Shown here: piece by piece, positions 1 to 64,000 of the stretch
Layout: the number at the start of each line of letters is the position of its first letter
Numbering within the stretch: position 1 is the first letter of the stretch
Assembly: GCF_019599405.1 (NCBI RefSeq)
Contig: NZ_RKLQ01000002.1
Span: 124,001 to 188,000, forward strand
Source: Haloarcula salinisoli
GTDB lineage: Archaea; Halobacteriota; Halobacteria; Halobacteriales; Haloarculaceae
DNA: 64,000 nucleotides
Direction: 5' to 3'
Notes under the pieces: model-generated
The model's input: only the letters and a program-made list of their open reading frames with translations
Database searches by the model: none
Told to the model about the DNA's origin: nothing
Position numbers and translations under genes: made by a program

Positions 1-236
1 CGCTGCTGGGCGACCTCGTCCCCGACGCCCAGATGGGCAGGGCCGTCGGGACGAACAACGTGCTGGGCGACCTCGGCGGGGGCTTTGGCCCCATCGTCAC
101 GCTCCCACTGGTCGACGCCGTCGGCTTCGACCCCATCTACGTCGCCTGTGCGGCCCTCCCGCTACTGGCCGGGCTGGTCCTGCTGGCCGGCGTGCGCCGG
201 GAGACGGGGCAGTTCGTGCCGCGAGTCGACTCCTGA
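1..236 (+). CDS. MFS transporter, C-terminal fragment (5' end outside window)
   Basis: An open frame enters from the left edge (codons in phase with base 3) and ends at the TGA at 234-236. The 78 visible residues contain a Gly-rich segment (LGDLGGGFGP) followed by two hydrophobic segments with a short basic link (GVRRETGQF). This looks like the last two membrane helices of a major facilitator superfamily permease. The substrate cannot be told from this piece. Residue composition and third-position GC match a genuine haloarchaeal gene. Confidence 0.6.
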   Translation, partial: LLGDLVPDAQMGRAVGTNNVLGDLGGGFGPIVTLPLVDAVGFDPIYVACAALPLLAGLVLLAGVRRETGQFVPRVDS

Positions 237-290
237 TATGGCTCGAACCTCGGCCCGACATTCATTTACGCTGACGGCTAACAGTGGAGT

Positions 291-920
291 ATGCGCGCCC
301 TCCGACACAGCCCGACGCTCGTGACCCTGGCGCTCATCCTGGCGGTGTTTGCCTGCCAGGAACTCGCCGGGCTCCTCGGCTGGCGGGGGCTGTTCGCGCT
401 GTCGAACCCCCTGCTCGCGCGGCCCTGGACGGTGGTGACGAGCGTCTACGCCCACGCGAGCGTCTCGCATCTGGTCGCCAACGCCCTCGCGCTGGCGCTT
501 GGCGGCCTGCTCGTCGAGCGGCTGACGACGAGCGCGCGCTTTCACGCCTTCTTCGTCGCCGTGGGCTCGCTCGCGGGCGTGACACAGGTGGCCCTCGTCG
601 GCGTCGTGGGTCCGCTCGTCTCCGGTATGCCCGCGCAGGTCGCCGTCCTCGGCGCGAGCGGGGCCATCCTCGGGCTGTACGGCTATCTGCTCGGGGCGAA
701 CCGGGTCACCGAGCTGCTCGTGGCCGGCATCGAGCTCGAACCGCGGTTCCAGCTCGCGCTCGGCGTCCTGCTTGCGGGGCTGATAACCGTGTTGACGGCC
801 AATCCCGGCGCGGCGCTCATCGCACATTTCACCGGGCTGTTGCTCGGATTCCTCGCCGGGCGAGCACACCTGCTGGCGCCGGGAGAGAACACGCAGGGAC
901 GCCAGCCGACCGTCGAGTAA
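291..920 (+). CDS. Rhomboid-family intramembrane serine protease
   Basis: A 209-residue polytopic membrane protein with about six hydrophobic segments. The rhomboid signature is visible: HLVAN at residues 60-64 (oxyanion His and Asn), catalytic Ser123 in GASGAI, and His179 in AHFTG near the last helix. Rhomboids cleave transmembrane substrates within the membrane, and the substrate here is unknown. The gene stands alone, downstream of an MFS gene, and is followed by a degenerate hairpin repeat. The ATG at 291 gives the expected short N-terminus before the first helix. Confidence 0.88.
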   Translation: MRALRHSPTLVTLALILAVFACQELAGLLGWRGLFALSNPLLARPWTVVTSVYAHASVSHLVANALALALGGLLVERLTTSARFHAFFVAVGSLAGVTQVALVGVVGPLVSGMPAQVAVLGASGAILGLYGYLLGANRVTELLVAGIELEPRFQLALGVLLAGLITVLTANPGAALIAHFTGLLLGFLAGRAHLLAPGENTQGRQPTVE

Positions 921-1045
921 AGCACCGCGGCTCCGCGGGTCACTTCGCGCTCGCGGTTACACCGCTCGCTTTGGAGGCGTTCGTTACACTCACGCCTCGC
1001 TCTCCCCGCGTCGCTTCGAGGAAACTCCCTGCGGTCGGTTCCTCG
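921..1045. repeat. Degenerate intergenic hairpin-rich repeat, copy 1
   Basis: This non-coding stretch between convergent genes belongs to a repeat family that recurs across the window. On the minus strand it contains the pieces 'CCTCGAAGCGA' and 'AGTGACCCGCGG', also seen at about 7.9, 18.7, 33.1 and 49.6 kb. It contains the short hairpin CCGCGG-CT-CCGCGG. No gene is visible in it. Confidence 0.6.
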
Positions 1046-1783
1046 CTAGCCGACAAAGATCCGCTCGTCGAGCCGCGTCGTCACCTCGTCGGCCAGCGTC
1101 TGGAGGTTGACGGTGTCCTCGCGGTTGTAGGAGACGAGCGTCTCGAGGGAGCCGTCCTGACCGCGCTCGTGTTCCCGCCAGAGTCGCACCGCGTCTTGCC
1201 CGGAGATGTCGGGTCGGTCGCGCTCGATGCCGATGTCCTGTTCGACCTGCTTGAGGCCGCCCGAGAGGCCGATTTTCTTGCAGGTGTACATGAGGTCCAG
1301 ATGCGGGCGCTGGAGGTCGACGTCGAAGTTCGCTTCGAGGAAGGGGACGTCGAAGCGCTTGCCGTTGAACGTCACGAGCAGGTCGGCGTCGGCGAAGGCC
1401 GCCCGGAGGTTGCCGGCGGTGAGGTCGTCACCCGCGACCAGCGTCTCGGTCTCGCCGGCCTGGTGCAGGGAGACCGTCGTCACCTGGTTGCGATGTTCGT
1501 CCAGTCCCGTCGTCTCGATGTCGAAGAAACACGCCTGCTCGTCGAAGGTCTCGTAGAGGCGCCACTGCTCGCTGCTGGGGAACTGCCGGTCGAAGTAGGC
1601 CACGTCAGCGGCGTCGAGATACTCACGGCCCTCGCGAATGAACTGGTCGATGCGGTCGCCCCGCTTGCCGCCGACGACGCTCGGTTCGAACTCGTCCCAG
1701 TGGGTAACACCCTGCTCCCAGATGGACTGCTCTGTCTGCTCGCCGACGCCGTCGACCCCGATGAAACTGTTCTCGACGCGCAC
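1046..1783 (-). CDS. Ribonuclease H-like / DEDD-family exonuclease (YprB type)
   Basis: A 245-residue protein with the motifs of the DnaQ/RNase H-like fold: FFDIETTGLD (Asp and Glu of motif I), VTFNGKRFDVPFL (motif II) and YNREDTVNL (motif III, Tyr-x3-Asp). This is the DEDDy pattern of predicted 3'-5' exonucleases such as YprB. A longer ATG frame exists to 1996, but its extra N-terminus is Arg/Ser-rich sequence from an intergenic repeat. A GTG at 1783 preceded by a TATA-like CTTTACATA at 1806-1814 fits a leaderless start, so I chose it. The substrate is unknown. Confidence 0.85.
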   Translation of the reverse strand: MRVENSFIGVDGVGEQTEQSIWEQGVTHWDEFEPSVVGGKRGDRIDQFIREGREYLDAADVAYFDRQFPSSEQWRLYETFDEQACFFDIETTGLDEHRNQVTTVSLHQAGETETLVAGDDLTAGNLRAAFADADLLVTFNGKRFDVPFLEANFDVDLQRPHLDLMYTCKKIGLSGGLKQVEQDIGIERDRPDISGQDAVRLWREHERGQDGSLETLVSYNREDTVNLQTLADEVTTRLDERIFVG

Positions 1784-1804
1784 GCTACCCGGTAGCGCGT
1801 GAGG

Positions 1805-1815
1805 GCTATGTAAAG
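1805..1815 (-). promoter_or_regulatory. TATA-like box for the exonuclease gene
   Basis: On the minus strand CTTTACATA lies about 27 bases before the GTG at 1783, the usual spacing of a haloarchaeal leaderless promoter. It is the main reason for preferring the GTG over the upstream ATG. Confidence 0.6.
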
Positions 1816-1990
1816 CTAGCGAGGGCGACCGGAGGGAGCCCTCGAATTGCGAGCGCGCAGGGAGCCGGAGAGCAGTAGCGAGGAATCGAGCGAAGCGAGA
1901 TTCCTCGAAGCGAACCGGCGACAGCGAGGCGCTCTGCGCCTCGATAGCGAGCGCAGGCGAAACCCCGAAGCCGACCCGGGACGCACTGGC
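1816..1990. repeat. Degenerate intergenic hairpin-rich repeat, copy 2
   Basis: A GA/GC-rich non-coding stretch containing 'CCTCGAAGCGAACCGGCG' and the hairpin GAGGCGC-TCT-GCGCCTC. The same pieces appear near 7.9 kb (loop GTA) and 49.6 kb (loop TTC), so the loop varies while the stem is kept. It translates to Arg/Ser-rich nonsense in several frames and produces long spurious ORFs. Confidence 0.65.
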
Positions 1991-1994
1991 GGCC

Positions 1995-2372
1995 ATGACG
2001 GACTATCTCGTCGCCACCGCGTCGGTCCACGTGACCGCCGCGGCGGCCGACTACTTGCAGGGTCGACTCGACCCGAGCGAAGACAGCGTCGTCGTGGTCG
2101 GGGTTCGAGAACCCGGGCGTCACGAACGGGACGCCGGCGACGCGGCCAACGTCGCCCGGTCGCGGCTGGCGGCGGCGATGCCCGAGACCGAGGTTCGGGA
2201 GGGCGACCCAACGGCAGCGCTCCTGGCGGCGATCGACGACCACGACCCCGACGTGGTGCTCGTCGGCGCCAACGCCGGGACCGAGGGCGCGTCGGGTGTG
2301 GGGTCGACGGCGGCGGCGCTGCTGGAGCGAAGCGACCGGCCCGTGGTCGTGGTTCCGCTGCCCGACCTCTAG
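1995..2372 (+). CDS. Universal stress protein (UspA family)
   Basis: A 125-residue single UspA domain. It starts with a beta strand (DYLVATASVHV) and ends with the family features DPDVVLVGANAG and a C-terminal block LLERSDRPVVVVPLP, which is how Usp domains normally close (nucleotide-binding loop then final strand). The N-terminal Asp-loop is atypical, so ATP binding is uncertain. No clear TATA box precedes the ATG, and the upstream DNA is a repeat. The gene converges on the ParA-like gene and overlaps its stop by 4 bases. Confidence 0.75.
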   Translation: MTDYLVATASVHVTAAAADYLQGRLDPSEDSVVVVGVREPGRHERDAGDAANVARSRLAAAMPETEVREGDPTAALLAAIDDHDPDVVLVGANAGTEGASGVGSTAAALLERSDRPVVVVPLPDL

Positions 2373-3094
2373 AGCCGGTCGAGCAACCTGGGTTCCTCGA
2401 AGTCCAGCCCAAGCTCCGTGTCGAACAGGCCCTCGACAGCGGCGGCGACGGCGGGCGCGAGCGCCGACTCGGGGTCGAGTGCGGTCGGCCCGACCGGGTC
2501 GCCCGCGGGGAGTTCGTGGTCGGCGTCCGCGACGGCGACGGCGTCGGGAGCGTCGGTGCGGGTGGCGAGGACGGCCTCGGCCGGGGCGTCGATGTCCCGC
2601 AGGCGGCCGCGCTGTCTTGGCAGCAGGTCGACGCCGCGCTGGGTCGCGGGCGCGACCAAGGCCCGCCGGTCGGCGGCCGTGAGCGCGGCGACGGCCTGGT
2701 TGGCCGCCACGGGCGGGACGTCCACCAGGACGTGGTCGAACCGGTCGGCGGCGTCGGCGACGACGGTCTCGAGAGTCCGGGCCGCGTCGGGCGCCTTCGC
2801 GCGGGCGATGCGCTCGAAGGGCGCGTGGGCCGGGCAGACGGCGACACGGCCTGGCACGTCGTAGTCGGCGTCGTACAGCGCCGCCTCGAAGGCACTCTCG
2901 CCGACGGCGACGGCGGTCATATCGTCCGATATCCGTCCGCTGACGTACGTCGCCAGTCCCTGCGTCCCGAAGGCGGCGTCGAGCACGGCGACCGAGCGGT
3001 CGGCCCGGGCGAGCGTCGCCGCCATCTCCACGGCCGTTCTGGTCGTCCCGGCGCCGCCGGCGACGCCGACCAGCGCGAGCGTCGATGTGGTCAT
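2369..3094 (-). CDS. ParA/MinD-like P-loop protein lacking the Walker A lysine
   Basis: A 241-residue SIMIBI-type ATPase homologue. The deviant Walker A region reads GVAGGAGTTRTA (residues 10-21). The glycines are kept, but both lysines of the KGGxGKT consensus are replaced (by Ala and Thr). A Walker A' -like AVLDAAFGTQGL and a Walker B-like FDHVLVDVPP are present. The C-terminal half is Ala-rich with an acidic tail. ParA/MinD proteins position DNA or proteins using ATP-dependent dimerisation. Without the lysine, hydrolysis is doubtful and a binding or regulatory role is possible. An 18-base palindrome overlaps its likely TATA box, suggesting regulation. Confidence 0.72.
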   Translation of the reverse strand: MTTSTLALVGVAGGAGTTRTAVEMAATLARADRSVAVLDAAFGTQGLATYVSGRISDDMTAVAVGESAFEAALYDADYDVPGRVAVCPAHAPFERIARAKAPDAARTLETVVADAADRFDHVLVDVPPVAANQAVAALTAADRRALVAPATQRGVDLLPRQRGRLRDIDAPAEAVLATRTDAPDAVAVADADHELPAGDPVGPTALDPESALAPAVAAAVEGLFDTELGLDFEEPRLLDRL

Positions 3095-3113
3095 ACTGTA
3101 CGTGAAGTTCGGC

Positions 3114-3131
3114 CTGAAATAAAAATTTCAG
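3114..3131. promoter_or_regulatory. Palindrome over the core promoter of the ParA-like gene
   Basis: CTGAAAT-AAAA-ATTTCAG is a perfect 7-base inverted repeat with a 4-base centre. It is centred about 27 bases before the ATG at 3094, exactly where the TATA box of a leaderless gene should be. A protein bound here would block TBP/TFB, so this is a candidate operator. Confidence 0.55.
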
Positions 3132-3173
3132 TACGCGGCGTGTGGATATCAGGTAGCTGGGAGCATAGGTGAG

Positions 3174-3187
3174 ATACTTTATAGTAT
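3174..3187. promoter_or_regulatory. AT-rich palindrome between the ParA-like gene and the HIT gene
   Basis: ATACT-TTAT-AGTAT is a perfect 14-base inverted repeat in the 142-base gap 3095-3236. It contains a TATA-like core readable on either strand. It could be an alternative promoter for the ParA-like gene (minus strand) or a protein site. Confidence 0.35.
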
Positions 3188-3236
3188 AGCTCGAAAACGC
3201 ACGCTCGAGAGTCGTCGACGCCGCGCTGGTCGTCCA

Positions 3237-3653
3237 CTAGTCGCTGATCTTCGCCGCGATGTCGTCCAGTTCGTCGTCGGAGAGGTCCGGCCGCTCGCTG
3301 ACCAGCGCGTGGATGGTGCGACCGCCATCGTCTTCGAATCGGGGGACGATGTGGCCGTGGACGTGTGGGACTTCCTGGCCGGCGGCCTCGCCGTTGTTGA
3401 ACGCCACCGTACTCGCGGGCGCGTCGACGGCGTCCTCGACGGCCGGCGTCAGGCGATGCAGCGCCGCCATGACCTCGCTCCCGAGGTCCTCGGGGAGGTC
3501 GTTCAGCGTCTCGTGGTGGTCTTTCGGAATGACGAGTGTGTGGCCCGGCGCGAGCGGGTTCGCGTCCAGAAAGGCCAGCACGTCGTCGTCCTCGTAGACG
3601 GTGCGGCTGGGGATGTCGCCGGCGACGATCTGACAGAAGATACAGTCGTCCAT
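3237..3653 (-). CDS. HIT-family nucleotide hydrolase
   Basis: A 138-residue histidine-triad protein. The triad HVHGHIVPRF places His97, His99 and His101 in the active site, and the N-terminal CIFC (Cys4, Cys7) is the zinc-binding pair common in HIT enzymes. HIT proteins hydrolyse nucleotide phosphoramidates or related adenylates. A start nine codons upstream exists. MDDCIFCQIV at 3653 is preferred because it matches family N-termini and has a TATA-like CTTTCATG about 27 bases upstream. The gene is single. Confidence 0.9.
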   Translation of the reverse strand: MDDCIFCQIVAGDIPSRTVYEDDDVLAFLDANPLAPGHTLVIPKDHHETLNDLPEDLGSEVMAALHRLTPAVEDAVDAPASTVAFNNGEAAGQEVPHVHGHIVPRFEDDGGRTIHALVSERPDLSDDELDDIAAKISD

Positions 3654-3747
3654 GGTCGCCGGTGTGTCCGGCGCGTGCATGAAAGTTTCTCCGGCGGGCA
3701 GGTGGCCGGCAGTACATTCAACACAGTAAGTGCCGTTAGCTGCTCAC

Positions 3748-3900
3748 GTGCGTGATTACACAGAGTCCGTCGAACAGGCCATGTCACACGCCATCGCCGT
3801 CGCTTCGGGCCGGGAGAACGATGGGTTCGACTACGAGGACTGGCAACCACACGCGGTCGACCCGCGCACGGACCGCATGGACTGTGACGAGCGAACATAG
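3748..3900 (+). CDS. Small acidic protein, 50 residues (GTG start)
   Basis: An open frame from GTG 3748 to TAG 3898-3900 encodes a protein-like, acidic sequence (RDYTESVEQAMSHAIA at the start, then FDYEDWQPHAVDPRTDRM). Codon choice is GC-ending and composition fits haloarchaeal genes. A longer GTG start at 3730 is possible. The 5' flank (3715-3725) is weakly AT-rich. It is divergent from the HIT gene. The family is not recognised. It could be a C-terminal remnant, but nothing coding-like precedes it. Confidence 0.5.
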   Translation: MRDYTESVEQAMSHAIAVASGRENDGFDYEDWQPHAVDPRTDRMDCDERT

Positions 3901-3914
3901 CGGTCGGCCTGCGA

Positions 3915-4061
3915 CTACCTGTCCGTCGCCCGCTCGACAGTCTCCCGAATCGCGGCGACGTATTGCTCGGGGCTGTACCAGAGTCGCGACAGCCACACCG
4001 CCCGGTAACCGGCCGGTGGGCAGCGGAGCCACGCGACAGCGTGGGACGAGCCAGCCCACAC
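3915..4061 (-). CDS. Possible small ORF or remnant downstream of the lipoprotein gene
   Basis: The minus strand carries an open frame ending at 3915, with GTG 4061 as a possible start. The 48 residues are protein-like towards the end (YRAVWLSRLWYSPEQYVAAI). The frame is the same as that of the lipoprotein gene upstream, separated from it by the TAG at 4083-4085. It may be an independent small gene, a decayed tail or chance. No promoter is visible. Confidence 0.25.
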   Translation of the reverse strand: MWAGSSHAVAWLRCPPAGYRAVWLSRLWYSPEQYVAAIRETVERATDR

Positions 4062-4082
4062 GCCGGCGACCGCGACACCGTG

Positions 4083-4730
4083 CTACTGGCAGTAGGCGGC
4101 GTCGGACTCGGAGCCCACGCTACTCCGACAGCTAAGTTGTAATTCGTACCGGTCGACCTCGCTCGCGCTGGTTTTGAGATTTACGAAGGGAACGAACGTC
4201 AGTTGTTCACCGGGCCCGATAGTGGTAGGCTTGTCCCCGAAGCTCGTCCCGGTATAGGTTTCGCTTACGTCGTTGCCATCGACGTCGTAGGGGACGATAC
4301 TGTAGAAGTATCTATCCAGATCGGTTTCCTGCTCGCCGTCGTTTTCCATCGTAAGCGCCACCCCGAAGGCGTCGTCGTTGCCGAAGTAGTCGAGGTCGGG
4401 CTCGTGGTCGACGATTGTCAGCTCCTCGACGCTGCTCGACGCGGTCCCCGTCGCCGGCGACGACGACGTGTCGTCCTCGGTCGGCGTCTCGCCATCTTCG
4501 GTCGACATCGCACCATCCTCGGTCGGCGTCGAATCCTCGGTCGACATCGCACCATCCCCGGTCGATGTCTCTCCGTCCTCGGTTACCGCTGAATCCTCGT
4601 CGCCGTCGTCTGTGCCAGCGCCGTCGTCGCTGCTACACCCGGCTACCAGGGCGATAGAGGTGGTGCCGGTCGCAGCGAGTACGCCGCGCCTGGAAAGCGT
4701 CGCCTCTCGGTCGCTGTTGTTCTCGCGCAT
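4083..4730 (-). CDS. Tat-exported lipoprotein with Thr/Glu/Asp-rich linker
   Basis: 215 residues. The N-terminus has a twin-arginine signal (LSRRGVLAATG) and lipobox LVAGC (Cys32 as lipidation site), so the protein is probably anchored outside the membrane. Residues 35-95 form a low-complexity linker made of imperfect repeats of the type STEDGAM/TPTEDG. The rest (VEELTIVDHEPDLDYFG onward) looks like a single beta-sandwich domain of the FxLYD/immunoglobulin-like kind. Function unknown. A TATA-like element (ATAAACTATAGG on the minus strand, 4752-4765) precedes it. Confidence 0.75.
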   Translation of the reverse strand: MRENNSDREATLSRRGVLAATGTTSIALVAGCSSDDGAGTDDGDEDSAVTEDGETSTGDGAMSTEDSTPTEDGAMSTEDGETPTEDDTSSSPATGTASSSVEELTIVDHEPDLDYFGNDDAFGVALTMENDGEQETDLDRYFYSIVPYDVDGNDVSETYTGTSFGDKPTTIGPGEQLTFVPFVNLKTSASEVDRYELQLSCRSSVGSESDAAYCQ

Positions 4731-4923
4731 GAAACAGCCTGGTAAGCCGTGTACCTATAGTTTATCCCCTCTAAACTGCAGTTGTAGTTACCCTCTGTAG
4801 GGAGAAACAAGGTCCGTCGTCGGCCTGCTGGCGCCGGCGCTACAGGGGTCCGGGTTGTCACCGAGTCGAGAAGGTGTAGTCCTGTGTCGGGCGTCGCTCG
4901 CGGGTTCGAAGCGCCCGTTCACC

Positions 4924-6255
4924 CTACTCGTCGGCCAGATGGCCGGGGTTCCACTCGCCGTCGAACTCCCGGTGGGTGAAGGGCAGTGCGTCCTCGCCGG
5001 CGTAGCTGGCGACCAGCTGGCCGTCGCCCTCCAGATAGTACTTGTAGGTCGTCAGGCCTTCCAGCCCGACCGGGCCGCGGGCGTGAATCTTGCCCGTGGA
5101 GATGCCGACCTCGGCACCGAGACCGTAGCGGTAGCCGTCGGCGAAGCGGGTCGAGGCGTTGTGGAAGACACTGGCGGCGTCGATACCGGTCATGAACGTC
5201 TCGGCCGTGTCGGCGTCCTCAGTGACGATGGATTCGGTGTGCTTGGAACCGTTCTCGTTGATGTGAGAAACGGCGTCGTAGACGTCCTCGACGACCTTGA
5301 TGGCGAGTTCGAGGTCGCCGTACTCGGCCCGCCAGTCGTCGTCGGTGACGGGGTCGACGTCGACGATGTCACGGGTGGCGGCGTCGCCCCGGAGCGTGAC
5401 GCCTTCCTCGCGGTAGCGGGAAACGGCGTCCGGGAGGAACTCTTCGGCCACGGACTCGTTGACGAGCAGCGTCTCGACGGCGTTGCAGACGGCGGGGTAC
5501 TGGACCTTCGCGTCCAGCGCGATATCCTCGGCCATCTCGAGGTCGGCCGCCTCGTCGACGTAGACGTGACAGACGCCCTCGGTGTGGCCAAGCACCGGAA
5601 TCTGGGTGTTCGCTTCGATGTAGGAGACGAATTCGGAGGAGCCACGGGGCATCACGAGGTCCACGAGGTCGTCCATCGAAAGCAGCCGGTCGACCTCCTC
5701 GTGGGCCTCGATGAGGGTGGCCCACCCCTCGGGCAGGTCGGCGGTCGCTTCCAGAATCGTCTCGTACAGCACCCGGTTGGACTCGCTGGCCTCGCTGCCG
5801 CCCTTCAGGATGACGGCGTTGCCCGACTTCAGCGCGAGTGCAGCAATCTGGACCAGCGCGTCGGGTCGGGACTCGAAGATGGTGCCGACGACGCCGATAG
5901 GGACCGAGAGCTTGTACAGCTCGAGGTCCTCGTCGAGTTCGCGCGCCGCGAGTGTCTCCCCGAGCGGGTCCGCCTGCTCGGCGACGGACTCGACCATCCC
6001 GGCGATGCTCTCGAGTTTGCCCTCGTCGAGTTTGAGCCGGTCGACCAAGGCCTGCGTGTACTCGCCCTCGGCGAGCATCCGTTCGGCCTCCTCGACGTCC
6101 GTCTCGTTGGCCGCGAGGATAGCCTCGCTGTTCTCGCGGATGGCGTCGGCGATGTCGGCGAGCGCGGCGTTTCGACGTGCCTCGTCGACGTTCGCGAGGC
6201 GCAAGGCTGCGCGGTTGGCCTGTGTCACCTGATCGTGCGTGTCTGTCTCAGTCAT
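4924..6255 (-). CDS. proA: Glutamate-5-semialdehyde dehydrogenase (gamma-glutamyl phosphate reductase)
   Basis: 443 residues, normal length for ProA. It reduces gamma-glutamyl phosphate to glutamate semialdehyde with NADPH, the second step of proline synthesis. Aldehyde-dehydrogenase features are visible: [16 protein letters not shown], the nucleotide-binding [14 protein letters not shown] and the catalytic cysteine region [15 protein letters not shown]. It is the last gene of proC-proB-proA and overlaps proB by 8 bases, which indicates translational coupling. Confidence 0.96.
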
Positions 6256-7087
6256 CTAGTCCACCGTTGATAGGGACGAATATTGTGCCCACCGATTCCG
6301 CGTCGGCAACCTTCCGGAGCACGTCCGGTTCGGCCGACCCCGCGATTATCGCAGGGATGCCGTGTTCGGCCGCGTCGCGGGCGCCCCGGACCTTGGTCTG
6401 GATGCCGCCGAAGCCGCCAGTCGAGCTGGCGGTGACCATCTCCTCGACGTCGGCGTAGTTGCGGCCGACGGCCTCGAGGCGCTCGGCGTCGGGGTCCTCC
6501 TTGGGGTTGCCGGTGTAGACGCCGTCGACGTCGGTGAGTGTCACCAGCAGGTCGACTTCGACGCCGATGGCGATAGAGGCCGATATCATGTCGTTGTCGC
6601 CGATACGGAGCTCTTCCGTAGCGATAGCGTCGTTCTCGTTGATGATGGGGACGATACCCCAGGAAAGCAGCGTCTCGACGGTGTTGCGGAAGTTGGTGAA
6701 CCGCTCGGGGTTGTCCAGGTCGTGTTCGGTGATGAGTATCTGGGCGACTTTCCGGTCGTAGCGCTCGAAGCTCTCGGTGTAGCGACGCATCAGGTGGCTC
6801 TGGCCGACCGTCGAGAGGGCCTGGGACTCCTCGACAGTCTCGCGGTCGCTGCCGTTGCCGACCCGGCCGATTCCGGCCCCCACGGCGCCCGAAGAGACCA
6901 GCAGGACCTCCTTGCCCCGCGAGAGGAGGTCCTCGATGTCGTCGACCAGCTTGTCCAGCTTGTCGTCGTCCAGATTCGAGTCCTCGTCCGTCAGGGAGTT
7001 CGTCCCGGCCTTGACGATGACGCGGTCGGCCTCGGCCGCGAGCTGTCGGGTGGTCGACAGCGTCTCCGTATCGACGGCCTCACTCAT
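6248..7087 (-). CDS. proB: Glutamate 5-kinase
   Basis: 279 residues of the amino-acid kinase fold: [14 protein letters not shown] at the start, [14 protein letters not shown] (phosphate loop), [15 protein letters not shown], and GTGGFGG-like [15 protein letters not shown]. It phosphorylates glutamate, the committed step to proline. It lacks the C-terminal PUA domain found in E. coli ProB, as in many short ProB proteins. It overlaps proC by 8 bases upstream and proA by 8 bases downstream. Confidence 0.95.
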
Positions 7088-7853
7088 CGTCGAAGTCGGC
7101 CGACAGCTCCTTCGACCGGCGTTCGGCGGCGGCGACGGCGTCCGTCATGGCCTGGTCGGCGCCGCTGTCCCACAGTACCTCCATCCCTTCGATGGTGGTC
7201 CCGTTGGGCGAGCAGACGGCGTCGATGAGCTCGTCGGCCGAGCGGTCGTCCTGTAGCACGGTCTCGGCGGCGCCCTTGAACGTCTGGGCGGCCAGGGTCT
7301 GGGCTTCCTCGTGGTCGAGCCCGCCCGCGACGCCGGCCTCGGTCATGGCCTTGATGAAATAGAAGACGAAGGCCGGACCGCTACCGTTGACCGCGGTGGC
7401 GATATCCATCTGGGACTCCTCGATTTCGGCGAACTCGCCGACGTCGTCGAGCAAAACGCGGACCTCGTCGGTGAGGTCGCCAGTCGCGGCGGCGGCCATG
7501 TCCCGCGTCTCGGCGGCGAGGTTCGGCATGATGCGGACGACGCGGGCGTCGGTGCGGGCCTCGACGAACGCCGTGGGGACGCCGGCGGCAATCGTGACGA
7601 GCGTCTGGTCGGCCGAGAGGTCGAGTTCACCGAGGACGGCCTCGACGATGTCCGGTTTGACCGCGACGAAGACCACGTCGGCCTCGCCCGCCCGCGAGAT
7701 GTCGTCGGTCGTCTCGTCGGCGTAGTCGGCGACCGCGGCGAGTGCGTCCGGGTCCAGGTCACACGCGACGATAGTGTGCCCCCCGGCTTTCGAGAGCCCG
7801 GTGACCAGCGCACTGCCCATGTTTCCACAACCGATGACGCTCGTGTGTACCAT
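7080..7853 (-). CDS. proC: Pyrroline-5-carboxylate reductase
   Basis: 257 residues. An N-terminal Rossmann motif ([16 protein letters not shown]) binds NAD(P)H. The C-terminal domain contains the P5CR signature around [17 protein letters not shown] and [12 protein letters not shown]. It reduces pyrroline-5-carboxylate to proline. It is the first gene of a three-gene proline operon, and all junctions overlap by 8 bases, so the three proteins are made from one transcript. An AT-rich element (minus strand AGTTACTTTC, about 7882-7891) is the likely promoter. Confidence 0.95.
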
Positions 7854-7899
7854 TAGTAGTAGTCAAATACAGGAACGACAGAAAGTAACTACGTTTTTC

Positions 7900-8150
7900 G
7901 TCGGCGAGGGCGAGGCGCGTAGCGCCTCGAAGCGAACCGGCGAACGTAGCGAGGCCGACCGGCGGGAGCTTCCTCGAATCGCGAGCGGGCCAGCGGCCCG
8001 CGAGCAGTGAGCCGGAGAGCAGGAGCGAGGGCGAGGCCGACCGGCGGGAGGCCTCGAAAACGATGGGGCGACCGCAGTGACCCGCAGCACAGCGGCGCGG
8101 GCGAGGCCCGGGGCGCCTCGAAGCGAACCGGTTCCGCCGGCGGCACGTCC
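7900..8150. repeat. Degenerate intergenic hairpin-rich repeat, copy 3
   Basis: This fills most of the 300-base gap 7854-8154. It contains two tandem-like occurrences of 'CCTCGAAGCGAACCGG', the hairpin GAGGCGC-GTA-GCGCCTC, a GGGCC-AGC-GGCCC hairpin and repeated 'GCGAGGCCGACCGGCGGGAG'. Apart from the proC promoter at its left edge I see no gene in it. Confidence 0.65.
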
Positions 8151-8154
8151 CGCC

Positions 8155-8523
8155 TTATCGCCCGTTCCAGGCTTCCAGTGCCTCGACGACCGGCATCTCG
8201 AGCCACTCCTCGCCCTCCAGTGGCAGCTCACCCGCCGAGACCAGCCGGCGCTGTGGGTCGTAGCGGACGAGTCCGGCGGCCGCAAGCGCCGGGATGTCCG
8301 CGTGGTGGAGCCGGATCTTGTTGCGGTCGCGTTCGCTCGTAGTCACGGCCGTCTCCGGTTTCTCCGCTTCGGCCGCGGCCAGTTCCGTCGCGAGCCGGCC
8401 GATGGGGACGGCCTCGTCGGCGCCGCTGGCGCGTGCGAGCACGAGGCGACGGCGGTAGCTGCCGAGAATGTCGAACGCGTCGCCGAGGTCGCGGTTGGTC
8501 GTCGTAGTCTGTGATATCGTCAT
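8155..8523 (-). CDS. Small winged-HTH protein of the haloarchaeal DUF7344 type
   Basis: 122 residues. The sequence DAFDILGSYRRRLVLA followed by an acidic helix and KIRLHHADIPALAAAGLVRYD is the layout of small haloarchaeal winged-helix proteins (I believe DUF7344). The second part resembles the recognition helix and wing of ArsR-like regulators. A TTG one codon upstream is also open. ATG 8523 is preferred, with a TATA-like CAATTCATA (minus strand) about 27 bases upstream. It lies 77 bases downstream of nothing co-directional, so it is probably a single gene. The target is unknown. Confidence 0.65.
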   Translation of the reverse strand: MTISQTTTTNRDLGDAFDILGSYRRRLVLARASGADEAVPIGRLATELAAAEAEKPETAVTTSERDRNKIRLHHADIPALAAAGLVRYDPQRRLVSAGELPLEGEEWLEMPVVEALEAWNGR

Positions 8524-8599
8524 CAACAGAGACCAGACCGGTCACGGGTATGAATTGTCTACCGGAAGAATGCGGTATCTGAACTGTCAGGGTCGGTAG

Positions 8600-11227
8600 T
8601 CATGCCGACCCGGTCGCACCCTCGCCGAAGTACTGCTCGAACACCTTCCCCGAGGCGACCCGGAGGTGCTGGTGGAGCGTCGACGTGGCGATATCCAGCG
8701 CGTCGGCCAGGTCCTCGCCGGTCGTCCGTCGCCGGGGCCAGTCGAAGTAGCCCGACAGGTAGGCGGCTTCGAGGACGGTCCGTTGCCGGTCGGTCAGTTC
8801 GGTATCGGTCGCGGCGCGGACGCTGACCGCCGGGGCGGTGCGCTCGACCTCGCGCTTTGCGAGCAGGTCCACCTCGATACCGCGCTGTTCGACCCGGTCG
8901 AGGTAGGCCCGCACGTCGGTATCGAGCGTAACGTCGACGACGAACCGGCTGGCCCCGTGTTCGATAGTGCCGTCGCGTATCCGGCCACCGGCGTCGAGCA
9001 GCCCGCTGACGGGCGTCTCGTCGTCGACGCGCAGTTCGAACAGTGGGGCGTTCTCGGTGTCGACGCGTCGGAGCCCGGCCAGACCGTACACGCCGTCGGC
9101 GGCCCGCTCGATTTCGTCGAGCGGCGTCGCACCCACGTCGACGTACAGCAGGTGCCGGCCGGATTCGACGGGAACGACGCCGTCGAGGCGCCAGTGCCCC
9201 CCGACGTGCTCGTTCAGTGCCGCGAGCGGGTCGACGTCGGCCGCCACCGAGAGGTCGAGTTCGAGGAAGCCGGTCGCGTACAGCAGCCGCTTGGTCTGGA
9301 TGGCCTCGATGGCCGTCCCGAGCAGCTGGCCGAGTTCGGCGAAGACGGTGCGCTCCCTGCCGGTAAAGGCGTCCGGGTGGACCGAACCGACCGTCAGGAC
9401 GCCGTAGACGACGCCGTCGGACTCGATGGGGATGTTGACGATAGTGCGGAGGTCGCAGTCGTCCGCCAGGGCTCGAAGCGGGGCCGGATACGTCTCGTCG
9501 CGCTGGAGGCCATCGAGCACCGTCGGGGTGGTGTCGGTAGCGGTGCGACACAGCGCCGACTCGATGCAGGTCGCTCCGTGCCGGCGGAGTCGCCCGAGCC
9601 ACTTCGCCGGGAGTCCGGCGGCGTGTTCGACCTGCATCTCCTCGGTGGCAGTGCGGCGGGTCGTCATCGCGACGGGGTAGCTGTCCGAGGCCACGAGCCC
9701 CTCACAGACGGCCCGCTCGACGGCCTCGCGGTCGGTCGCGCCGACGACGGTCCGGTGGACCCCGCGGATGAGCGCGTTGATGTCGTTGAGCCGGGCGAGC
9801 TCGTCACGCTGGGCCGCCAGCTGTTCCTCGTCGGCCTTGCGTTCGGTGATGTCCCGGAGCGCGGAGAGATGCAGCCCGGGGGCGATGTTCGCCGTGGCCA
9901 CGAAATCCGTCACGCGGGTCTCGCCGTCCGGCCGGACGAGCGGGAACTCCCCCTGGAGTGTCCCCGTCTCCAGGAAGGCGTCCCAGGCGGCCGCCACGTC
10001 GTAGCCCGGTGGGGCGAAGTCGGCGACGTTCTGGCCGACCAGTTCGGCCTCCTCCAGCCCGTAGAGGTCACAGGCGGCCTGGTTGGCGTCGAGGTAGTCG
10101 CCGTCGTCGTCGGCCAGTAGCAGGGCGTCCAGGGTCCCCTCGAAGACGGCGCGGAACTGCTGTTCGCTCTCGCGGAGCTCCTGTTCGTACTGTTTGCGCT
10201 CGGTTATCTCCTCGAAGGTGACGATGACCCGCTCGATGTCGCCGGTCGTGTCGAACAGCGGCGCGGCACTGACCGAGAGCCACAGCCGGGCGCCGTCACG
10301 GCGGCGGACGGCCATCTCGGTGCCGAAGGTCGGCTCGCCGGTCCGCAGGACGACGTTGAGCGGGAACGACTCGTCGGGGAACGGCTCCCCCTCGGGACCC
10401 CAGGCTTCCCACATCGGTTCGTCGAGTATCTCGCCGACCAGTTCCCCGCGGTCGACACCGAGAATCCCCTCGGCGCGTTCGTTGAGACGCGTGAACCGAC
10501 CGTCGGGCGCGTGGACGGCGATGCCCATCGGGCTCACACGGAGGAGCTGTTTGGTCAGGTCCCGCTCGCGCCGGAGGGCGGCGGCGCGCTCCCGGCGTTC
10601 GGTCACGTCACGGAAGTACACCGACAGGCCCGTGGGGGACGGGAAACACCGAATCTCCAGCCAGCGGCCGACGGTCTCGGAGTGTTGCTCCAGCGTCGCC
10701 GGTTCCTGGGTGGCCATCGTGCGCTCGAACACCCGCTGTATTTCCGAGTTCCGCGTCGCCGGAAACCGGTTCCAGATAACCTCGCCGAGCAGTTCCGCCC
10801 GGGGCGTATCGAGCAGGGCCACGGCGGCGTCGTTGGCGAACGTATACCGCCACTCGGTGTCGAAGGCGACGACGGCGTCGGTCACCCGCGAGAGGACCGT
10901 CCACAGCCCGAACTGTTCGTCGTCGACACGCTGACAGCGGTACGTCGTCACCTCCGCCCCGGGGACCGTCTCGACGGTGACGTCGACCTGGCGCGGGTCG
11001 CCCGCGTCGGGCAGCGTCAGGCGCGAACTGACGGGGTGGGTCCCGGCCGGCGGCGGGTCGGGGACGGTCGGGCCGAGCAGCGACTGGACGGTGGTGTGGT
11101 CTGCCGGTTGCCGGCCCAGAACGTCACTGGCAGCGGACGTCCAGACGATGTTGCCCGCGCCGTCCGCGAGCAGGACACACTCGGGGACGGTGTGGTCGGC
11201 GGCTGGCGTATCGGTGTCTGAGTGCAT
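8600..11227 (-). CDS. Multi-PAS/GAF regulator with bacterio-opsin-activator (HTH_10) output
   Basis: 875 residues. In order: a PAS-like domain (about 12-90), PAS (about 115-220, ending in DVTERRERA), PAS (about 230-350, ending in EITERKQYE), PAS (about 355-475, ending in DITERKADE), a short coiled linker, GAF (about 490-640), a bat-type N-terminal module (about 645-800) and a C-terminal helix-turn-helix (LTDRQRTVLEAAYLSGYFDWPRR onwards is the HTH_10 hallmark, about 805-865). There is no histidine kinase core, so this is a one-component sensor-transcription factor. Several PAS domains suggest redox or small-molecule sensing. The genes controlled are unknown. Confidence 0.9.
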   Translation of the reverse strand: MHSDTDTPAADHTVPECVLLADGAGNIVWTSAASDVLGRQPADHTTVQSLLGPTVPDPPPAGTHPVSSRLTLPDAGDPRQVDVTVETVPGAEVTTYRCQRVDDEQFGLWTVLSRVTDAVVAFDTEWRYTFANDAAVALLDTPRAELLGEVIWNRFPATRNSEIQRVFERTMATQEPATLEQHSETVGRWLEIRCFPSPTGLSVYFRDVTERRERAAALRRERDLTKQLLRVSPMGIAVHAPDGRFTRLNERAEGILGVDRGELVGEILDEPMWEAWGPEGEPFPDESFPLNVVLRTGEPTFGTEMAVRRRDGARLWLSVSAAPLFDTTGDIERVIVTFEEITERKQYEQELRESEQQFRAVFEGTLDALLLADDDGDYLDANQAACDLYGLEEAELVGQNVADFAPPGYDVAAAWDAFLETGTLQGEFPLVRPDGETRVTDFVATANIAPGLHLSALRDITERKADEEQLAAQRDELARLNDINALIRGVHRTVVGATDREAVERAVCEGLVASDSYPVAMTTRRTATEEMQVEHAAGLPAKWLGRLRRHGATCIESALCRTATDTTPTVLDGLQRDETYPAPLRALADDCDLRTIVNIPIESDGVVYGVLTVGSVHPDAFTGRERTVFAELGQLLGTAIEAIQTKRLLYATGFLELDLSVAADVDPLAALNEHVGGHWRLDGVVPVESGRHLLYVDVGATPLDEIERAADGVYGLAGLRRVDTENAPLFELRVDDETPVSGLLDAGGRIRDGTIEHGASRFVVDVTLDTDVRAYLDRVEQRGIEVDLLAKREVERTAPAVSVRAATDTELTDRQRTVLEAAYLSGYFDWPRRRTTGEDLADALDIATSTLHQHLRVASGKVFEQYFGEGATGSA

Positions 11228-11415
11228 TGAGTGCTTGGCGGCGCGGTCGACCGCGCCGGTCGGCTTGCTGGCCGTTCAGGACAGCCACAGGCATAGCTAC
11301 TCGGGTATTACCCACTAGCTGGTACGGAGCCGGCGAGTCGGCAGGGACCACCTGCCGTCGGAGTGGGTCTGTCCGGCGCCACCGGTCCGGACGGCCGGCA
11401 GGGCAACCGATTCCC

Positions 11416-11421
11416 CTTTAA
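11416..11421 (+). promoter_or_regulatory. TATA box of ileS
   Basis: TTTAAT lies 24-29 bases upstream of the ATG at 11445. This spacing supports 11445 rather than the in-frame ATG at 11421, which would fall on the box itself. Confidence 0.6.
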
Positions 11422-11444
11422 TGCCGGCGGCGAATAAGCCCGGT

Positions 11445-14400
11445 ATGGAACGGTTCGCCGCGGTCGACGACCAGTACGACCCCGAGCGCGTGGAGTCGGG
11501 GGTCTTCGACTACTGGGACGACGTCGACGCCTACGAACAGACGGTCGAGCACCGGGCCGACGGGGAGGACTTCTTCTTCGTCGACGGGCCGCCCTACACC
11601 TCCGGGGCCGCCCACATGGGGACGACGTGGAACAAGACGCTCAAAGATTGCTACATCCGCTACCTTCGGATGCAGGGGTACGACGTCACCGACCGGCCGG
11701 GCTACGACATGCACGGCCTGCCCATCGAGACCAAGGTCGAGGAGCGCCTGGACTTCGAGAACAAGAAGGACATCGAGCGTTTCGGCGAGGAGAACTTCAT
11801 CGAGGAGTGCAAGAAATTCGCCAACGAGCAACTCGAAGGGTTACAGAGTGACTTCCAGGACTTCGGCGTCTGGATGGACTGGGACAACCCCTACAAGACG
11901 CTCTCGCCCGAATACATGGAGGCCGCCTGGTGGGGGTTCCAGCAGGCCCACGAGCGCGGGCTGGTCGAGCAGGGCAAACGCTCCATCAACCAGTGTCCCC
12001 GCTGTGAGACCGCCATCGCCAACAACGAGGTCGAGTACCACGACGTCGGCAAGCCATCTATCTACGTCAAGTTCTCTTTGAGCGACCGCGAGGGGTCGCT
12101 GGTCATCTGGACCACGACGCCCTGGACCATCGTCGCCAACACGTTCGTCGCGGCCGACGGCGACCTCGACTACGTCGGCGTCGACGCGACGAAGAGCGCG
12201 GACTCGTCCGCGAAGCGGAGCGGCGAAGCCGCGGAGCGCGAGACCGAGCGCCTCTACGTCGCCGAGGCCTGCGTCGAGAGCGTCCTGAAGGCCGGTCGCT
12301 ACGACGACTACGAGATCGTCGAGGAGCTGACCGGCGAGGACCTCGTCGGCTGGCAGTACGACCACCCACTGGCCGCGGAAGTCCCCGACCACGCGCAGGG
12401 CGAGGGGTCGGGGCAGGTCTACACCGCCGACTACGTCGAGGCCGACCGCACGGGTCTCGTCCACTCCGCGCCGGGCCACGGTGAGGAGGACTTCGCCCGC
12501 GGGCAGGAACTGGACCTCGAAATCTTCTGTCCGGTCGACGGCGACGGCACCTACACCGACGCCGCCGGGAAATACGCCGGCACCTTCGTCCGCGACGCTA
12601 ACGACGACGTAATCGCGGACCTCGACGCGAGCGGTCACCTGCTGTCGAGCGAACAGGGCCACTCCGTTCGTGAGGGACAGTGCTGGCGCTGTGACACGGA
12701 CATCGTCCGTATCGTCACCGACCAGTGGTTCATCACGGTCACCGACATCAAAGACGAGCTGCTTGCGAATATCGAGGACTCGGAGTGGCACCCCCAGTGG
12801 GCCCGGGACAATCGCTTCCGGGACTTCGTCGAGGACGCCCCGGACTGGAACGTCTCCCGACAGCGTTACTGGGGGATTCCGATTCCCATCTGGCTTCCTG
12901 AGAACTGGTCCGGCGACATGGCCGACGCTATCGTCGTCGGCGACCGCGAGGAACTGGCCGACCGCGTCGACCAGGATATCGACTCTAGTACTGTGGACCT
13001 CCACAAGGGCACCGTCGACGAGTTGACGATTACCGAGGACGGCACCACCTACAGCCGCGTCGGCGACGTCTTCGACGTCTGGCTCGACTCCTCCGTGGCG
13101 ACGTGGGGAACCGTCGACTACCCCGCCGAGACCGAGGCGTTCGACGAACTGTGGCCCGCCGACCTCATCATGGAGGCCCACGACCAGACCCGAGGCTGGT
13201 TCTGGTCCCAGCTGGGAATGTCCACCGCGGCGACCGGCGATATTCCGTACAAGGAGGTGCTGATGCATGGCTACGCGAACATGCCCGACGGCCGCGGGAT
13301 GTCCAAGTCCAAGGGCATCCTCGTCGACCCCCACGAGGTCATCGAGGAGTACGGCCGGGACCCGATGCGGCTGTTCTTGCTCTCCCAGACCGCCCAGGGC
13401 GTCGACATGAACTTCTCCTGGGACGAGACCGCCGAGATGCAACGGCGGCTCAACATCCTCTGGAACGTCGCCCGGTTCCCGCTTCCGTACATGCGCGCCG
13501 ACGAGTTCGACCCGGAGGCGACGACCGTTGAAGCCATGCGCGAGGACCTGGAACTCGCCGACGAGTGGGTCCTCTCCCGGCTCCAGACGGTCAAGACGGC
13601 GATGACCGAGCACATGGACGCCTACGAGAACGACAAGGCCGCCGGCGAGTTGCTCGATTTCGTCGTCGAGGACGTCTCCCGGTTCTACATCCAGGTCGTC
13701 CGTGAACGGATGTGGGAGGAGGAAGATTCCGACTCCAAGCAGGCCGCCTACGCGACCCTCTACCGCGTCCTGGAGGAGGTGGCCGCGCTCTTTGCGCCCT
13801 TCACGCCGTTCGTCGCCGAGGAAGTGTACAGTTCGCTGACCGGCGACACGGGCCATCCGACGGTCCACATGTGTGACTGGCCCGAACCCGACGCCGACTT
13901 CCACGACCCCGAACTGGAAGACGAAATCGAGGTCGTCCGCGAGGTCGAGGAGGCCGGCTCGAACGCCCGCCAGCAGGCCGAGCGCAAGCTGCGCTGGCCC
14001 GTCACCCGCGTCGTGGTCGACACTGACAGCGATGCGGTGGCCGATGCGGTGCGTTCGCAGTCGGCCATCGTCGCCGACCGGCTGAACTCGCGTGCAGTCG
14101 AAGTGGTGGATGCCGACGAGCAGTGGGGCGAACTCCACTACTCCGCCGAAGCGGACATGAGCGAACTGGGCCCCGCCTTCGGCGACGACGCCGGCCGCGT
14201 GATGAACGCCATGAACGAGGCCAGCATCACGGAGCCGTCGCTCGAAGTGCTCCAGGCGTCGGTCGCCGACGCACTGGGCGAGGACGTCGAACTGACCGAC
14301 GAGATGGTCGTCTTCCGCCGCGAGACGCCCGACGGCGTCAGCGGCACGGAGTTCGAGGCCCTCGACGGCGGCGGCACCGTCTACGTCGACACCGCGCTCA

Positions 14401-14687
14401 CCGAGGACATCGAGAGCGAAGGGTACGCCCGCGAGGTCATCCGCCGCATCCAGGAGATGCGCAAAGACCTCGAACTGGACATCGAGGCCCGTATCGTCGT
14501 CGACCTGGCTATCGACGACGAGCGCGTGGACTCGCTGGTTCGGGAACACGAGGCCCTCATCAAAGAGGAGGTCCGGGCCGACGAACTCGACGGCGTCGAG
14601 GACGGCCACCGCAAGACCTGGGACGTCGAAGGTGTCGAGATGGAAATCGCCATAGCGCCAGTTGCCGCGGCCGAAGCGTCGGATTGA
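11445..14687 (+). CDS. ileS: Isoleucine--tRNA ligase
   Basis: 1080 residues, class I aminoacyl-tRNA synthetase. The HIGH motif appears as HMGT (His57, in YTSGAAHMGT), the KMSKS loop as GMSKSKG near residue 618, and RQRYWGIPIPIW precedes it. The editing domain lies at about 200-400, followed by the anticodon-binding and C-terminal domains of the archaeal/eukaryal type. An unusual low-complexity segment (KSADSSAKRSGEAAE, about residues 250-264) in the editing region is encoded by hairpin-rich DNA resembling the intergenic repeats. The TATA box at 11416 fixes the start. Confidence 0.96.
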   Translation: MERFAAVDDQYDPERVESGVFDYWDDVDAYEQTVEHRADGEDFFFVDGPPYTSGAAHMGTTWNKTLKDCYIRYLRMQGYDVTDRPGYDMHGLPIETKVEERLDFENKKDIERFGEENFIEECKKFANEQLEGLQSDFQDFGVWMDWDNPYKTLSPEYMEAAWWGFQQAHERGLVEQGKRSINQCPRCETAIANNEVEYHDVGKPSIYVKFSLSDREGSLVIWTTTPWTIVANTFVAADGDLDYVGVDATKSADSSAKRSGEAAERETERLYVAEACVESVLKAGRYDDYEIVEELTGEDLVGWQYDHPLAAEVPDHAQGEGSGQVYTADYVEADRTGLVHSAPGHGEEDFARGQELDLEIFCPVDGDGTYTDAAGKYAGTFVRDANDDVIADLDASGHLLSSEQGHSVREGQCWRCDTDIVRIVTDQWFITVTDIKDELLANIEDSEWHPQWARDNRFRDFVEDAPDWNVSRQRYWGIPIPIWLPENWSGDMADAIVVGDREELADRVDQDIDSSTVDLHKGTVDELTITEDGTTYSRVGDVFDVWLDSSVATWGTVDYPAETEAFDELWPADLIMEAHDQTRGWFWSQLGMSTAATGDIPYKEVLMHGYANMPDGRGMSKSKGILVDPHEVIEEYGRDPMRLFLLSQTAQGVDMNFSWDETAEMQRRLNILWNVARFPLPYMRADEFDPEATTVEAMREDLELADEWVLSRLQTVKTAMTEHMDAYENDKAAGELLDFVVEDVSRFYIQVVRERMWEEEDSDSKQAAYATLYRVLEEVAALFAPFTPFVAEEVYSSLTGDTGHPTVHMCDWPEPDADFHDPELEDEIEVVREVEEAGSNARQQAERKLRWPVTRVVVDTDSDAVADAVRSQSAIVADRLNSRAVEVVDADEQWGELHYSAEADMSELGPAFGDDAGRVMNAMNEASITEPSLEVLQASVADALGEDVELTDEMVVFRRETPDGVSGTEFEALDGGGTVYVDTALTEDIESEGYAREVIRRIQEMRKDLELDIEARIVVDLAIDDERVDSLVREHEALIKEEVRADELDGVEDGHRKTWDVEGVEMEIAIAPVAAAEASD
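12190..12245. repeat. Hairpin-rich segment inside ileS resembling the intergenic repeats
   Basis: The stretch contains CGCGGAC-TC-GTCCGCG (perfect 7-base stem, 12197-12212) and GCGGC-GAA-GCCGC (12220-12232), with 'GCGAAGCGGAGCGG', a motif type otherwise seen between genes here. It is in frame and encodes a small-residue/Lys/Arg/Glu stretch between conserved parts of the editing domain. It may be an in-frame insertion of a repeat element. Confidence 0.45.
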
Positions 14688-14776
14688 GCCGGTAGGGGCC
14701 AGTCGCGGCCTCCGTGCCGCGACGACGGGGGAGGGCATGCCGTCACGAGCTATCCGCGAGCGGAGCGAGCGGTTCT

Positions 14777-14835
14777 CCGGAAGCGCGCCATCGGCGCGCT
14801 TCCGGCCTTTTTCACCCACGTTTTTCGAGGAGTGG
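14777..14835 (+). terminator. Terminator of ileS: GC hairpin plus two T5 tracts
   Basis: A perfect 13-base stem with a 3-base loop (CCGGAAGCGCGCC, loop ATC, 14777-14805) is followed by CCTTTTTC and, 15 bases later, GTTTTTC. The T-tract part matches the minus-strand sequence at 61611-61645, downstream of another gene. A smaller hairpin GTCGCGGC-CTCCGT-GCCGCGAC lies upstream at about 14710-14733. Confidence 0.65.
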
Positions 14836-15086
14836 TGGCGAGCATCGCGAGCCACCCGACGATGAAAAAGGTGGAACTGAAAGATCGTACAGTAGCCGTC
14901 GCCGCGGCGCCGCTACAGCGACAAAATTGATGATAGTTATCTTCGAGAGTTTTTCTCTGTAACTTCGTAAAGAGTCAGCGTTTTGTAGTGCCCATACATT
15001 CGCCTATACAGAGAAATGGTATCCGATTGTCTCGATGCGTTATCCTCCCACGGTCAGAGCGGCGCCACCCCGGCGCGTGATGTATC
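14836..15086. other. AT-rich gap between ileS terminator and nasA1
   Basis: The stretch becomes AT-rich from about 14860, unlike its surroundings. I see no gene longer than about 17 codons. It should hold the promoter of nasA1, but no TATA box stands at the leaderless distance from the GTG at 15087, so transcription may start further upstream (AT-rich elements near 14930-15010). Confidence 0.4.
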
Positions 15087-17162
15087 GTGAGCGACTGGGT
15101 CCCGACGACGTGTATGCGGTGTGCCGTCGGCTGTGGGCACATGCAGCGGGGTGCCGACATCGGCTACGGGGTCGACATGGTTCGGGGGGATGCCGCCCAC
15201 CCGGTGAATCAGGGGCTGGCCTGTGCCCGGGGCATCCAGGAGAGCCGTGACCCGGACGGGAAGTGGCTCTCGCGGCCGCTCGTCCGGGACGACGGGGAGT
15301 TACGGACGACGACGTGGGACGTGGCGCTGGCCCGAGCGACCCAGGGGTTACGCGAGGCCCACGAGCGCGACCCCGACAGCGTCGCTGTGCTGGGCAGCGG
15401 GCAACAGACCAACGAGGCCGCCTACGCGCTGGGGAAGGTCGCACGCGGGGGCTTTGGCACCCGCAACTACGACGCGAACACCACGCTGTGTATGGCCTCG
15501 GCAGTGACGGCGTACTACCAGGCCTTCGGCTCCGATGCGCCGCCGTGTACCTACGACGACATCGAGGACGCCGAGCGACACGTCGTCTGGGGGGCAAACC
15601 CCGCCGTCGCCCACCCGGTGATGTTCCGCTGGATAAGCGAGGCCGCCGAGCAGACCGAGCTGATTACCGTCGACCCCATCCGGTCGGAGACGGCCGAGAA
15701 CAGCGACCACCACGTCGCGCCCGACCCGGGCAAGGACCTCGCACTGGCCCGGTCGGTCCTCGCGCTGCTGGTCGAGACCGACCGCGTGGACGAGGCGTTC
15801 GTCGAGGCGGCCACCGACGGCTTCGAGGAGCTGCTGGCGACGCTGCCGACTGCCGCCGAGGCGGCCGAGGACGCCGGCGTCGCGATGGACGACGTGGAAC
15901 TCCTGGCCGACGCCATGGACCACCGGGCGCTGCTGTACTGGGGGATGGGTATCAACCAGCACGTCCAGGGGACCGAGACGGCCCGCGCACTCGTGGACCT
16001 CACGCTCGCGACCGGGAACCTCCGTCCAGGCGGCGGGCCGTTCTCGCTGACGGGCCAGGCCAACTCGATGGGGACCCGAATCTGCTCCTCGAAGGGGTCC
16101 TGGCCCGGCCAGCGGGCCTTCGGCGACCCGGACCACCGCCGGCTCGTCGCCGAGGAGTGGGGCGTCCCCGTCGACCGGCTCCCCGACGACACCGGCCCCG
16201 GCCCGGTCGGGATGCTCGAAGACGGCCCCGACGCGGTGTGGGCCGTCGCGACGAACCCCGTCGCCGGGATGCCCGAGGCCGACAGCGCCCGCACACAGCT
16301 GGAAGACGCCTTCCTCGTCGCCCAGGACGCCTTCCACACCGAAACCACGGACCTGGCCGACGTGGTGCTCCCGGCGGCGACGTGGGGCGAGTCCGAGGGG
16401 ACCACGACGAACATGGAGCGGACCATCTCACGTGTCCAGGCGGCGACCGACGTACCGAGCGGCGTCCGGACGGACCTCGATATCATCGCGACCGTCGGCT
16501 CGCGGCTGTTCCCCGGGCTGTTCGAGAGTACGTCGCCCGAGCCGAGCGACGTCTTCGCGGAGTTCGCCGGGCTGACCGAGGGCACCGTCGCGGACTGTTC
16601 GGGAATCACCTACGAGCGGCTGGACGGGAGCCACGCGGTCCGCTGGCCGGCGGCCGACGAGGAGAGTTCGGGCGGCTACCGCTACTACGAGAACGACGGA
16701 GAGATGGACGCGGCCGAGTCCTGGTCGTTCCCGACCGCGACCGGCAACGCGCAGTTCTCGACGGGACGCCAGCACGAGCTCCCCGAACCCACCGACGAGT
16801 CGTATCCGCTGACGCTGACCACGGCCCGCGAGGCAGACGGCTACAACACGGGCGTTCGGTCACGCGGCGGCGCGACGGGGCCGCTCGTGGCCCGCATCCA
16901 CCCGGATACCGCCGGACTGCACGCCGACCGGGCCGTCCGGAACCGGCTCACGGTGGTCTCCCGCCGGGGCTCGGCGACCGTCCACATCGACCGGGACGAG
17001 GGCGTCCCGCGTGGGATGGTCTGGCTCCCCATCCACCATCCGGCGACGAACCGGCTGACCCTCTCGGAGTGTGACCCAGAGTCGGACGAACCCCACTTCA
17101 AGCAGTGTGCGGTCAAGCTGGTCGCTCCCGAGACGGAGCTGTCGACGGCCCGAAGCGACTGA
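15087..17162 (+). CDS. nasA: Assimilatory nitrate reductase, molybdopterin catalytic subunit (copy 1)
   Basis: 691 residues of the Mo-bisMGD oxidoreductase family. Cys9, Cys12, Cys16 and Cys46 (CMRCAVGC ... GLAC) bind a 4Fe-4S cluster. Cys135 in NTTLCMASAV is the likely molybdenum ligand. Pterin-binding motifs such as GSGQQTNEAAYALGK and LTGQANSMG follow. There is no Tat signal, so the enzyme is cytoplasmic and assimilatory, with ferredoxin the probable donor. The start is GTG. It shares close similarity over its whole length with the second copy at 18842-20950. narK1 follows 191 bases downstream on the same strand. Confidence 0.88.
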   Translation: MSDWVPTTCMRCAVGCGHMQRGADIGYGVDMVRGDAAHPVNQGLACARGIQESRDPDGKWLSRPLVRDDGELRTTTWDVALARATQGLREAHERDPDSVAVLGSGQQTNEAAYALGKVARGGFGTRNYDANTTLCMASAVTAYYQAFGSDAPPCTYDDIEDAERHVVWGANPAVAHPVMFRWISEAAEQTELITVDPIRSETAENSDHHVAPDPGKDLALARSVLALLVETDRVDEAFVEAATDGFEELLATLPTAAEAAEDAGVAMDDVELLADAMDHRALLYWGMGINQHVQGTETARALVDLTLATGNLRPGGGPFSLTGQANSMGTRICSSKGSWPGQRAFGDPDHRRLVAEEWGVPVDRLPDDTGPGPVGMLEDGPDAVWAVATNPVAGMPEADSARTQLEDAFLVAQDAFHTETTDLADVVLPAATWGESEGTTTNMERTISRVQAATDVPSGVRTDLDIIATVGSRLFPGLFESTSPEPSDVFAEFAGLTEGTVADCSGITYERLDGSHAVRWPAADEESSGGYRYYENDGEMDAAESWSFPTATGNAQFSTGRQHELPEPTDESYPLTLTTAREADGYNTGVRSRGGATGPLVARIHPDTAGLHADRAVRNRLTVVSRRGSATVHIDRDEGVPRGMVWLPIHHPATNRLTLSECDPESDEPHFKQCAVKLVAPETELSTARSD

Positions 17163-17233
17163 GACTGCCGGTGCCATCGGGACAGACGCTCCAGCAGTCC
17201 GGACGTGGCCACAGCCTTCGTTCGCGAGTTTTC

Positions 17234-17250
17234 TGGACGTTTAGCTCATT
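17234..17250 (+). promoter_or_regulatory. Element shared by narK1 and nirA upstream regions (narK1 copy)
   Basis: TGGACGTTTAGCTCATT lies about 90 bases upstream of the narK1 TATA box. A 14/17 match, TGAACATTTAGCTGATT, lies at 34849-34865, about 85 bases upstream of the nirA TATA box. Two nitrogen-assimilation genes sharing a site at the same offset suggests a common regulator. Confidence 0.45.
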
Positions 17251-17321
17251 AACAGGCCGGAAAGACCACATCTTTAGCCCAGATTCGCCAGTGCAGTCGG
17301 GATATCGGAGTTGGTATCGAC

Positions 17322-17332
17322 AATATATTTAG
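17322..17332 (+). promoter_or_regulatory. TATA box of narK1
   Basis: AATATATTTAG ends about 22 bases before the ATG at 17354, matching a leaderless or nearly leaderless promoter. Confidence 0.65.
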
Positions 17333-17353
17333 TATCGCACAACCGGTGGCTGT

Positions 17354-18667
17354 ATGGTCGAGTCACAGGTTCGCGGGAGCCCGCGCCGGGGGCTGGTGTC
17401 GGCGACGCTGGGCTTTTTCATCGGGTTCGCGGGCGTCGTGCTCTACGGACCCGTCGCGACCGAGTTCAAATCGGCGATGGGCCTCTCCGGGCTGGCACTT
17501 GGCGCCCTCGTCGCCGCACCGCAGTTGACCGGGTCGCTGTTGCGCATCCCCTTCGGGGCGTGGGTCGACGATGTCGGCCCGCGCCGGCCGTTTCTGGTCT
17601 TGCTGGGCCTCTCCATCGTGGGGATGGCCGGGCTCGCGCTGCTCCTGACTGTCTTCTACCCCGGCGGGCTGACGATGGGGCTGTACCCGCTCGTCTTCCT
17701 CTTTGGCGCGCTCTCGGGCTGTGGCATCGCCGTCTTCTCGGTCGGGACGACCCAGACCGCCTACTGGTACCCAAAGGAGAGCCAGGGGACCGTCCTCGCG
17801 GTGTACGCGGGTCTGGGCAACAGCTCGCCGGCGCTGTTTACGCTCGCGCTCCCTATCGCGCTGGGTGCGCTCGGGCTCACGACCGCGTATCTCGTCTGGT
17901 TCGCCTTCCTCGTGGTCGGGACGGTCGCCTACGCGGTCACCGCGGTCGACCCGCCCTCGTTCCAGCTGCGCGCCGAGGGGCTCGACCCCGAGACGAGCGA
18001 GGCCCGTGCGCGCGAGCACGGCCAGGAGCTGTTCCCCGGCGGCGACGCCTTCGCCTCCGTCCGTGACGCCGCGAGCATCCGTCAGACCTGGGTGCTCGTC
18101 GCGCTGTTTTTCACGTCTTTCGGCGGCTTTCTCGCCCTCACGGTGTGGCTCCCCTCCTACTGGGTCAGTATCCACGGGGTAGACGTCCAGTCGGCCGGGG
18201 TGGTGACCGCCGTGGCCTTCACGCTGCTCGCGGCGCTCATCCGGATTCCGGGTGGCGTCCTGAGCGACCGTATCGGTGGCGAGGTGACGGCGGTCGGCAG
18301 CTTCCTCCTCGTGGCCGTCGCGGCGGCCACGCTCGTCGTGACCCGGCACTACACCGTCGCGCTCGGTGCGACAGTCGCCATCGCCGTCGGGATGGGCGTC
18401 GCCAACGCGGCCGTGTTCCAGCTCGTCCCCGCCTACGTGCCGGAGGCCGTCGGCGGGGCCTCCGGACTGGTCGGCGGGCTCGGTGCGTTCGGCGGGTTCG
18501 TCGTCCCGCCGGTGCTCGGCGTCTTCGTCGACGTCTACGGGACCAGCGGTTACGCCACGGGCTTTGCCGTCTTCGTCGCGCTGGCGGTCGTCTCGGTCGC
18601 GCTCTCCGAGCGACTCTACCGCCGGCAGCCGACGACGGGGCCCGACGCCGTCCCGGCCGACGACTAG
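17354..18667 (+). CDS. narK: Nitrate/nitrite transporter, NarK/NNP family of MFS (narK1)
   Basis: 437 residues, about 12 membrane helices. The MFS loop between helices 2 and 3 reads FGAWVDDVGPRRP, and the NNP-type Gly-rich motifs are seen in helix 5 (AVYAGLGNSSPALFTLALP) and in helix 11 (GGLGAFGGFVVPP). It imports nitrate (possibly exchanging nitrite) across the cell membrane. It lies directly downstream of nasA1 and has its own TATA box, so it can be expressed alone or with nasA1. A repeat follows it. Confidence 0.85.
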   Translation: MVESQVRGSPRRGLVSATLGFFIGFAGVVLYGPVATEFKSAMGLSGLALGALVAAPQLTGSLLRIPFGAWVDDVGPRRPFLVLLGLSIVGMAGLALLLTVFYPGGLTMGLYPLVFLFGALSGCGIAVFSVGTTQTAYWYPKESQGTVLAVYAGLGNSSPALFTLALPIALGALGLTTAYLVWFAFLVVGTVAYAVTAVDPPSFQLRAEGLDPETSEARAREHGQELFPGGDAFASVRDAASIRQTWVLVALFFTSFGGFLALTVWLPSYWVSIHGVDVQSAGVVTAVAFTLLAALIRIPGGVLSDRIGGEVTAVGSFLLVAVAAATLVVTRHYTVALGATVAIAVGMGVANAAVFQLVPAYVPEAVGGASGLVGGLGAFGGFVVPPVLGVFVDVYGTSGYATGFAVFVALAVVSVALSERLYRRQPTTGPDAVPADD

Positions 18668-18689
18668 TGAGGCAGTGTGAGAAACGAAC

Positions 18690-18830
18690 AGCCTCGTTAC
18701 ACGCGAACGGAGAAAGCGAGGCGAGAACGCAGTGACAGCCTCGAACGCGAACGGAGAGGGAGCTCCTCTCTCAAGCAGTCGGGCGGCACTGCCGCCCGAC
18801 GGCGGTGTAAACCGTGCGCACAGCGTCGAC
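18690..18830. repeat. Degenerate hairpin repeat, copy 5 (GTCGGGCGGC subtype)
   Basis: This fills the gap between convergent narK1 and nasA2. It contains the block CTCAAGCAGTCGGGCGGC with hairpin GTCGGGCGGC-ACT-GCCGCCCGAC (18778-18800), preceded by a GAGAGGGAG...CTCTCTC hairpin. The same block occurs at about 33.1 kb (loop AGC) and 49.7 kb (loop TTT). It may act as a bidirectional terminator here. Confidence 0.65.
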
Positions 18831-18841
18831 CCCGGGCCGCC

Positions 18842-20950
18842 TCAGTCGGTACTGCTGGATCGGGTGTGTGAGAGCCCGCTGCGGGTCACCGTCGAGGACG
18901 TATCCGGCGAGGCCAGCCGGACCGCACACTGCTTGTAGTTGGGTTCGCTGGAGTCGGGGTCGACCATCGGCAGCGTCAACTCGTTGACCGCAGGGTGGTG
19001 GACGTCCATCCATATCGCGTCGGTCGGGACGCCGTCGTCGGGTGCGAGGTCGACGGGTACGCTCGCGCGCCGGGATTCGAGGATAGTGCGACCGCGGTCG
19101 AGCAGGTGGACGAACTGGCCGGCGGTCTCGGGGTGAATCCGCGCGGTCGGCACCTCGCTGGTCGCCTCGCGGCTGCGGACGCCGGTGTTGTACGCGTCCG
19201 GCCGGCGGCCGGTCGTCAGGGTCAGCGGATAGGCCGCGTCGGTCGGTTCGGGCACGCCATCGAAGGAGGCCGTTGCGAACTGGGCGTTCCCGGTCTCAGT
19301 GGGGAACGACCACGACTCGTTCGCGCCGTCGTAGTACCGATAGCCGCCCTCCGAGGACTCGTCCGGGGCGGGCCAGCGGACGGCCAGCTCCCGGTCAAGG
19401 CGGTCGTACGTGATACCCGAGAGATCGGCGACCGTCCCCGCGGTGAGTGAAGCGAACTCGTCGAACACCGACTCGGGGGAAAGGGGCGGGTCGTCGAAGA
19501 GGCCGGACTCGATGCGGTTGCCGACCGCGGCGATGATGTCGAGGTCCGGACGGACGCCGTCGGTGACGTCACTCACCGCCGTCACGCGGGAGACCCGCCG
19601 CTCCATGTTCGTCGTCGTCCCCTCGGTCTCGCCCCACGTCGCCGCCGGCAACACCACGTCGGCGTGTTCGACGGTCTCCGAGCGGAAGGCGTCCTGGACG
19701 ACGAGGAACACGTCGTCGAGCGCGCGGGCGACGGTCGTGGCGTCGGGCATCCCGGCGACGGGGTTCGTCGCGACCGTCCAGACGGCGTCGATGTGGCCCC
19801 GGTTTATTTGGTCGACGATACCGACCGGCCCCGGACCTGTAGTTTCGGGGAGCCTCGACAGGGGAACCTCCCACGTCTCGGCGACCTCGGCCCGGGCGGC
19901 CGCGTCGTCGAAGGCCCGCTGGCCGGGGAGCGTCCCCTTCGAGGAGCAGACCCGGACCCCCATTGAGTTGGCCTGCCCCGTCAGCGAGAACGGGCCCGTG
20001 CCCGGCCCCATGTTGCCCGTCGCCAGACAGCAGTCGATGAGCGTGCGGGCGGCGTCGGTGCCGTGGGTGCTCTGGTTGACGCCCATCCCCCAGTACAGCA
20101 GTGTCGGTGACTCGAAGGCGGCGGCGAGGTCCTCGACGGTCTCGGGGGAGACCCCGGCGGTGGCCGCGGCGTCGTCGACGGGGGGGAGCGAGTCGACGAG
20201 CGCCTCGAAGCCGTCGGTGTAGGCGTCGACGAACTCGTGGTCGATGCGGTCGGTCTCGACCAGCCGCGCGAGGACGGCACGCGAAAGCGCCAGGTCCGTT
20301 CCGGGGTCGGGCTGGACGAGCGTGTCGGCGTCCTCGGCGGTCTCGGATTCGACCGGGTCGACCACGACGAGCCGGCTGTCCGACTCGACGGCGCTATCCA
20401 GAATCCATCGATAGAGGACCGGATGGGCCGCCGCAGGGTTCGCCCCCCACACCAGGTGGGTCTCGGCCTCGGGGATATCGTCGTAGGTACACGGCGGCGC
20501 GTCGCTCCCGAAGACGTCGTAGTATGCCGTCACCGCCGACGCCATACACAGCGTCGTGTTCGCATCGTAGTAGGTCGTCCCGATACCACCGCGGGCGACC
20601 TTGCCGAGCGCATAGGCGGCCTCGTTGGTCTGCTGGCCGCTCCCGAGGATGGCCAGCGAATCGGGGTCGTCGGCGACGGTCCCGATGAACTCCGCGGCGA
20701 CGATACCCAGCGCCGTCTCCCACGAGGCGGGTCTGAGCGTGTCGCCGCGGCGGACCAGCGGCTCCGTGAGCCACTCGCCGTCGGGGTTTTCGGTCTCCCG
20801 GATGCCGCGCTCGCAGGCGAGTCCTCCCGTCGCCGGGTGGTCGTAGTCACCCCGGACCTTGTCGACGCCGTACCCCTCGTCGACGCCCCGCTGTTGCTGG
20901 CCACAGCCGACGGCACACCGCATACACGTCGTCGGTTTCCATTGTGTCAT
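18842..20950 (-). CDS. nasA: Assimilatory nitrate reductase, molybdopterin catalytic subunit (copy 2)
   Basis: 702 residues, paralogue of the 15087-17162 gene, with the same cluster ligands (Cys9, Cys12, Cys16, Cys46), the same Mo-site motif NTTLCMASAV at 135 and the same LTGQANSMG region. The copies diverge mainly in surface segments and the C-terminus (this one ends in a Ser/Thr-rich tail). The frame stays open upstream to 21049, but MTQWKPTTCMRC at 20950 aligns with the start of copy 1. A TATA-like element (minus strand GCTAATAGG, about 21058-21066) implies a leader of about 85 bases carrying an inverted repeat. Confidence 0.87.
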   Translation of the reverse strand: MTQWKPTTCMRCAVGCGQQQRGVDEGYGVDKVRGDYDHPATGGLACERGIRETENPDGEWLTEPLVRRGDTLRPASWETALGIVAAEFIGTVADDPDSLAILGSGQQTNEAAYALGKVARGGIGTTYYDANTTLCMASAVTAYYDVFGSDAPPCTYDDIPEAETHLVWGANPAAAHPVLYRWILDSAVESDSRLVVVDPVESETAEDADTLVQPDPGTDLALSRAVLARLVETDRIDHEFVDAYTDGFEALVDSLPPVDDAAATAGVSPETVEDLAAAFESPTLLYWGMGVNQSTHGTDAARTLIDCCLATGNMGPGTGPFSLTGQANSMGVRVCSSKGTLPGQRAFDDAAARAEVAETWEVPLSRLPETTGPGPVGIVDQINRGHIDAVWTVATNPVAGMPDATTVARALDDVFLVVQDAFRSETVEHADVVLPAATWGETEGTTTNMERRVSRVTAVSDVTDGVRPDLDIIAAVGNRIESGLFDDPPLSPESVFDEFASLTAGTVADLSGITYDRLDRELAVRWPAPDESSEGGYRYYDGANESWSFPTETGNAQFATASFDGVPEPTDAAYPLTLTTGRRPDAYNTGVRSREATSEVPTARIHPETAGQFVHLLDRGRTILESRRASVPVDLAPDDGVPTDAIWMDVHHPAVNELTLPMVDPDSSEPNYKQCAVRLASPDTSSTVTRSGLSHTRSSSTD

Positions 20951-21034
20951 CTGTCTGTATCGAACTCCTGGTCGGTCCGCTCGCTGGACAGACCGCAGTA
21001 CGTTCCCCCGGCACCGACCCGAGTGGGGGACCGC

Positions 21035-21056
21035 TGTAGATAGTTGCAAATCTACA
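21035..21056. promoter_or_regulatory. Inverted repeat at the likely nasA2 transcription start
   Basis: TGTAGAT-N8-ATCTACA is a perfect 7-base inverted repeat just downstream of the TATA-like element of nasA2, where a repressor would block initiation. Confidence 0.45.
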
Positions 21057-21071
21057 ACCTATTAGCGTATT

Positions 21072-21092
21072 ACAGTTTTGAAATGTAACTGT
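21072..21092. promoter_or_regulatory. Second inverted repeat upstream of nasA2
   Basis: ACAGTT-N9-AACTGT, perfect 6-base arms, lies immediately upstream of the TATA-like element, the position expected for an activator. CTGGACGTAA at 21106-21115 resembles the GGACGTT core found upstream of narK1 and amt. Confidence 0.35.
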
Positions 21093-21218
21093 CAAAAGCA
21101 TTTCGCTGGACGTAAATTTCCTAACTGAGTGTATTCTGTGAAGACTTGCTTCGCGAAGTTGGCGTGAGGGCGGCGGCGTGACCTCGGAGCCCCGCCGGGA
21201 CTGGCCAGCGGTCGCGAC

Positions 21219-21371
21219 TCAGGCTATCGCGCCGGCCTGGCCCTGGAAGGCCAGGTACAGCGAGAACACCGTCACCAGAATCGCGATTATCATCTCGAGG
21301 TACAGCACTGCTCGGCCGTACTTGTACCACTCACCGTACTCCTCGCCGGCGTTTGCGTCTGCTTCTGCCAT
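21219..21371 (-). CDS. Small single-span membrane protein coupled to narK2 (50 residues)
   Basis: The ATG shares its A with the narK2 stop (TGATG, one-base overlap), so the two are translationally coupled. The protein has an acidic start (MAEADANAGEEYGEWYKYGR) and one hydrophobic helix (residues about 24-43, rich in Ile, Leu, Val), ending QGQAGAIA. Its size and coupling suggest an accessory subunit or stabiliser of the transporter. I do not recognise the family. Confidence 0.75.
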   Translation of the reverse strand: MAEADANAGEEYGEWYKYGRAVLYLEMIIAILVTVFSLYLAFQGQAGAIA

Positions 21372-22732
21372 CAGTCGTCACCTCCCGCAGCGGCAGGGCC
21401 CGCGTCGTCGCCGCCCAGCCACCGCTCCGAGGAGCCGAGGCCGTGTTCGCGCGGGTCGTCCTCGTGTTTCATCGCCCAGGCGTAGAACAGCATCAGGGGG
21501 ATGAATATCCCGACACCGACCACCGCGTAGCCCCAGTGGATGCTCGGCAGGGCCCCCGAGGCGAAGATGATCGGGAAGACGATGCCTCCGCTGGTCGAGA
21601 TGCCACCGATGAAGCCCGACGCCGTCCCGGGTCGGTCCGGGAACATGTTCGGAACGATGGCGAACACACCGCCGGTCCCGAAGCTCACCGTGATGCCGAA
21701 GAAGGCGAGCACGAGGACCGAGGCCGGGAGCAGCCCGGCCACGCCGATGGCGGTCAGTGCAACCATCGTGAGCGTGATGAGGATGAGCGCGGTCATCAGC
21801 CAGTGGACACGCGGCGAGTAGTCCTGGGTCGTCGAGAGGTACGGGTACGGCGTCCAGTCTTTCCGCTGCCAGAGGTCGGACATATACCCCGAGAACGGCC
21901 GGAACAGCGAGGCGTTGAACGACTGGACCGCGGCGAAGGTCCCCGCTGCGGTCTGGATGGCCGCCGTGCTCTCGAAGCCGAGGCCCGCGATCTGGTCGGC
22001 GAACCCTCTTTCGTAGTAGGTCGGCAGCCAGCTGTTCATCGCGATTTCGAGGCCGAACGACATCATGTAGGCAAACATCAGCGCGATGGCAGCCCACCGC
22101 GTCCAGACGAACATCGTATCGCCGAATCCGGAGTTGGCCTTGGCGGTCTCTGCGGTCTCGATGTCCTTCGCGGGTTCACCGCGCACCTTGTAGACGATAG
22201 CGATGAACACGCCGACGATACCGAGATGCAGGAACGCCTCCGAGAATCCGGTGCCGTAGATACGGGGCAACAGGAGCGCCCCGACACCGGCACCGACGTT
22301 GCCGGTCCCGGCGTAGAGGCCCTCGGCGGTCCCCATCTCGTTCTCCTCGAACCACTGTGCGACGTGCTGGATACCGACCACGAAGCTGATACCGGCGGAG
22401 GCGACGATCATCCGCTCGATGAACAGCACCTGGAAGTCCGTGAGGAACCAGAACCCAGACGCGTACGCGGAGGCGATACTGACGAGCCCGGAGTAGCCCA
22501 GGATGATGGCGAAGACGTTGTGCGCGCCGAGTCGGTCCGAGGCCCAGCCGGCGATGACGCGTCCCGGCGGTGCGAGCCAGATGGCGGAACTGGCAAGCAG
22601 TCCCAGTTGCCCGGTCGAGAGGTTGTAGAACTCCCCGATGGACGGGCTGAACGCCGCCGTCGAGAACCACATCAGGAACGCCCAGAAGAAGGCGACCGTC
22701 GCGATGATGAGTTGCTCGATTTTATTCGTCAC
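21371..22732 (-). CDS. narK: Nitrate/nitrite transporter, NarK/NNP family of MFS (narK2)
   Basis: 453 residues, 12 predicted helices. NNP-type Gly-rich motifs are clear: GLYAGTGNVGAGVGALLLP (helix 5 region) and the stretch from FGTGGVFAIVPNMFP to GFIGGISTSGG (helix 10-11 region). It is only distantly related to narK1, so the two may differ in substrate or direction (nitrate uptake against nitrite exchange). The GTG at 22732 is the earliest possible start (an in-frame stop lies two codons upstream), and it overlaps the stop of a small upstream ORF (GTGA). The C-terminus is acidic and Gly-rich. Confidence 0.86.
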   Translation of the reverse strand: MTNKIEQLIIATVAFFWAFLMWFSTAAFSPSIGEFYNLSTGQLGLLASSAIWLAPPGRVIAGWASDRLGAHNVFAIILGYSGLVSIASAYASGFWFLTDFQVLFIERMIVASAGISFVVGIQHVAQWFEENEMGTAEGLYAGTGNVGAGVGALLLPRIYGTGFSEAFLHLGIVGVFIAIVYKVRGEPAKDIETAETAKANSGFGDTMFVWTRWAAIALMFAYMMSFGLEIAMNSWLPTYYERGFADQIAGLGFESTAAIQTAAGTFAAVQSFNASLFRPFSGYMSDLWQRKDWTPYPYLSTTQDYSPRVHWLMTALILITLTMVALTAIGVAGLLPASVLVLAFFGITVSFGTGGVFAIVPNMFPDRPGTASGFIGGISTSGGIVFPIIFASGALPSIHWGYAVVGVGIFIPLMLFYAWAMKHEDDPREHGLGSSERWLGGDDAGPAAAGGDD

Positions 22733-22902
22733 GGGGCTTCACCCCCGGCGTTCGCGACCGGCGGGGTGGCTGGGAGTCGGTTCGGCCGACCGCGGGACTG
22801 CTGGCGTCGTAGCATTCGTTTTCGGGTGGTGCGTTGGAAGCCGGACGACACGTCCGGGCGCGTCGCGGTATTGTCCATCATTCTTTTTGTATAGGTGTTC
22901 AT
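22729..22902 (-). CDS. Small basic ORF upstream of and overlapping narK2
   Basis: A 57-residue frame (start MNTYTKRMMDN) ends in a TGA that overlaps the GTG start of narK2 by four bases. narK2 has no TATA box at the leaderless distance, so it is probably translated from a longer transcript covering this ORF. The product is Arg-rich with no clear domain. It may be a leader peptide rather than a functional protein. An internal ATG pair at 22881/22878 is an alternative start. Confidence 0.4.
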   Translation of the reverse strand: MNTYTKRMMDNTATRPDVSSGFQRTTRKRMLRRQQSRGRPNRLPATPPVANAGGEAP

Positions 22903-23245
22903 CTGTATCGCGAATTTTTCACTGATTCGTCCACTGTTCTCGTTTAGAACCGCACAGAGCACAACAGTAAAACTCTAATCGTTTAACAAACTACATTCAG
23001 AGCTAGCGTCGTTGCCGCGTGACCAAAAGTCGTTCAGAACGTCGGGCAGTCAGGAGCCAATTTGACAAACAGCAAAATTGGTCACTGGTTTTCGGCGATT
23101 AGAAAACGGGCCATCGGGCCGAGTGCGCGTGCGGTCGTCAGTGTCACCGCAAACTGGCAGCAGGCGAGCGCGACGACGGGGGAGACTGCCGGTCCGAACG
23201 ATAGGCACCACCGCGAATGCCGTCAGTGTGGGACAGCCGGCAGTA
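22903..23245. other. Intergenic region upstream of narK2 operon
   Basis: The left part is AT-rich and should contain the narK2-operon promoter (minus-strand GTTCTAAACG near 22945). There is a 7-base inverted repeat CCAATTT-N11-AAATTGG at 23057-23081. On the minus strand, 23082-23170 reads as a short hydrophobic tail ending in ARFLIAENQ then a stop, with no start codon. It may be the remnant of a membrane-protein gene. Confidence 0.35.
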
Positions 23246-23536
23246 TCAGGAACCACCAGCCCGGGCTGCACCGACGAAGAAGAGCCCGATGACCACCAGC
23301 GTGTAGCCGAGCCAGCCGACGGTCGGCAGCGGTTCGTACCACTGGACGACACCGGTCGCGACACTGACGAGGCCGGCGAGAACGACCGGAGGGCCGCCAC
23401 GGGCGATATACCGTGAAAGCTCCGGACCGGGGTCGAACGCCGGCAGATATTCGATGGCGCCCATGCGAAGCACGCTCCCGAGGACCACGAGGCCACAGCC
23501 GAGCACGAAGACGGTCGCCGGAATCACGACGCTCAT
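23246..23536 (-). CDS. Small membrane protein, 96 residues
   Basis: Three hydrophobic segments (about 3-20, 40-60, 70-90) separated by short polar loops such as DPGPELSRYIARGG. Not assigned to a family. Frames open further upstream, but MSVVIPATVF at 23536 has a TATA-like CATTATGTA (minus strand) about 27 bases upstream, so it is taken as the start. It is adjacent to another small membrane protein on the same strand. Confidence 0.6.
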   Translation of the reverse strand: MSVVIPATVFVLGCGLVVLGSVLRMGAIEYLPAFDPGPELSRYIARGGPPVVLAGLVSVATGVVQWYEPLPTVGWLGYTLVVIGLFFVGAARAGGS

Positions 23537-23636
23537 GCTACCCGGTGGGCGACGCGCGTACATAATGGACGGGAATGGAACAACCATCCGAACGGACAGA
23601 TAGTGACCGTTCGTAAACCGGTGCCGGCTTTCGCTG

Positions 23637-24029
23637 TTACATCGAGTACTTTTCGGCGCGTCGGAGTCGGCGCTGTGGAATCGGATAGACGACGCCGAAC
23701 ACCACGCGGTTGACGAGCGTCGCGAGACCGAAGCCGGCGACGGCCGTCGAGAGCACGAGTCCGGGGCCGAGCGGCGTCGCCGCGACCACGCCGACCAGCA
23801 ACGCACCCAGCAGGACCACCGTGCCTAGATAGACGGTGAGTCGGCGGCGGACACTGGCGCCCTCGAGGCGCTGTTCGTCGGCGTAGGTCGCGGCACCCGA
23901 GAGCAGCGTCGTCACGACCGCGATCCACCAGACCTGTCCGAGTGTTGTCGGCGAAATCGCGAGGCCCCCCAGCAGGAGGATGAGGAGCCCAGACCCGCAG
24001 TCCGCGAGCAGTATTCGTTTTGTGTTCAT
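23637..24029 (-). CDS. Four-helix membrane protein, 130 residues
   Basis: MNTKRILLADCGSG starts a protein with four hydrophobic segments (about 8-28, 32-52, 65-88, 92-110) and a basic C-terminal tail (PQRRLRRAEKYSM) that by the positive-inside rule should be cytoplasmic. The family is unknown. A longer start at 24095 adds a Pro-rich segment and is less likely. Together with the preceding gene it may form a small membrane pair. Confidence 0.55.
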   Translation of the reverse strand: MNTKRILLADCGSGLLILLLGGLAISPTTLGQVWWIAVVTTLLSGAATYADEQRLEGASVRRRLTVYLGTVVLLGALLVGVVAATPLGPGLVLSTAVAGFGLATLVNRVVFGVVYPIPQRRLRRAEKYSM

Positions 24030-24146
24030 CTGTTTAGTTTCTGCCGGGAGTGGCGTACATCTCGGGTCAGTCGGCGTCGTCGGTACTACGTACACGCAGA
24101 GTAAGCCAGTAGAAAGTACTGGTCGGTGCAGGTATCGCGACGGCGC

Positions 24147-25001
24147 CTATAGCTCCCGGGCCACGACCGGCGCGGCGCTGACATCGCTGACCACCCGCTC
24201 CAGGGTGTCGGTGCCGTAGACGGATTCGACGCCCGCACTCGACAGCTTCGTGAGCGCGTTGCTCGCGAGCATCGGGTGGACGCAGGTGACGTAGACCCGC
24301 TCGGCGTCGCGGTCGTTCAGGACGGCGACGGACTCGCTCATGGTCGAGCCGGTCGCGATGATGTCGTCGACCAGCACCACGTCCCGCCCCGCGACGGCGG
24401 CGTCGCTGGGGCGAATCTGGATGTCGCCGCTGTCGTAATCGCGGTCTTTCTCGAAGAAGTCCGTCGCGCCGGTCCCGTAGGCGTCTCTGACCGTTTCGGC
24501 CAGTTCGATGGCCCCCTCGTCGGGCGAGAGAAAGAGCGGCTCGTCGAGGTCGGCCGGGAGCGGCGCCGCGAGCACCGACGCGGCGTCGACGTTGGTCGCG
24601 GGAACAGTAAAGAAGTCACAGACGGCGGGCTCGTGGGGGTTGACGGTGACGACGCGGTCGGTCCCCGTCGAGATAGCACGGGCCATCGCTCGCGAGGAGA
24701 CCGGTTCGCCCTCTCGGAACGCCTCGTCCTGGCGGGCATACCCCATGTACGGGACGACCGTGACGACCTCGTTGGCGCCGGCCTCGCGGGCGGCGTCCTG
24801 CAACTGGAGCACCTGGAGGTGGGCGTCCGAGTCGACCGTCGAGGCGACGACGACCGCCCGCTCGCCCGCTACCGCCTCGGGCACGCGGACGACGTGCTCC
24901 CCGTCAGGGAACCGTTCGTACTCGACCCGCCCGAGCGGTTCGTCGGCCGCCTCCGAGAGCGCCGCCGCAAACGCCTGTGTCTCCGCGCCGGGGATAATCA
25001 T
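24147..25001 (-). CDS. prs: Ribose-phosphate pyrophosphokinase
   Basis: 284 residues, the short archaeal PRPP synthetase. It makes PRPP from ribose 5-phosphate and ATP for nucleotide, His and Trp synthesis. The PRPP-binding loop VVLVDDIIATGSTMSES is intact, and YMGYARQDEAFREGE is the family's flexible-loop region. MIIPGAETQ at 25001 is chosen over 25049, because a TATA-like GGTTTAGCC (minus strand) sits 22-30 bases upstream and the longer version adds a non-conserved basic extension. Confidence 0.94.
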   Translation of the reverse strand: MIIPGAETQAFAAALSEAADEPLGRVEYERFPDGEHVVRVPEAVAGERAVVVASTVDSDAHLQVLQLQDAAREAGANEVVTVVPYMGYARQDEAFREGEPVSSRAMARAISTGTDRVVTVNPHEPAVCDFFTVPATNVDAASVLAAPLPADLDEPLFLSPDEGAIELAETVRDAYGTGATDFFEKDRDYDSGDIQIRPSDAAVAGRDVVLVDDIIATGSTMSESVAVLNDRDAERVYVTCVHPMLASNALTKLSSAGVESVYGTDTLERVVSDVSAAPVVAREL

Positions 25002-25092
25002 GTGCGAGGGGTGGCTGGCCGGGCTAAACCGCTTTTCGATTCGGGCCACCGGGAAGAGTTATCAATCGGTGTGAAGACACGTCGGGCAAGGG

Positions 25093-25539
25093 ATGGAACG
25101 ACGTGAACTGTGGTTTCTCGACTGGATAGACGTCGTTCAGTTCGGGGTCATCGCCACCGGAATTCTCTCGAGCGCTGTCGGCGCGCGGAAACTCGACGCG
25201 GCGTATCCACTCGAATCCCGGATGGAGCCGCTCGTCGGGACGCCGATAGGCGCCTGGAGCGTGTTCTGGCTCGGCGTCGGTCTCGTCGTTTTCGGCGTCG
25301 GCATGACCACCCCGTCCGTGCTGGAGGCGCACGATGTGGCCCTGTTTTCGGAGCGCCAGCGGTCGGGGCTGGTGCTATCGGGCTCCATCATCCTCCTCCC
25401 GTCACTGTTCGCAGGAGTGGGCATCTTTCTCGCGTTCCCGCTCCTCTATGTCACGGTGCCTGCTGGCCTTGCCGGGGTAGCCACCGCCATGGGGTGGCGA
25501 GTTGTCGAACTCGTGTGGCCTCGTCTCAGACCCTCCTGA
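25093..25539 (+). CDS. Four-span membrane protein, 148 residues
   Basis: Hydrophobic segments at about 13-32, 52-72, 92-112 and 116-136, with polar ends. The motif ESRMEPLVGTPIGAWSVFWLG links helices 1 and 2. The family is not recognised. It is divergent from prs across a 91-base gap that must hold both promoters. Composition is typical of the window. Confidence 0.5.
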   Translation: MERRELWFLDWIDVVQFGVIATGILSSAVGARKLDAAYPLESRMEPLVGTPIGAWSVFWLGVGLVVFGVGMTTPSVLEAHDVALFSERQRSGLVLSGSIILLPSLFAGVGIFLAFPLLYVTVPAGLAGVATAMGWRVVELVWPRLRPS

Positions 25540-25543
25540 GCGG

Positions 25544-26398
25544 TCACGCCACGGCGATACCGGCGACCTCGGGCACACCGAGCGACCGGGACCGCCAGCC
25601 CCCCCGGCCGTCGGCGGTCGCCTCGTCGGCCGTGTCCACGAGGAAGGTGCCGTCCTCGGTGATGGCGTAGGTGTCCTGCCCGTAGGTCACGTCGACGACC
25701 CGCTCGCGGACCGGGAGGTCACAGGGGCGCCAATGAGGGTCCGGGCTGGCGTTGCCGCGGTCGGTCAGTTCGTACAGTCCGTCGGCGTCGGCAGCGTGGA
25801 CTCGGCCGTCGTCACTCCCGTCAGTCGCGACGACGCCGTGTGCCCCCGAGCGGACGGGCAGCCAGTTCTCCCTCGCACCGACGGTGCCCTCCTGAGCGTC
25901 ACGCCTGTAGAGGCCGTCCGCCGTGGCGGCGAAGGGACCGGCCACGGCGGCGGCGTCGTGCAGGCCCAGATACGCACAGCCGGGCAGGCCGTAGACGCCG
26001 TCGGCGGCCGCGACGAGGTCGGGAGCGAGGGCTCGAACGTCGTCGACGGCCCCCATCTCCCACCACTCGCCGTCGTCGTAGCGGGCGACCCGTCCCTCGC
26101 CAGCGGCAACCAGCCCGTCGGCGTCGTACCCCACTGCCGTCGCGGGGCCAAACCCCGTCTCTGCGAAGCCGTCGTCGGTCGATATCAGCACCGAGTCCTC
26201 GGTGGCGACGGCGATTTCGCCGTTCGCGCCGGCGATGTCGCGGGCCGAACATCGGTTCGCGAGGCTGAACCGTCCAATCTGCCCACCGGCGGTCTCGACG
26301 CGAGTCACGCCCAGCCCCGACGCGACGTAGGCGTGGGTCTCCGCGCGGGTCTCGCCGTACATCCGCTTCTCGGAAATCGAGATGTCGTCGTCGCTCAT
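25544..26398 (-). CDS. Haloarchaeal beta-propeller-like protein (HVO_0234 type)
   Basis: 284 residues made of recurring short units in which an Asp/Gly turn is followed by a strand ([65 protein letters not shown]). This is the pattern of a beta-propeller. There is no signal peptide, so it is cytoplasmic. I recall the family in haloarchaea as HVO_0234-like, with unknown function. Its start overlaps the end of hemL by 4 bases (ATGA), so it is co-translated with hemL and may serve tetrapyrrole metabolism. Confidence 0.7.
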
Positions 26399-27732
26399 AT
26401 CGCCGTCTTGTAGGCCTCTAACGTCTCCTCGATGTCCTCGTCGGTGTGGGCGTCACAGACGAACTGGGACTCGAACTGATTGGCGGTGAGGAAGATACCC
26501 TGCTCTTTCATCGCGGGCCAGAACAGCCGCTCCCAGCGGTCGGTCTCCGCTCGCTTGACGTCGTGGCCGTTCTTCGGGCAGTGGTCGTACCGGGAACACT
26601 CCGTCCGCTGGGTGCAGCCGGCCTCGCAGTGGTCCTCGAAGGTGTCCGGCGCGTTTCTGGTGAAGATGACCTTGAACATCGAGTCGGTCCCGACCACGGT
26701 GTACTCGGGAGCCTGGTCCTCGAGGATGTCCTGCAGGCCGCCTCGGAGCTGCTCGGCCAGGCCGTTGACGTGACTGTACACGTCGTTCTCGGCGGCGTAG
26801 CGAAGGGTCTCAAGGCCGGCGGCCATCGTGACCGGGTGGCCGGAGAAGGTGCCCGACTGGAAGACGTCGCCGGCGGGCGTGAACTGCTCGATTATCTCGC
26901 TCTTGCCGCCGATAGCGCCGACCGGGAAGCCGCCGCCGACGATCTTCCCGAAGGTGGTGATGTCGGGGTCGATGTCGAACTTCCCCTGGGCACACTGGAG
27001 GCCGCCGACGCGGAAGCCGGTGATGACCTCGTCGAAGATGAGCAGGGAGCCGTTGTCGTCACACAGCTCTTCGAGGGTCTCGTGGAAGCCCTCGACGGGG
27101 TGGACGATACCGTAGTTACCCAGAATGGGCTCCGTGAGGACGGCCGCGATGTCGTCGCCGTGTTCGGCAAACACCTCGCGGGCGGCCTCGCGGTCGTTGA
27201 ACGGAATCGTCAGGGTGTGCTCGGCGAAGCTCTCGGGGATACCCGGACTGGAGGGCGCAGTGTGGTCGCCCTCGCCCTCGACGAGCGTGGACTCCTGGGC
27301 CCCGTGGTAGCCGCTCTGCATGACGACGATCTTGTCGCGGCCGGTGTAGCCACGGGCCAGGCGGACCGCCGAGACGGTCGCCTCGGTCCCGGAGTTGACG
27401 AAGCGGGTCATCTCGACGCTAGGGACGTGGCGGGCGACGAACTCGGCGAGTTCGACCTCGACTTCGGTCGGGGCGCCGTACATCGGGCCTTCGGCGGCGC
27501 TTTGCTGGACGGCGGACTGGACCGACTCGGGCATATCGTGGCCCAGCAACAGCGGGCCATACCCCATCACGTAGTCGATGTAACGGTTGCCGTCGGCGTC
27601 GACGACGTGGCCGCCGTCGCCCTTCTGCACGAAGAACGGATAGGGACGGATGGCCCGCACCGATGAGTTGACGCCGCCCGGCATCACGGAGAGCGCCCGG
27701 TCGTACAGGTCGCGTGACTGCTCGTGGTTCAT
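26395..27732 (-). CDS. hemL: Glutamate-1-semialdehyde 2,1-aminomutase
   Basis: 445 residues, class III PLP aminotransferase fold. It converts glutamate-1-semialdehyde to 5-aminolevulinate in the C5 pathway. Visible features are the N-terminal [27 protein letters not shown], the PLP-contact [14 protein letters not shown] and the Schiff-base lysine in [19 protein letters not shown] Cys-rich insertion ([18 protein letters not shown], about residues 368-385) is unusual and could bind a metal. The next gene overlaps by 4 bases. hemB, the following step, is 13 kb away. Confidence 0.93.
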
Positions 27733-27879
27733 ACCGCCGGCTTCGGTGGCGGGGTGAAAGAAACTGTTGGGTCAGGGCCGGAGCGGGCGGTATCTCGCCG
27801 CGGCGGCGGCGTCAGAGAGACGCCACTGGGCAGCCGTGACGACAGCGAAAAAGCGAGTCCTACTGCGAAACGAGCGGTC

Positions 27880-28710
27880 TCAGTCGTCGCTGACGGCGCC
27901 GGTGACGACGTTGTCGTCCATACTCCAGTCCCACTCGAAGCCGTACGAGGAGGAGATGTAGTAGTACGCCGCGCCCATGAACAGGATACCGCTGGCCATG
28001 TTCCCGGCGGTGACGACGGCGAGGTTGTACCCCATGCCGGCCCAGGAGACCCCAGCGGCGCCGGGAGCGGCGACGTTCGCTCCGTAGAGGATGGTCATGT
28101 TGGCGATACTGTGCTCGTAGCCCGAGCCGATGAACGCGAGCAGGCACCACCATATCATGATGAGCTTCGCCGAGGTGTTCTCCAGCTGGAAGTTGCTCCA
28201 GACGGCGAGACAGACGAGCCAGTTACAGAGCATCGCCCGCAGGAAGAGTGGGACGAGGTCCATGGACATCTTCGAGCCGCCGACGGCACCCAGCAGCGCC
28301 TCGGCGCCGCCGAGGACCCCCGCCTGCCAGGCCATCGCACCGACGAGGATGGAGCCGAGGAAGTTCCCGACCCAGGACCAGGTCCACACTTTCATCGTGC
28401 CGGGGAGTCCGACACGGCCCGAGAGCATCCCCATCGTCATGATCATGTTGTTCCCCGTAAACAGCTCGGAGCCCGCGACGATGACCAGGCTCAGTGCCCC
28501 GCCGAATACCGCTGCCATGACGAAGCCACGGAGCGGTTCGAACGTCGTCTGGTACATCGCGCCGCCGAAAAGGAACGTCATGACGACGATGAGCCCGAGA
28601 TAGGCCCCGGCCATCATCGAGTGGACGATGTACGCCGGGAGACTCTTCTCTATCAGTTCTACCTGCGCCGCGGCCGCCTTACTGATCGACGTGACACTCT
28701 CCTGGTACAT
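27880..28710 (-). CDS. Formate/nitrite transporter (FNT) family channel
   Basis: 276 residues, six membrane helices. FNT family signatures are present: GSELFTGNNMIM after helix 2 and GYEHSIANMTIL before helix 5. FNT pentamers conduct formate, nitrite or related monovalent anions. Because nitrate reductases, narK and nirA surround it, nitrite (NirC-like) is the most likely substrate. Its ATG abuts the stop of a 37-residue ORF (TAA-ATG), so the two are in one transcript driven by a strong TATA box at 28853-28865. Confidence 0.87.
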   Translation of the reverse strand: MYQESVTSISKAAAAQVELIEKSLPAYIVHSMMAGAYLGLIVVMTFLFGGAMYQTTFEPLRGFVMAAVFGGALSLVIVAGSELFTGNNMIMTMGMLSGRVGLPGTMKVWTWSWVGNFLGSILVGAMAWQAGVLGGAEALLGAVGGSKMSMDLVPLFLRAMLCNWLVCLAVWSNFQLENTSAKLIMIWWCLLAFIGSGYEHSIANMTILYGANVAAPGAAGVSWAGMGYNLAVVTAGNMASGILFMGAAYYYISSSYGFEWDWSMDDNVVTGAVSDD

Positions 28711-28824
28711 TTACGCTCCCCCCTCAACGTCGTATTCAAAATCTCGGCTTTTGTCGTCGATTACTAAACGTTCGCCTGAATTTTCCGCCGATAACCCATC
28801 GATACGCTTGCTGACTTCGGTCAT
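28711..28824 (-). CDS. 37-residue acidic ORF leading the FNT channel gene
   Basis: MTEVSKRIDGLSAEN starts a charged, soluble 37-residue peptide ending YDVEGGA. Its TAA is directly followed by the ATG of the FNT gene (no gap). A clear TATA box lies about 33 bases upstream of its ATG, giving a transcript with a leader of only a few bases, so this ORF is the first translated item. It may be a regulatory leader or a small partner of the channel. Not recognised. Confidence 0.65.
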   Translation of the reverse strand: MTEVSKRIDGLSAENSGERLVIDDKSRDFEYDVEGGA

Positions 28825-28852
28825 TGTGCAACAAGACTCTGTTCGAAAGAGG

Positions 28853-28865
28853 TGATATATAAGCG
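28853..28865 (-). promoter_or_regulatory. TATA box of the FNT operon
   Basis: On the minus strand ACGCTTATATATC gives one of the best TATA matches in the window. About 27 bases downstream lies the ATG region at 28824. Confidence 0.7.
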
Positions 28866-29209
28866 TGGTTCTTCGATTGGGTTTCAGTCTTTAGAATGTA
28901 CTAGGAATATGGTCAAATGTCGATTTAATCATCGTGATATTTCAGCAAAATTTGCAATTGTCTCAAATTCGCGCGTCTGCGTTCGTGTTTTCAATCCCTA
29001 ATTACCGAGTTGTGCGCTCTCGGGTCGAGCAATTCGGGAAACGGAAATCCTATCAGCCGTATTGACAAAATTCCACTTCTGACCAGCATTATCGTATTAT
29101 GTTCTTAGATTATCCCCATTCCCTGTTTGAATCTCCACCAGTATTAGGAAAATGGTTTAATATCACCTCCCACTCCCACCAACCGGGACAACCTCCCACG
29201 ACACAACCA
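28866..29209. other. AT-rich divergent control region between FNT operon and cynS
   Basis: About 340 bases of clearly lower GC than the flanks, with no ORF I can support. The cynS promoter is probably TTTAATATC at 29155-29163 (leader about 20-25 bases). Two nitrogen genes diverge from it, so it probably holds regulator sites. I see no strong palindrome. Confidence 0.45.
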
Positions 29210-29698
29210 ATGACAATCGATCGCAACACCATGGAGCCGTACGCGGAAGTTCGAAAAGATATGCGACGGAAAGTCGTCGATGCCAAAGAGATGCGCGAGC
29301 TCACCTTCTCCGACATCGAGGAGGCGACCGGCATCGACAAGACGTACATCGCCTCGGCCGTCTACGACGGCGCGAGCACGACCGAAGAGGAGGCCATCGC
29401 TATCGCCGAAGCGGTGGGGCTGGGCGGCGAGGAAGACGTCATCGAGGGGCTGCAGATTCCGCCGATGAAGGGCCAGGAGGACCCGTCGATTCCGTCCGAC
29501 CCCGCCCTCTATCGGTTCTACGAGGTACCACAGGTGTACGGGCCCGCGATGAAGGCCATCATGCACGAGGAGTTCGGCGACGGCATCATGAGCGCCATCG
29601 ACTTCGAGGTCAGCGTCGACAAGGAGATCCAGGACGGGGAGGAGCACGTCGTCATCACCTACGACGGCAAGTTCCTGCCGTACAAGAAGTTCCCGTAG
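29210..29698 (+). CDS. cynS: Cyanate hydratase (cyanase)
   Basis: 162 residues. The N-terminal helical domain (FSDIEEATGIDKTYIASAV) is followed by the catalytic domain LYRFYEVPQVYGPAMKAIM and EEFGDGIMSAIDFEV, which contain the Arg, Glu and Ser of the cyanase active site. The enzyme reacts cyanate with bicarbonate to give ammonia and CO2, so it lets cyanate serve as a nitrogen source. The frame is open from 29099, but MTIDRNTMEPY is the first start after the TATA-like element at 29155. It stands between FNT and dabA/dabB. Confidence 0.94.
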   Translation: MTIDRNTMEPYAEVRKDMRRKVVDAKEMRELTFSDIEEATGIDKTYIASAVYDGASTTEEEAIAIAEAVGLGGEEDVIEGLQIPPMKGQEDPSIPSDPALYRFYEVPQVYGPAMKAIMHEEFGDGIMSAIDFEVSVDKEIQDGEEHVVITYDGKFLPYKKFP

Positions 29699-29786
29699 CG
29701 ACGCATCGGTAGACATCGTTTTCAAGCCGTTTTTCGCTAGCTAGTGTAGGGCCACACGACAGTTGAAGGATACCATTTTGTATCGC

Positions 29787-29804
29787 TGCATACAACTGTA
29801 TGCA
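29787..29804. promoter_or_regulatory. Palindromic operator at the vapBC start
   Basis: TGCATACA-AC-TGTATGCA is a perfect 8-base inverted repeat between the TATA-like TTTTGTATCG (29777-29786) and the ATG at 29806. It covers the expected transcription start. VapB antitoxins repress their own operons by binding such palindromes. Confidence 0.7.
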
Positions 29805-29805
29805 T

Positions 29806-30042
29806 ATGTCGAAGAGCATCCGTCTCTCCGAGGACGCCTACGAGCGTCTCGCCGCCCACAAACGGGACGACGAAACCTTCTCCGAGGTGGTGCTTCGCCT
29901 CGCGGGCGAGCGGTCACTCCTCGAGCTCGCGGGAATCCTCAGCGACGAGGAGGCCGAGTCACTGCGGGCCGCCGTCGACGAGCGTCGGGACCGGCGCGGT
30001 GGCGAACTCGAAGGGATTGCGGGCGAGATAGAGGACACCTAG
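29806..30042 (+). CDS. vapB: VapB-family antitoxin
   Basis: 78 residues. MSKSIRLSEDAYERLAAHK is a ribbon-helix-helix-like DNA-binding N-terminus. The rest (FSEVVLRLAGERSLLELAG) and an acidic C-terminus match the antitoxins paired with haloarchaeal PIN toxins. An ATG two codons earlier (29800) lies within the palindrome. 29806 fits the leaderless distance better. The toxin gene follows after one base. Confidence 0.8.
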   Translation: MSKSIRLSEDAYERLAAHKRDDETFSEVVLRLAGERSLLELAGILSDEEAESLRAAVDERRDRRGGELEGIAGEIEDT

Positions 30043-30043
30043 C

Positions 30044-30433
30044 GTGTTGCTCGACACTTCGTTCCTCATCGACCTGATGAACGGCGACGAGGGCGCCGTC
30101 GAGAAGGCGCGCGAGATCGAAGCCGACCTCGTCCAGCAACGGCTCTCCTCGATGACGCTCTTCGAACTGTACTATGGCGTCGCCCGGGCGACAGACTCGG
30201 AGGGGGAACGCACGAAAATCGAGACGGTCCTCGAATCGAAGCCAGTCCATCCGGCCGATTCCGCCATCATGCGCAAAGCTGGCCGTCGCTCCGGCGAGTT
30301 GCTGAACGACGGAGACGCTGTCGGGGACGGTGACGTGATTATCGGGATGACTGCCGAAGTCGTCGACGAACCGGTGCTCACACGCAACGTCGATGATTTC
30401 GAGCGCCTCGGTGTCGACGTCGAGACGTATTGA
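30044..30433 (+). CDS. vapC: VapC-family PIN-domain ribonuclease toxin
   Basis: 129 residues. PIN catalytic acidic residues are visible: Asp4 (LLDTSFLIDL), Glu41 (FELYYG), Asp95/Asp97 (GDGDVIIGMTA) and Asp117/118 (RNVDDFERLG). VapC toxins cleave RNA, often initiator tRNA or rRNA. The start is GTG, one base after the vapB stop, and the pair is autoregulated through the upstream palindrome. It sits within the nitrogen locus without obvious functional relation. Confidence 0.88.
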   Translation: MLLDTSFLIDLMNGDEGAVEKAREIEADLVQQRLSSMTLFELYYGVARATDSEGERTKIETVLESKPVHPADSAIMRKAGRRSGELLNDGDAVGDGDVIIGMTAEVVDEPVLTRNVDDFERLGVDVETY

Positions 30434-30487
30434 GGCCTGGCGACGTATAGAAGCAGGAACCGAACAGAACCGCCGAAAACGGCTCTT

Positions 30488-32926
30488 TCAGTCGGTGCTT
30501 GCCACCGTAATCTTCGTCGTGAGCGTCGCGTCCAGTGGCTCCCACTCCAGGTCCGTCTGGTACCGGAAGGTCGCATCGTCCTGGGTGGGGTCGATGACCA
30601 GCAGGGAGAGCCAGTTGTTGTCAAGCAGCGCGGCCAGGTCGGGGTTGCGGTCGAGGATGTCCGTGACGGTGTCGACGGGCGCGTGGATGACCGTCGACAG
30701 CCGGATAGGCGTGTGCAGGGCCTGCCGGTCGTCGGCGTACAGCGACTGCAGGGGCAGGCCCATCTGCAGGTCGCCGCCGTTGCCCTGCATGACGCCGACG
30801 TTGCCCACGGCGTTGTGGGTCGTCTTCGAACCGCTGCCGTAGACCTCGTTGTCGACCGTCGAGAAGTAGTACTGGGCGTTTATCATCTGACAGACGACCA
30901 GCGGCCCCGCCATGATGTTCTCCAGGGCCTCGCCCTCGGGGTCGCCCTCCCAGTCGTACGAATGGAGGAACGACCGCCCCTCGAGGTCGACGTCTTCGGT
31001 CAGCTCCCGGGGGGCGATGACGAAGCCGGCGTTGCCCGACAGCCCGATTTCGGGCCGGGGCTGGGCCCAGTCGTCGGTGCGGGTCTCGGTCTCGCGGACG
31101 GGGTCGTCGGCGTCGACGCCCAACGTCTCCAGTCGCTCCTCGGCGGCACCGGCCTGGGCCGTCTCCAGGTCCTCGCGAAGGTTGTCGACGACGGCCTGCT
31201 GGGCGTCGGTGAGGTCCTGTCCCTCGGTGAAGACGGTCACCGCGTCGGTCGTGGTGTTGTGCCGGCCAGCGAGGAAGACGGTGTCGTCGGGGACCTCGAT
31301 ACCGCGCTCGGCGAGCCGTTCACGCACCTCCGGGTCGTTACAGATGGTCGCGAGCACGCGCGCGTTCGGCGTGCCGGGGCTGCCCGAACAGGCGCCACAG
31401 TCGATACTCGACTTGTAGGGGTTGTTGACGGTCTGACTCTCGTGGCCGGTGAACACGACCACGGGGGCAAAGTCGTCCCATCCCATGAGGTCGAACGCGG
31501 CCTCCGCATAGAAGGCCTTCTGCTCGGGTGAGATGCCGATAGCCGGGGAGTCTGGAGCGTCCTCGTCGGCCGTCTCGGAAAGCGTCAGCGAGGAGAACGT
31601 CGCCGGGTCGTCGGGCCCGACGCGCCCCCGCGCATCGTGGACTTTCGACGGGAACAGCGTCCGGGAGGCGAGCGCAGCCCCGAAGAAGGTCCCGGAGGCC
31701 TCGACGAAGCCGAAGGCCGCGGCCAGGTCGTTTTTCAGGGATTTGAGGAACTTGTTGCCGTCCGTCTTCAGGCGGTCCCACCGTTCGTAGGACGTCGTCG
31801 CCGGGTCGTCGGCCGGTGGGTGCTCGGTGACGTGGTGTTTCGGGTCGACCATCACCGGACAGGAGTCGGTCTGGACCTTCGACTGGTGGCCCCTGTACTC
31901 GATGGGGACGCCGAAGAAGCCGGCGTACCCGTGGGTCTCGTAGTCGCCGGTCGCTTCGAGCTGTCGGCGGATAATCTCAGAGCGCGTGTCGATACAGAAG
32001 ACGAGCTGGGCGTCGGGCCGGTCGGCGTCCAGCTGCGTACTCGACGTGGCCAGTCCTTTGTTGATGTCCTCCAGCAAGTCGTCCTGATAGCTGCGCTCCC
32101 ACGCTGTCAGCCAGATCTCCTGGAGCCGGAAGTCGGCCTGTTTGGGCCGCTCGGTGCCGTCGGTCTCCGGCAGGACGTCGGCGCCCATGTGTTTGGCGAG
32201 GATGAGTCGGACGCCGAGATAGTCGACCAGCGTGACGGGGTATTTGTCCTGCCAGGGGTTGTTGTTCGCCTCGGCCCGCTGTTTGATGAGCCCGACCCAG
32301 CCCGGCAGGGCGGCCAGGTGGTGTTCGAAGATGGCCTCCCATTCGTCCTCGTCGTACCCAGTGATGACGGCGAAGATAGCCTCCATAGCCGTCTCGGGGG
32401 CGTCAGTCAGTCGGTCGCGGTAGTACGTCGCGACGTTGGTCTCGGATTCGGGAATCCGGCTGTCGTAGGGCGCGACCGCCCGCCAGGACTGGTAGAAACC
32501 CTGCTCGCGGTCGGGCATGGGCCAGCCGGCCTGTCCCTGGTCGAGGAAGGCCGCGAGCCACTTCGAGCACAATCTGTTCAGCCGCTCGTCGTGGGTATCG
32601 CTGCTCGAGCGTTCGTCCGCTTCGTGGGCCATCCGCCGCAGGAGCGCCCCGGGCTCCTCGTCGATACCGTGTTCCTCGAGCAGGTCGTTGAGGATGGTCG
32701 CGTCTATCTCGCCCGACTCCCAGGCCTGGCGGAACTGGTCGACGGTCGGGTAGCCACGGCCGTCGAACAGCGCCTCGGCGTCCTCGACAGCCTGCCGGAA
32801 GGGCCTGTCCTCGAACCCGGAGAGGGGGTTGGCGGCCACGTCGGAGTACAGCGGCCAGACCCGACCCAGACGGTCCGCCGCGTGCTCTATGTGCGTCCGA
32901 ACAGTCGTCGGATCGATATCGACCAT
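30488..32926 (-). CDS. dabA: Inorganic-carbon transporter subunit DabA (DUF2309)
   Basis: 812 residues. The zinc site residues reported for bacterial DabA are kept: Cys311 and Asp313 (VFCIDTRSE), His495 (VFTGHESQT) and Cys510 (SSIDCGACSG), resembling a beta-carbonic anhydrase centre. With the membrane subunit DabB it is thought to hydrate CO2 vectorially and build up bicarbonate. dabB here is divergent, 384 bases away, instead of adjacent on the same strand. The start at 32926 (MVDIDPTTVR) follows family N-termini, and the frame upstream to 33031 is AT-rich and non-coding in character. Confidence 0.88.
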   Translation of the reverse strand: MVDIDPTTVRTHIEHAADRLGRVWPLYSDVAANPLSGFEDRPFRQAVEDAEALFDGRGYPTVDQFRQAWESGEIDATILNDLLEEHGIDEEPGALLRRMAHEADERSSSDTHDERLNRLCSKWLAAFLDQGQAGWPMPDREQGFYQSWRAVAPYDSRIPESETNVATYYRDRLTDAPETAMEAIFAVITGYDEDEWEAIFEHHLAALPGWVGLIKQRAEANNNPWQDKYPVTLVDYLGVRLILAKHMGADVLPETDGTERPKQADFRLQEIWLTAWERSYQDDLLEDINKGLATSSTQLDADRPDAQLVFCIDTRSEIIRRQLEATGDYETHGYAGFFGVPIEYRGHQSKVQTDSCPVMVDPKHHVTEHPPADDPATTSYERWDRLKTDGNKFLKSLKNDLAAAFGFVEASGTFFGAALASRTLFPSKVHDARGRVGPDDPATFSSLTLSETADEDAPDSPAIGISPEQKAFYAEAAFDLMGWDDFAPVVVFTGHESQTVNNPYKSSIDCGACSGSPGTPNARVLATICNDPEVRERLAERGIEVPDDTVFLAGRHNTTTDAVTVFTEGQDLTDAQQAVVDNLREDLETAQAGAAEERLETLGVDADDPVRETETRTDDWAQPRPEIGLSGNAGFVIAPRELTEDVDLEGRSFLHSYDWEGDPEGEALENIMAGPLVVCQMINAQYYFSTVDNEVYGSGSKTTHNAVGNVGVMQGNGGDLQMGLPLQSLYADDRQALHTPIRLSTVIHAPVDTVTDILDRNPDLAALLDNNWLSLLVIDPTQDDATFRYQTDLEWEPLDATLTTKITVASTD

Positions 32927-33059
32927 CGTATAGATAACACCAGTTGGAGTTGAAAAGCGGGAGCTATATCTTAATATCTTCGCATATATGTAGACGCATC
33001 TGGCTGAATTCCTAAAATAATTCAAAGGCACTAGAGCAGTTTCGGACCGGCAAGACCGC
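32927..33059. other. AT-rich 5' flank of dabA
   Basis: This is the left third of the 384-base dabA-dabB gap. It is AT-rich, with no supported gene, and contains candidate dabA promoter elements (minus-strand TTAAGATATAG near 32966-32978). Confidence 0.35.
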
Positions 33060-33205
33060 TACGCGTCGCCAAACGTAGCGAGGGGCGTGCGTAGCAGGCC
33101 CTCGATGCGGAACAGAGAGGGACCGGAAGTCCCTCAAGCAGTCGGGCGGCAGCGCCGCCCGACGACGGGGAACACAGTGACCCGTGGGGCGCAGTGAGTC
33201 GTTTG
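33060..33205. repeat. Degenerate hairpin repeat, copy 6 (GTCGGGCGGC subtype)
   Basis: Two hairpins in tandem: GAGGGAC-CGGAA-GTCCCTC, then GTCGGGCGGC-AGC-GCCGCCCGAC (33141-33163), followed by GACGGGGAACACAGTGACCC. The block is nearly identical to 49.70-49.79 kb and close to 18.75-18.82 kb. It lies between the divergent dabA and dabB promoters, so here it cannot be a terminator of either. Confidence 0.7.
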
Positions 33206-33310
33206 TTCAGCGTTCCGAGCCAATACTTTGCATTTTAGGAATTATATCACCACTTACCAGTCGTGCACGGAAATTTTAAACGTATAAGTGGTTATCCTCC
33301 GATACCATAG

Positions 33311-34759
33311 ATGTCCCATACGAGTCAACAGTACAGCGCCATCCCGGTCGTCTCGACGACCCTGGTCTGGACGCTGTTCGTCGGGAGCGTCGTCCTCGTC
33401 GCAGCCACCGCCTGGTTCAGCATCGAGCTCGCGGCCGAACCGCTGGTACGGGTCGACGGGTTAACGAAAGTGATGTGGGTCGCAGTGACCTTCTTCAGCG
33501 GTATCGTCCAGAGCTTCTCCAGGCGGTATATGACGGCAAACAGGGACGTCGACCTGTTTTTCGCACGCATCATGCTGTTTACCCTGGTGGTGATGACGCT
33601 GGTCGCGGCCGACCACGTGGTCCTGTTCCTCCTCGCCTGGACCCTGATGGGGCTGCTGATGGCGGAGCTCATCGGCCACGTCAGGGCCTGGCCGCAAGCA
33701 CAGGCTGCCAAGCGCCTCTCGCGACGGTACTTTCTCGCCGGGAGCGGGCTGCTGGGAGTCGGCCTGCTCGCGCTGTCTACGGGGACCGGGAGCGCCACCA
33801 TCTCGGGGATACTGGCGTCGGTCGACACGCTCCCGCGGTCGACGCTGCTGCTGGCGGCAGCCCCCATCCTGCTGGCGGCGCTCGTCCAGTCGGCGCTGGT
33901 CCCCTTCCACGGGTGGTTGCTCTCCTCGATGACGGGGCCGACGCCGGCAAGCGCCATCATGCACGCCGGGTTCGTCAACGCCGGCGGCCTCCTGCTGACG
34001 CGGCTGGCGCCGGTGTTTGCGTTACAGGAGTTCGTCATGCTGGGTATCGTCGCGCTGGGCGCGGTCAGTTCCATCCTCGCACAGGCGATGATGCTCGTCA
34101 AGGCCGATTACAAGGGCCGGCTGGGCTGCTCGACCGTGGCCCAGATGGGATTCATGATACTGCAGTGCGGGCTGGGCTTTTTCGCCGCGGCGGTGGCCCA
34201 CCTCATCATCCACGGGTTCTACAAGGCGTATCTGTTCCTCTCGACGGGCTCGCAGGTCGTCAAGAAAGCGCCGAAAACGAAGAAAAAACGCTATCCCTCG
34301 GTCGTCACCACCGCCGTTGCACTGCTGACGGCCGTCGCCGGCGGCGCGGTCTTTGCCCTCCTGACGGGGAAGGGGACCACGCTCACCGACACCGGCATCT
34401 TCCTCGCAGTCATCGTCGTCGTGAGCGTCTTTCGCGGCGCGACGGAGCTGCTCGACAACGAGTCGCTTCCGGCTCTCGTCCGGCTGGGCGGGATGCCGCT
34501 CGTAATGCTTCCGGCGCTGGCGCTGTACGCGGGTGTGTACAACGGCGTCTACGTCCTGCTGAAAGACCTCCCGATGGTCAAGGCCGGCATGGCGATGACC
34601 CCTGCACACTGGGTGCTGCTCGGGCTCTTCCTGCTTGGCCACCTATCGGTCCAGCTGGGCTGGCTCCAGCGCAGCCGGCGCCTCTATGTCACGCTACTGA
34701 ACGCGGCACAGGCCGACCCCGCCACGATTCCGGGCGCCAGTGGAGAGTACGAGAACTAG
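33311..34759 (+). CDS. dabB: Inorganic-carbon transporter membrane subunit DabB (NuoL/Mrp-like)
   Basis: 482 residues, about 13 membrane helices, of the proton-translocating antiporter family related to NuoL/MrpA. The quinone-oxidoreductase-like core AALVQSALVPFHGWLLSSM, PTPASAIMHAGFVNAGG and the helix-7/8 lysines are present. Proximity to dabA identifies it as DabB rather than a Complex I subunit. It would couple ion flow to CO2/bicarbonate capture. A TATA-like CGTATAAGTGG at 33281-33291 gives a leaderless start at 33311. Confidence 0.86.
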   Translation: MSHTSQQYSAIPVVSTTLVWTLFVGSVVLVAATAWFSIELAAEPLVRVDGLTKVMWVAVTFFSGIVQSFSRRYMTANRDVDLFFARIMLFTLVVMTLVAADHVVLFLLAWTLMGLLMAELIGHVRAWPQAQAAKRLSRRYFLAGSGLLGVGLLALSTGTGSATISGILASVDTLPRSTLLLAAAPILLAALVQSALVPFHGWLLSSMTGPTPASAIMHAGFVNAGGLLLTRLAPVFALQEFVMLGIVALGAVSSILAQAMMLVKADYKGRLGCSTVAQMGFMILQCGLGFFAAAVAHLIIHGFYKAYLFLSTGSQVVKKAPKTKKKRYPSVVTTAVALLTAVAGGAVFALLTGKGTTLTDTGIFLAVIVVVSVFRGATELLDNESLPALVRLGGMPLVMLPALALYAGVYNGVYVLLKDLPMVKAGMAMTPAHWVLLGLFLLGHLSVQLGWLQRSRRLYVTLLNAAQADPATIPGASGEYEN

Positions 34760-34848
34760 GCGGGCCGACCGGCCCGTCGGACAGCCGATTGTGCGTTTTT
34801 CCACAAAGACAACTAAACTCCTTAAACACCTGTAGGCGTCTATAATTT

Positions 34849-34865
34849 TGAACATTTAGCTGATT
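34849..34865 (+). promoter_or_regulatory. Element shared by narK1 and nirA upstream regions (nirA copy)
   Basis: TGAACATTTAGCTGATT matches 14 of 17 positions of the element at 17234-17250 and stands at nearly the same distance (about 85 bases) upstream of the TATA box. Confidence 0.45.
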
Positions 34866-34939
34866 CTCCGCTTTGTATGACGATTGTTTCAATGGTCAGG
34901 TTTTTACTTAGCCAGGCGGATGGTTTATCCGAGTATAAA

Positions 34940-34965
34940 CGCACAGAGCGAAACTACACTGTGCG
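34940..34965. promoter_or_regulatory. Inverted repeat at the nirA transcription start
   Basis: CGCACAG-N12-CTGTGCG, perfect 7-base arms, begins just after the TATA-like GAGTATAAAC (34931-34940) and spans the expected start point. The leader to the ATG at 34993 is then about 30 bases. Confidence 0.5.
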
Positions 34966-34992
34966 AAAATTCACTATACGAGGTTACCAACA

Positions 34993-36759
34993 ATGGGAAA
35001 CAAAGCAGAAGAAATCAAAGGCGAGATGTACGGGGACGAGGTACGGGAGAAAATAGAGGAGTTCGCGGAGCGCGGCTGGGAGAATATCCCGGAAGACGAA
35101 CGCGACGAGTGGTTCAAGCGGTTCCTGTTCTGGGGCGTGTTCCACCACCGCGAGGGTCAGGAGTCCTATTTCATGATGCGACTGACCAACTGCGGCGGCG
35201 TGCTGGAACCGGGCCAGCTCCGCGCCATCGGTGAGGTGGCCGAAGAGTACGCCAGCGGGCCCGTCGAGAACCCCGAGTTCGGCGACGCGTGGATCGACTT
35301 CACCACCCGACAGTCCATCCAGATGCACTGGCTCAAACTCGAGGACGTCCCGGAGATCTGGGACAAGCTCGAGGGCGTCGGGCTGACCAGCCGGTCGGCC
35401 GGCGGCGACACGATGCGGAACATCTCCGGCTGTCCGGTCGCGGGCAAGGGCGAGGAGTACATCGAGTCCCGCCCCATCTTAGACGAGATTCAGGAGACCA
35501 TCCGCGGGGACGACGACCTCTGTAACATGCCCCGGAAGTTCAACATCTCGGTGTCGGGCTGCAAGCAGGGCTGTGCCCAGGACGCCATCAACGACATCGG
35601 GCTGGAGCCGGCCCACAAGTTCATCGACGGCGAAGAGGTCAAAGGGTTCAACGTCCGCGTCGGCGGCGGTCTCGGGGGTCGTGAGCCGCGCAACGCCCGC
35701 CCGCTGAACCTGTTCATCGAGCCCGAACACGCCGTCGAGACGGTCCGTGAGTTCGTCGAGTACTACCACGAGAACGGCAACCGGACCAACCGGTCGAAGA
35801 ACCGCGCACGGTTCTTCGTCGACGAGCACGGCACCGAGAAGATTCGCGAGGACCTCGACGAACGGCTCGACTTCGAGTTCGAGACCGCCGGGACGGACTT
35901 CCGCGGCGAGTACACCTACAACGCCGGCAAGAACACCGAGTTCGGCGCCCACGACCACGTCGGCGTCTACGACCAGAAAGACGACAAGAACTACGTCGGC
36001 CTCTCCGTTCCGGTCGGCCGGCTCCCCGCCGAGGACGTCGTCGAGCTCGCGGACCTGGCCGAAGCCTACGGCTCCGGCGCGGTGCGGCTCACTCGCCGGC
36101 AGAACCCACTCATCATGGACGTGCCCGATGGCAACCTGGCGAATCTGCTGAACGAGCCGTTCCTCGATAAGTACTCGCCCGAGCCCAACCCGTTCACGCA
36201 GGGTGCAGTGGCCTGTACCGGAACGGAGTTCTGCTCGCTGGCGCTCACCGAGACGAAAGCCCGGATGGCCCGCATGCTGCGCTGGCTGGGCGACAACGTC
36301 GAGCTGCCAAGCGACGTCGACCGCATCAAGATGCACTACTCGGGCTGTACCGCCGACTGTGGCCAGGCCATGACCGGCGACATCGGCCTCCAGGGGATGC
36401 GCGCCCGCAAGGACGGCGAGATGGTCGAGGCGCTGGACGTCGGCGTCGGCGGCGGCATGGGCGAGGAGGCGGAGTTCACAGAGTGGGTCCGCCAGCGCGT
36501 CCCCGCCGACGAGGTGCCCGGCATGATTCGTAACATCGCCGAGGCCTACGCGGCGCTGCGCTCGGAGGGCCAGACCTTCAGCGACTGGGTCGCCGCTACC
36601 GGTCACGAGACGCTGGTCGAACTCGCCGAACCCGAGGAGGTCGAGGGGTACGAGGACCCCTGCCTCAACGACGCCAAACAGTCGTGGTACCCCTTCGAGG
36701 ACGGCGAGAGCCCGGCCCCGACCGACAAGAACGGCCAGCCCATCTCGGCGGACGACTGA
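34993..36759 (+). CDS. nirA: Ferredoxin-dependent assimilatory nitrite reductase
   Basis: 588 residues of the nitrite/sulfite reductase family. Two repeats of the ferredoxin-like half-domain are visible. The siroheme/4Fe-4S ligands are Cys408 and Cys414 (ACTGTEFCSLA) and Cys452 and Cys456 (YSGCTADCGQ). It reduces nitrite to ammonia with six electrons from ferredoxin, completing the path NarK-NasA-NirA. Placement between dabB and amt-glnK supports an assimilatory role. Sulfite reductase is possible from sequence alone, but the neighbours favour nitrite. Confidence 0.9.
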   Translation: MGNKAEEIKGEMYGDEVREKIEEFAERGWENIPEDERDEWFKRFLFWGVFHHREGQESYFMMRLTNCGGVLEPGQLRAIGEVAEEYASGPVENPEFGDAWIDFTTRQSIQMHWLKLEDVPEIWDKLEGVGLTSRSAGGDTMRNISGCPVAGKGEEYIESRPILDEIQETIRGDDDLCNMPRKFNISVSGCKQGCAQDAINDIGLEPAHKFIDGEEVKGFNVRVGGGLGGREPRNARPLNLFIEPEHAVETVREFVEYYHENGNRTNRSKNRARFFVDEHGTEKIREDLDERLDFEFETAGTDFRGEYTYNAGKNTEFGAHDHVGVYDQKDDKNYVGLSVPVGRLPAEDVVELADLAEAYGSGAVRLTRRQNPLIMDVPDGNLANLLNEPFLDKYSPEPNPFTQGAVACTGTEFCSLALTETKARMARMLRWLGDNVELPSDVDRIKMHYSGCTADCGQAMTGDIGLQGMRARKDGEMVEALDVGVGGGMGEEAEFTEWVRQRVPADEVPGMIRNIAEAYAALRSEGQTFSDWVAATGHETLVELAEPEEVEGYEDPCLNDAKQSWYPFEDGESPAPTDKNGQPISADD

Positions 36760-36761
36760 CG

Positions 36762-36845
36762 ATGCAGGAGCCTGACGAGCCGGAGACGGAGCCAGAGCAC
36801 GTCCAGGAGGTGGCCTACGACGCCGCGCCGGAACTCATAGAGTAG
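36762..36845 (+). CDS. 27-residue acidic ORF directly after nirA
   Basis: ATG 36762 lies two bases after the nirA stop, and the peptide (MQEPDEPETEPEHVQEVAYD, then AAPELIE) is strongly acidic and Glu/Pro-rich, in line with haloarchaeal small proteins. It would be read from the nirA transcript. It is too short for family assignment and could be chance. Confidence 0.4.
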   Translation: MQEPDEPETEPEHVQEVAYDAAPELIE

Positions 36846-36863
36846 GCGAGCCACCGCGGCTCG

Positions 36864-37047
36864 TTAGTGCGGCCACCGGTCCGAATCCGGAACCCCGACG
36901 GCATCGCTCGTGTCCATCTGTACTGCCGTCGGCTCGTTTCTGCGAGTGATACGCTGCTGTAGTTCGTACAGCTATTCTCGGTGGCGAGCGTTTGGTAGAG
37001 CCGGCAGTATGGGCATCGTTCCGATACGTGCCGCTTCCTGACGGGCA
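36864..37047 (-). pseudogene. Frameshifted small CPYC zinc-finger-like gene
   Basis: From ATG 37047 the minus strand reads MPVRKRHVSERCPYCRLYQT... for about 26 residues. Then protein-like sequence continues in another frame (YELQQRITRRNEPTAVQ ... SDRWPH) to a TAA at 36864-36866. The length 184 bases is one more than a multiple of three, so a single-base insertion would explain it. Both halves look coding. No family recognised. Confidence 0.4.
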
Positions 37048-37077
37048 TTTTTGTACCGTTACAGTGACGGATTTCGT

Positions 37078-37321
37078 ATGACCGAGGAGTTCGATACAGC
37101 CAACTCGCTCTGGACCCGCTGCCCGGCGAAAAAGTCGCGTACGACGAACGCGAGGCTATCTGCGACGAACTCCCGCTCGGTGTCCCGACCAGCGCCGTCG
37201 TGCCCGATGCCGCTCTGGAACTCTCAGCCGACCGCAAGCACGAGGCGTCCGACGATATCGAGGGTTCTGGCCGTAACTGGAAGCGATTGATACACCGGCT
37301 GTACGTTCCCAGACCGGACGC
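37078..37321 (+). pseudogene. Frameshifted and 3'-truncated gene remnant
   Basis: ATG 37078, with an AT-rich promoter-like stretch about 27 bases upstream, starts MTEEFDTANS. Convincing coding sequence then continues in a different frame from about 37110 (LDPLPGEKVAYDEREAICDE, later SDDIEGSGRNWKRLIHRLY). The frame runs into the end of cheC at 37322, so the 3' end is missing. The original function is unknown. Confidence 0.45.
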
Positions 37322-37963
37322 TTACACCAACTCGTCTGCCTGCGTGTCCTCGGCAACGTCCGTATCGAGGTCGATACCCTGGATGAGCTCGACCAGGTCC
37401 CCGAGTTCGGGGAAGGTGTAGACGGTCATCCCGAGGTCGCCGTCCTCGACGGTGATCTGTGAGTCGATGACGAAGACGAGTTCCGAGTCGGGCCAGCCGC
37501 CCATCTTCTCGATGATGCCGCTGGCCGGGCCGAGCACGAAGTTGGGCGTCCCCATGTCGATGGTCGTGTCCAGAACGTTCGCCCAGCCGTCGATGAACGC
37601 AGAGGTCATGATGTTGCCGATCTCCTGCATCGCGGAGCGCTCCATCTCGGAAAAGCCCTCGCCCTCGCCCGCCTCCCCCATGCCGCCCATCATCGCGCCG
37701 GCGAGTCGCTTGCTGTCGGCCGGGTCGAGCATGAACAGGACGTAGCCATAGGGCGGTTCGTTCAGCTCGACGTAGATACCGACCTGCCGCTCGTCGCCGA
37801 TGTGTGTCGTGACGTCGTCGATGTCGAGAAAGTTAATTTGAGACGTGTGGACCGAAGCGTCCAGTCCGGTGAGCTGGCCGAGATGGTCCGCGACGGTCCC
37901 CGACCCCTCCTTTGCCATCTGGTTGAAGAGGTCGAGCTTTCGCACGTCGACTTGCAGGCCCAT
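37322..37963 (-). CDS. cheC: CheC-family chemotaxis phosphatase/adaptor
   Basis: 213 residues. CheC proteins dephosphorylate CheY-P using two helices with the pattern D/S-x3-E-x2-N. Here one is clear (SAMQEIGN: Ser110, Glu114, Asn117) while the N-terminal one is degenerate (LFNQMAKEGSGTVADHL), suggesting a single active site. The acidic C-terminus extends beyond the usual domain. The gene is isolated from other chemotaxis genes in this window. A TATA-like CCATTAAGCC (minus strand, about 37986-37995) supports a leaderless ATG. Confidence 0.82.
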   Translation of the reverse strand: MGLQVDVRKLDLFNQMAKEGSGTVADHLGQLTGLDASVHTSQINFLDIDDVTTHIGDERQVGIYVELNEPPYGYVLFMLDPADSKRLAGAMMGGMGEAGEGEGFSEMERSAMQEIGNIMTSAFIDGWANVLDTTIDMGTPNFVLGPASGIIEKMGGWPDSELVFVIDSQITVEDGDLGMTVYTFPELGDLVELIQGIDLDTDVAEDTQADELV

Positions 37964-38055
37964 ACCCCATCGAACGAGTGGACCGGCTTAATGGCACCGT
38001 CGCCACTATCAGAAGTGGTTCCGGTGGCAGCCGCTGGTGCGGTTGAAAACGGAGA

Positions 38056-38170
38056 ACACACGGAGACCGTGTGTCTACCCTGCGCGGCAGTACAGCCGCG
38101 CAGGTGTGTTACACGACGCGGCTGTTCTGCCGCGTCGGTGGTGCGACGCTGCGGCAATGCAGCCCCAGCG
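38056..38170. repeat. Array of hairpins between lrp and cheC
   Basis: Successive hairpins are ACACACGG-AGA-CCGTGTGT (38056-38074), CCTGCGCGGC-AGTACA-GCCGCGCAGG (38079-38104), CGACGCGGC-TGTTCT-GCCGCGTCG (38114-38137) and CGCTGCGGC-AATGCA-GCCCCAGCG (38147-38170, one mismatch). The last three share a GGC-N6-GCC tip, a spacing of 33-35 bases and a trailing GGTG(TG)T. They fill the 212-base gap downstream of lrp. Confidence 0.65.
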
Positions 38171-38175
38171 GTGTG

Positions 38176-38634
38176 TCACTCGCCGGTGTCGTCGACCGGG
38201 AACTGTTCGTGTTCGCGGACCGTGTTCAGCACGACGGAGGTGGCTGCGGAGTGGATATCAGGGTCGGTCAGCAGTTCCTTGATGTGTGCGTTCATCTCTT
38301 CGGTATCGCGGAACTTCCCGACGGCGACGATGTCGTGGCTGCCGGTCACCTCGTACACCGCGACCATGTTGTCCAGATCGCGGAGCCGCTCGGTCACCGT
38401 CTCGAGCCCACTGCCATCGACCGACAGCTGGAAGACGGCAGTCACGTCGTACCCCAGTGCCGCGTAGTCGACGCGAGCGGTGTACTCCTCGATGACGCCG
38501 GTCTCGACCAGCTGGTCCATCCGTCGCGACACCGTCGTCGCGGCGACCCCGGTCTCGGCGGCGACATCGCGGGCACTCGCCCGGCCGTCGCGCAGTAGGG
38601 CGTTCACCACCTGTCTGTCGATATCGTCGACCAT
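38176..38634 (-). CDS. Lrp/AsnC-family transcription regulator
   Basis: 152 residues. N-terminal helix-turn-helix (DIDRQVVNALLRDGRASARD ... VAATTVSRRMDQL) and a C-terminal RAM/ACT-like domain (TAVFQLSVDG ... VTGSHDIVAVGKF) that binds an effector such as an amino acid. It starts 10 bases after the glnK stop, in an amt-glnK-lrp operon, so it is a strong candidate for the local nitrogen regulator. MVDDIDRQV at 38634 is taken as the start, and the longer frame adds an Arg/Pro-rich extension. Confidence 0.88.
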   Translation of the reverse strand: MVDDIDRQVVNALLRDGRASARDVAAETGVAATTVSRRMDQLVETGVIEEYTARVDYAALGYDVTAVFQLSVDGSGLETVTERLRDLDNMVAVYEVTGSHDIVAVGKFRDTEEMNAHIKELLTDPDIHSAATSVVLNTVREHEQFPVDDTGE

Positions 38635-38644
38635 CGCCCGCCGC

Positions 38645-39001
38645 TCAGACGGCCTCGGGACCGGTCTTGCCTGTTCGGACCTGGTGGGCATCCTCGACCG
38701 GGAGGACGAAGATCTTCCCGTCGCCTTTCTCGCCCGTGTGGGCGCCTTCGGCGATGGCGTCGACGACGTCCTCGGCGGGGATGTCCGCGACGACTGTCTC
38801 GATTTTGACCTTCTGGTGGAGGTCGACGACGTACTCCTCGCCGCGCCACTGCCCCTTCTTGGCGGGCTGTGAGCCGCGGCCGGAGACGTTCGTCACCGTC
38901 AGCGAGGGGGCACCGACTTCCGCCAGCGCCTGTTTCACGTCACCGAGTTTGTCGGGTCGGACCATTGCAACGATCATCTTGATTTCGTTTTCGTCAGTCA
39001 T
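38645..39001 (-). CDS. glnK: Nitrogen regulatory protein P-II
   Basis: 118 residues. PII features: [19 protein letters not shown] at the start, the T-loop ending in [15 protein letters not shown] with Tyr57 at the position of the uridylylated tyrosine of bacterial PII, and the C-terminal signature [16 protein letters not shown]. It senses 2-oxoglutarate and ATP/ADP and plugs the Amt channel. Its start overlaps the amt stop by 8 bases, the classic amt-glnK pair. Confidence 0.94.
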
Positions 39002-40313
39002 CTTTGGAGCCTCGAGTTGCTTCGATGTCTTCGCTCATGATACCACCGTCTGCCACAACACTCTCGCCCGAGCCGAACTCGGGGTAGGTCTCGACGCCGT
39101 GTTCGCTGACGTCCAGGCCTTCCTGCTCGTGTTCGGGCGTGACGCGGGCCTCGCCCATCGCCTTCAGCACGTACCAGACCACGGCAGTCGCGGTCAGCGT
39201 CCAGCCGCCGATGACGACGACGCCGACTACCTGGGGGATGAGACCCTCGATCATGAAGCCCACGTTCGGCGTCCAGCCGCTCCAGGCGCCCGCTGCGACG
39301 AAGGAGTACAGCAGCGTCCCGATGACGCCCGCGCTCCCGTGGACCGGGAAGACGGCACAGACGTCGTCGATGTTGAGCTTGGTCTCGACGAACTTGAACA
39401 CGATGGGGAGCTGTGCGCCGGAGATGATACCGACGATCAGTGCGCCCTGCCAGATCGTGGTGTGGGGAATCGCCGTGATACCGACCAGCCCGGCCAGCAG
39501 GCCGTTAGCGACGTACAGCGTGTCGACCTTGCCGGTCTGGAACCACGCGACTGCGCCGGCGGCGATAGCGCCCATCGCCATCGCCAGGGTCGTCGTAATC
39601 GCGACCTGACCGAGCTGTGCGGCTGCGAAGCCGTCTGCACCGTAGATGGCCGAGGTGCCGACGTTGAAGCCGTACCAGCCAAAGGCCAGGATGAGCGTCC
39701 CGAGCACGGCGAAGGTCATCGAGTGGCCGGGGATGACGTTCGCGGAGCCGTCCTCGTTGAACCGGCCCATGCGCGGACCGAGAATCGCGGCGGCCGTGAG
39801 GCCGGCGATGCCGCCCATCCCGTGGACGATCATCCCGCCGGCGAAGTCGGTGAACGGAGTGCCGGTGATGATTTCGACGAGCCCGGTGTTGGTGGCACTC
39901 CAGGTGAAGGAGATGACCACCGGGTAAATCACCGCGGCCAGCAGGATGGTGTAGGTGATGTACGCGCGGAGCTTCGCACGACCGGCCACCGCCCCGGAGA
40001 CGATGGTCGCGCCGGTCATGGCGAAGACGGCGCCGTACAGGAAGTCGATGAAGCCGAGACCGCTAGCCGTGCCGCCCCAGGAGAACGACCCGCCGCCGGC
40101 GATCCCCGCGATGCCGGTGCCGACGAGGAAGAACGCCACCACACCTATCGACCAGGTGAGCAGGTTCTTCGTGAGCTGGTTCGCCACGTTCTTCGAACGC
40201 ACCTGCCCCGCCTCGAGCATGGCGAAGCCGGCGTGCATGAAGAAGATCAGGAACGATACTATCAGTATCCACGTGTAGTTCAGCGCTTCCGTGCTGGCTT
40301 GGAGTAGTACCAT
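38994..40313 (-). CDS. amt: Ammonium transporter
   Basis: 439 residues, 11 membrane helices of the Amt/Mep/Rh family. Hallmarks include [13 protein letters not shown] (helix 1-2), [17 protein letters not shown] (pore His region) and [13 protein letters not shown] (second pore His). It imports ammonium when external levels are low. The C-terminal tail is long and acidic, and is the usual contact site for GlnK. It is first in amt-glnK-lrp. A TATA-like GCAATAAACG (minus strand, about 40331-40340) precedes it. Confidence 0.95.
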
Positions 40314-40343
40314 AGTGTGTATGAGTTCGCGTTTATTGCGTTT

Positions 40344-40554
40344 GAACGTCCAACTTTATCGGCGCGAGCGCCAACTTCGTCAAGTCGTTCACGGAGAAAT
40401 CTCTGGCAACAACACTACATAAAGGTTAGGTTTATGAAAACGCATATTCTGGCCCAGACATAGACGAACGTCCAGACTACCGCATGGTATAATGCATATA
40501 AGGTTGTTCTCCGTCAAGAAACTCGGCATCTGTCTACTGGTAATTTGGACGTTC
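40344..40554. promoter_or_regulatory. Three GAACGTCCA motifs upstream of amt
   Basis: GAACGTCCAA at 40344-40353, GAACGTCCA at 40466-40474 and the reverse TTGGACGTTC at 40545-40554 lie in the 515-base gap between hemB and amt (40314-40828). The nearest copy abuts the TATA region. The core is also part of the element upstream of narK1. I see no gene in this gap. It is AT-rich in its middle. Confidence 0.45.
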
Positions 40555-40828
40555 GTAAACCGTGATTTCACCGGTTCGAGGCCATAGCGGAGTGTTTTGC
40601 TTGCGCGCGCTGGCCCCGCCAGCGTCCGGCACCGGCTTCGAGACCAGAAACACCCAGTTTCGGGCGATAGGGGCCACAGATACAACAAGTAGCGAACCAG
40701 CGACTGGGAAGCCGGGTCGATATTGAAATTCCGGAACGAAAGTCGGGGTAAAGATTTACAATCGCGAATGGGACTCGCCCGGACTGTCGTGGTCCGGGCC
40801 GACCTCGGGCCGGCGGTAGGCTACGGTC

Positions 40829-41836
40829 TCACAGTCGGTCGGCGATGTCTTCGGCGAAGTACGTGAGGATGAGGTCGGCCCCGGCCCGTTTGATAGAGAG
40901 CAGCGACTCGTGGGCGACCGCTTCGAGCTGGAGCCACCCCTTGTCGGCGGCGGCGTGTAACATTGCGTACTCCCCAGAGACGTTGTAGGCGGCGACGGGG
41001 TGGTCGTAGTCCTCGCGGACCTGCGCGACGACGTCCAGATACGGCAGCGCGGGTTTGACCATCAGCACGTCCGCGCCCTGTTCGACGTCGAGTTCGACCT
41101 CGCGGCGGGCCTCCCGAGCGTTGGCGGGGTCCATCTGGTAGTGCCGGCGGTCGCCGAAGGCGGGCGCCCCGTCGGCGGCGTCCCGGAAGGGGCCGTAGAA
41201 GGCCGACTCGAACTTGGCCGCGTAGCTCATGATGGGTACCTCGCTGTGGCCGTCGGCGTCCAGCGCCGCCCGTATCGCACCGACCATCCCGTCTATCATC
41301 CCGGAGGGTGCGACCATGTCCGCGCCCGCACGTGCGTGACTCACCGCAATCTTCCCGAGCAGGTCGAGCGTCTCGTCGTTGCGGACGGTGAGGTCAGGGT
41401 CAACCTGTGCGTGGTCTTCCAGGAGGCCGCAGTGGCCGTGGCTCGTGTACTCACAGAGACAGACGTCCGTGATGACGTAGGCGTCGGTCGCCTCGCTGAT
41501 ACGCCGCACTGCGTCCTGGACGACGCCGTCCTCGGCCCAGGCCCGCGAGCCCTGCTCGTCCTTCGATTCGGGGATACCGAAGACCATGATGGCCTCGACG
41601 CCCGTCTCGAGTACCTCCTCGACGCGGGCGACGCTCTCCTCGACCGGCACCCGTTCGTGGCCCGGCATCGTCTCTATCGGGACTCGCTCGTCGGTCGTCG
41701 CGTCGACGAACACCGGAGCGATAAGGTCCGACGCCGATACCTCGGTCTCACGTACCAGGGGCCGCACGCCGTCGGTCCGGAGTCGGCGCGGGCGACGTGT
41801 CATATCCATGTCCGACTCTGTGACCCTGAGGGCCAT
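40829..41836 (-). CDS. hemB: Delta-aminolevulinic acid dehydratase (porphobilinogen synthase)
   Basis: 335 residues. The two active-site lysines are Lys208 ([14 protein letters not shown]) and Lys261 ([12 protein letters not shown]), and the zinc-type cysteines Cys126, Cys128 and Cys136 ([12 protein letters not shown]) are present. It condenses two 5-aminolevulinates. The ATG at 41836 has a TATA-like element about 27 bases upstream. [11 protein letters not shown] at 41806-41809 is an alternative start closer to typical family length. It is divergent from the dedA-like gene across 58 bases. Confidence 0.93.
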
Positions 41837-41860
41837 GAACCCACCGCTGTCCGGAGCGCA

Positions 41861-41874
41861 AGTAATATGTCGCA
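41861..41874. promoter_or_regulatory. AT element possibly shared by divergent hemB and dedA promoters
   Basis: The stretch CAAGTAATATGTCG lies about 27 bases from both the hemB ATG (41836, minus) and the dedA-type ATG (41895, plus), so the same AT-rich core may serve as TATA box in both directions. Confidence 0.4.
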
Positions 41875-41894
41875 ATCAGGATATGTTTGGGACG

Positions 41895-42521
41895 ATGGCA
41901 CCCGCCACGACCCGCAGTCCGGTCAGAGTGTTCGCCGAGGACTACGGGCTCCTGGTCGTCGCCGGGCTCTTTGCCGTACTCGGCGTCGCGGGCGCGGCGT
42001 TGTACGTCTTCGGCGACACCAGCTACGCCCAGTCGCTGCTCCAGCGGTACGGGCTGGTGGCGCTCCTGTTCGTGTTCGTCCTCGAGGGCGCGATGTTACT
42101 CTACTTCGCGCCCAGCGAGGCGCTCGTCCCGGCGGCGGTCACAGTGTTAGCCGGGCGAGCCGAGGGGTACCACGTACCGACGGTCGCCGCTATCCTGGCG
42201 GTCGCCGTCGTCGGCGCCACCGTCGGGCAGACGACGCTGTTCCTGCTGGCCAAGCGAGGTGGCCGGGAGTGGCTGCTCGAACGGCCGTGGTTCCGGGTCG
42301 ACGAGGCGCGGCTGGACCGCTTCGGCGCGACCTTCGACAGGTATGGCGTCCTGGCCGTCCCGGTGAGCAACACACTGCTGTTCACTCGCGGTATGTTGAC
42401 CGTGCCCGCGGGGGTGGCGGGCATGACGACCCGCCGGTTCGTCGCGCTCTCGGCGCTTGGAACTCTCTCGTTCGAACTGGTGCTGGCCGGGACCGCGATG
42501 GGTGTGCTCGAACTGCTCTAG
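41895..42521 (+). CDS. DedA-family membrane protein
   Basis: 208 residues with about five hydrophobic segments. The SNARE-associated/DedA motif is seen in EGAMLLYFAPSEALVPAAV, AILAVAVVGATVGQTTLFL and the Arg-containing FDRYGVLAVPVSNTLLFTRG. DedA proteins act in lipid scrambling and undecaprenyl- or polyprenyl-phosphate handling. The start at 41895 is set by the TATA-like element; an in-frame ATG lies at 41883. It ends 4 bases into the convergent lipoprotein gene. Confidence 0.8.
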   Translation: MAPATTRSPVRVFAEDYGLLVVAGLFAVLGVAGAALYVFGDTSYAQSLLQRYGLVALLFVFVLEGAMLLYFAPSEALVPAAVTVLAGRAEGYHVPTVAAILAVAVVGATVGQTTLFLLAKRGGREWLLERPWFRVDEARLDRFGATFDRYGVLAVPVSNTLLFTRGMLTVPAGVAGMTTRRFVALSALGTLSFELVLAGTAMGVLELL

Positions 42522-43441
42522 CTGTAGTACTCGCCGGCGTCGCGAGTCCCAGTGATGATACCCTTGCGCCCCTCCTGCGTGTAAGAGATGTCCTCGACTG
42601 CCCCGAACTGTGCGTCCACCTCGCCGGAGCTGTTGTCGTTGTCCTCGACGTACCGTTCGAGCGTCGCCGTGTCCACGTCACGCGGGCGGTCGTAGAGGTA
42701 GACCCACTTCTCCTCGACAGTCCCGCCGTCGACGACGCTGCGTGCGCCCTCGGCGACCAGGTTCTCGAATCGACCGCTCCTGGCCGTGGTCCCCTCGGGG
42801 TCGTCCATCGTCTTTCCGCGGACCAGCGTGCCCGCCCCCAGCGCCTCGACGAGTGCCCCCATGTCATCGCTTGCCTCGGCGTAGCGGTCGACGTCGCCAG
42901 TCCGGGCGTCGACCACCGTCTGGAGGCGGTCGCTCGGGTCGACCGCGTCGGGGGCGTACCGGTCCACCGCCGAGACGAGCAGCGTGCCGTCGGCGATAGC
43001 GAAGACCGTCCCCGTCTCGGGATTGCGGTAGCGGGCGTACCCCTTGTACTCGCCGGCGCGGTCGTAGCCCGCCCCGCGTAGGTCCGAGACGGCGGCCTCG
43101 CGGTCGAACTCGGCGGTGACGACGTCGACCGAACCGACGGCGACGACGGCCGTCGCGTCGGCCCAGCCCAGCCCGACTGGCTGCCACGTCCGCTCGAAGA
43201 CGGTCGGCTCGCCTCCGAGGCTGTCCCGATTGGCCGCGAGCGTCGCCAGGTCGTAGTAATCAAAGCGGTAGTGGTCGGCGTTGTTCAGGGCGGCCGGCGC
43301 CGGCAGCCACTGGGTGAACACGGCCGTGTCTCCGCTGTCGGACCCGAACAGGCTCGCACAGCCGGCGCTGGCGACCACCGCACCGGTCGCAGCGAGGCCC
43401 CGGGCGAGCATGGCTCGCCTCGTGGGATTGCTGCCGGACAT
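42518..43441 (-). CDS. Tat lipoprotein, four-member paralogous family (member A)
   Basis: 307 residues. Twin-arginine signal NPTRRAMLARG and lipobox VVASAGC. The mature part starts with QWLPAPAALNNADHYRFDYYD and has two similar halves: a domain around VDVVTAEFDREAAVSDLRGAGY ... YKGYARYRN ... AIADGTLLVS, then DRLQTVVDARTGDVDRYAEA ... LGAGTLVRG and a final segment ending in GIITGTRDAGEYYS. Paralogues lie directly upstream and at 59-61 kb. Function unknown; the protein is probably surface-anchored. Confidence 0.75.
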   Translation of the reverse strand: MSGSNPTRRAMLARGLAATGAVVASAGCASLFGSDSGDTAVFTQWLPAPAALNNADHYRFDYYDLATLAANRDSLGGEPTVFERTWQPVGLGWADATAVVAVGSVDVVTAEFDREAAVSDLRGAGYDRAGEYKGYARYRNPETGTVFAIADGTLLVSAVDRYAPDAVDPSDRLQTVVDARTGDVDRYAEASDDMGALVEALGAGTLVRGKTMDDPEGTTARSGRFENLVAEGARSVVDGGTVEEKWVYLYDRPRDVDTATLERYVEDNDNSSGEVDAQFGAVEDISYTQEGRKGIITGTRDAGEYYS

Positions 43442-43501
43442 GACAGGGAAAACCACTGCGTGCTAATTGACGCTTGTGATACGGTCGGCGATCGGGAGCC
43501 G

Positions 43502-44422
43502 CTACGAGTCGTCGGTGGGGACGGTGCCCGTGATGACCCCTTTCCGGCCGTTGCTGTTGTAGCTGGGGTCGTCGAGGTTCCCGAACCGCTCGCCGTCGGC
43601 GTTGTTCTCGTCGACCCACTCCCGCAGGTCGTCCGTGTCGACGTCGTCGCTGCTCTCGTAGACCACGACGTGTTTGAGAGCCGTGTCCTGGCCCTTGATT
43701 TTGGCCTGCTCCCCTCTCGCGACCATGTTGTCGAAGACACCGTCGGCTGGGTCGGCCTCCTCTGGAATGTCCGTCGTGCTACCCTTGACATACGTCCCAC
43801 CACCGAGTGCGCCGATGAGCGCGCTCATGTCGTCGCTGTCGTCGCCGTAGCGGTCGACGTTGCCGGTCTTCGCGTCGATGATCGCTTCGGCCATGTCGGT
43901 GTCGCCGCCGAGTGACACCGAGAGGACGATCGCGCCATCGCCGACTGCGTACACCCGTTTCTCGAACGAACCGAGCATGAGAGCGTAGCCCTCGTGCTCG
44001 CTGTCCTCGGTGAACCCGTTGGCTTCGAGGTCCGAGATGGCGTCGTCGCGGTCGAAATCCGCCTCGACGACGAACCCACCGAAACCAAACAGCCCACCGA
44101 AGCCCAGAGTCGTCACTCCGGAGGCGTCCTGCCAGTCGATGTCGACGGGGCCCAAGAACTCCCCGGATTTCGGTGGCTTGAGGTCCCCGTCGTCGATTTC
44201 GCCCTCGTGGGCCTCGAGGTCGTCCACATTGAAGTAGGTGAAATTGTAGTGGTCGCTGTCGTCGACAGCAGCAGGCGCCGGGAGCCACTTCGCGTACGGC
44301 GTGGTGCCACCCAGCAAATTCGGGATACTCGAACAGCCTGCAGCGCCGACCAGCGCCCCCGCACCGGCTGTTGCTAACCCACGTCGTAACATCGCACGCC
44401 TGGTGTACGTTCCCTCGAACAT
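43502..44422 (-). CDS. Tat lipoprotein, four-member paralogous family (member B)
   Basis: 306 residues. Signal TYTRRAMLRRGLAT and lipobox LVGAAGC. Like member A it begins its mature part with KWLPAPAAVDDSDHYNFTYFN and keeps FVVEADFDRDDAISDLEANGF, EGYALMLGSFEKRVYAVGDG, AIIDAKTGNVDRYGDDSDDM and GRKGVITGTVP near the end. It is 60 bases upstream of member A, in tandem, so the pair arose by duplication. ATG 44422 starts the signal, and upstream codons to 44449 are poorly protein-like. Confidence 0.75.
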   Translation of the reverse strand: MFEGTYTRRAMLRRGLATAGAGALVGAAGCSSIPNLLGGTTPYAKWLPAPAAVDDSDHYNFTYFNVDDLEAHEGEIDDGDLKPPKSGEFLGPVDIDWQDASGVTTLGFGGLFGFGGFVVEADFDRDDAISDLEANGFTEDSEHEGYALMLGSFEKRVYAVGDGAIVLSVSLGGDTDMAEAIIDAKTGNVDRYGDDSDDMSALIGALGGGTYVKGSTTDIPEEADPADGVFDNMVARGEQAKIKGQDTALKHVVVYESSDDVDTDDLREWVDENNADGERFGNLDDPSYNSNGRKGVITGTVPTDDS

Positions 44423-44653
44423 GAGTCCAGCATCAAGGAGTTGAATCAATTATCTTTCCCAATCTATCGCGGATATTGCGTTCGAGTGTTCCCATCGATA
44501 CGGCAGAGAAATCCAAATTCGTGATTTCGGTATCCCGACGATGTGTTTCGGAGTGTGCATATCCTTGTTTTCTCCACGAAACAGTTTCCACATATGCGCC
44601 TTCACGGCCCACCAAACAGCTATATACGTCGGCGTGGCCAACTCCCGTGTCGG

Positions 44654-45274
44654 ATGGACGAGAAGACCGAACAGCTCCGAGATATCTTCATGGACGTCTC
44701 CAGCGAGGAGTCGGTGACGGAGTCACAGGCGGCCGGACGGGGGTCGCTGACCGACACCGACGAGGCGACCGTCGAGGAGCGGCTGGGCGAGACCGTCGCG
44801 CGGATGCGCGACCGGTACGACTTCCGGACGGACCTGGACGACCCAGCACTGGTGGGGCTGGTCCGTGGGTTCTACGCGGGCCAGGAGGACGCGGCGCTTG
44901 CCGAGGAACTCGGCGTCGACGCGTCGACCGTCCGCGAGGCCCGACTCGACCTGCATCTCCTGCGAGAGACCGACGACGACGCCGAGTTCGACACCGCGGC
45001 GTTCCGGAAACGCGTCGTCGGCGGTGGCGCCACCGACGACGAACTGGCCGCGGCGTTCGACATCGACACAGAGCGCGCGGCTCGCTACCGCCGGGTGGTC
45101 GAGGCACAGGCCGCCGCCCGCGGGGTGAGCCACCGCTTCACCAGCGAGTTCGAGGACGCGCTGACCGAGGCGGGACTGGCCACACAGATGACTGCTGGCC
45201 TCCGGGAGACGGGACTGGACGAGGCCACCGAGGACATCGACTCGCTGGACTCGGACGCCGACGTGTCGATGTAG
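44654..45274 (+). CDS. Conserved haloarchaeal protein (conditioned-medium-induced protein 4-like)
   Basis: 206 residues, soluble and acidic. It begins MDEKTEQLRDIFMDVSSEES, which I associate with haloarchaeal proteins annotated as conditioned-medium-induced protein 4 (recalled, not searched). It contains two helix-turn-helix-like segments (DAALAEELGVDASTVREARL and DDELAAAFDIDTERAARYRR), suggesting DNA binding or a sigma-like fold. A TATA-like CTATATACG at 44619-44627 gives a leaderless start at 44654. The next gene, Cas4-like, follows after 50 bases. Confidence 0.7.
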   Translation: MDEKTEQLRDIFMDVSSEESVTESQAAGRGSLTDTDEATVEERLGETVARMRDRYDFRTDLDDPALVGLVRGFYAGQEDAALAEELGVDASTVREARLDLHLLRETDDDAEFDTAAFRKRVVGGGATDDELAAAFDIDTERAARYRRVVEAQAAARGVSHRFTSEFEDALTEAGLATQMTAGLRETGLDEATEDIDSLDSDADVSM

Positions 45275-45324
45275 CGGGCCGGCGCGACGAACCTTTTTGT
45301 CCGATTACGAGCCCAGCGCAGTCC

Positions 45325-45984
45325 ATGGCCGACCATACCTTCAGAGAGCTCGAGACCGCGGCCTACTGCCCGCGAAAGCTCTACTACCGCCGGCGGGAGG
45401 GCCCGCCGGACGTTCCGGAGGACATCGAGCGGATACGCCGGCTCGCCTGCGAGTACGAGCGGCTGCTGACCGACGACGCGGCGCTGCTGTCCGCACCCAT
45501 CGAACCCGACCCGGGGACCGTTCGCGAGCGACTGCGGGGGGCCCGCGAGCGACTCGACGCCTGGGACGGGCTGGCCGACCCAGTCGAGACGGACGTCTAT
45601 CTCGCCGGCAAGGACGCCCGCGGCATCGCCCACAAACTCGTCGCGACGGGCGAGGGGACGGTCCCGTCGCTGGTCTTCGCCGGTCGCCCGCCCGAACAGG
45701 GCGTCTGGGAACCACAGTCCGTCCGGCTGGTCGCCGCCGCGAAGGCGCTGTCCTGGGAGCGCGAACGGCCGGTCGAACGGACCGTCGCGGAGTATCCGGC
45801 CTACGGCGTCGTCCGGACGGTCGACGTGACGGCGCGACGGAGTGGCCAGTACCGGCGAGCGCTGCGCACCGCGGAGAGCATCGACGGCCCACCGGCCAGA
45901 GCGACGAACGACGCCAAATGCGAGCCCTGCGACTACCGCGAGCAGTGTGGCGTCAGGACGCGGTCGCTGCGGTCGCTGCTGTGA
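45325..45984 (+). CDS. Stand-alone Cas4-like iron-sulfur protein
   Basis: 219 residues. It starts with AAYCPRKLYYRRR (Cys15) and ends with KCEPCDYREQC (Cys199, Cys202, Cys208). These four cysteines have the arrangement that holds the 4Fe-4S cluster in Cas4/Dna2-type nucleases. The PD-(D/E)xK catalytic motifs are not obvious: a GKD lies near residue 95, and I do not find a clear E-x-K. So it may be a nuclease with divergent motifs or an inactive homologue. There is no CRISPR array or other cas gene in the window. Confidence 0.65.
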   Translation: MADHTFRELETAAYCPRKLYYRRREGPPDVPEDIERIRRLACEYERLLTDDAALLSAPIEPDPGTVRERLRGARERLDAWDGLADPVETDVYLAGKDARGIAHKLVATGEGTVPSLVFAGRPPEQGVWEPQSVRLVAAAKALSWERERPVERTVAEYPAYGVVRTVDVTARRSGQYRRALRTAESIDGPPARATNDAKCEPCDYREQCGVRTRSLRSLL

Positions 45985-46061
45985 GCGGAGCGCCCCGACG
46001 CCACCGAGCGAACGACAGGCACACCAATACTGGTAGTACCATGCCACGACGGCGGCAATAC

Positions 46062-46090
46062 TCGTGGGGGTAAAACACTACACCCCACGA
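46062..46090. promoter_or_regulatory. Inverted repeat around the promoter of the HalOD1 gene
   Basis: TCGTGGGG-N13-CCCCACGA, perfect 8-base arms, encloses the TATA-like GTAAAAC (46070-46076), which lies about 34 bases upstream of the ATG at 46107. A protein bound to both arms would cover the TATA box. Confidence 0.5.
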
Positions 46091-46106
46091 TAGCCTCTAC
46101 TACAGC

Positions 46107-46565
46107 ATGGGCCCCACCACGAACCGAGCGGAGAACCAGACACCCGATAGCGTCTCACTCGCGGCCGATATCGTCACCGCCATCGCCGACAGAACCGGCA
46201 TCGACCCACTCGAGCTCCCCTCGCTCCACGACGCGGTCGACGCGGAGTGTCTGGCCGATTACCTCGAATACGACCAGGACGGCCAGGACGTCGCGTTCCC
46301 CTACGCGGGCTACTGTGTCACCGTGACCGCGGCCGGCGCGGTGACGGCCGTCCCGCTATCTGCCATCGCCTCGCCGGCATCCATCGCGTCCAGACTCGCC
46401 GACTCGACGGCTGTCGACACGTCCCGCGGGTGGCAGTGGGAACCGTTCGGCGGCTACCACTCGACCCAGTACGACCGCGGGGCGGGCGAGCGGACGCTCG
46501 TCTACGGCGAGCACGGTGAGGGCGACTGGATCGAGTCAGACGACGCCGTCCCAGTCGAAACGTAG
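46107..46565 (+). CDS. HalOD1 output-domain protein
   Basis: 152 residues. The part SVSLAADIVTAIADRTGIDPLEL ... LHDAVDAECLADYLEY ... FPYAGYCVTVTAAGAVTAVPL matches the haloarchaeal output domain HalOD1, usually found in signalling proteins or as a small free-standing protein. The remaining C-terminal 55 residues are polar with Trp/Tyr/His (WQWEPFGGYHSTQYDRGAG). It has no sensor domain, so it may be a response partner. The promoter is flanked by an inverted repeat. Confidence 0.7.
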   Translation: MGPTTNRAENQTPDSVSLAADIVTAIADRTGIDPLELPSLHDAVDAECLADYLEYDQDGQDVAFPYAGYCVTVTAAGAVTAVPLSAIASPASIASRLADSTAVDTSRGWQWEPFGGYHSTQYDRGAGERTLVYGEHGEGDWIESDDAVPVET

Positions 46566-46595
46566 TGACAGACGCGCCACCAGCCCGGCGCGGGG

Positions 46596-47225
46596 TCACT
46601 GCTCGTCCAGCCAGCGCTCGACAGCGTCGGCGTTCGCACCGCGTCGATGAATCGTCCCGGCCTCGACGTCTACCACCGTCGAGCCAGTCCCGCCGGTCTC
46701 GCCGCCGTCGAGGACGACGGCCGCCATCTCGGTGATGTCGTCGAGCTCGTCGAGCGTGGTGGCGCTGGGGTTCCCCGAGATGTTCGCACTGGTCGCGGTC
46801 AGGGGCGCGACCGCCTCGAGCAGGGCCAGCGCCACGAGGTGGTCGGGGACGCGGACGCCGACCTTCGGCGCGCCGTCGGTCAGCACGTCGGGTACCGACG
46901 CGCGGCGCTCGGTGACGACGGTGACCGGCCCCGGGAGGAACTCGCGCATGAACGACTCCTCGCGGTCGGTCGGGTCGACGTAGTCGAGCGCGCTGTCGAC
47001 GTCCGGCACCGCAATCGAGACGGGTTTGTCCCGCGAGCGTCCCTTCGCCTCGAAGAGACGCTCGACGGCGTCGGGGTCGGTCGCGTCGGCGGCCAGTCCG
47101 TACACCGTCTCCGTCGGATAGACCACGAGCGCTCCCTCGCGGATTGCTGTGGCCGCGTCGTCGATGTCCGCGGCCGCGTCGAAGTCGGCCGGGTCGATGT
47201 CGTCAGTCATGTCGGTGTCGTTCAC
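46596..47225 (-). CDS. L-threonylcarbamoyladenylate synthase (Sua5/YrdC family)
   Basis: 209 residues. The YrdC core is clear: LVVYPTETVYGLAADATD, the KGRSRDKPVSIAVPD basic site, FLPGPVTVVTERR, VGVRVPDH and LTATSANISGNPS. It makes threonylcarbamoyl-AMP for the t6A37 modification of tRNAs. The ATG overlaps the end of the redoxin gene by 4 bases, so it is third in the operon glutaredoxin-redoxin-sua5. It lacks the C-terminal Sua5 domain. Confidence 0.9.
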   Translation of the reverse strand: MNDTDMTDDIDPADFDAAADIDDAATAIREGALVVYPTETVYGLAADATDPDAVERLFEAKGRSRDKPVSIAVPDVDSALDYVDPTDREESFMREFLPGPVTVVTERRASVPDVLTDGAPKVGVRVPDHLVALALLEAVAPLTATSANISGNPSATTLDELDDITEMAAVVLDGGETGGTGSTVVDVEAGTIHRRGANADAVERWLDEQ

Positions 47226-47737
47226 AGCTGCGATTCGATGTCATCGTAGTCGGGGAAGGCGGGCCACTCCTCGCCGACCCAGGCGTACTCGACGGTGCGG
47301 TCCGAATCGAGGACGAAGATAGCGGGCCGAGGCTCGGCGACGCCCGCCATCCCGTCGAGTTCCATGTCGATGCCGTAGGCCTCGGCGACACCGTTCGCGG
47401 GGTCCGAGAACAGCCGGGCCTGGCCCTCGATATTTCGCTCGTCGAGCAGGTCCTTGTGGGCGTAGGGCGTCGAGATGGAGAGGCCGACGACAGTGGCGTC
47501 CTCGTGCCACGCCCGGTCCCGGACCTCGTTCCAGAGGTACGTCGCCGGGAACGCGCCGTCCATGGCGTGGAAGATGAGGACGACGGGGTCGTCGCTGTCG
47601 GCACACACGGTCGCCAGCGAGGTGTCCTCCCAGTACTCCTCGTTGACGAGCGGGCGCGTAAAGTCGGGAGCGGTTTCGCCAACGGCCGGGTGGTCGGCCG
47701 GTCCCAGTTCCACCACGTCGAAATCCAGCTCGACCAT
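47222..47737 (-). CDS. Redoxin/peroxiredoxin-fold protein without the peroxidatic cysteine
   Basis: 171 residues with the AhpC/TSA layout: VGETAPDFTRPLVNEEYWEDTSL, DDPVVLIFHAMDGAFPATYLWNEVRD, VVGLSISTPYAHKDLLDERN and ARPAIFVLDSDRTVEYAWV-like strand. In peroxiredoxins the loop after the strand VLIF(H) carries the reactive Cys. Here it reads AMDGAFPATYLW, with no cysteine. The only Cys is in TVCADSDD. So peroxidase activity is doubtful, and a structural or regulatory role is possible. It overlaps both neighbours and is co-translated with a glutaredoxin-like protein. Confidence 0.78.
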   Translation of the reverse strand: MVELDFDVVELGPADHPAVGETAPDFTRPLVNEEYWEDTSLATVCADSDDPVVLIFHAMDGAFPATYLWNEVRDRAWHEDATVVGLSISTPYAHKDLLDERNIEGQARLFSDPANGVAEAYGIDMELDGMAGVAEPRPAIFVLDSDRTVEYAWVGEEWPAFPDYDDIESQL

Positions 47738-48009
47738 CAGGCGGCCTCCTCGGCGGCGCCGGCGTCCTGTCCATACGTCCGCTGCAGATACGCGACGATG
47801 TTGGCGCTCTCGCTCATCGTGACGCCGGTCTCCTCGTCGACGATAGCCGGGACGGTGCGCTTGCCGGTGAGTCGCTTGACGACGTCGCGCTCTGCGTGCA
47901 TCGGTTCGACGAACCGCGACCGGTAGGCGAGGTCGAGGTCGTCGAGCACCCGGACGACCCGCTCACAGAACGGGCAGGCCTGCAAGCGGTACAGTGTAAT
48001 GTCGGTCAT
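47737..48009 (-). CDS. Glutaredoxin-like protein (GST N-terminal type)
   Basis: 90 residues. MTDITLYRLQACPFCERVV has the redox motif Cys12-Pro-Phe-Cys15, and TVPAIVDEETGVTMSESANIV has the cis-proline and the thiol-binding Glu-Ser of the GST_N/glutaredoxin fold. In haloarchaea the low-molecular-weight thiol is gamma-glutamylcysteine. The stop overlaps the redoxin start by one base (TGATG). First gene of a three-gene operon. The frame to 48411 is spurious beyond this ATG. Confidence 0.88.
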   Translation of the reverse strand: MTDITLYRLQACPFCERVVRVLDDLDLAYRSRFVEPMHAERDVVKRLTGKRTVPAIVDEETGVTMSESANIVAYLQRTYGQDAGAAEEAA

Positions 48010-48100
48010 ACGGCCGCGAGTAGGGACGAGACGCTGGTAAGGGCTTCGGGGTACGACCATGGCAAGGCTTAATCCTCGGCGATGACAACTCCGACCGTTG

Positions 48101-49474
48101 ATGGCCTTACCCGCGCCCGTAGAGTTGCCGGTGGCGATGCAACAGACGTTCGACGTCGTCGGCATCGCCGTCCCCGAGAGCGCCGTCCTCGTCGGCGGCA
48201 TCGTCACGATACTCCTCCTCATCGTCCTGTCGGCCTTTTTCTCCTCCTCGGAGATCGCGATGTTCTCGCTGCCAGCCCACCGGACGGAAGCGCTGGTCGA
48301 GGACGGCGTGCCGGGGGCGCGCACCCTCCAGCAACTCAAGGCCGACCCGCACCGCCTGCTCGTGACCATCCTCGTCGGTAACAACCTCGTCAACATCGCG
48401 ATGTCCTCCATCGCGACCGGACTGCTTGGCTTTTACCTCTCGCGAGGGCAGGCCGTGCTCGCGGCGACCTTTGGCATCACCGCCATCGTCCTGCTCTTTG
48501 GCGAGAGCGCCCCCAAGAGCTACGCCGTCGAGAACACGGAGTCGTGGGCGCTACGCATCTCGAAGCCGCTGAAGCTGGCCGAGAAGGTACTGCTCCCGCT
48601 CATCCTCTTTTTCGACTACCTGACCCGCATCGTCAACAAGATAACCGGCGGCCGGTCGGCCATCGAGACCTCCTACGTCACCCGCGAGGAGATACAGGAC
48701 ATCATCGAGACCGGCGAACGCGAGGGCGTCTTAGACGAAGAGGAACGGGAGATGCTCCAGCGCACGCTACGCTTCAACGACACCATCGCCAAGGAAGTGA
48801 TGACGCCGCGTCTGGACATGACCGCCGTCGCCAAGGACGCCTCCATCCGCGAGGCCCTCGAGACGGCCATCCAGAGCGGCCACGCCCGGCTGCCCGTCTA
48901 CGAGGGCAGCCTCGACAACGTCATCGGCGTCGTCCACATCCGCGACCTGGTCCGGGACTTAGACTACGGCGAGAAGTTCGCCGACGACATCGTCTTAGAG
49001 GAGCTCATCGAGCCGACCCTGCACGTCCCCGAATCGAAGAACGTCGACGACCTGCTAACCGAGATGCGCGCCGAGCGGCTCCACATGGTCATCGTCATCG
49101 ACGAGTTCGGGACGACGGAAGGGCTCGTGACGATGGAGGACCTCACCGAGGAAATCGTCGGCGAGATTCTCGAAGGCGAGGAGGAAGAGCCAATCGAGTA
49201 CATCGGCGACGACACCGTCACGGTCAAAGGCGAGGTCAACATCGAGGAAGTCAACGAGGCGCTGGGCCTCGAGCTCCCGGAGGGCGAGGAGTTCGAGACC
49301 ATCGCCGGCTTCATCTTCAACCGCGCCGGCCGACTCGTCGAGGAAGGCGAGACCATCACCTACGAGGGCGTCGAGATACGCATCGAGCAGGTCGAGAACA
49401 CCCGCATCATGAAAGCGCGCATCCTCAAGCTCGACCTCGACGAGGACGAGGCCGAGGAAGCCCAGGTCGAGTAG
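48101..49474 (+). CDS. CNNM/CorC-family (HlyC/CorC) membrane protein with CBS pair
   Basis: 457 residues. An N-terminal DUF21/CNNM transmembrane domain with about four helices (LSAFFSSSEIAMFSLPAHR is the signature), then two CBS domains (about 205-325; EVMTPRLDMTAVAKDASI and IVIDEFGTTEGLVTMEDL), then a CorC_HlyC C-terminal domain (VKGEVNIEEVNEALGLELPEG). This family exports magnesium or cobalt, or sodium-driven Mg2+, with CBS as ATP sensor. The TTG at 48098 is open, but ATG 48101 has a TATA-like GGCTTAATCC about 27 bases upstream. A long repeat follows. Confidence 0.9.
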   Translation: MALPAPVELPVAMQQTFDVVGIAVPESAVLVGGIVTILLLIVLSAFFSSSEIAMFSLPAHRTEALVEDGVPGARTLQQLKADPHRLLVTILVGNNLVNIAMSSIATGLLGFYLSRGQAVLAATFGITAIVLLFGESAPKSYAVENTESWALRISKPLKLAEKVLLPLILFFDYLTRIVNKITGGRSAIETSYVTREEIQDIIETGEREGVLDEEEREMLQRTLRFNDTIAKEVMTPRLDMTAVAKDASIREALETAIQSGHARLPVYEGSLDNVIGVVHIRDLVRDLDYGEKFADDIVLEELIEPTLHVPESKNVDDLLTEMRAERLHMVIVIDEFGTTEGLVTMEDLTEEIVGEILEGEEEEPIEYIGDDTVTVKGEVNIEEVNEALGLELPEGEEFETIAGFIFNRAGRLVEEGETITYEGVEIRIEQVENTRIMKARILKLDLDEDEAEEAQVE

Positions 49475-49800
49475 CGAGGGTTCGACCGCAGGGAGATTCC
49501 TCGAAGCGGAACGGCGACCCCAGGGAGCCGTGGAGCAGTAGCGAGGGTTCGAGCGCAGCGAGGTTCTGACCGTAGGGAAGAACCTCGACAAAGCGATGCG
49601 GTGAGAGCGAGGCGCTTCGCGCCTCGAAGCGAAGCGGTGAACGTAGTGAGCCACAGAGGAGCGAAGCGAGCCGCGGAGCAGCGAGATACCTCGAAGCGAA
49701 GCGGAGAGGGACCGGAGGTCCCTCAAGCAGTCGGGCGGCTTTGCCGCCCGACGACGGGGAACACAGTGACCCGTAGAGCGAAGTGAACCACAGAGCAGTA
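49475..49800. repeat. Degenerate hairpin repeat, copy 7 (longest)
   Basis: This occupies the whole convergent gap between the CNNM gene and the phosphate transporter. It has GAGGCGC-TTC-GCGCCTC (49614 region), several 'CCTCGAAGCGAAGCGG' units, GAGGGAC-CGGAG-GTCCCTC and GTCGGGCGGC-TTT-GCCGCCCGAC (49730-49752), ending GACGGGGAACACAGTGACCC. The last 90 bases are nearly identical to 33.10-33.19 kb. No gene. Confidence 0.7.
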
Positions 49801-49813
49801 GCGATACCCAGTC

Positions 49814-51013
49814 TCAGAATAGCGAGTCGACGACGAAGAAGAGTCCGTAGGACAGCACGAAGGCGAGCACGAGCGAGCCGAGCCACGCCAGCACCGTTTT
49901 GCCCATCTTCCCGCGACTGACTTCGCCGTCGCCGGCAGCGGCGCCGGAGCCGACGATGGCCGAGACGATGATCTCGTTGAACGAGACCGGGAGACCGAAG
50001 AAGACGGCCGTCTGGGCGATGAGGAAACTCGGGATGAGCGCGGCGATGGAGCGCCGGGGCCCCAGCGAGGAGTAGTCCTGTGCGATGGCCTTTATCATCC
50101 GCGGCGCGCCCGTCCAGGAGCCGATGAGCAGGCCGATACCGCCAAAGAGGAGCACGCCCGTAATCGGGATAATCGAGGCCGGACCGGAGTCCAGCAGCGG
50201 GAGCAGCGGACCCAGCGCGAGCCCGACCTGGCTCCCGCCGGCCGAGAAGGCGACCAGACCGCCCAGCACGAGCAGGAAGTGCCGTTGCCCGGCCGCGGGG
50301 TCGGCGCGCACGTCGCGGTAGAGCAGGCCGCCACCGACCAGCGCCGAAAGGAGCGTGACGGCAGCTATCGTCGGCAGTATCGGCGTCCCGAGCGCCCGGC
50401 CGACCGCCCGCGCGACGGAGGCCTGCTCGGAGCCGGGCGCAAGCAGGACAAAGCGAACGTTCGCAAGCAGCGCGGCGACGAGCGCGCCCAGCAGTGGGAC
50501 CGCGACGTCTTCGGGGACCGACTCGTTGCGCAGTAACGAGGCCGTCGCGTAGGCGATGCCGCCGCCGACGAAGGGTACGGCGACCCACAGCGAGACGATT
50601 TCGATGTACTTGGCCGTCGCCGGCTGGCCGCCCATCGCCAGCCCGACGCCGACGACGGCGCCGGTGACGGTGAAGGCCGTCGCGATGGGGTAGCCGGTGA
50701 AGATACCAAAGGCCACGAGCAGGGCCGCCGTCACGAGGGCGACGATAGCCGCTATCGCGGAGAGCCCGCCGCCGTCGGGGAAGAGAACGAGGCCGCCACC
50801 GACCGTCTCGGTGACGTTCGCGCCCTGCAACACCGCGCCGGCCAGCCCGAGGATGCCGACGATGAAGCCGGCTCGCATGACGGATATCGCGTTGGCTCCG
50901 ACCGCCGGGGCGAACGGTGTCGACCCCGACGACCCGGCCCCGATTGCCCACGCCATGAACAGACTCGCCGCCGACGCTACGATGAGCGTCACAATCACAC
51001 TCGTCGCTACCAT
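49814..51013 (-). CDS. pit: Inorganic phosphate transporter, PiT family
   Basis: 399 residues, about 10-11 helices with the inverted duplication typical of PHO4/PiT proteins. Near the start AIGAGSSGSTPFAPAVGANAISVMRAG resembles the first PD001131 signature, and the second half holds GLPVSFNEIIVSAIVGSGAA. It takes up phosphate coupled to Na+ or H+. It stands alone, with divergence towards the biotin operon. Confidence 0.85.
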   Translation of the reverse strand: MVATSVIVTLIVASAASLFMAWAIGAGSSGSTPFAPAVGANAISVMRAGFIVGILGLAGAVLQGANVTETVGGGLVLFPDGGGLSAIAAIVALVTAALLVAFGIFTGYPIATAFTVTGAVVGVGLAMGGQPATAKYIEIVSLWVAVPFVGGGIAYATASLLRNESVPEDVAVPLLGALVAALLANVRFVLLAPGSEQASVARAVGRALGTPILPTIAAVTLLSALVGGGLLYRDVRADPAAGQRHFLLVLGGLVAFSAGGSQVGLALGPLLPLLDSGPASIIPITGVLLFGGIGLLIGSWTGAPRMIKAIAQDYSSLGPRRSIAALIPSFLIAQTAVFFGLPVSFNEIIVSAIVGSGAAAGDGEVSRGKMGKTVLAWLGSLVLAFVLSYGLFFVVDSLF

Positions 51014-51256
51014 CTACAGCGCCGTTTGTGGTTCTGCCAAATGAGCCTACCGTTCGACACGGCCAGGGGACGCTGCGGTCACAGCCGGCCACGCCGGAAG
51101 CGACCCCGGCAGGCGCGACGGACGTGTCGGCGTCCCGTCGTTTTTTATCCCCGTCAACCGATTATCAGAGCGACGTTGACGAGGTCGGGCGACCGCGCCC
51201 GGCGCTCGCGGAAGTCGGGGCACCCGCACTGCCGACCACACTCTATCGAGGATAGC
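51014..51256. other. Gap between pit and the biotin operon
   Basis: 243 bases. A TTTTTTATCC stretch near 51140-51150 is the best promoter candidate for bioU and would give a leader of about 85 bases. Frames through this gap are Arg/Pro-rich and unlikely to be real. Confidence 0.35.
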
Positions 51257-52318
51257 ATGGACGAGATCACATTCGCCGTACTCGGCACCGGTGGTATCGG
51301 TCGACGAACGCTCGAAGTCTCGACGGAGAAGGAGGGGCTGACGCCCGTCGCGGCCTGTGACCGCCACGGGGTCGCCATCGACCACGGCGGACTCGACGTG
51401 GACGAACTGCTCGCGGCGACGGAGGGGAACATCGCCAGCGACCCCGAGGACCGGGTCTCGACGGACGGCGGCGGCGCGGCCGCGGCGGGGGTCAAGCAGA
51501 CCGGCGAGGACGCCGGTGTCGTCGCCTCGGCCCAGGCCGAACCGACCGAGACGCCCATCGACGACGTCATCGCCGAGAGCGAGGCCATCGACGCCGTGCT
51601 GGTCGCCTTGCCGAACTTCGAACACGACTTCATCCCGCGGGTCGTCGACCGCTTCGCCGAGGCCGACTACTCGGGGACCGTCATCGACGTGCTCAAACGC
51701 TCCAGAGTCATCGACATGCTGGACGACCGGGCCGACGCACTGGAGGCTGCGGGGATGACCGTCGTCTGTGGCGCGGGCGCGACGCCGGGCTTTCTCACCG
51801 GCGCCGCGGCGCTTGCCGCCCAGTCGTTCGTCGAGATCGAGTCCGTCGACATCTGGTGGGGCGTCGGGCTCAAGTCGGGCTACGAGGACAACCGCGGGAC
51901 CGTCCGCGAGGACATCGCGCACCTGCCCGACTACGACATCGAGGACGCACGCGAGATGAGCGAGGCCGAGATAGAGGCCGTCATCGACGAGCACGACGGC
52001 GTCATCGAGTTCGAGGACATGGAACACGCCGACGACGTGTTGCTTGAGCGGGCGGGCATCTGTGACGCCGAGGACGTCACCGTCGGCGGCATCCTCGACC
52101 TGACCGCCGACGAGAAGCCCACGACGACGACGGTCAGCGTCACGGGGCGGACCTTCGACGGCGAGACGGGGACGAACACGTTCCAGCTCGACGACGACAC
52201 CAGCATGGAGGCCAACGTCAACGGCCCGGCGCTTGGCTACATGAAGGCGGGCGTCCGGCGCAACCGGGCCGGCGAGTACGGCGTGTTCGGCCCCGGCGAA
52301 CTGATGCCGGGCTTTTAG
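51257..52318 (+). CDS. bioU: (S)-8-amino-7-oxononanoate transaminating enzyme BioU (suicide lysine type)
   Basis: 353 residues. A Rossmann start (FAVLGTGGIGRRTLEVS) and saccharopine-dehydrogenase-like body. It is the first gene of bioU-bioF-bioD, and no bioA is present. BioU, known from cyanobacteria and found in haloarchaea, converts KAPA to DAPA by giving up the amino group of an active-site lysine, so each enzyme works once. The candidate lysine here is Lys147 (VIDVLKRSRVID). The assignment rests on length, fold, operon position and the missing BioA. Confidence 0.8.
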   Translation: MDEITFAVLGTGGIGRRTLEVSTEKEGLTPVAACDRHGVAIDHGGLDVDELLAATEGNIASDPEDRVSTDGGGAAAAGVKQTGEDAGVVASAQAEPTETPIDDVIAESEAIDAVLVALPNFEHDFIPRVVDRFAEADYSGTVIDVLKRSRVIDMLDDRADALEAAGMTVVCGAGATPGFLTGAAALAAQSFVEIESVDIWWGVGLKSGYEDNRGTVREDIAHLPDYDIEDAREMSEAEIEAVIDEHDGVIEFEDMEHADDVLLERAGICDAEDVTVGGILDLTADEKPTTTTVSVTGRTFDGETGTNTFQLDDDTSMEANVNGPALGYMKAGVRRNRAGEYGVFGPGELMPGF

Positions 52319-53539
52319 ATGTCCGAGGAGGCGTCTACCGTGGGCCACGGCTTCGACCTGTCGGCCCGACTGGCCGAGCGCGAGGCGAAGGGGCTGCGTC
52401 GGGAGCTGACGCCGGTCGAGCGGGTCGCCCCGTCGAGTCGCGTCGCCCCGGACCCGAAGGGGGGCGAGCCAGCGTTCGACGACCCGAGCGCGCTCGTCTT
52501 CGCGGCCAACGACTACCTCGGACTGGCGGCCGACGAGCGCGTCCAGGACGCGGCCGCCAGGGCCGCCCGCGAGGTCGGGACGGGGGCCGGCGCCAGCCGC
52601 CTGGTGACCGGCGACACGCCCGTCCACCGGCGGCTGGAACGGGCGATTGCGGAGACCAAGGGGACCGAGCGGGCGCTCGTGTTCTCCTCGGGCTACGCCA
52701 CGAACGTCGGCGTGCTGACCGCGCTGGCGCCCGACGTGGTGTTCTCGGACGCCTTGAACCACGCCAGCGTCATCGACGGCTGTCGCTTCGCCGGCGCCGA
52801 GACGGTCGTCTACGACCACTGCGACACCGCGGACCTGGCGGCGAAACTCGCCGAGCGCGACCGCGGCGGCGACGGCGAGTCCTGGCTGGTGGTCACCGAC
52901 TCCGTGTTCAGCATGGACGGTGACGTGGCGCCGCTCTCGGAACTCTCTGACCTTGCCGACGAGTACGACGCGTGGCTGATGGTCGACGAGGCCCACGCGA
53001 CGGGGCTGTACGACGACGGTGGCGGCATCGTCCAGCGCGAGGGGCTCGCCGACCGCGTCGACGTCCAGATGGGGACCTTATCGAAGGCACTGGCCGCCCA
53101 GGGCGGCTACGTCGCCGGGAGCGAGGCGCTGGTCGAACATCTCAGCAACGTCGCCCGGTCGTTCGTCTTCTCGACGGGGCTTGCTCCGCCCGCGGCGGCC
53201 GCGGCGACCAGGGCGCTCGAAATCGCACGCGAGGGCGACCGACGGCGGCGGCTCTGGGATATCGTGGCCCGGTTGCGCGAGGGGCTCGAAGACCTGGGCT
53301 ACGAGGTGCGTGGCTCGACCCAGATTCTCCCCGTGGTCGTCGGCGACCGCGCCGATACGATGGCCCTGGCCGAGTGTCTCCGCGAGCGGGGCGTCCTCGC
53401 GCCGGGCATCCGACCACCCACGGTGCCCGAGGGGACCAGCCGAATCCGGCTGGCCCCCATGGCGACCCACACCGACGAGCAGGTCGAGCAGTGCCTGCGC
53501 GCCCTCGGCGAGGCCAGCCGGGAGGTCGGGCGCCGATGA
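52319..53539 (+). CDS. bioF: 8-amino-7-oxononanoate synthase
   Basis: 406 residues, alpha-oxoamine synthase family of PLP enzymes. It joins pimeloyl thioester and alanine to KAPA. It shows GAGASRLVTGDTPVHRRLE, SDALNHASVIDG, MVDEAHATGLYDD and the PLP lysine in MGTLSKALAAQGGYVAG. Its ATG directly follows the bioU TAG (no gap). The N-terminal 40 residues are variable in the family. Confidence 0.94.
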   Translation: MSEEASTVGHGFDLSARLAEREAKGLRRELTPVERVAPSSRVAPDPKGGEPAFDDPSALVFAANDYLGLAADERVQDAAARAAREVGTGAGASRLVTGDTPVHRRLERAIAETKGTERALVFSSGYATNVGVLTALAPDVVFSDALNHASVIDGCRFAGAETVVYDHCDTADLAAKLAERDRGGDGESWLVVTDSVFSMDGDVAPLSELSDLADEYDAWLMVDEAHATGLYDDGGGIVQREGLADRVDVQMGTLSKALAAQGGYVAGSEALVEHLSNVARSFVFSTGLAPPAAAAATRALEIAREGDRRRRLWDIVARLREGLEDLGYEVRGSTQILPVVVGDRADTMALAECLRERGVLAPGIRPPTVPEGTSRIRLAPMATHTDEQVEQCLRALGEASREVGRR

Positions 53540-54207
53540 CCGGCGACTTCGCGGTCGTGGGCACCGGGACCGGCGTCGGCAAGACCGTCGTGACCGCGGG
53601 GCTGGTCGGCTGGCTCCGCGAGGAGGGGGTCGACGCGACCGCGGTCAAACCCTGTCAGACCGGCTATCCGCCGGACGACGACGCGGCCTACGTCGCCGAG
53701 GCCTGTGGGACCGACGACGCCGCGACCTGTCTCCGGCGGCTCGAACCGGCGCTGGCGCCCGCGGTCGCCGCCGAGCAGGTCGATGCGGAGCTTCCCTACG
53801 ACGAGATTCGGGCGGGCTGTGCCCACATACTAGAGGGGAGCGAGGTCGGCGTCGTCGAGGGTATCGGTGGCCTGCGCGTCCCGCTGGCCGGGGGCCGCGA
53901 AGTACTCGACCTCGTGGCGGACCTGGCTATCCCGGTCGTCATCGTCGCCCGCTCGGGGCTCGGCACGCTGAACCACACGGCCCTGACCGTCGCGGCGCTC
54001 GACCGGCGCTCGGTGCCCGTCAGCGGCGTCGTCCTCAACGAGTACGAGGGCGCGACGACTGCCGAACGGACGAACCCAGCGGTCATCGAGCGCATGACGG
54101 GCGAGTCCGTCGCCACGCTCCCGCCACTGGCGACCGGCAAGCCCACAGCGGTCGTCGACGGTGTCAGGAATCACGTCCCGCGGTCGCTGGTGCCGGCCTT
54201 CGAGTGA
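53536..54207 (+). CDS. bioD: ATP-dependent dethiobiotin synthetase
   Basis: 223 residues. P-loop GTGTGVGKTVVTAGL, the conserved VKPCQTGYPPDD, GVVEGIGGLRVPL and VVIVARSGLGTLNHTALT. It closes the ureido ring of dethiobiotin from DAPA and CO2. The ATG overlaps the bioF stop by 4 bases (ATGA). bioB is not in the window. Third and last gene of the operon. Confidence 0.94.
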   Translation: MTGDFAVVGTGTGVGKTVVTAGLVGWLREEGVDATAVKPCQTGYPPDDDAAYVAEACGTDDAATCLRRLEPALAPAVAAEQVDAELPYDEIRAGCAHILEGSEVGVVEGIGGLRVPLAGGREVLDLVADLAIPVVIVARSGLGTLNHTALTVAALDRRSVPVSGVVLNEYEGATTAERTNPAVIERMTGESVATLPPLATGKPTAVVDGVRNHVPRSLVPAFE

Positions 54208-54430
54208 CGGGAACGGAGCGGTGAAGCCCGGGGACCGTACCCGTTCCCGGCATCGCCGCGACCGCCGGACGCCGAATCTCCACTCGAAGCAGAGGGGTGT
54301 GAAAACACGTGCCACACCACGCCCGGCAGCTGTGCCCGACGTGGTGGGCAACCGCCCGGCTCGCTGTCGGAGTCGCTCGCGTAGCGGGGGTGGTCGCTCG
54401 GATAGCGGTTCCGGGAGCGGGCCTAGCCCG

Positions 54431-55141
54431 CTAGTTCGTGTTCGGGTCGCCGTCCTCACCGGGTTCGACCGCGTCGACGCCCTCGGCGGCCTCGACCGCC
54501 TCGGTCACCTTCTCGGTGTCGACGTGCCAGCGGTCGACGTCCGAGTCGAAGTCGGCCAGCCGGTTCGAGACGCGCATCTTCAGGTCGTCGTCGTTGACGT
54601 TGACCTCGAAGACGTATTCCGGGGCCTCCTCGTCGCCGATGCGCCGGAGGTTCGCGCTCACGAGCGGGTTGTCGAAGTAGTAGGGCGCGATCTGTGTCAT
54701 CACGTTGCGGTAGACCGTGTCCTCGACCTTGCGCAGCGCCTTCCGTCCGGCCGAGTCGGCCGCGCGGGCGACGTAATCGACGGACTCGCCCCACTTGTCG
54801 ATAGCCTCGTCGGGTTCGTCGAGGTTCTCGTAGGACTCCGAGAGCTTCTCGCCGGCTTTCTGGAGGTCCTCGTCGGGCTCCTTGCCGGCCTGCTCCCCCT
54901 TGCCCTCGTCGATGCTGGCCTGTTCGGCCGTCTTCTCGTTGACGTCCTCGTCGAGGCGTTCGTGGGTCTTGGGCCGCCAGTCGTCGAACTCCGCCAGGGC
55001 GTCGTCGTCGATGTCCGCCTCGACCTCCTCGTCGCCGAGCACATCCTGGAGTGCCTGCGTGATGCGCTCGCCGTGCTCGACCACGTCGACCCAGCCGCCG
55101 TGTGTCTTGAATCCTGAGACGCTCTCTTCGATATCTGCCAT
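54431..55141 (-). CDS. Conserved haloarchaeal acidic protein (possibly DUF5828)
   Basis: 236 residues, highly acidic and predicted mainly alpha-helical (EHGERITQALQDVLGDEEVE, a Lys/Glu-rich middle with KTAEQASIDEGKGEQAGKE). The C-terminal third (TVYRNVMTQIAPYYFDNPLVSANLRRI ... YVFEVNVNDDDLKMRVSNRL) looks like a folded alpha/beta domain. I recall similar haloarchaeal proteins as DUF5828. Function unknown. ATG 55141 is the first start after the probable promoter CTTAACCAGTC (minus strand, about 55195-55205). Confidence 0.65.
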   Translation of the reverse strand: MADIEESVSGFKTHGGWVDVVEHGERITQALQDVLGDEEVEADIDDDALAEFDDWRPKTHERLDEDVNEKTAEQASIDEGKGEQAGKEPDEDLQKAGEKLSESYENLDEPDEAIDKWGESVDYVARAADSAGRKALRKVEDTVYRNVMTQIAPYYFDNPLVSANLRRIGDEEAPEYVFEVNVNDDDLKMRVSNRLADFDSDVDRWHVDTEKVTEAVEAAEGVDAVEPGEDGDPNTN

Positions 55142-55316
55142 TGTAGAAAGTACGGACGGTGTGGTACCGTGTGGTCGGTAGTTGTCGCCGGGACTGGTTA
55201 AGCGTTTCCGCCGCGGCGTCGGCCGGCAGGCAGGCGGCCGACGAGCGTGTGACCGAGGGTCACGACGCGGCGGCCGGTTGTTCCGTTTATCCGTCTCCTC
55301 CACCTATCCAGTACTG

Positions 55317-56009
55317 ATGCCATCTGCACTATTCGTAGTCAGCGAGGAAGGTTACTGGGGCGAGGAATGTATCGAGCCGCTCACCACACTCACCGACGCG
55401 GGCGTCGACATCGAGGTCGCCACACCGAGTGGCAGCCCACCGGTCATCGACGAGCGCTCCGTCGACCCCGAGGAGGTCGGCGAGGAGACCGCCGAACGCT
55501 GTATGTCGGTCCACGAGAACGACGAGCGCCTGAACGACCCGACGCCCATCGCGCAGGTCGACGCCGGCGACTACGACGCCGTCGTCTTCCCGGGCGGCCA
55601 CGGCACCGAGTGGGACGTCAACCAGGACCGTGACGCGCGCCGGCTCCTGCGGGACGCCGTGGCCCACGAGGACGGCAAAGCGATGGTCGTCTGTCACGCC
55701 GTCGGCATCCTGGCCTTTACCAGGGAGAGCACCGGCGACTTCCTCGTCGACGGACGCTCCGTGACTGGGTTCCCCAACGAGTGGGAGGAGGGTATCGTCG
55801 ACGACAACGGCCGGATGCCCGACGGCCGCAAGCTCCCCTACTGGGTCGAGGACGAGGTGAAAGCCGCCGGGGGCGAGTGGGACGCCGAACTCGACGAAGA
55901 CACCAGCGTCACCGTCGACGGCGACCTCGTCACGGCCCGGGGCCCGCCCTCCTCGGCCGAGGCCGCCCGGACCCTGCTCGAGGAGCTCGGCGTCGAGCAG
56001 CCGGCCTAA
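55317..56009 (+). CDS. DJ-1/PfpI (Hsp31-like) family protein
   Basis: 230 residues of the type 1 glutamine-amidotransferase-like fold. [12 protein letters not shown] and the nucleophile elbow VVCHAVGIL (Cys with following His) are visible; [17 protein letters not shown] holds the Glu that usually activates the Cys. Hsp31-type members act as glyoxalase III or in protein repair. A TATA-like CGTTTATCC at 55284-55292 supports the leaderless ATG at 55317 over the upstream frame. Confidence 0.85.
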
Positions 56010-56065
56010 GCCGGACAGACACTGTCCCCGTCAGCGTTTACTCCCCACCCGCCGAGAACCACCGT

Positions 56066-56743
56066 ATGGCACTCGAACGGCGCGGTGACGCCTCGCTGGT
56101 CACCCACGCGCTCGCGAGAGACGAGCTCTCACGGCTGCGCGAGAAAGACACCGAACAGGTCGAGTTCCGGAAGGGGCTCGTCCGACTGGGCCACCTCTGT
56201 GGCTACGAGATAATCGACGGGCGCATGGAGACCGAGTACGTCGAGATAGAGACGCCGCTGACGACGACGATGGGCGAGCGCGTGACGGGGCTTGACGACG
56301 TGGTCATCGTCAACGTTCTCCGGGCAGCGACCCCCTTCGTCGAGGGGTTGCTCAAGGCGTTCCCCCGGGCCCGCCAGGGCGTCATCTCGGCGAGTCGGGA
56401 CGAGTCGACCGGGATGAACGAGGACGGCCAGTTCCCCATCTCCGTCGACTACGTGAAACTGCCCGACATCGAGCCCGACGACACCGTCATCGTCGCCGAC
56501 CCGATGCTGGCGACGGGCTCTACCATGTCGGCGGTCCTCGAACACATCACCGACCAGGGGGCTGACCCCGACGGCCTCATCGTCCTCTCGGCGGTGGCGG
56601 CCCCGCCCGGCATCGTCCGTGTGGCCGACTCGTTCCCCGAGGTCGACCTGTTGACCGTCGCCATCGACGACGAACTCAACGAGGAGGGCTTTATCGTCCC
56701 GGGGCTGGGCGATGCCGGAGACCGGGCGTTCCGGACGACCTGA
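56066..56743 (+). CDS. upp: Uracil phosphoribosyltransferase
   Basis: 225 residues. PRPP-binding loop [37 protein letters not shown] near the middle and the uracil-binding end [19 protein letters not shown]. It salvages uracil to UMP with PRPP. A GCGTTTACTCCC element about 27 bases upstream supports the ATG at 56066. A single gene, following the DJ-1-family gene by 56 bases. Confidence 0.94.
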
Positions 56744-56815
56744 CCCCGGTAGTCCGAGTCGAAACCGCTTTTAGGTGGGTGTGTCTATGACGGATATCTC
56801 GGTCGTTCGCGGCGT

Positions 56816-56843
56816 TTCGAACCCCCTTTCTTCCGCTGGAAAC
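56816..56843 (-). other. Origin-recognition-box-like motif (isolated)
   Basis: On the minus strand the sequence starts TTTCCAGCGGAA, then GAAAGGGGGTTCGAAA. It resembles the archaeal ORB/mini-ORB pattern bound by Orc1/Cdc6 (TTTCCA-N-N-GGAA followed by a G-tract). I see one copy, and no cdc6 gene in the window. It is in the 203-base gap between upp and the YigZ-type gene. Confidence 0.35.
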
Positions 56844-56946
56844 CCGTAGACAGCGGTGGTTTTTCTCTCCATCCGAAATGTAGAATCGTTTTGGGCATTA
56901 GCTTTCAAGTTGCCGTCAGTATCGACGTCGGCCCGACCTGTCGCGC

Positions 56947-57552
56947 TCAGTGGTCGGTCTCGATGTCGGCCCGGCCGCTGGTCGCGCTGCGGACGCGGTC
57001 CCGGAGTCCGCTCCCCTCGGCCGTCGGCACCCGGACGGTGAAGGTCACGTCGGTCTCGTACTCGGCGGAAAAGTCCACGTCGGCGGACTCCAGCAGGCTC
57101 CGCACGCTGCCCGAATCGTCGTATTCGACGGTGACGACGAAGCGCTCGTGGGGGACCGACTCGACGACGCCGGCGGCGTCGACTCCCTCCTTGACCGCCC
57201 GCGAGTACGAGCGGGCCAGCCCGCCCACGCCGAGGTTCGTCCCGCCGTAGTATCTGGTGACGACGGCGACGACGTTCGCTATCTCGCGCTGCTGGAGGAC
57301 GTTCAGCGCCGGCTTGCCCGCGCTCCCGCTGGGTTCGGCGTCGTCGCTCGAATACTCCCGGAACGGTTCGGCCCGCACTCGGTAGGCCGGCACGTTGTGG
57401 GTCGCGTCGGCGTACGCCTCGCGAATCTCCTCGACGAACGCCTCGGCCGCGTCGACGGTCTCGACTGGCGCGACGTGGCCGATGAACTCCGAGCCCTGTA
57501 CCTCGAAGCTGGCGGCGGCCCGCTCGGCGACGGTCCGATAGCTGTCTGCCAC
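56947..57552 (-). CDS. YigZ/IMPACT (UPF0029) family protein
   Basis: 201 residues. The UPF0029 signature is present: ATHNVPAYRVRAEP, the block SSDDAEPSGSAGKPALNVLQ, VVAVVTRYYGGTNLGVGGLARSYS, followed by a C-terminal ferredoxin-like domain. Functions are unclear in this family; the eukaryotic relative IMPACT modulates Gcn2, and bacterial YigZ binds nucleic acids in some reports. The ATG at 57552 gives a family-length protein. The 2Fe-2S ferredoxin gene is upstream on the same strand. Confidence 0.88.
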   Translation of the reverse strand: MADSYRTVAERAAASFEVQGSEFIGHVAPVETVDAAEAFVEEIREAYADATHNVPAYRVRAEPFREYSSDDAEPSGSAGKPALNVLQQREIANVVAVVTRYYGGTNLGVGGLARSYSRAVKEGVDAAGVVESVPHERFVVTVEYDDSGSVRSLLESADVDFSAEYETDVTFTVRVPTAEGSGLRDRVRSATSGRADIETDH

Positions 57553-57584
57553 GTTCGGCGGTAGTCGCGCCCGCCGAATAGCCC

Positions 57585-57950
57585 TTACCGTTGCTCGTCA
57601 TGGGTCGGGGCCACGTCGGTGTCGTCGGGCTGCCGACTCCCCCACATCCGTTTATCGAGCAACTGCACACGCATCCCCTCGCGCACCCGGAGCTGGCAGG
57701 ACAGCCGCGGATAGCCAAAGCGCTCGGCGAGGTCGTCGTGCCAGTGGTCGGGCTCAGGCGGCTCGGCCAGCCGGACGCCACAGGTCGCACAGAGCCCGTT
57801 GCCGCCGCAGTTGAGCCGACGCGCGTAGCGGCCGTGTGGGGACAGCTCCGCATCGAGGAGCACGTCGCGGAGAATCGACCCCGCTGGCGCGGTCAGTTCC
57901 CGGGTCTCGCCATCGGGCGTCTCGACGGTGATGGTGACGGGGTGGGACAT
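57585..57950 (-). CDS. 2Fe-2S ferredoxin-type protein
   Basis: 121 residues. The plant-type cluster motif is CGGNGLCATCG (Cys-x5-Cys-x2-Cys) with a later Cys in YPRLSCQLRV. N-terminal TVETPDGETRELTAPAG is the usual beta-grasp start. A likely electron carrier for reductases, one possible donor for NasA or NirA, although the main haloarchaeal ferredoxin is normally a different acidic protein. MSHPVTITV at 57950 is chosen over the ATG six codons upstream. Confidence 0.88.
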   Translation of the reverse strand: MSHPVTITVETPDGETRELTAPAGSILRDVLLDAELSPHGRYARRLNCGGNGLCATCGVRLAEPPEPDHWHDDLAERFGYPRLSCQLRVREGMRVQLLDKRMWGSRQPDDTDVAPTHDEQR

Positions 57951-58002
57951 ATCATATCGTCCCGCCACACGGACAAAAACGGTCGTAGTGGATGTGGCCG
58001 CC

Positions 58003-58191
58003 CTATTCTTCCAGCCGGTCGAGACGGGATTCGAGGTCGTCGATGCGCTCGTCGTAGCCGTACTTCCCGTCGTAGAAGTGATAGACGGCGACGGCGATGA
58101 GCGCCGGGACGCCGAGATACAACAGCGCGGTCATGAGTATCACGAGCAGTTCTGTCACGCCGGGGATGCCGACCGCGAGTGGAGGGTACAT
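58003..58191 (-). CDS. Small membrane protein with coiled-coil tail (62 residues)
   Basis: An N-terminal hydrophobic part (about 12-45, one or two helices: ELLVILMTALLYLGVPALIAV) is followed by a charged helix DERIDDLESRLDRLEE with heptad spacing. Likely membrane-anchored with a cytoplasmic coiled coil. Not recognised. The gene starts about 56 bases downstream of the ACT-domain gene on the same strand and may be in its operon. Confidence 0.65.
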   Translation of the reverse strand: MYPPLAVGIPGVTELLVILMTALLYLGVPALIAVAVYHFYDGKYGYDERIDDLESRLDRLEE

Positions 58192-58247
58192 GCGTGCCCT
58201 GGCTCGCGGCGGGAGAATAAAAGTCCCGTTGACAGGTTCCGTTCGAG

Positions 58248-58751
58248 TCAGGCCAGCTCGATAGTGCGGACGAACGCCATCTCCCGCAGTTCGTTGATGA
58301 GCTCGCCGGGAAGGGCCTCGTCGGTGATGACGTACAGTTTGGGGTCGTCGGTGAACTCCGGGTCCTCGGAGAGGACCTGCCGGATGGAGATGTCCCGCTC
58401 GGCGATAGCACCCGTCACCCGCGAGACGATGCCGGACTCGTCGGCCGCCCGCACCGAGATGGTGATGGCGGTCAAATCGAGCACCGGCGCGAGGTCCAGC
58501 AGACTGGGAACGGCCGAGATGTTCCGGAAGATGCGACGCAACTCGTCGTCGGCGAGGATGGCGTCCGTCGTGGCGTTGACGACCCGGCGGTCGACGCCGA
58601 CTTCGCGGGCAATACCGGTGTTGGGTATCTCGATACCGCCCGAGACCACCCGCCCCTCTTCGTTGACCGAGAACCCCCGCTCTAGCAGCAGACGGATGAC
58701 GGCCTGCTGGCCCGGAGAGTCCTCGAACTTCTCCATTATCTCGTCGAACAT
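58248..58751 (-). CDS. ACT-domain regulator of amino-acid metabolism
   Basis: 167 residues. An N-terminal helix-turn-helix (SPGQQAVIRLLLERGFSVNE ... IPNTGIAREVGVDRRVVNATTDAI) and a C-terminal ACT domain (LTAITISVRAADESGIVSRV ... AIAERDISIRQVLSED). This architecture is common in archaeal proteins annotated as regulators of amino acid metabolism. An effector is probably an amino acid. ATG 58751 is the natural start. Confidence 0.85.
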   Translation of the reverse strand: MFDEIMEKFEDSPGQQAVIRLLLERGFSVNEEGRVVSGGIEIPNTGIAREVGVDRRVVNATTDAILADDELRRIFRNISAVPSLLDLAPVLDLTAITISVRAADESGIVSRVTGAIAERDISIRQVLSEDPEFTDDPKLYVITDEALPGELINELREMAFVRTIELA

Positions 58752-58932
58752 ACCGGAGTCATCGGTGGCGGCGCGTTTCGCTCTTGGGGTCTCAGAAGGC
58801 GAACGAACGCGTGGGTTCGTTCTCGCCGCGTCTGTTCTCTCACAGCCCCGGGGACCGAAAGCGAGAGACCGAATCGAGCGAGTCCAGCGGTGATCGGTGG
58901 CGCTGGCTCGTCCGGCCGAACCGCGACCGCTC

Positions 58933-59784
58933 TCAGAACGTGATATCGTTGCCTCGTATCGTCACGATGACCTGTTTGCCTTCCAGGCTGATATCCTGGA
59001 CGGTGCCCCCCTGTCCGGTTGCGGCGGCGTTGACCCTTCCCTTTCGGTTCTCGTACACGTCGGTGGCCTCGGATTCGGAGTCGAACATGTACGCCAGTGT
59101 GGCTTCCGTGGTCCCGTCGACCTTCTCGACAGAGAGCCCGGTTCGCGCGGGCTCCAGTCCCGTCGGCGACTGGAACGTGCCCTCGGTCGCGTACACAATC
59201 GTCCGCCCGGCCATTGTCGAGAGGAACGTCCGCCAGTCCTCGTCGTTCTCGCCGAGCGGCGGCGTCTCACCGACTCGCCTGTCGAGGACGGGCTCGTACT
59301 CGCCGAGTATGGAGACGCCGTCGCCGAACGCCATCTCGGAGTCGACGGTGGTGTACCCCTGGTAGGAGTCCATCTGGAACCACCAGAAGTCGTTGTTCGA
59401 CCGGATCGTCTCCGCGTCGAACGAGCCCGTCAGAACCGACACTTCGTATTCGGAGTCGTCCATGAGCCCGACAAGATGCGAGATGTCGTCTTCCGCGACA
59501 CCGAGCTCGTCGGCGAGCTCGCTCAGGTCCCACTCGTCGTCGGCCAGATCGGGAAACTCCTCGCGGACTCGCTGGGTGTCGATAGAGAGGAGTTCGTGCT
59601 CGCCCGACGTGACGGGTTCGGCCGGCACCCACCCTGTCCACTCCGGCAGCGATTCCGCGGTCTGTAAGGGCTCGTCCGTCCCGTTGGGACTGTCACCGAA
59701 CGGGCTCGAACACCCCGCCAACCCCGCCGTTCCGGCCACACCGAGCGCCTGTAGATACCGACGCCGGCTCGATCGCTCACTCAT
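58933..59784 (-). CDS. Tat lipoprotein, four-member paralogous family (member C)
   Basis: 283 residues. Signal SSRRRYLQALGVAGT and lipobox AGLAGC. The mature part begins WTGWVPAEPVTSGEHELLSID, and keeps VSVLTGSFDAETIRSNNDF, DSYQGYTTVDSEMAFGDGVSI and LDRRVGETPPLGENDEDWR. It is most similar to member D immediately upstream, and more distantly to members A and B at 42.5-44.4 kb. The gap to member D contains a copy of the hisB 3' end, so C arose by tandem duplication. Confidence 0.75.
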   Translation of the reverse strand: MSERSSRRRYLQALGVAGTAGLAGCSSPFGDSPNGTDEPLQTAESLPEWTGWVPAEPVTSGEHELLSIDTQRVREEFPDLADDEWDLSELADELGVAEDDISHLVGLMDDSEYEVSVLTGSFDAETIRSNNDFWWFQMDSYQGYTTVDSEMAFGDGVSILGEYEPVLDRRVGETPPLGENDEDWRTFLSTMAGRTIVYATEGTFQSPTGLEPARTGLSVEKVDGTTEATLAYMFDSESEATDVYENRKGRVNAAATGQGGTVQDISLEGKQVIVTIRGNDITF

Positions 59785-59850
59785 AGGTGGGCGTGCGATC
59801 CCAGCGATTAAAAATCCGCAGGCCAGGCGTCCGAAAAATGCGCAGTCAGA

Positions 59851-59920
59851 GTTCGCATTTCGTGCTGGCCACGTCGCTGCGCCGTTCGTCGATGCGGGTC
59901 GCGTCGTCCAGCGCCCGTGC
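59851..59920 (-). pseudogene. Fossil copy of the hisB 3' end
   Basis: The 70 bases match 60951-61020 (end of hisB) at about nine of ten positions. On the minus strand they encode [20 protein letters not shown] then KCEL and a stop, against ...KGEL in the real hisB. The copy begins at the stop codon of member D and lies just upstream of member C, marking a duplication unit 'hisB tail plus lipoprotein'. Confidence 0.8.
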
Positions 59921-60846
59921 TATATGTCGAACGTATCCTGTTCGGTGACGATGACGATCCGCCGTCCCTGTTGTTCGAGACGCCGGACTGTCCGCTCGGT
60001 TCTCTCGAGCTGCTGGGAGAGCGTCTCTCGGTCGCTGTCGTAGACGGTGGTGGCCTGCGACTGGGAGGCGAACAGGAACTGCTCCGTAAGCACCGACCCC
60101 CCATCGCTTCCCGCGTTGATGACGAACCCGTGACGGAGCGGCGTCGTGGAGAACGACGCATTGCCGTCGTAGCCCGGTTTGGCGGTGACGAGCGTCCCGC
60201 CGGTGAGCGTCGAGAGCAGCGGCCTCCAGTCGTCGTCGGTCGTCCCGAGGGCCGGATTCGAGTCAAAGCGCGTATCCAGGACGGACCGGTACTGCCCCTG
60301 GACGAGCGCTGTCTCCCCGATGGCTGTCGAGTCACCGAGTACCGTGAATGCCTGATACGAGTCTGTCTGGGAGCTCGAGAAGCCCAGATGCGACCGGACC
60401 GCCTCGGGGTCGAACGTCCCCGTGATGACCGTGGTGGAGCCGCCGGAATCCACTATCTCTATCATATCCGTCATATCCGCCGCATCGACCCCGAAGCCGC
60501 TCGCTCGCTGCTGTATCGCGCGGTTCCAATCGGAGTCACTCGGGAAGTCGCTCCGTAACCGCTGAACGTCCGCGGCGTGGACCTCGTACCCGTCGGCGAC
60601 CACCAGATCGGCCGGAACCCACGACGTCCATCGGGGGACCGCCATCGACTGCTGAGACCCCGAGCTGTCGTCTTCGGTCGGTGTCGACGTGGGCGCCTCG
60701 GTTTCGGTCGGTTGGGCCGTCTCAGTCTCGGTCCTCGTCTCGGTGCCCCCAGTCGGCGTGTCGGTGCCGCCCCCGGAGCAGCCAGCCACTCCAGCTACCC
60801 CCGAGCCAGCGAGCGCCATGAGATACTGGCGTCGTGTCCCTTTCAT
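59920..60846 (-). CDS. Tat lipoprotein, four-member paralogous family (member D)
   Basis: 308 residues. Signal KGTRRQYLMALAGSG and lipobox VAGVAGC, then a Thr/Glu-rich linker (TETRTETETAQPTETEAPTS) before the domain WTSWVPADLVVADGYEVHAAD. It keeps TTVITGTFDPEAVRSHLGF, DSYQAFTVLGDSTAIGE and LDTRFDSNPALGTTDDDWR. It ends in a charged coiled helix (RETLSQQLERTERTVRRLEQQG). Lies 99 bases downstream of hisB. ATG 60846 is chosen; a start six codons upstream is possible. Confidence 0.75.
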   Translation of the reverse strand: MKGTRRQYLMALAGSGVAGVAGCSGGGTDTPTGGTETRTETETAQPTETEAPTSTPTEDDSSGSQQSMAVPRWTSWVPADLVVADGYEVHAADVQRLRSDFPSDSDWNRAIQQRASGFGVDAADMTDMIEIVDSGGSTTVITGTFDPEAVRSHLGFSSSQTDSYQAFTVLGDSTAIGETALVQGQYRSVLDTRFDSNPALGTTDDDWRPLLSTLTGGTLVTAKPGYDGNASFSTTPLRHGFVINAGSDGGSVLTEQFLFASQSQATTVYDSDRETLSQQLERTERTVRRLEQQGRRIVIVTEQDTFDI

Positions 60847-60945
60847 GCCACCTGTTACACCCATTCGAATTATAAAATCATTCTTCGAGGTGGTGAACGA
60901 TATTCTCCCGCCGCCGCTGTGACGTCGTTCGAGAAGTCAAAAAAC

Positions 60946-61533
60946 CTACAGTTCGCCTTTCGTGCTGGCCACGTCGCTGCGCCGTTCGTCGATTCGGGTC
61001 GCGTCGTCTAAGGCCCGCGCCAGTCCCTTGAACAGCGCCTCTATCTCGTGGTGGGCGTTCTCGCCCTCGACGCCACAGTGCAGCGTCAGCCCGGCGTTCG
61101 TCGCCAGCGAGCGGCCGAAGTGTTTCGCCATATGGCTGGTCATCCCGCCGACCTCCGCCTGGGAAAAGTCGCCCTCGAAGCCGTAGTACGGCCGCCCGGA
61201 GATGTCGACGACGACGCTGGCGACGGCCTCGTCGAGGGGGACCTTCCGGTCGGCGAAGCGGACGATGCCGCGCTTCTCGCCGAGCGCCTCCTCGAAGGCC
61301 TCACCGAGCGTGATGGCCACGTCCTCGACGGTGTGGTGGTCGTCGATTTCGAGGTCGCCGTCACACTGGACGGTCAAATCGAACAGGCCGTGCGTCGAAA
61401 AGGAGTCGAGCATGTGGTCGAAGAAGCCGATACCGGTGTCGACAGTCGAATCGCCGTCGCCGTCGATATCCAGCGTCACCTCGATGTCCGTCTCGGCCGT
61501 CTCGCGAGTGACGGCCGCCGTGCGGTCGGTCAT
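60946..61533 (-). CDS. hisB: Imidazoleglycerol-phosphate dehydratase
   Basis: 195 residues, monofunctional HisB. The manganese-binding motifs are [49 protein letters not shown] and [20 protein letters not shown]. It dehydrates imidazoleglycerol phosphate in histidine synthesis. No other his gene is nearby. Its last 24 codons exist again as a fossil at 59851-59920. Confidence 0.95.
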
Positions 61534-61610
61534 ACCCCAACGCTCGCGGGCCGGCTATTTGCCACTTTTTACTGCGTCTCCCTTCCTCGCGGCGCGAAGC
61601 GCCGCTGGGA

Positions 61611-61645
61611 GGGCTCCTCGTAAAAACATGGGGAAAAACGGCCGG
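61611..61645 (-). terminator. Terminator with two T5 tracts downstream of the AbrB-PIN operon
   Basis: On the minus strand CCGGCCGTTTTTCCCC is followed by ATGTTTTTACGAGGAG. It closely matches the ileS terminator region (CCGGCCTTTTTCACCC then ACGTTTTTCGAGGAG at 14801-14835). Both copies are in sense orientation just after a gene, so this is a recurrent terminator-like element. Confidence 0.55.
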
Positions 61646-61756
61646 ACGCTCGGTCGCTTCGCTCCCTCGGGTCCGGGGAACCGCCTCGCGCTCCGCGCGC
61701 GGCGGACGGCTTTCAGCGGACAGCCAACCCGTCGTCTTCGGTCGCCAACCGCACAG
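61646..61756. repeat. Degenerate hairpin-rich repeat, copy 8
   Basis: GC-rich stretch after the PIN gene with CCGGAC...GTCCGG arms and 'GGGAGCGAAGCGACCGAGCG'. It appears to be the upstream part of the terminator element, in the style of the stretch 14750-14805 after ileS. Confidence 0.45.
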
Positions 61757-62188
61757 TCACTGCTCGAAGGGGTCGTCGGCAGTCGTGAGACGAGTGATAT
61801 CGTCGACACCATCGAAGCCGTCATCGAAACTGTAGAGATACTCGATATCGAGTCGCTGCATCGCAGCGACGACGACAGCGTCAGTTAGCGAGAGTGACTC
61901 GTGACGGCGGAACAGCGAGCGACCGGCATCGAAATCCGATTTCGGTGTGTGGGTGAGGACGAAGCCACTGCTTTCGATGAGGGCATCGAGCGTCTCTGTC
62001 GCAGCCTCAGGTCCGCCTCTGGCCTGGAGATAGTTTACGACTTCTTCGAGGACATCACTCAGAATAACCCCGGTCGGGAGTGTCCCCGTATCTACGCCTC
62101 GGGAAATAGCAGCGCCCCGCTCGTGATTCTGATCCCGCGAGAGACGCGCGGCGATGAGCACGTTCGCATCGACGACCACCCGCGCCAT
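61757..62188 (-). CDS. PIN-domain toxin (VapC-like)
   Basis: 143 residues. MARVVVDANVLIAARLSRD gives Asp7, with Glu48 (LSDVLEEVVNYL), Asp103 (LSLTDAVVVAAM) and Asp122/Asp126 (YSFDDGFDGVDD) as the metal-binding acids. It probably cleaves RNA. The ATG shares one base with the stop of the AbrB-type antitoxin gene (TGATG). Frame beyond 62188 upstream is spurious. It is not closely similar to the VapC at 30 kb. Confidence 0.85.
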   Translation of the reverse strand: MARVVVDANVLIAARLSRDQNHERGAAISRGVDTGTLPTGVILSDVLEEVVNYLQARGGPEAATETLDALIESSGFVLTHTPKSDFDAGRSLFRRHESLSLTDAVVVAAMQRLDIEYLYSFDDGFDGVDDITRLTTADDPFEQ

Positions 62189-62436
62189 CAGTAGTCCCCG
62201 GCAATGAAGTCGTGGTCTGACGCCGCGTCGGTCGGTTCCCCGGTGTCGACGGGATTTAGCTCGGAGAACGCACCGTACTGCTGTTTGACGACCTGTACGG
62301 AAAGCGCTCCATCCTCGTCGACGTGCCACCGAATCTTGTCGCCCGCTTCGAGACCGGCCTCCCGTCGAACTGCCGCCGGCACAGTGACCGAGTAGCTATC
62401 GTTGACCGTCGTTTCATCCTCCACCTCGTGAGACAT
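62188..62436 (-). CDS. AbrB/SpoVT-type antitoxin
   Basis: 82 residues. The swapped-hairpin motif DSYSVTVPAAVRREAGLEAGD ... KIRWHVDEDGALSVQVVK is the AbrB DNA-binding fold, and the acidic C-terminus would neutralise the PIN toxin. MSHEVEDETT at 62436 has a TATA-like AAATTATTTG (minus strand) about 27-35 bases upstream. It forms a toxin-antitoxin operon with the following PIN gene. Confidence 0.85.
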   Translation of the reverse strand: MSHEVEDETTVNDSYSVTVPAAVRREAGLEAGDKIRWHVDEDGALSVQVVKQQYGAFSELNPVDTGEPTDAASDHDFIAGDY

Positions 62437-62498
62437 ACACGAAGCTCCGGGTTCCCGAGACAAATAATTTGACCCCCAATTTAGGTGGGCGGGTCGGG

Positions 62499-64000
62499 TC
62501 AGGAGATGTGAATCGCCGGTTTGTTCGGCTTCGCTTTCCCCGCCAGCTCGTCGTCGTCGGTCGCTCGCCGCACCGTCACGTCGGCGCCGAACTCGTCCTC
62601 GAAGAGCCAGACAGCCTGCTGGAGCACCTCCAGTTCTTGCTCGCCGTCGACGATGGGTTCGAGCCCTTTGCTCCGGTCGGCGAGGGTCGCGGCGTAGTCG
62701 GCGGCGGCGTCGCCGTGGGCCTGCATCGACTCGTGGTTCATAATCTCGCCGACGATGGCGTCGTCGGGGTCGGCTCGCTGGGCGATACGGTAGGCCTCGT
62801 ACTTCCAGGCCGCGGCGACGACGAGTTCGATGTGGTCGGGGTCATCGATATCGACGACGTCGGTGATGTCCCGGACGTCTGCAAGCGTCGTCCGGACCAG
62901 CTGGCGCTCGATGCGGTGGTCCGAGACGTCACGCAGGGGTTCGGGCCAGTCGGCCTCGGCGACCAGCCCGTCCTCGGAGAGCAGGTGCCACAGCTCCTCG
63001 GCCAGGTAGGGAGCGATTGGCGCGAGCAGTTTCGTCAGCACCCGCAAGCCGCGGCTGTAAGCGAAGAGGTAGGGCGGCTCGTAGCTCGCGTACCGGCGCA
63101 GCAGGCGGGCAAAGCGCTGGAGCTCGCCGACGACCCGATGGAAGCGAAAGCGGTCGTACTCCTCGGTGACGGCCGCGATGGTGCGGTCGATCTCGCGTTC
63201 GAGATAGGCGTCGTGGGGCTCACTCTCCGTGCGGACGGGACCGGCCGCCTGCGAGCGCCGGCGCCGGTCCCGCTGGTCGGCGAAGTCGGCGACCAGTTCG
63301 TAGCAGTCCTGCTGGAAGTCGTAGGCCGTCGAGACGTCCTTGACGGTCCACTCGAAGTCCTGAGCGGGGTGGGCCGCCGAGAGGACGAACAGACGCGTGG
63401 TCTCGGCGCCGTACTCGTGGGGGGCAACGGCGTTGCCCGCCGATTTTGACATCTTCTTGCCGCTGTGTAACACCGTCCCCTGGTTGATGAGCCGCTCGAC
63501 GGGTTCGCGTCGGTCCAGCAGGCCCACATCCGCGAGCGCCCGCGTGAAAAAGCGGATGTAGAGCAGATGGAGGACGGCGTGTTCCTCGCCGCCGACGTAG
63601 ACGTCGACGGGGAGCCACTCGTCGGCGGTTGCCTGGTCGAAGGGAGCGTCCTCGAAGTGGGGGCTGAGAAACCGCAGGAAGTACCACGAGGAGTCGACGA
63701 ACGTGTCCATCGTGTCCGTCTCGCGGACGGCGTCAGCGCCACAGTCGGGGCAGGCCGTCTGTTTCCACTCGTCGGCGGCGTCGAGCGGGTTCCCGGTCGT
63801 CTGGACGTACTCCGGGAGTTCGACCGGGAGGTCTTCGTCGGGGACGGGGACCGCCCCGCAGTCGTCACAGTGGACGATGGGGATGGGCGTCCCCCAGTAG
63901 CGCTGTCGGGAGATGAGCCAGTCCCGCAGCCGGTAGGTCGTCGCTGCCTCGACCCCGTCGTGGTCCAGCAGGCGCTCGCGGGCGGCCGAACTCGCGAGCC
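62499..64000 (-). CDS. leuS: Leucine--tRNA ligase, C-terminal two thirds (5' end outside window)
   Basis: The frame is open from the right edge to the TGA at 62499-62501, giving 500 codons. RDWLISRQRYWGTPIPIVHC near the right edge, a CPDCGA zinc-like pair, DTFVDSSWYFLRF and the KMSKS loop SGKKMSKSAGN identify leucyl-tRNA synthetase. The bacterial-type motif order (editing domain before the RQRYWG segment is off-window) and the C-terminal anticodon domain follow. An internal ATG at 63710 is not the start, because conserved sequence continues upstream of it. Confidence 0.95.
   Translation of the reverse strand, partial: LASSAARERLLDHDGVEAATTYRLRDWLISRQRYWGTPIPIVHCDDCGAVPVPDEDLPVELPEYVQTTGNPLDAADEWKQTACPDCGADAVRETDTMDTFVDSSWYFLRFLSPHFEDAPFDQATADEWLPVDVYVGGEEHAVLHLLYIRFFTRALADVGLLDRREPVERLINQGTVLHSGKKMSKSAGNAVAPHEYGAETTRLFVLSAAHPAQDFEWTVKDVSTAYDFQQDCYELVADFADQRDRRRRSQAAGPVRTESEPHDAYLEREIDRTIAAVTEEYDRFRFHRVVGELQRFARLLRRYASYEPPYLFAYSRGLRVLTKLLAPIAPYLAEELWHLLSEDGLVAEADWPEPLRDVSDHRIERQLVRTTLADVRDITDVVDIDDPDHIELVVAAAWKYEAYRIAQRADPDDAIVGEIMNHESMQAHGDAAADYAATLADRSKGLEPIVDGEQELEVLQQAVWLFEDEFGADVTVRRATDDDELAGKAKPNKPAIHIS

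Follow-up and report, generated by a model that had tools for sequence, protein, structure and literature searches.

A divergent dabA/dabB pair from a separate haloarchaeal Dab lineage in a cyanase and nitrite reductase cluster of Haloarcula salinisoli

The FNT-cynS-dabA-dabB-nirA locus

The window, that is, the whole stretch of 64,000 nucleotides of Haloarcula salinisoli DNA that was analyzed, carries a nitrogen cluster whose features are collected in Table 1. The stretch formed by the FNT gene, cynS, dabA, dabB, and nirA is flanked by hemL and by the lrp-glnK-amtB group, which forms the right border of the cluster, and two NarK-like transporters together with two copies of nasA (1201 and 1154 bits with NF041323) are found upstream in the window. 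As an earlier note on this DNA had claimed, cynS, dabA, and dabB lie side by side, and all three are intact; the note was silent on vapBC, the FNT gene, nirA, and the surrounding nas/glnK/amtB nitrogen cluster. Since vapBC separates cynS from dabA and the two genes are read in opposite directions, they do not form one transcription unit. The vapBC pair was not seen in the two other Haloarcula copies of the locus. The divergent dabA and dabB genes are separated by 384 bp, and the element TTTTAGGAAT is present in both of their promoters.

Table 1. Coordinates of the features of the nitrogen cluster in the window
Feature	Position	Strand	Remarks
nasA, haloarchaeal assimilatory nitrate reductase	15087-17162	+	NF041323, cut-off 1000
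nasA, second copy	18842-21049	-	NF041323, cut-off 1000
FNT channel gene	27880-28710	-	PF01226 194.7 bits, profile 4-240 of 240
cynS, cyanase (cyanate hydratase)	29210-29698	+	162 aa; TIGR00673 161 bits (cut-off 113)
vapB/vapC pair	29800-30433		between cynS and dabA
dabA (nitrogen-cluster clade), cytoplasmic beta-CA-like zinc subunit	30488-32926	-	812 aa; PF10070 848 bits
dabA codons 627-629 (I-G-L), signature RPEIGLS loop	31040-31048	-	W656-G657-L658 in H. neapolitanus numbering
Promoter element TTTTAGGAAT, dabA side	33008-33017	-
Promoter element TTTTAGGAAT, dabB side	33233-33242	+
dabB, NuoL-like proton-conducting membrane subunit	33311-34759	+	482 aa; Proton_antipo_M and _N; PF00361 121.8 bits
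nirA, ferredoxin-type assimilatory nitrite reductase	34993-36759	+	NIR_SIR and NIR_SIR_ferr domains
lrp/asnC regulator, glnK (P-II), amtB	38176-40313	-	PF00543, PF00909, AsnC domains

The cynS product also scores above the cut-off of PRK02866 (NCBIfam), and the Pfam domains Cyanate_lyase and CYNS_N were matched on a longer frame starting at 29099. Alignment to the solved cyanases indicates that the segments YRFYE and GIMSAI, presumably the sites of the catalytic residues Arg, Glu, and Ser, are kept. The FNT gene, which lies on the left side of cynS and points away from it, has PRK11562 (NirC) as its best NCBIfam match, with 189 bits under a cut-off of 293; its product belongs by sequence to the formate/nitrite transporter family, nearest to NirC, and is a candidate channel for nitrite or cyanate. 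The best NCBIfam match of nirA is the ferredoxin-nitrite reductase PRK09566, with 428 bits under its cut-off of 594. Concerning DabA, the PF10070 match spans the full profile (positions 1-747 of 747), and a phmmer search relates it to DabA2 of Halothiobacillus neapolitanus (9rd0_A, E=2e-108). The window encodes the same two subunits as the DAB2 system, or DAC, of that bacterium (DabA2-DabB2, PDB 9rd0), from which it differs in that its dab genes are divergent and lie in a nitrogen cluster of a presumed heterotroph.

The DabA clade and its residues

DabA was detected in 239 of the 391 genomes of the class, and the window's own genome (G000) harbors a second, ordinary dab of the same family at C1:119562. 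The DabA of the window groups with those of G384, Haloarcula rara, and G397 and with second copies in G334, G179, and G243. These seven are the known members among the matches listed, a reading that left aside roughly 70 of the 239 genomes with DabA, where further members may exist. They form one branch with an SH-aLRT support of 100 in a tree of 68 haloarchaeal rows and of 99 in a set of 39 rows with five bacterial rows as an outgroup, whose branches are long, and they share about 49-56% identity with ordinary haloarchaeal DabA. In the DabB tree, the clade is not a single group, which is attributed to duplicates among the rows, the 75 "other" rows including three clade duplicates (L144, L145, and L147). 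On the DabA evidence, the clade is a lineage separate from ordinary haloarchaeal Dab.

The genetic surroundings differ as well. Ordinary loci, of the type lrp-dabB-dabA, were sampled at 134 places, 82 within a reach of 5 kb and 52 over a whole 10-kb stretch, the lrp reference and the commonest carbonic anhydrase reference used for these neighbor counts being checked. The dabB gene immediately precedes a co-oriented dabA in 131 of the 134 loci (79/82 and 52/52), the three others consisting of two dabA>dabB arrangements and one showing no dabB; the divergence of dabA and dabB, which the earlier note had called unusual, is indeed so, although a common operon is a usual rather than a defining trait of Dab pumps. 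An Lrp/AsnC-type gene is in reach in 132/134 ordinary loci and a beta-CA gene in at least 44 of them, while cynS, FNT, or nirA is in reach in none of the 134, which rules out that ordinary dab genes also cluster with nitrogen genes within that reach. By contrast, none of the seven clade loci has the dabB>dabA order, and an ordinary-type Lrp/AsnC gene is within 5 kb in none of them. In the four Haloarcula clade loci, the lrp/asnC linked to glnK lies just past this reach, at 5.2-6.7 kb from dabA. Within 5 kb of the clade dabA, nirA is found in 6/7 loci and FNT-cynS in 5/7. A by-eye comparison among the matches listed places an ordinary dab about 9-11 kb from nirA in G114 and G325.

Residue numbers of H. 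neapolitanus were mapped by hand from alignments to DabA2 (9rd0). The zinc ligands and the Asp-Arg dyad, C351, H524, C539, and D353-R355 in DabA2, are retained in all seven clade rows and correspond to C311, H495, C510, D313, and R315 in window numbering; Ser356, His585, Asp590, Leu658, and the finger Glu444 (DabA2 numbering) are likewise kept in 7/7 rows. The roles of the zinc site, the dyad, and the finger glutamate in DabA2 are described in PMC13144422. In DabB, the proton-path residues S256, H260, K310, S316, H339, H343, and K347 are kept in all seven as in DAB2, and the D185/K235 ion pair is replaced by Ser/Gln in the clade, unlike in DAB2 but in common with most rows of ordinary haloarchaeal DabB.

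Against this conserved background, the clade shows fifteen fixed DabA positions at which at least 90% of the 61 other rows agree on a different residue or on a gap. On top of these fifteen comes position 627, equivalent to W656, which is Trp in 61/61 other haloarchaeal and 5/5 bacterial rows and Ile (six) or Leu (one) in the clade; among 180 distinct DabA sequences, 173 have Trp, all of them ordinary, and exactly the seven clade members have Ile or Leu. W656 is named in PMC13144422 as a gate of the second tunnel of DabA2, which is proposed for bicarbonate egress. The window DabA has Ile627 in place of this Trp, a conserved though not necessarily defining trait of Dab pumps. Three sites that are uniform in the 61 ordinary and 5 bacterial rows are changed in the clade, namely W656 (Ile/Leu in the clade), W710 (Met), and L537 (Ile), of which L537 precedes the zinc ligand C539 by two positions; the W710 count refers to this alignment of 61, 5, and 7 rows, the pattern applied to the 180 sequences having missed 109 of them. 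Finally, A659 is Ser in 7/7 clade rows, 1/61 ordinary rows, and 1/5 bacterial rows. All four changes set the clade apart from H. neapolitanus DAB2.

Such clade-fixed changes near the tunnel gate could mean an altered activity, a point against the role proposed below. Cyanate is isoelectronic with CO2, and the altered tunnel might have turned Dab into a vectorial hydratase of cyanate, in place of or in addition to CO2. The four substitutions at W656, W710, L537, and A659 in 7/7 members, the assignment of W656 as a second-tunnel gate (PMC13144422), and the binding of cyanate to carbonic anhydrases, exemplified by E. coli CynT2 (PMC7321114), speak for this shift of substrate; however, all the catalytic residues tested are unchanged, and the clade Dab of G397 has neither cynS nor FNT at its locus. 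We regard the shift as very improbable. A broader reading, prompted by the fixed tunnel changes and by the inhibition of CynT2 by cyanate, is that of a vectorial carbonic anhydrase remodeled for cells importing anionic nitrogen, whose tunnel and zinc-site-wall changes would let it go on producing bicarbonate once cyanate, which inhibits ordinary carbonic anhydrases, has entered the cell, or would let it act on cyanate. Here, the replacement of W656 by Ile/Leu and of W710 by Met would concern the product tunnel and those of L537 by Ile and A659 by Ser the zinc-site wall. The KI values for E. coli CynT2 are 0.58 mM for cyanate, 4.9 mM for nitrite, and 2.4 mM for nitrate (PMC7321114). We consider this broader reading improbable too, its cyanate-tolerant version being compatible with the bicarbonate pump of the nitrogen cluster proposed below, such that the two can hold together and their probabilities are not exclusive.

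Pairing of cynS with the clade and control of dab

The cynS gene is rare, being present in 10/391 genomes of the class and in 3/32 genomes of the genus, Haloarcula rara presumably among them. A scan of genome contigs with CynS retrieved one relative only, Haloarcula rara SHR3, with a cynS 96% identical, and a plasmid search gave bacterial cyanases of less than 60% identity. Of these ten cynS genomes, four (G000, G384, G179, and G243) have cynS adjoining a dab, and Haloarcula rara, found by a separate search, adds a fifth adjacency. The five genomes span two families, G179 and G243 representing the other one, and the gene order changes from FNT(-) cynS(+) dabA(-) dabB(+) nirA(+) in Haloarcula to FNT(-) cynS(+) ... 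dabB(-) dabA(-) nirA(-) in G179 and G243, where nirA>dabA>dabB are on one strand and cynS lies outside. Given the rarity of cynS and a linkage that recurs in changed order, chance adjacency was rejected. The recurrent linkage may stem from few independent events.

A closer correspondence emerges from the FNT gene, which is beside cynS in six genomes. The survey for co-occurrence of cynS and dabAB in haloarchaeal genomes that the earlier note had proposed supports the pairing, with the clade Dab in 6/6 genomes found with an FNT-linked cynS and adjacency in five; in the sixth, G334, FNT, cynS, and nirA are grouped without dab, and the clade dab lies about 570 kb away. Reciprocally, 6/7 genomes of known clade members have an FNT-linked cynS. 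The five other cynS genomes are devoid of clade Dab, and their CynS are only 44-50% identical; G131, G229, and G342 have one ordinary DabA elsewhere in the genome, and in G314 and G241 no DabA was found. In the CynS tree, which left out the broken cynS of G241, the FNT-linked sequences form one side of a branch with a support of 100/100, the four unlinked CynS forming the other.

The seventh clade member, in G397, is found in a nasA-MFS-dabA-dabB-MFS-nirA arrangement without cynS or FNT at the locus, and no cynS match was obtained anywhere in this genome, which is 80% complete. This arrangement, the nirA>dabA>dabB order of G179 and G243 with cynS outside, and the more frequent linkage to nirA (6/7) than to cynS (5/7) would fit a Dab that serves nitrate and nitrite assimilation generally, supplying bicarbonate for anaplerotic carboxylation and carbamoyl phosphate and returning protons, with cyanase just another member of the nitrogen cluster. 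Yet most Haloarcula have nirA without a clade Dab, including 19 members of the genus whose nirA is 82% identical or more and which have, among the matches listed, one ordinary DabA each; moreover, G334 has an FNT-cynS-nirA cluster without dab and retains the clade elsewhere in its genome, and the clade is present in 6/6 FNT-cynS genomes. We deem this general role rather unlikely, though the most plausible of the alternatives. In three Haloarcula, FNT-cynS-dabA-dabB lies between hemL and nirA, where the relative G396 has no gene and where G102, G228, G367, G336, and G299 have none of these four; the insert may have been gained or, in G396, lost.

The element TTTTAGGAAT is found exactly at dab in 6/7 clade genomes, with two sites per genome in G000, G384, and Haloarcula rara and one each in G397, G334, and G179, all of them at dab. 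In G243, the sole exact site is away from dab, whose own copy has one mismatch, and G102, a genome without the clade, has three sites elsewhere. Over 14 regions at FNT-cynS or upstream of nirA, the element is not significant (p 0.066-0.50); the sole region below 0.05, between nirA and dabA of G243 (p 0.017), is upstream of dabA itself. A cynS-dab regulon shared via TTTTAGGAAT was thus discarded, the look-alikes at FNT-cynS being not significant in six genomes (p 0.066-0.33). Since the element is at dab and not significant at cynS or nirA, the clade dab seems to be under a control of its own.

This apparently separate regulation in G000, G384, and Haloarcula rara, together with the presence of an ordinary dab and of a beta-CA and the small number of independent lineages, leaves room for a passive co-location, in which an acquired island carried cynS and a second dab, Dab being a generic carbon pump with no nitrogen tie. 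The recurrence of the same partners in rearranged order in two families and the joint presence of unlinked cynS and clade dab in G334 point to a tie, however, and make a mere passenger improbable.

Proposed role in anionic-nitrogen assimilation

The cyanase reaction uses up cyanate together with bicarbonate and yields ammonium and two CO2. From the sequence comparisons, we propose that dabAB is a specialized Dab (DAC) of the nitrogen cluster that pumps bicarbonate for anionic-nitrogen assimilation, with cyanase as one main consumer, a proposal to which we give about an even chance of being correct. DabB would admit protons, and DabA would use that flow for the one-way hydration of CO2 to bicarbonate in the cell, where it would feed the assimilation carried out by the surrounding genes. 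As cyanase uses one bicarbonate per cyanate and frees two CO2, Dab could re-trap one of them, and since the conversion of nitrite or cyanate to ammonium consumes protons, Dab would also return protons. The pumping direction, the use of Dab bicarbonate by cyanase, and the co-expression of these genes are presumptive parts of this scheme.

The earlier note had proposed that Dab recycles CO2 for cyanase, and this is partly supported. The idea agrees with the accepted case of E. coli, where the carbonic anhydrase CynT, encoded next to cyanase, is held to prevent bicarbonate depletion (PMC7321114), and a one-way CO2 hydratase driven by the PMF would do a CynT-like job without the reverse reaction. 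Like the cyn operon of E. coli (cynT and cynS), the window has a CO2-hydrating enzyme beside cyanase, but a membrane-energized Dab with an FNT channel and nirA in place of a soluble beta-CA. The joint occurrence of cynS and clade Dab, including the unlinked pair of G334, would favor a tie to cyanase, and G397, with its Dab beside nirA, one to nitrite assimilation as well. A purely cyanase role is countered by G397, by the five cynS genomes without the clade, by the lack of a significant promoter element shared with cynS, and by the two beta-CAs of the window's genome. A beta-CA was detected in 15/16 genomes tested, G334 being the one in which none was found, and for this reason bicarbonate need not come from Dab alone, which was ruled out as the sole carbonic anhydrase.

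The occurrence of Dab in a heterotroph, on the other hand, is not new. Heterotrophic Halobacteria with DACs are noted in PMC10880623, HVO_2410/2411 of Haloferax are predicted as Dab in PMC8305020, and a Dab-type supply of inorganic carbon in a heterotroph is known from MpsAB of Staphylococcus (PMC6689103). Whereas MpsAB is the inorganic-carbon supply of an organism without carbonic anhydrase (PMC8567241), the window dab is a second copy, located in a nitrogen cluster of a genome with two beta-CAs. PMC12029414 mentions that some Haloarcula have cyanate lyase. Our literature search found no paper joining Dab with cyanase or nitrite assimilation and no tested role of Dab in Halobacteria.

Research on Dab pumps has concerned their part in concentrating CO2 in autotrophs and in providing certain heterotrophic bacteria with bicarbonate. 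The occurrence of a second, distinct CO2-to-bicarbonate pump in a nitrate/nitrite/cyanate cluster suggests that it supplies bicarbonate to those pathways. If true, a connection of this separate Dab lineage with the assimilation of cyanate and nitrite would define a function of the family in heterotrophs and couple the provision of bicarbonate to the use of nitrogen. Furthermore, the clade is a natural variant of the tunnel gate, by which the gating proposed for DabA becomes directly testable.

Gene content around the window cynS

Within the window, cynS and dabA are separated by a vapB/vapC toxin-antitoxin pair, which is absent at this position from the two other Haloarcula copies of the FNT-cynS-dabA-dabB insert. 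The two nasA-type nitrate reductase genes of the window belong to a single cluster, shared with two NarK-like transporters, and most Haloarcula loci examined include a gene for a CheC-like protein close to both nirA and the lrp-glnK-amtB group.

Coordinates of features in the window and in Haloarcula rara
Feature	Sequence	Position
nasA-type gene, first	window	15087-17162
nasA-type gene, second	window	18842-21049
FNT/cynS divergent pair	window	27880-29209
vapB/vapC	window	29800-30433
CheC-like protein gene	window	37322-37963
Sites aligned with DabB2 D185/K235	window dabB	residues 145 and 193
Ordinary dabA, split	Haloarcula rara, L060	1501-3168
Ordinary dabA, split	Haloarcula rara, L061	1501-2046

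FNT and the distribution of cynS

FNT and cynS are divergent neighbours in six genomes from three families (the window and loci L062, L014, L067, L069 and L070), and the adjoining FNT may be a channel for cyanate (or nitrite). A second haloarchaeal cynS type, 44-50% identical, occurs in genus g9, and neither FNT, nirA nor dab was found around it in 20-kb stretches (L063-L066). The cynS of genome G241 looks broken, its match being split in two pieces (L012/L013).

Nitrogen-cluster and ordinary Dab

While DabB2 of H. neapolitanus has the ion pair D185/K235, the compared haloarchaeal DabB rows are devoid of it and display mostly Ser and Gln. An Lrp/AsnC-type gene lies within reach of ordinary haloarchaeal dab in 132 of the 134 loci (L071-L091 in part, L158, L159, L181-L292) and is likely its dedicated regulator; a beta-CA gene is also often nearby in the same set. 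On a Mesorhizobium plasmid (L166), dabB-dabA is directly followed by the sulfate-assimilation gene cysD. Because the ordinary dabA of Haloarcula rara is split across two reading frames, the nitrogen-cluster Dab may be the sole intact one of this organism.
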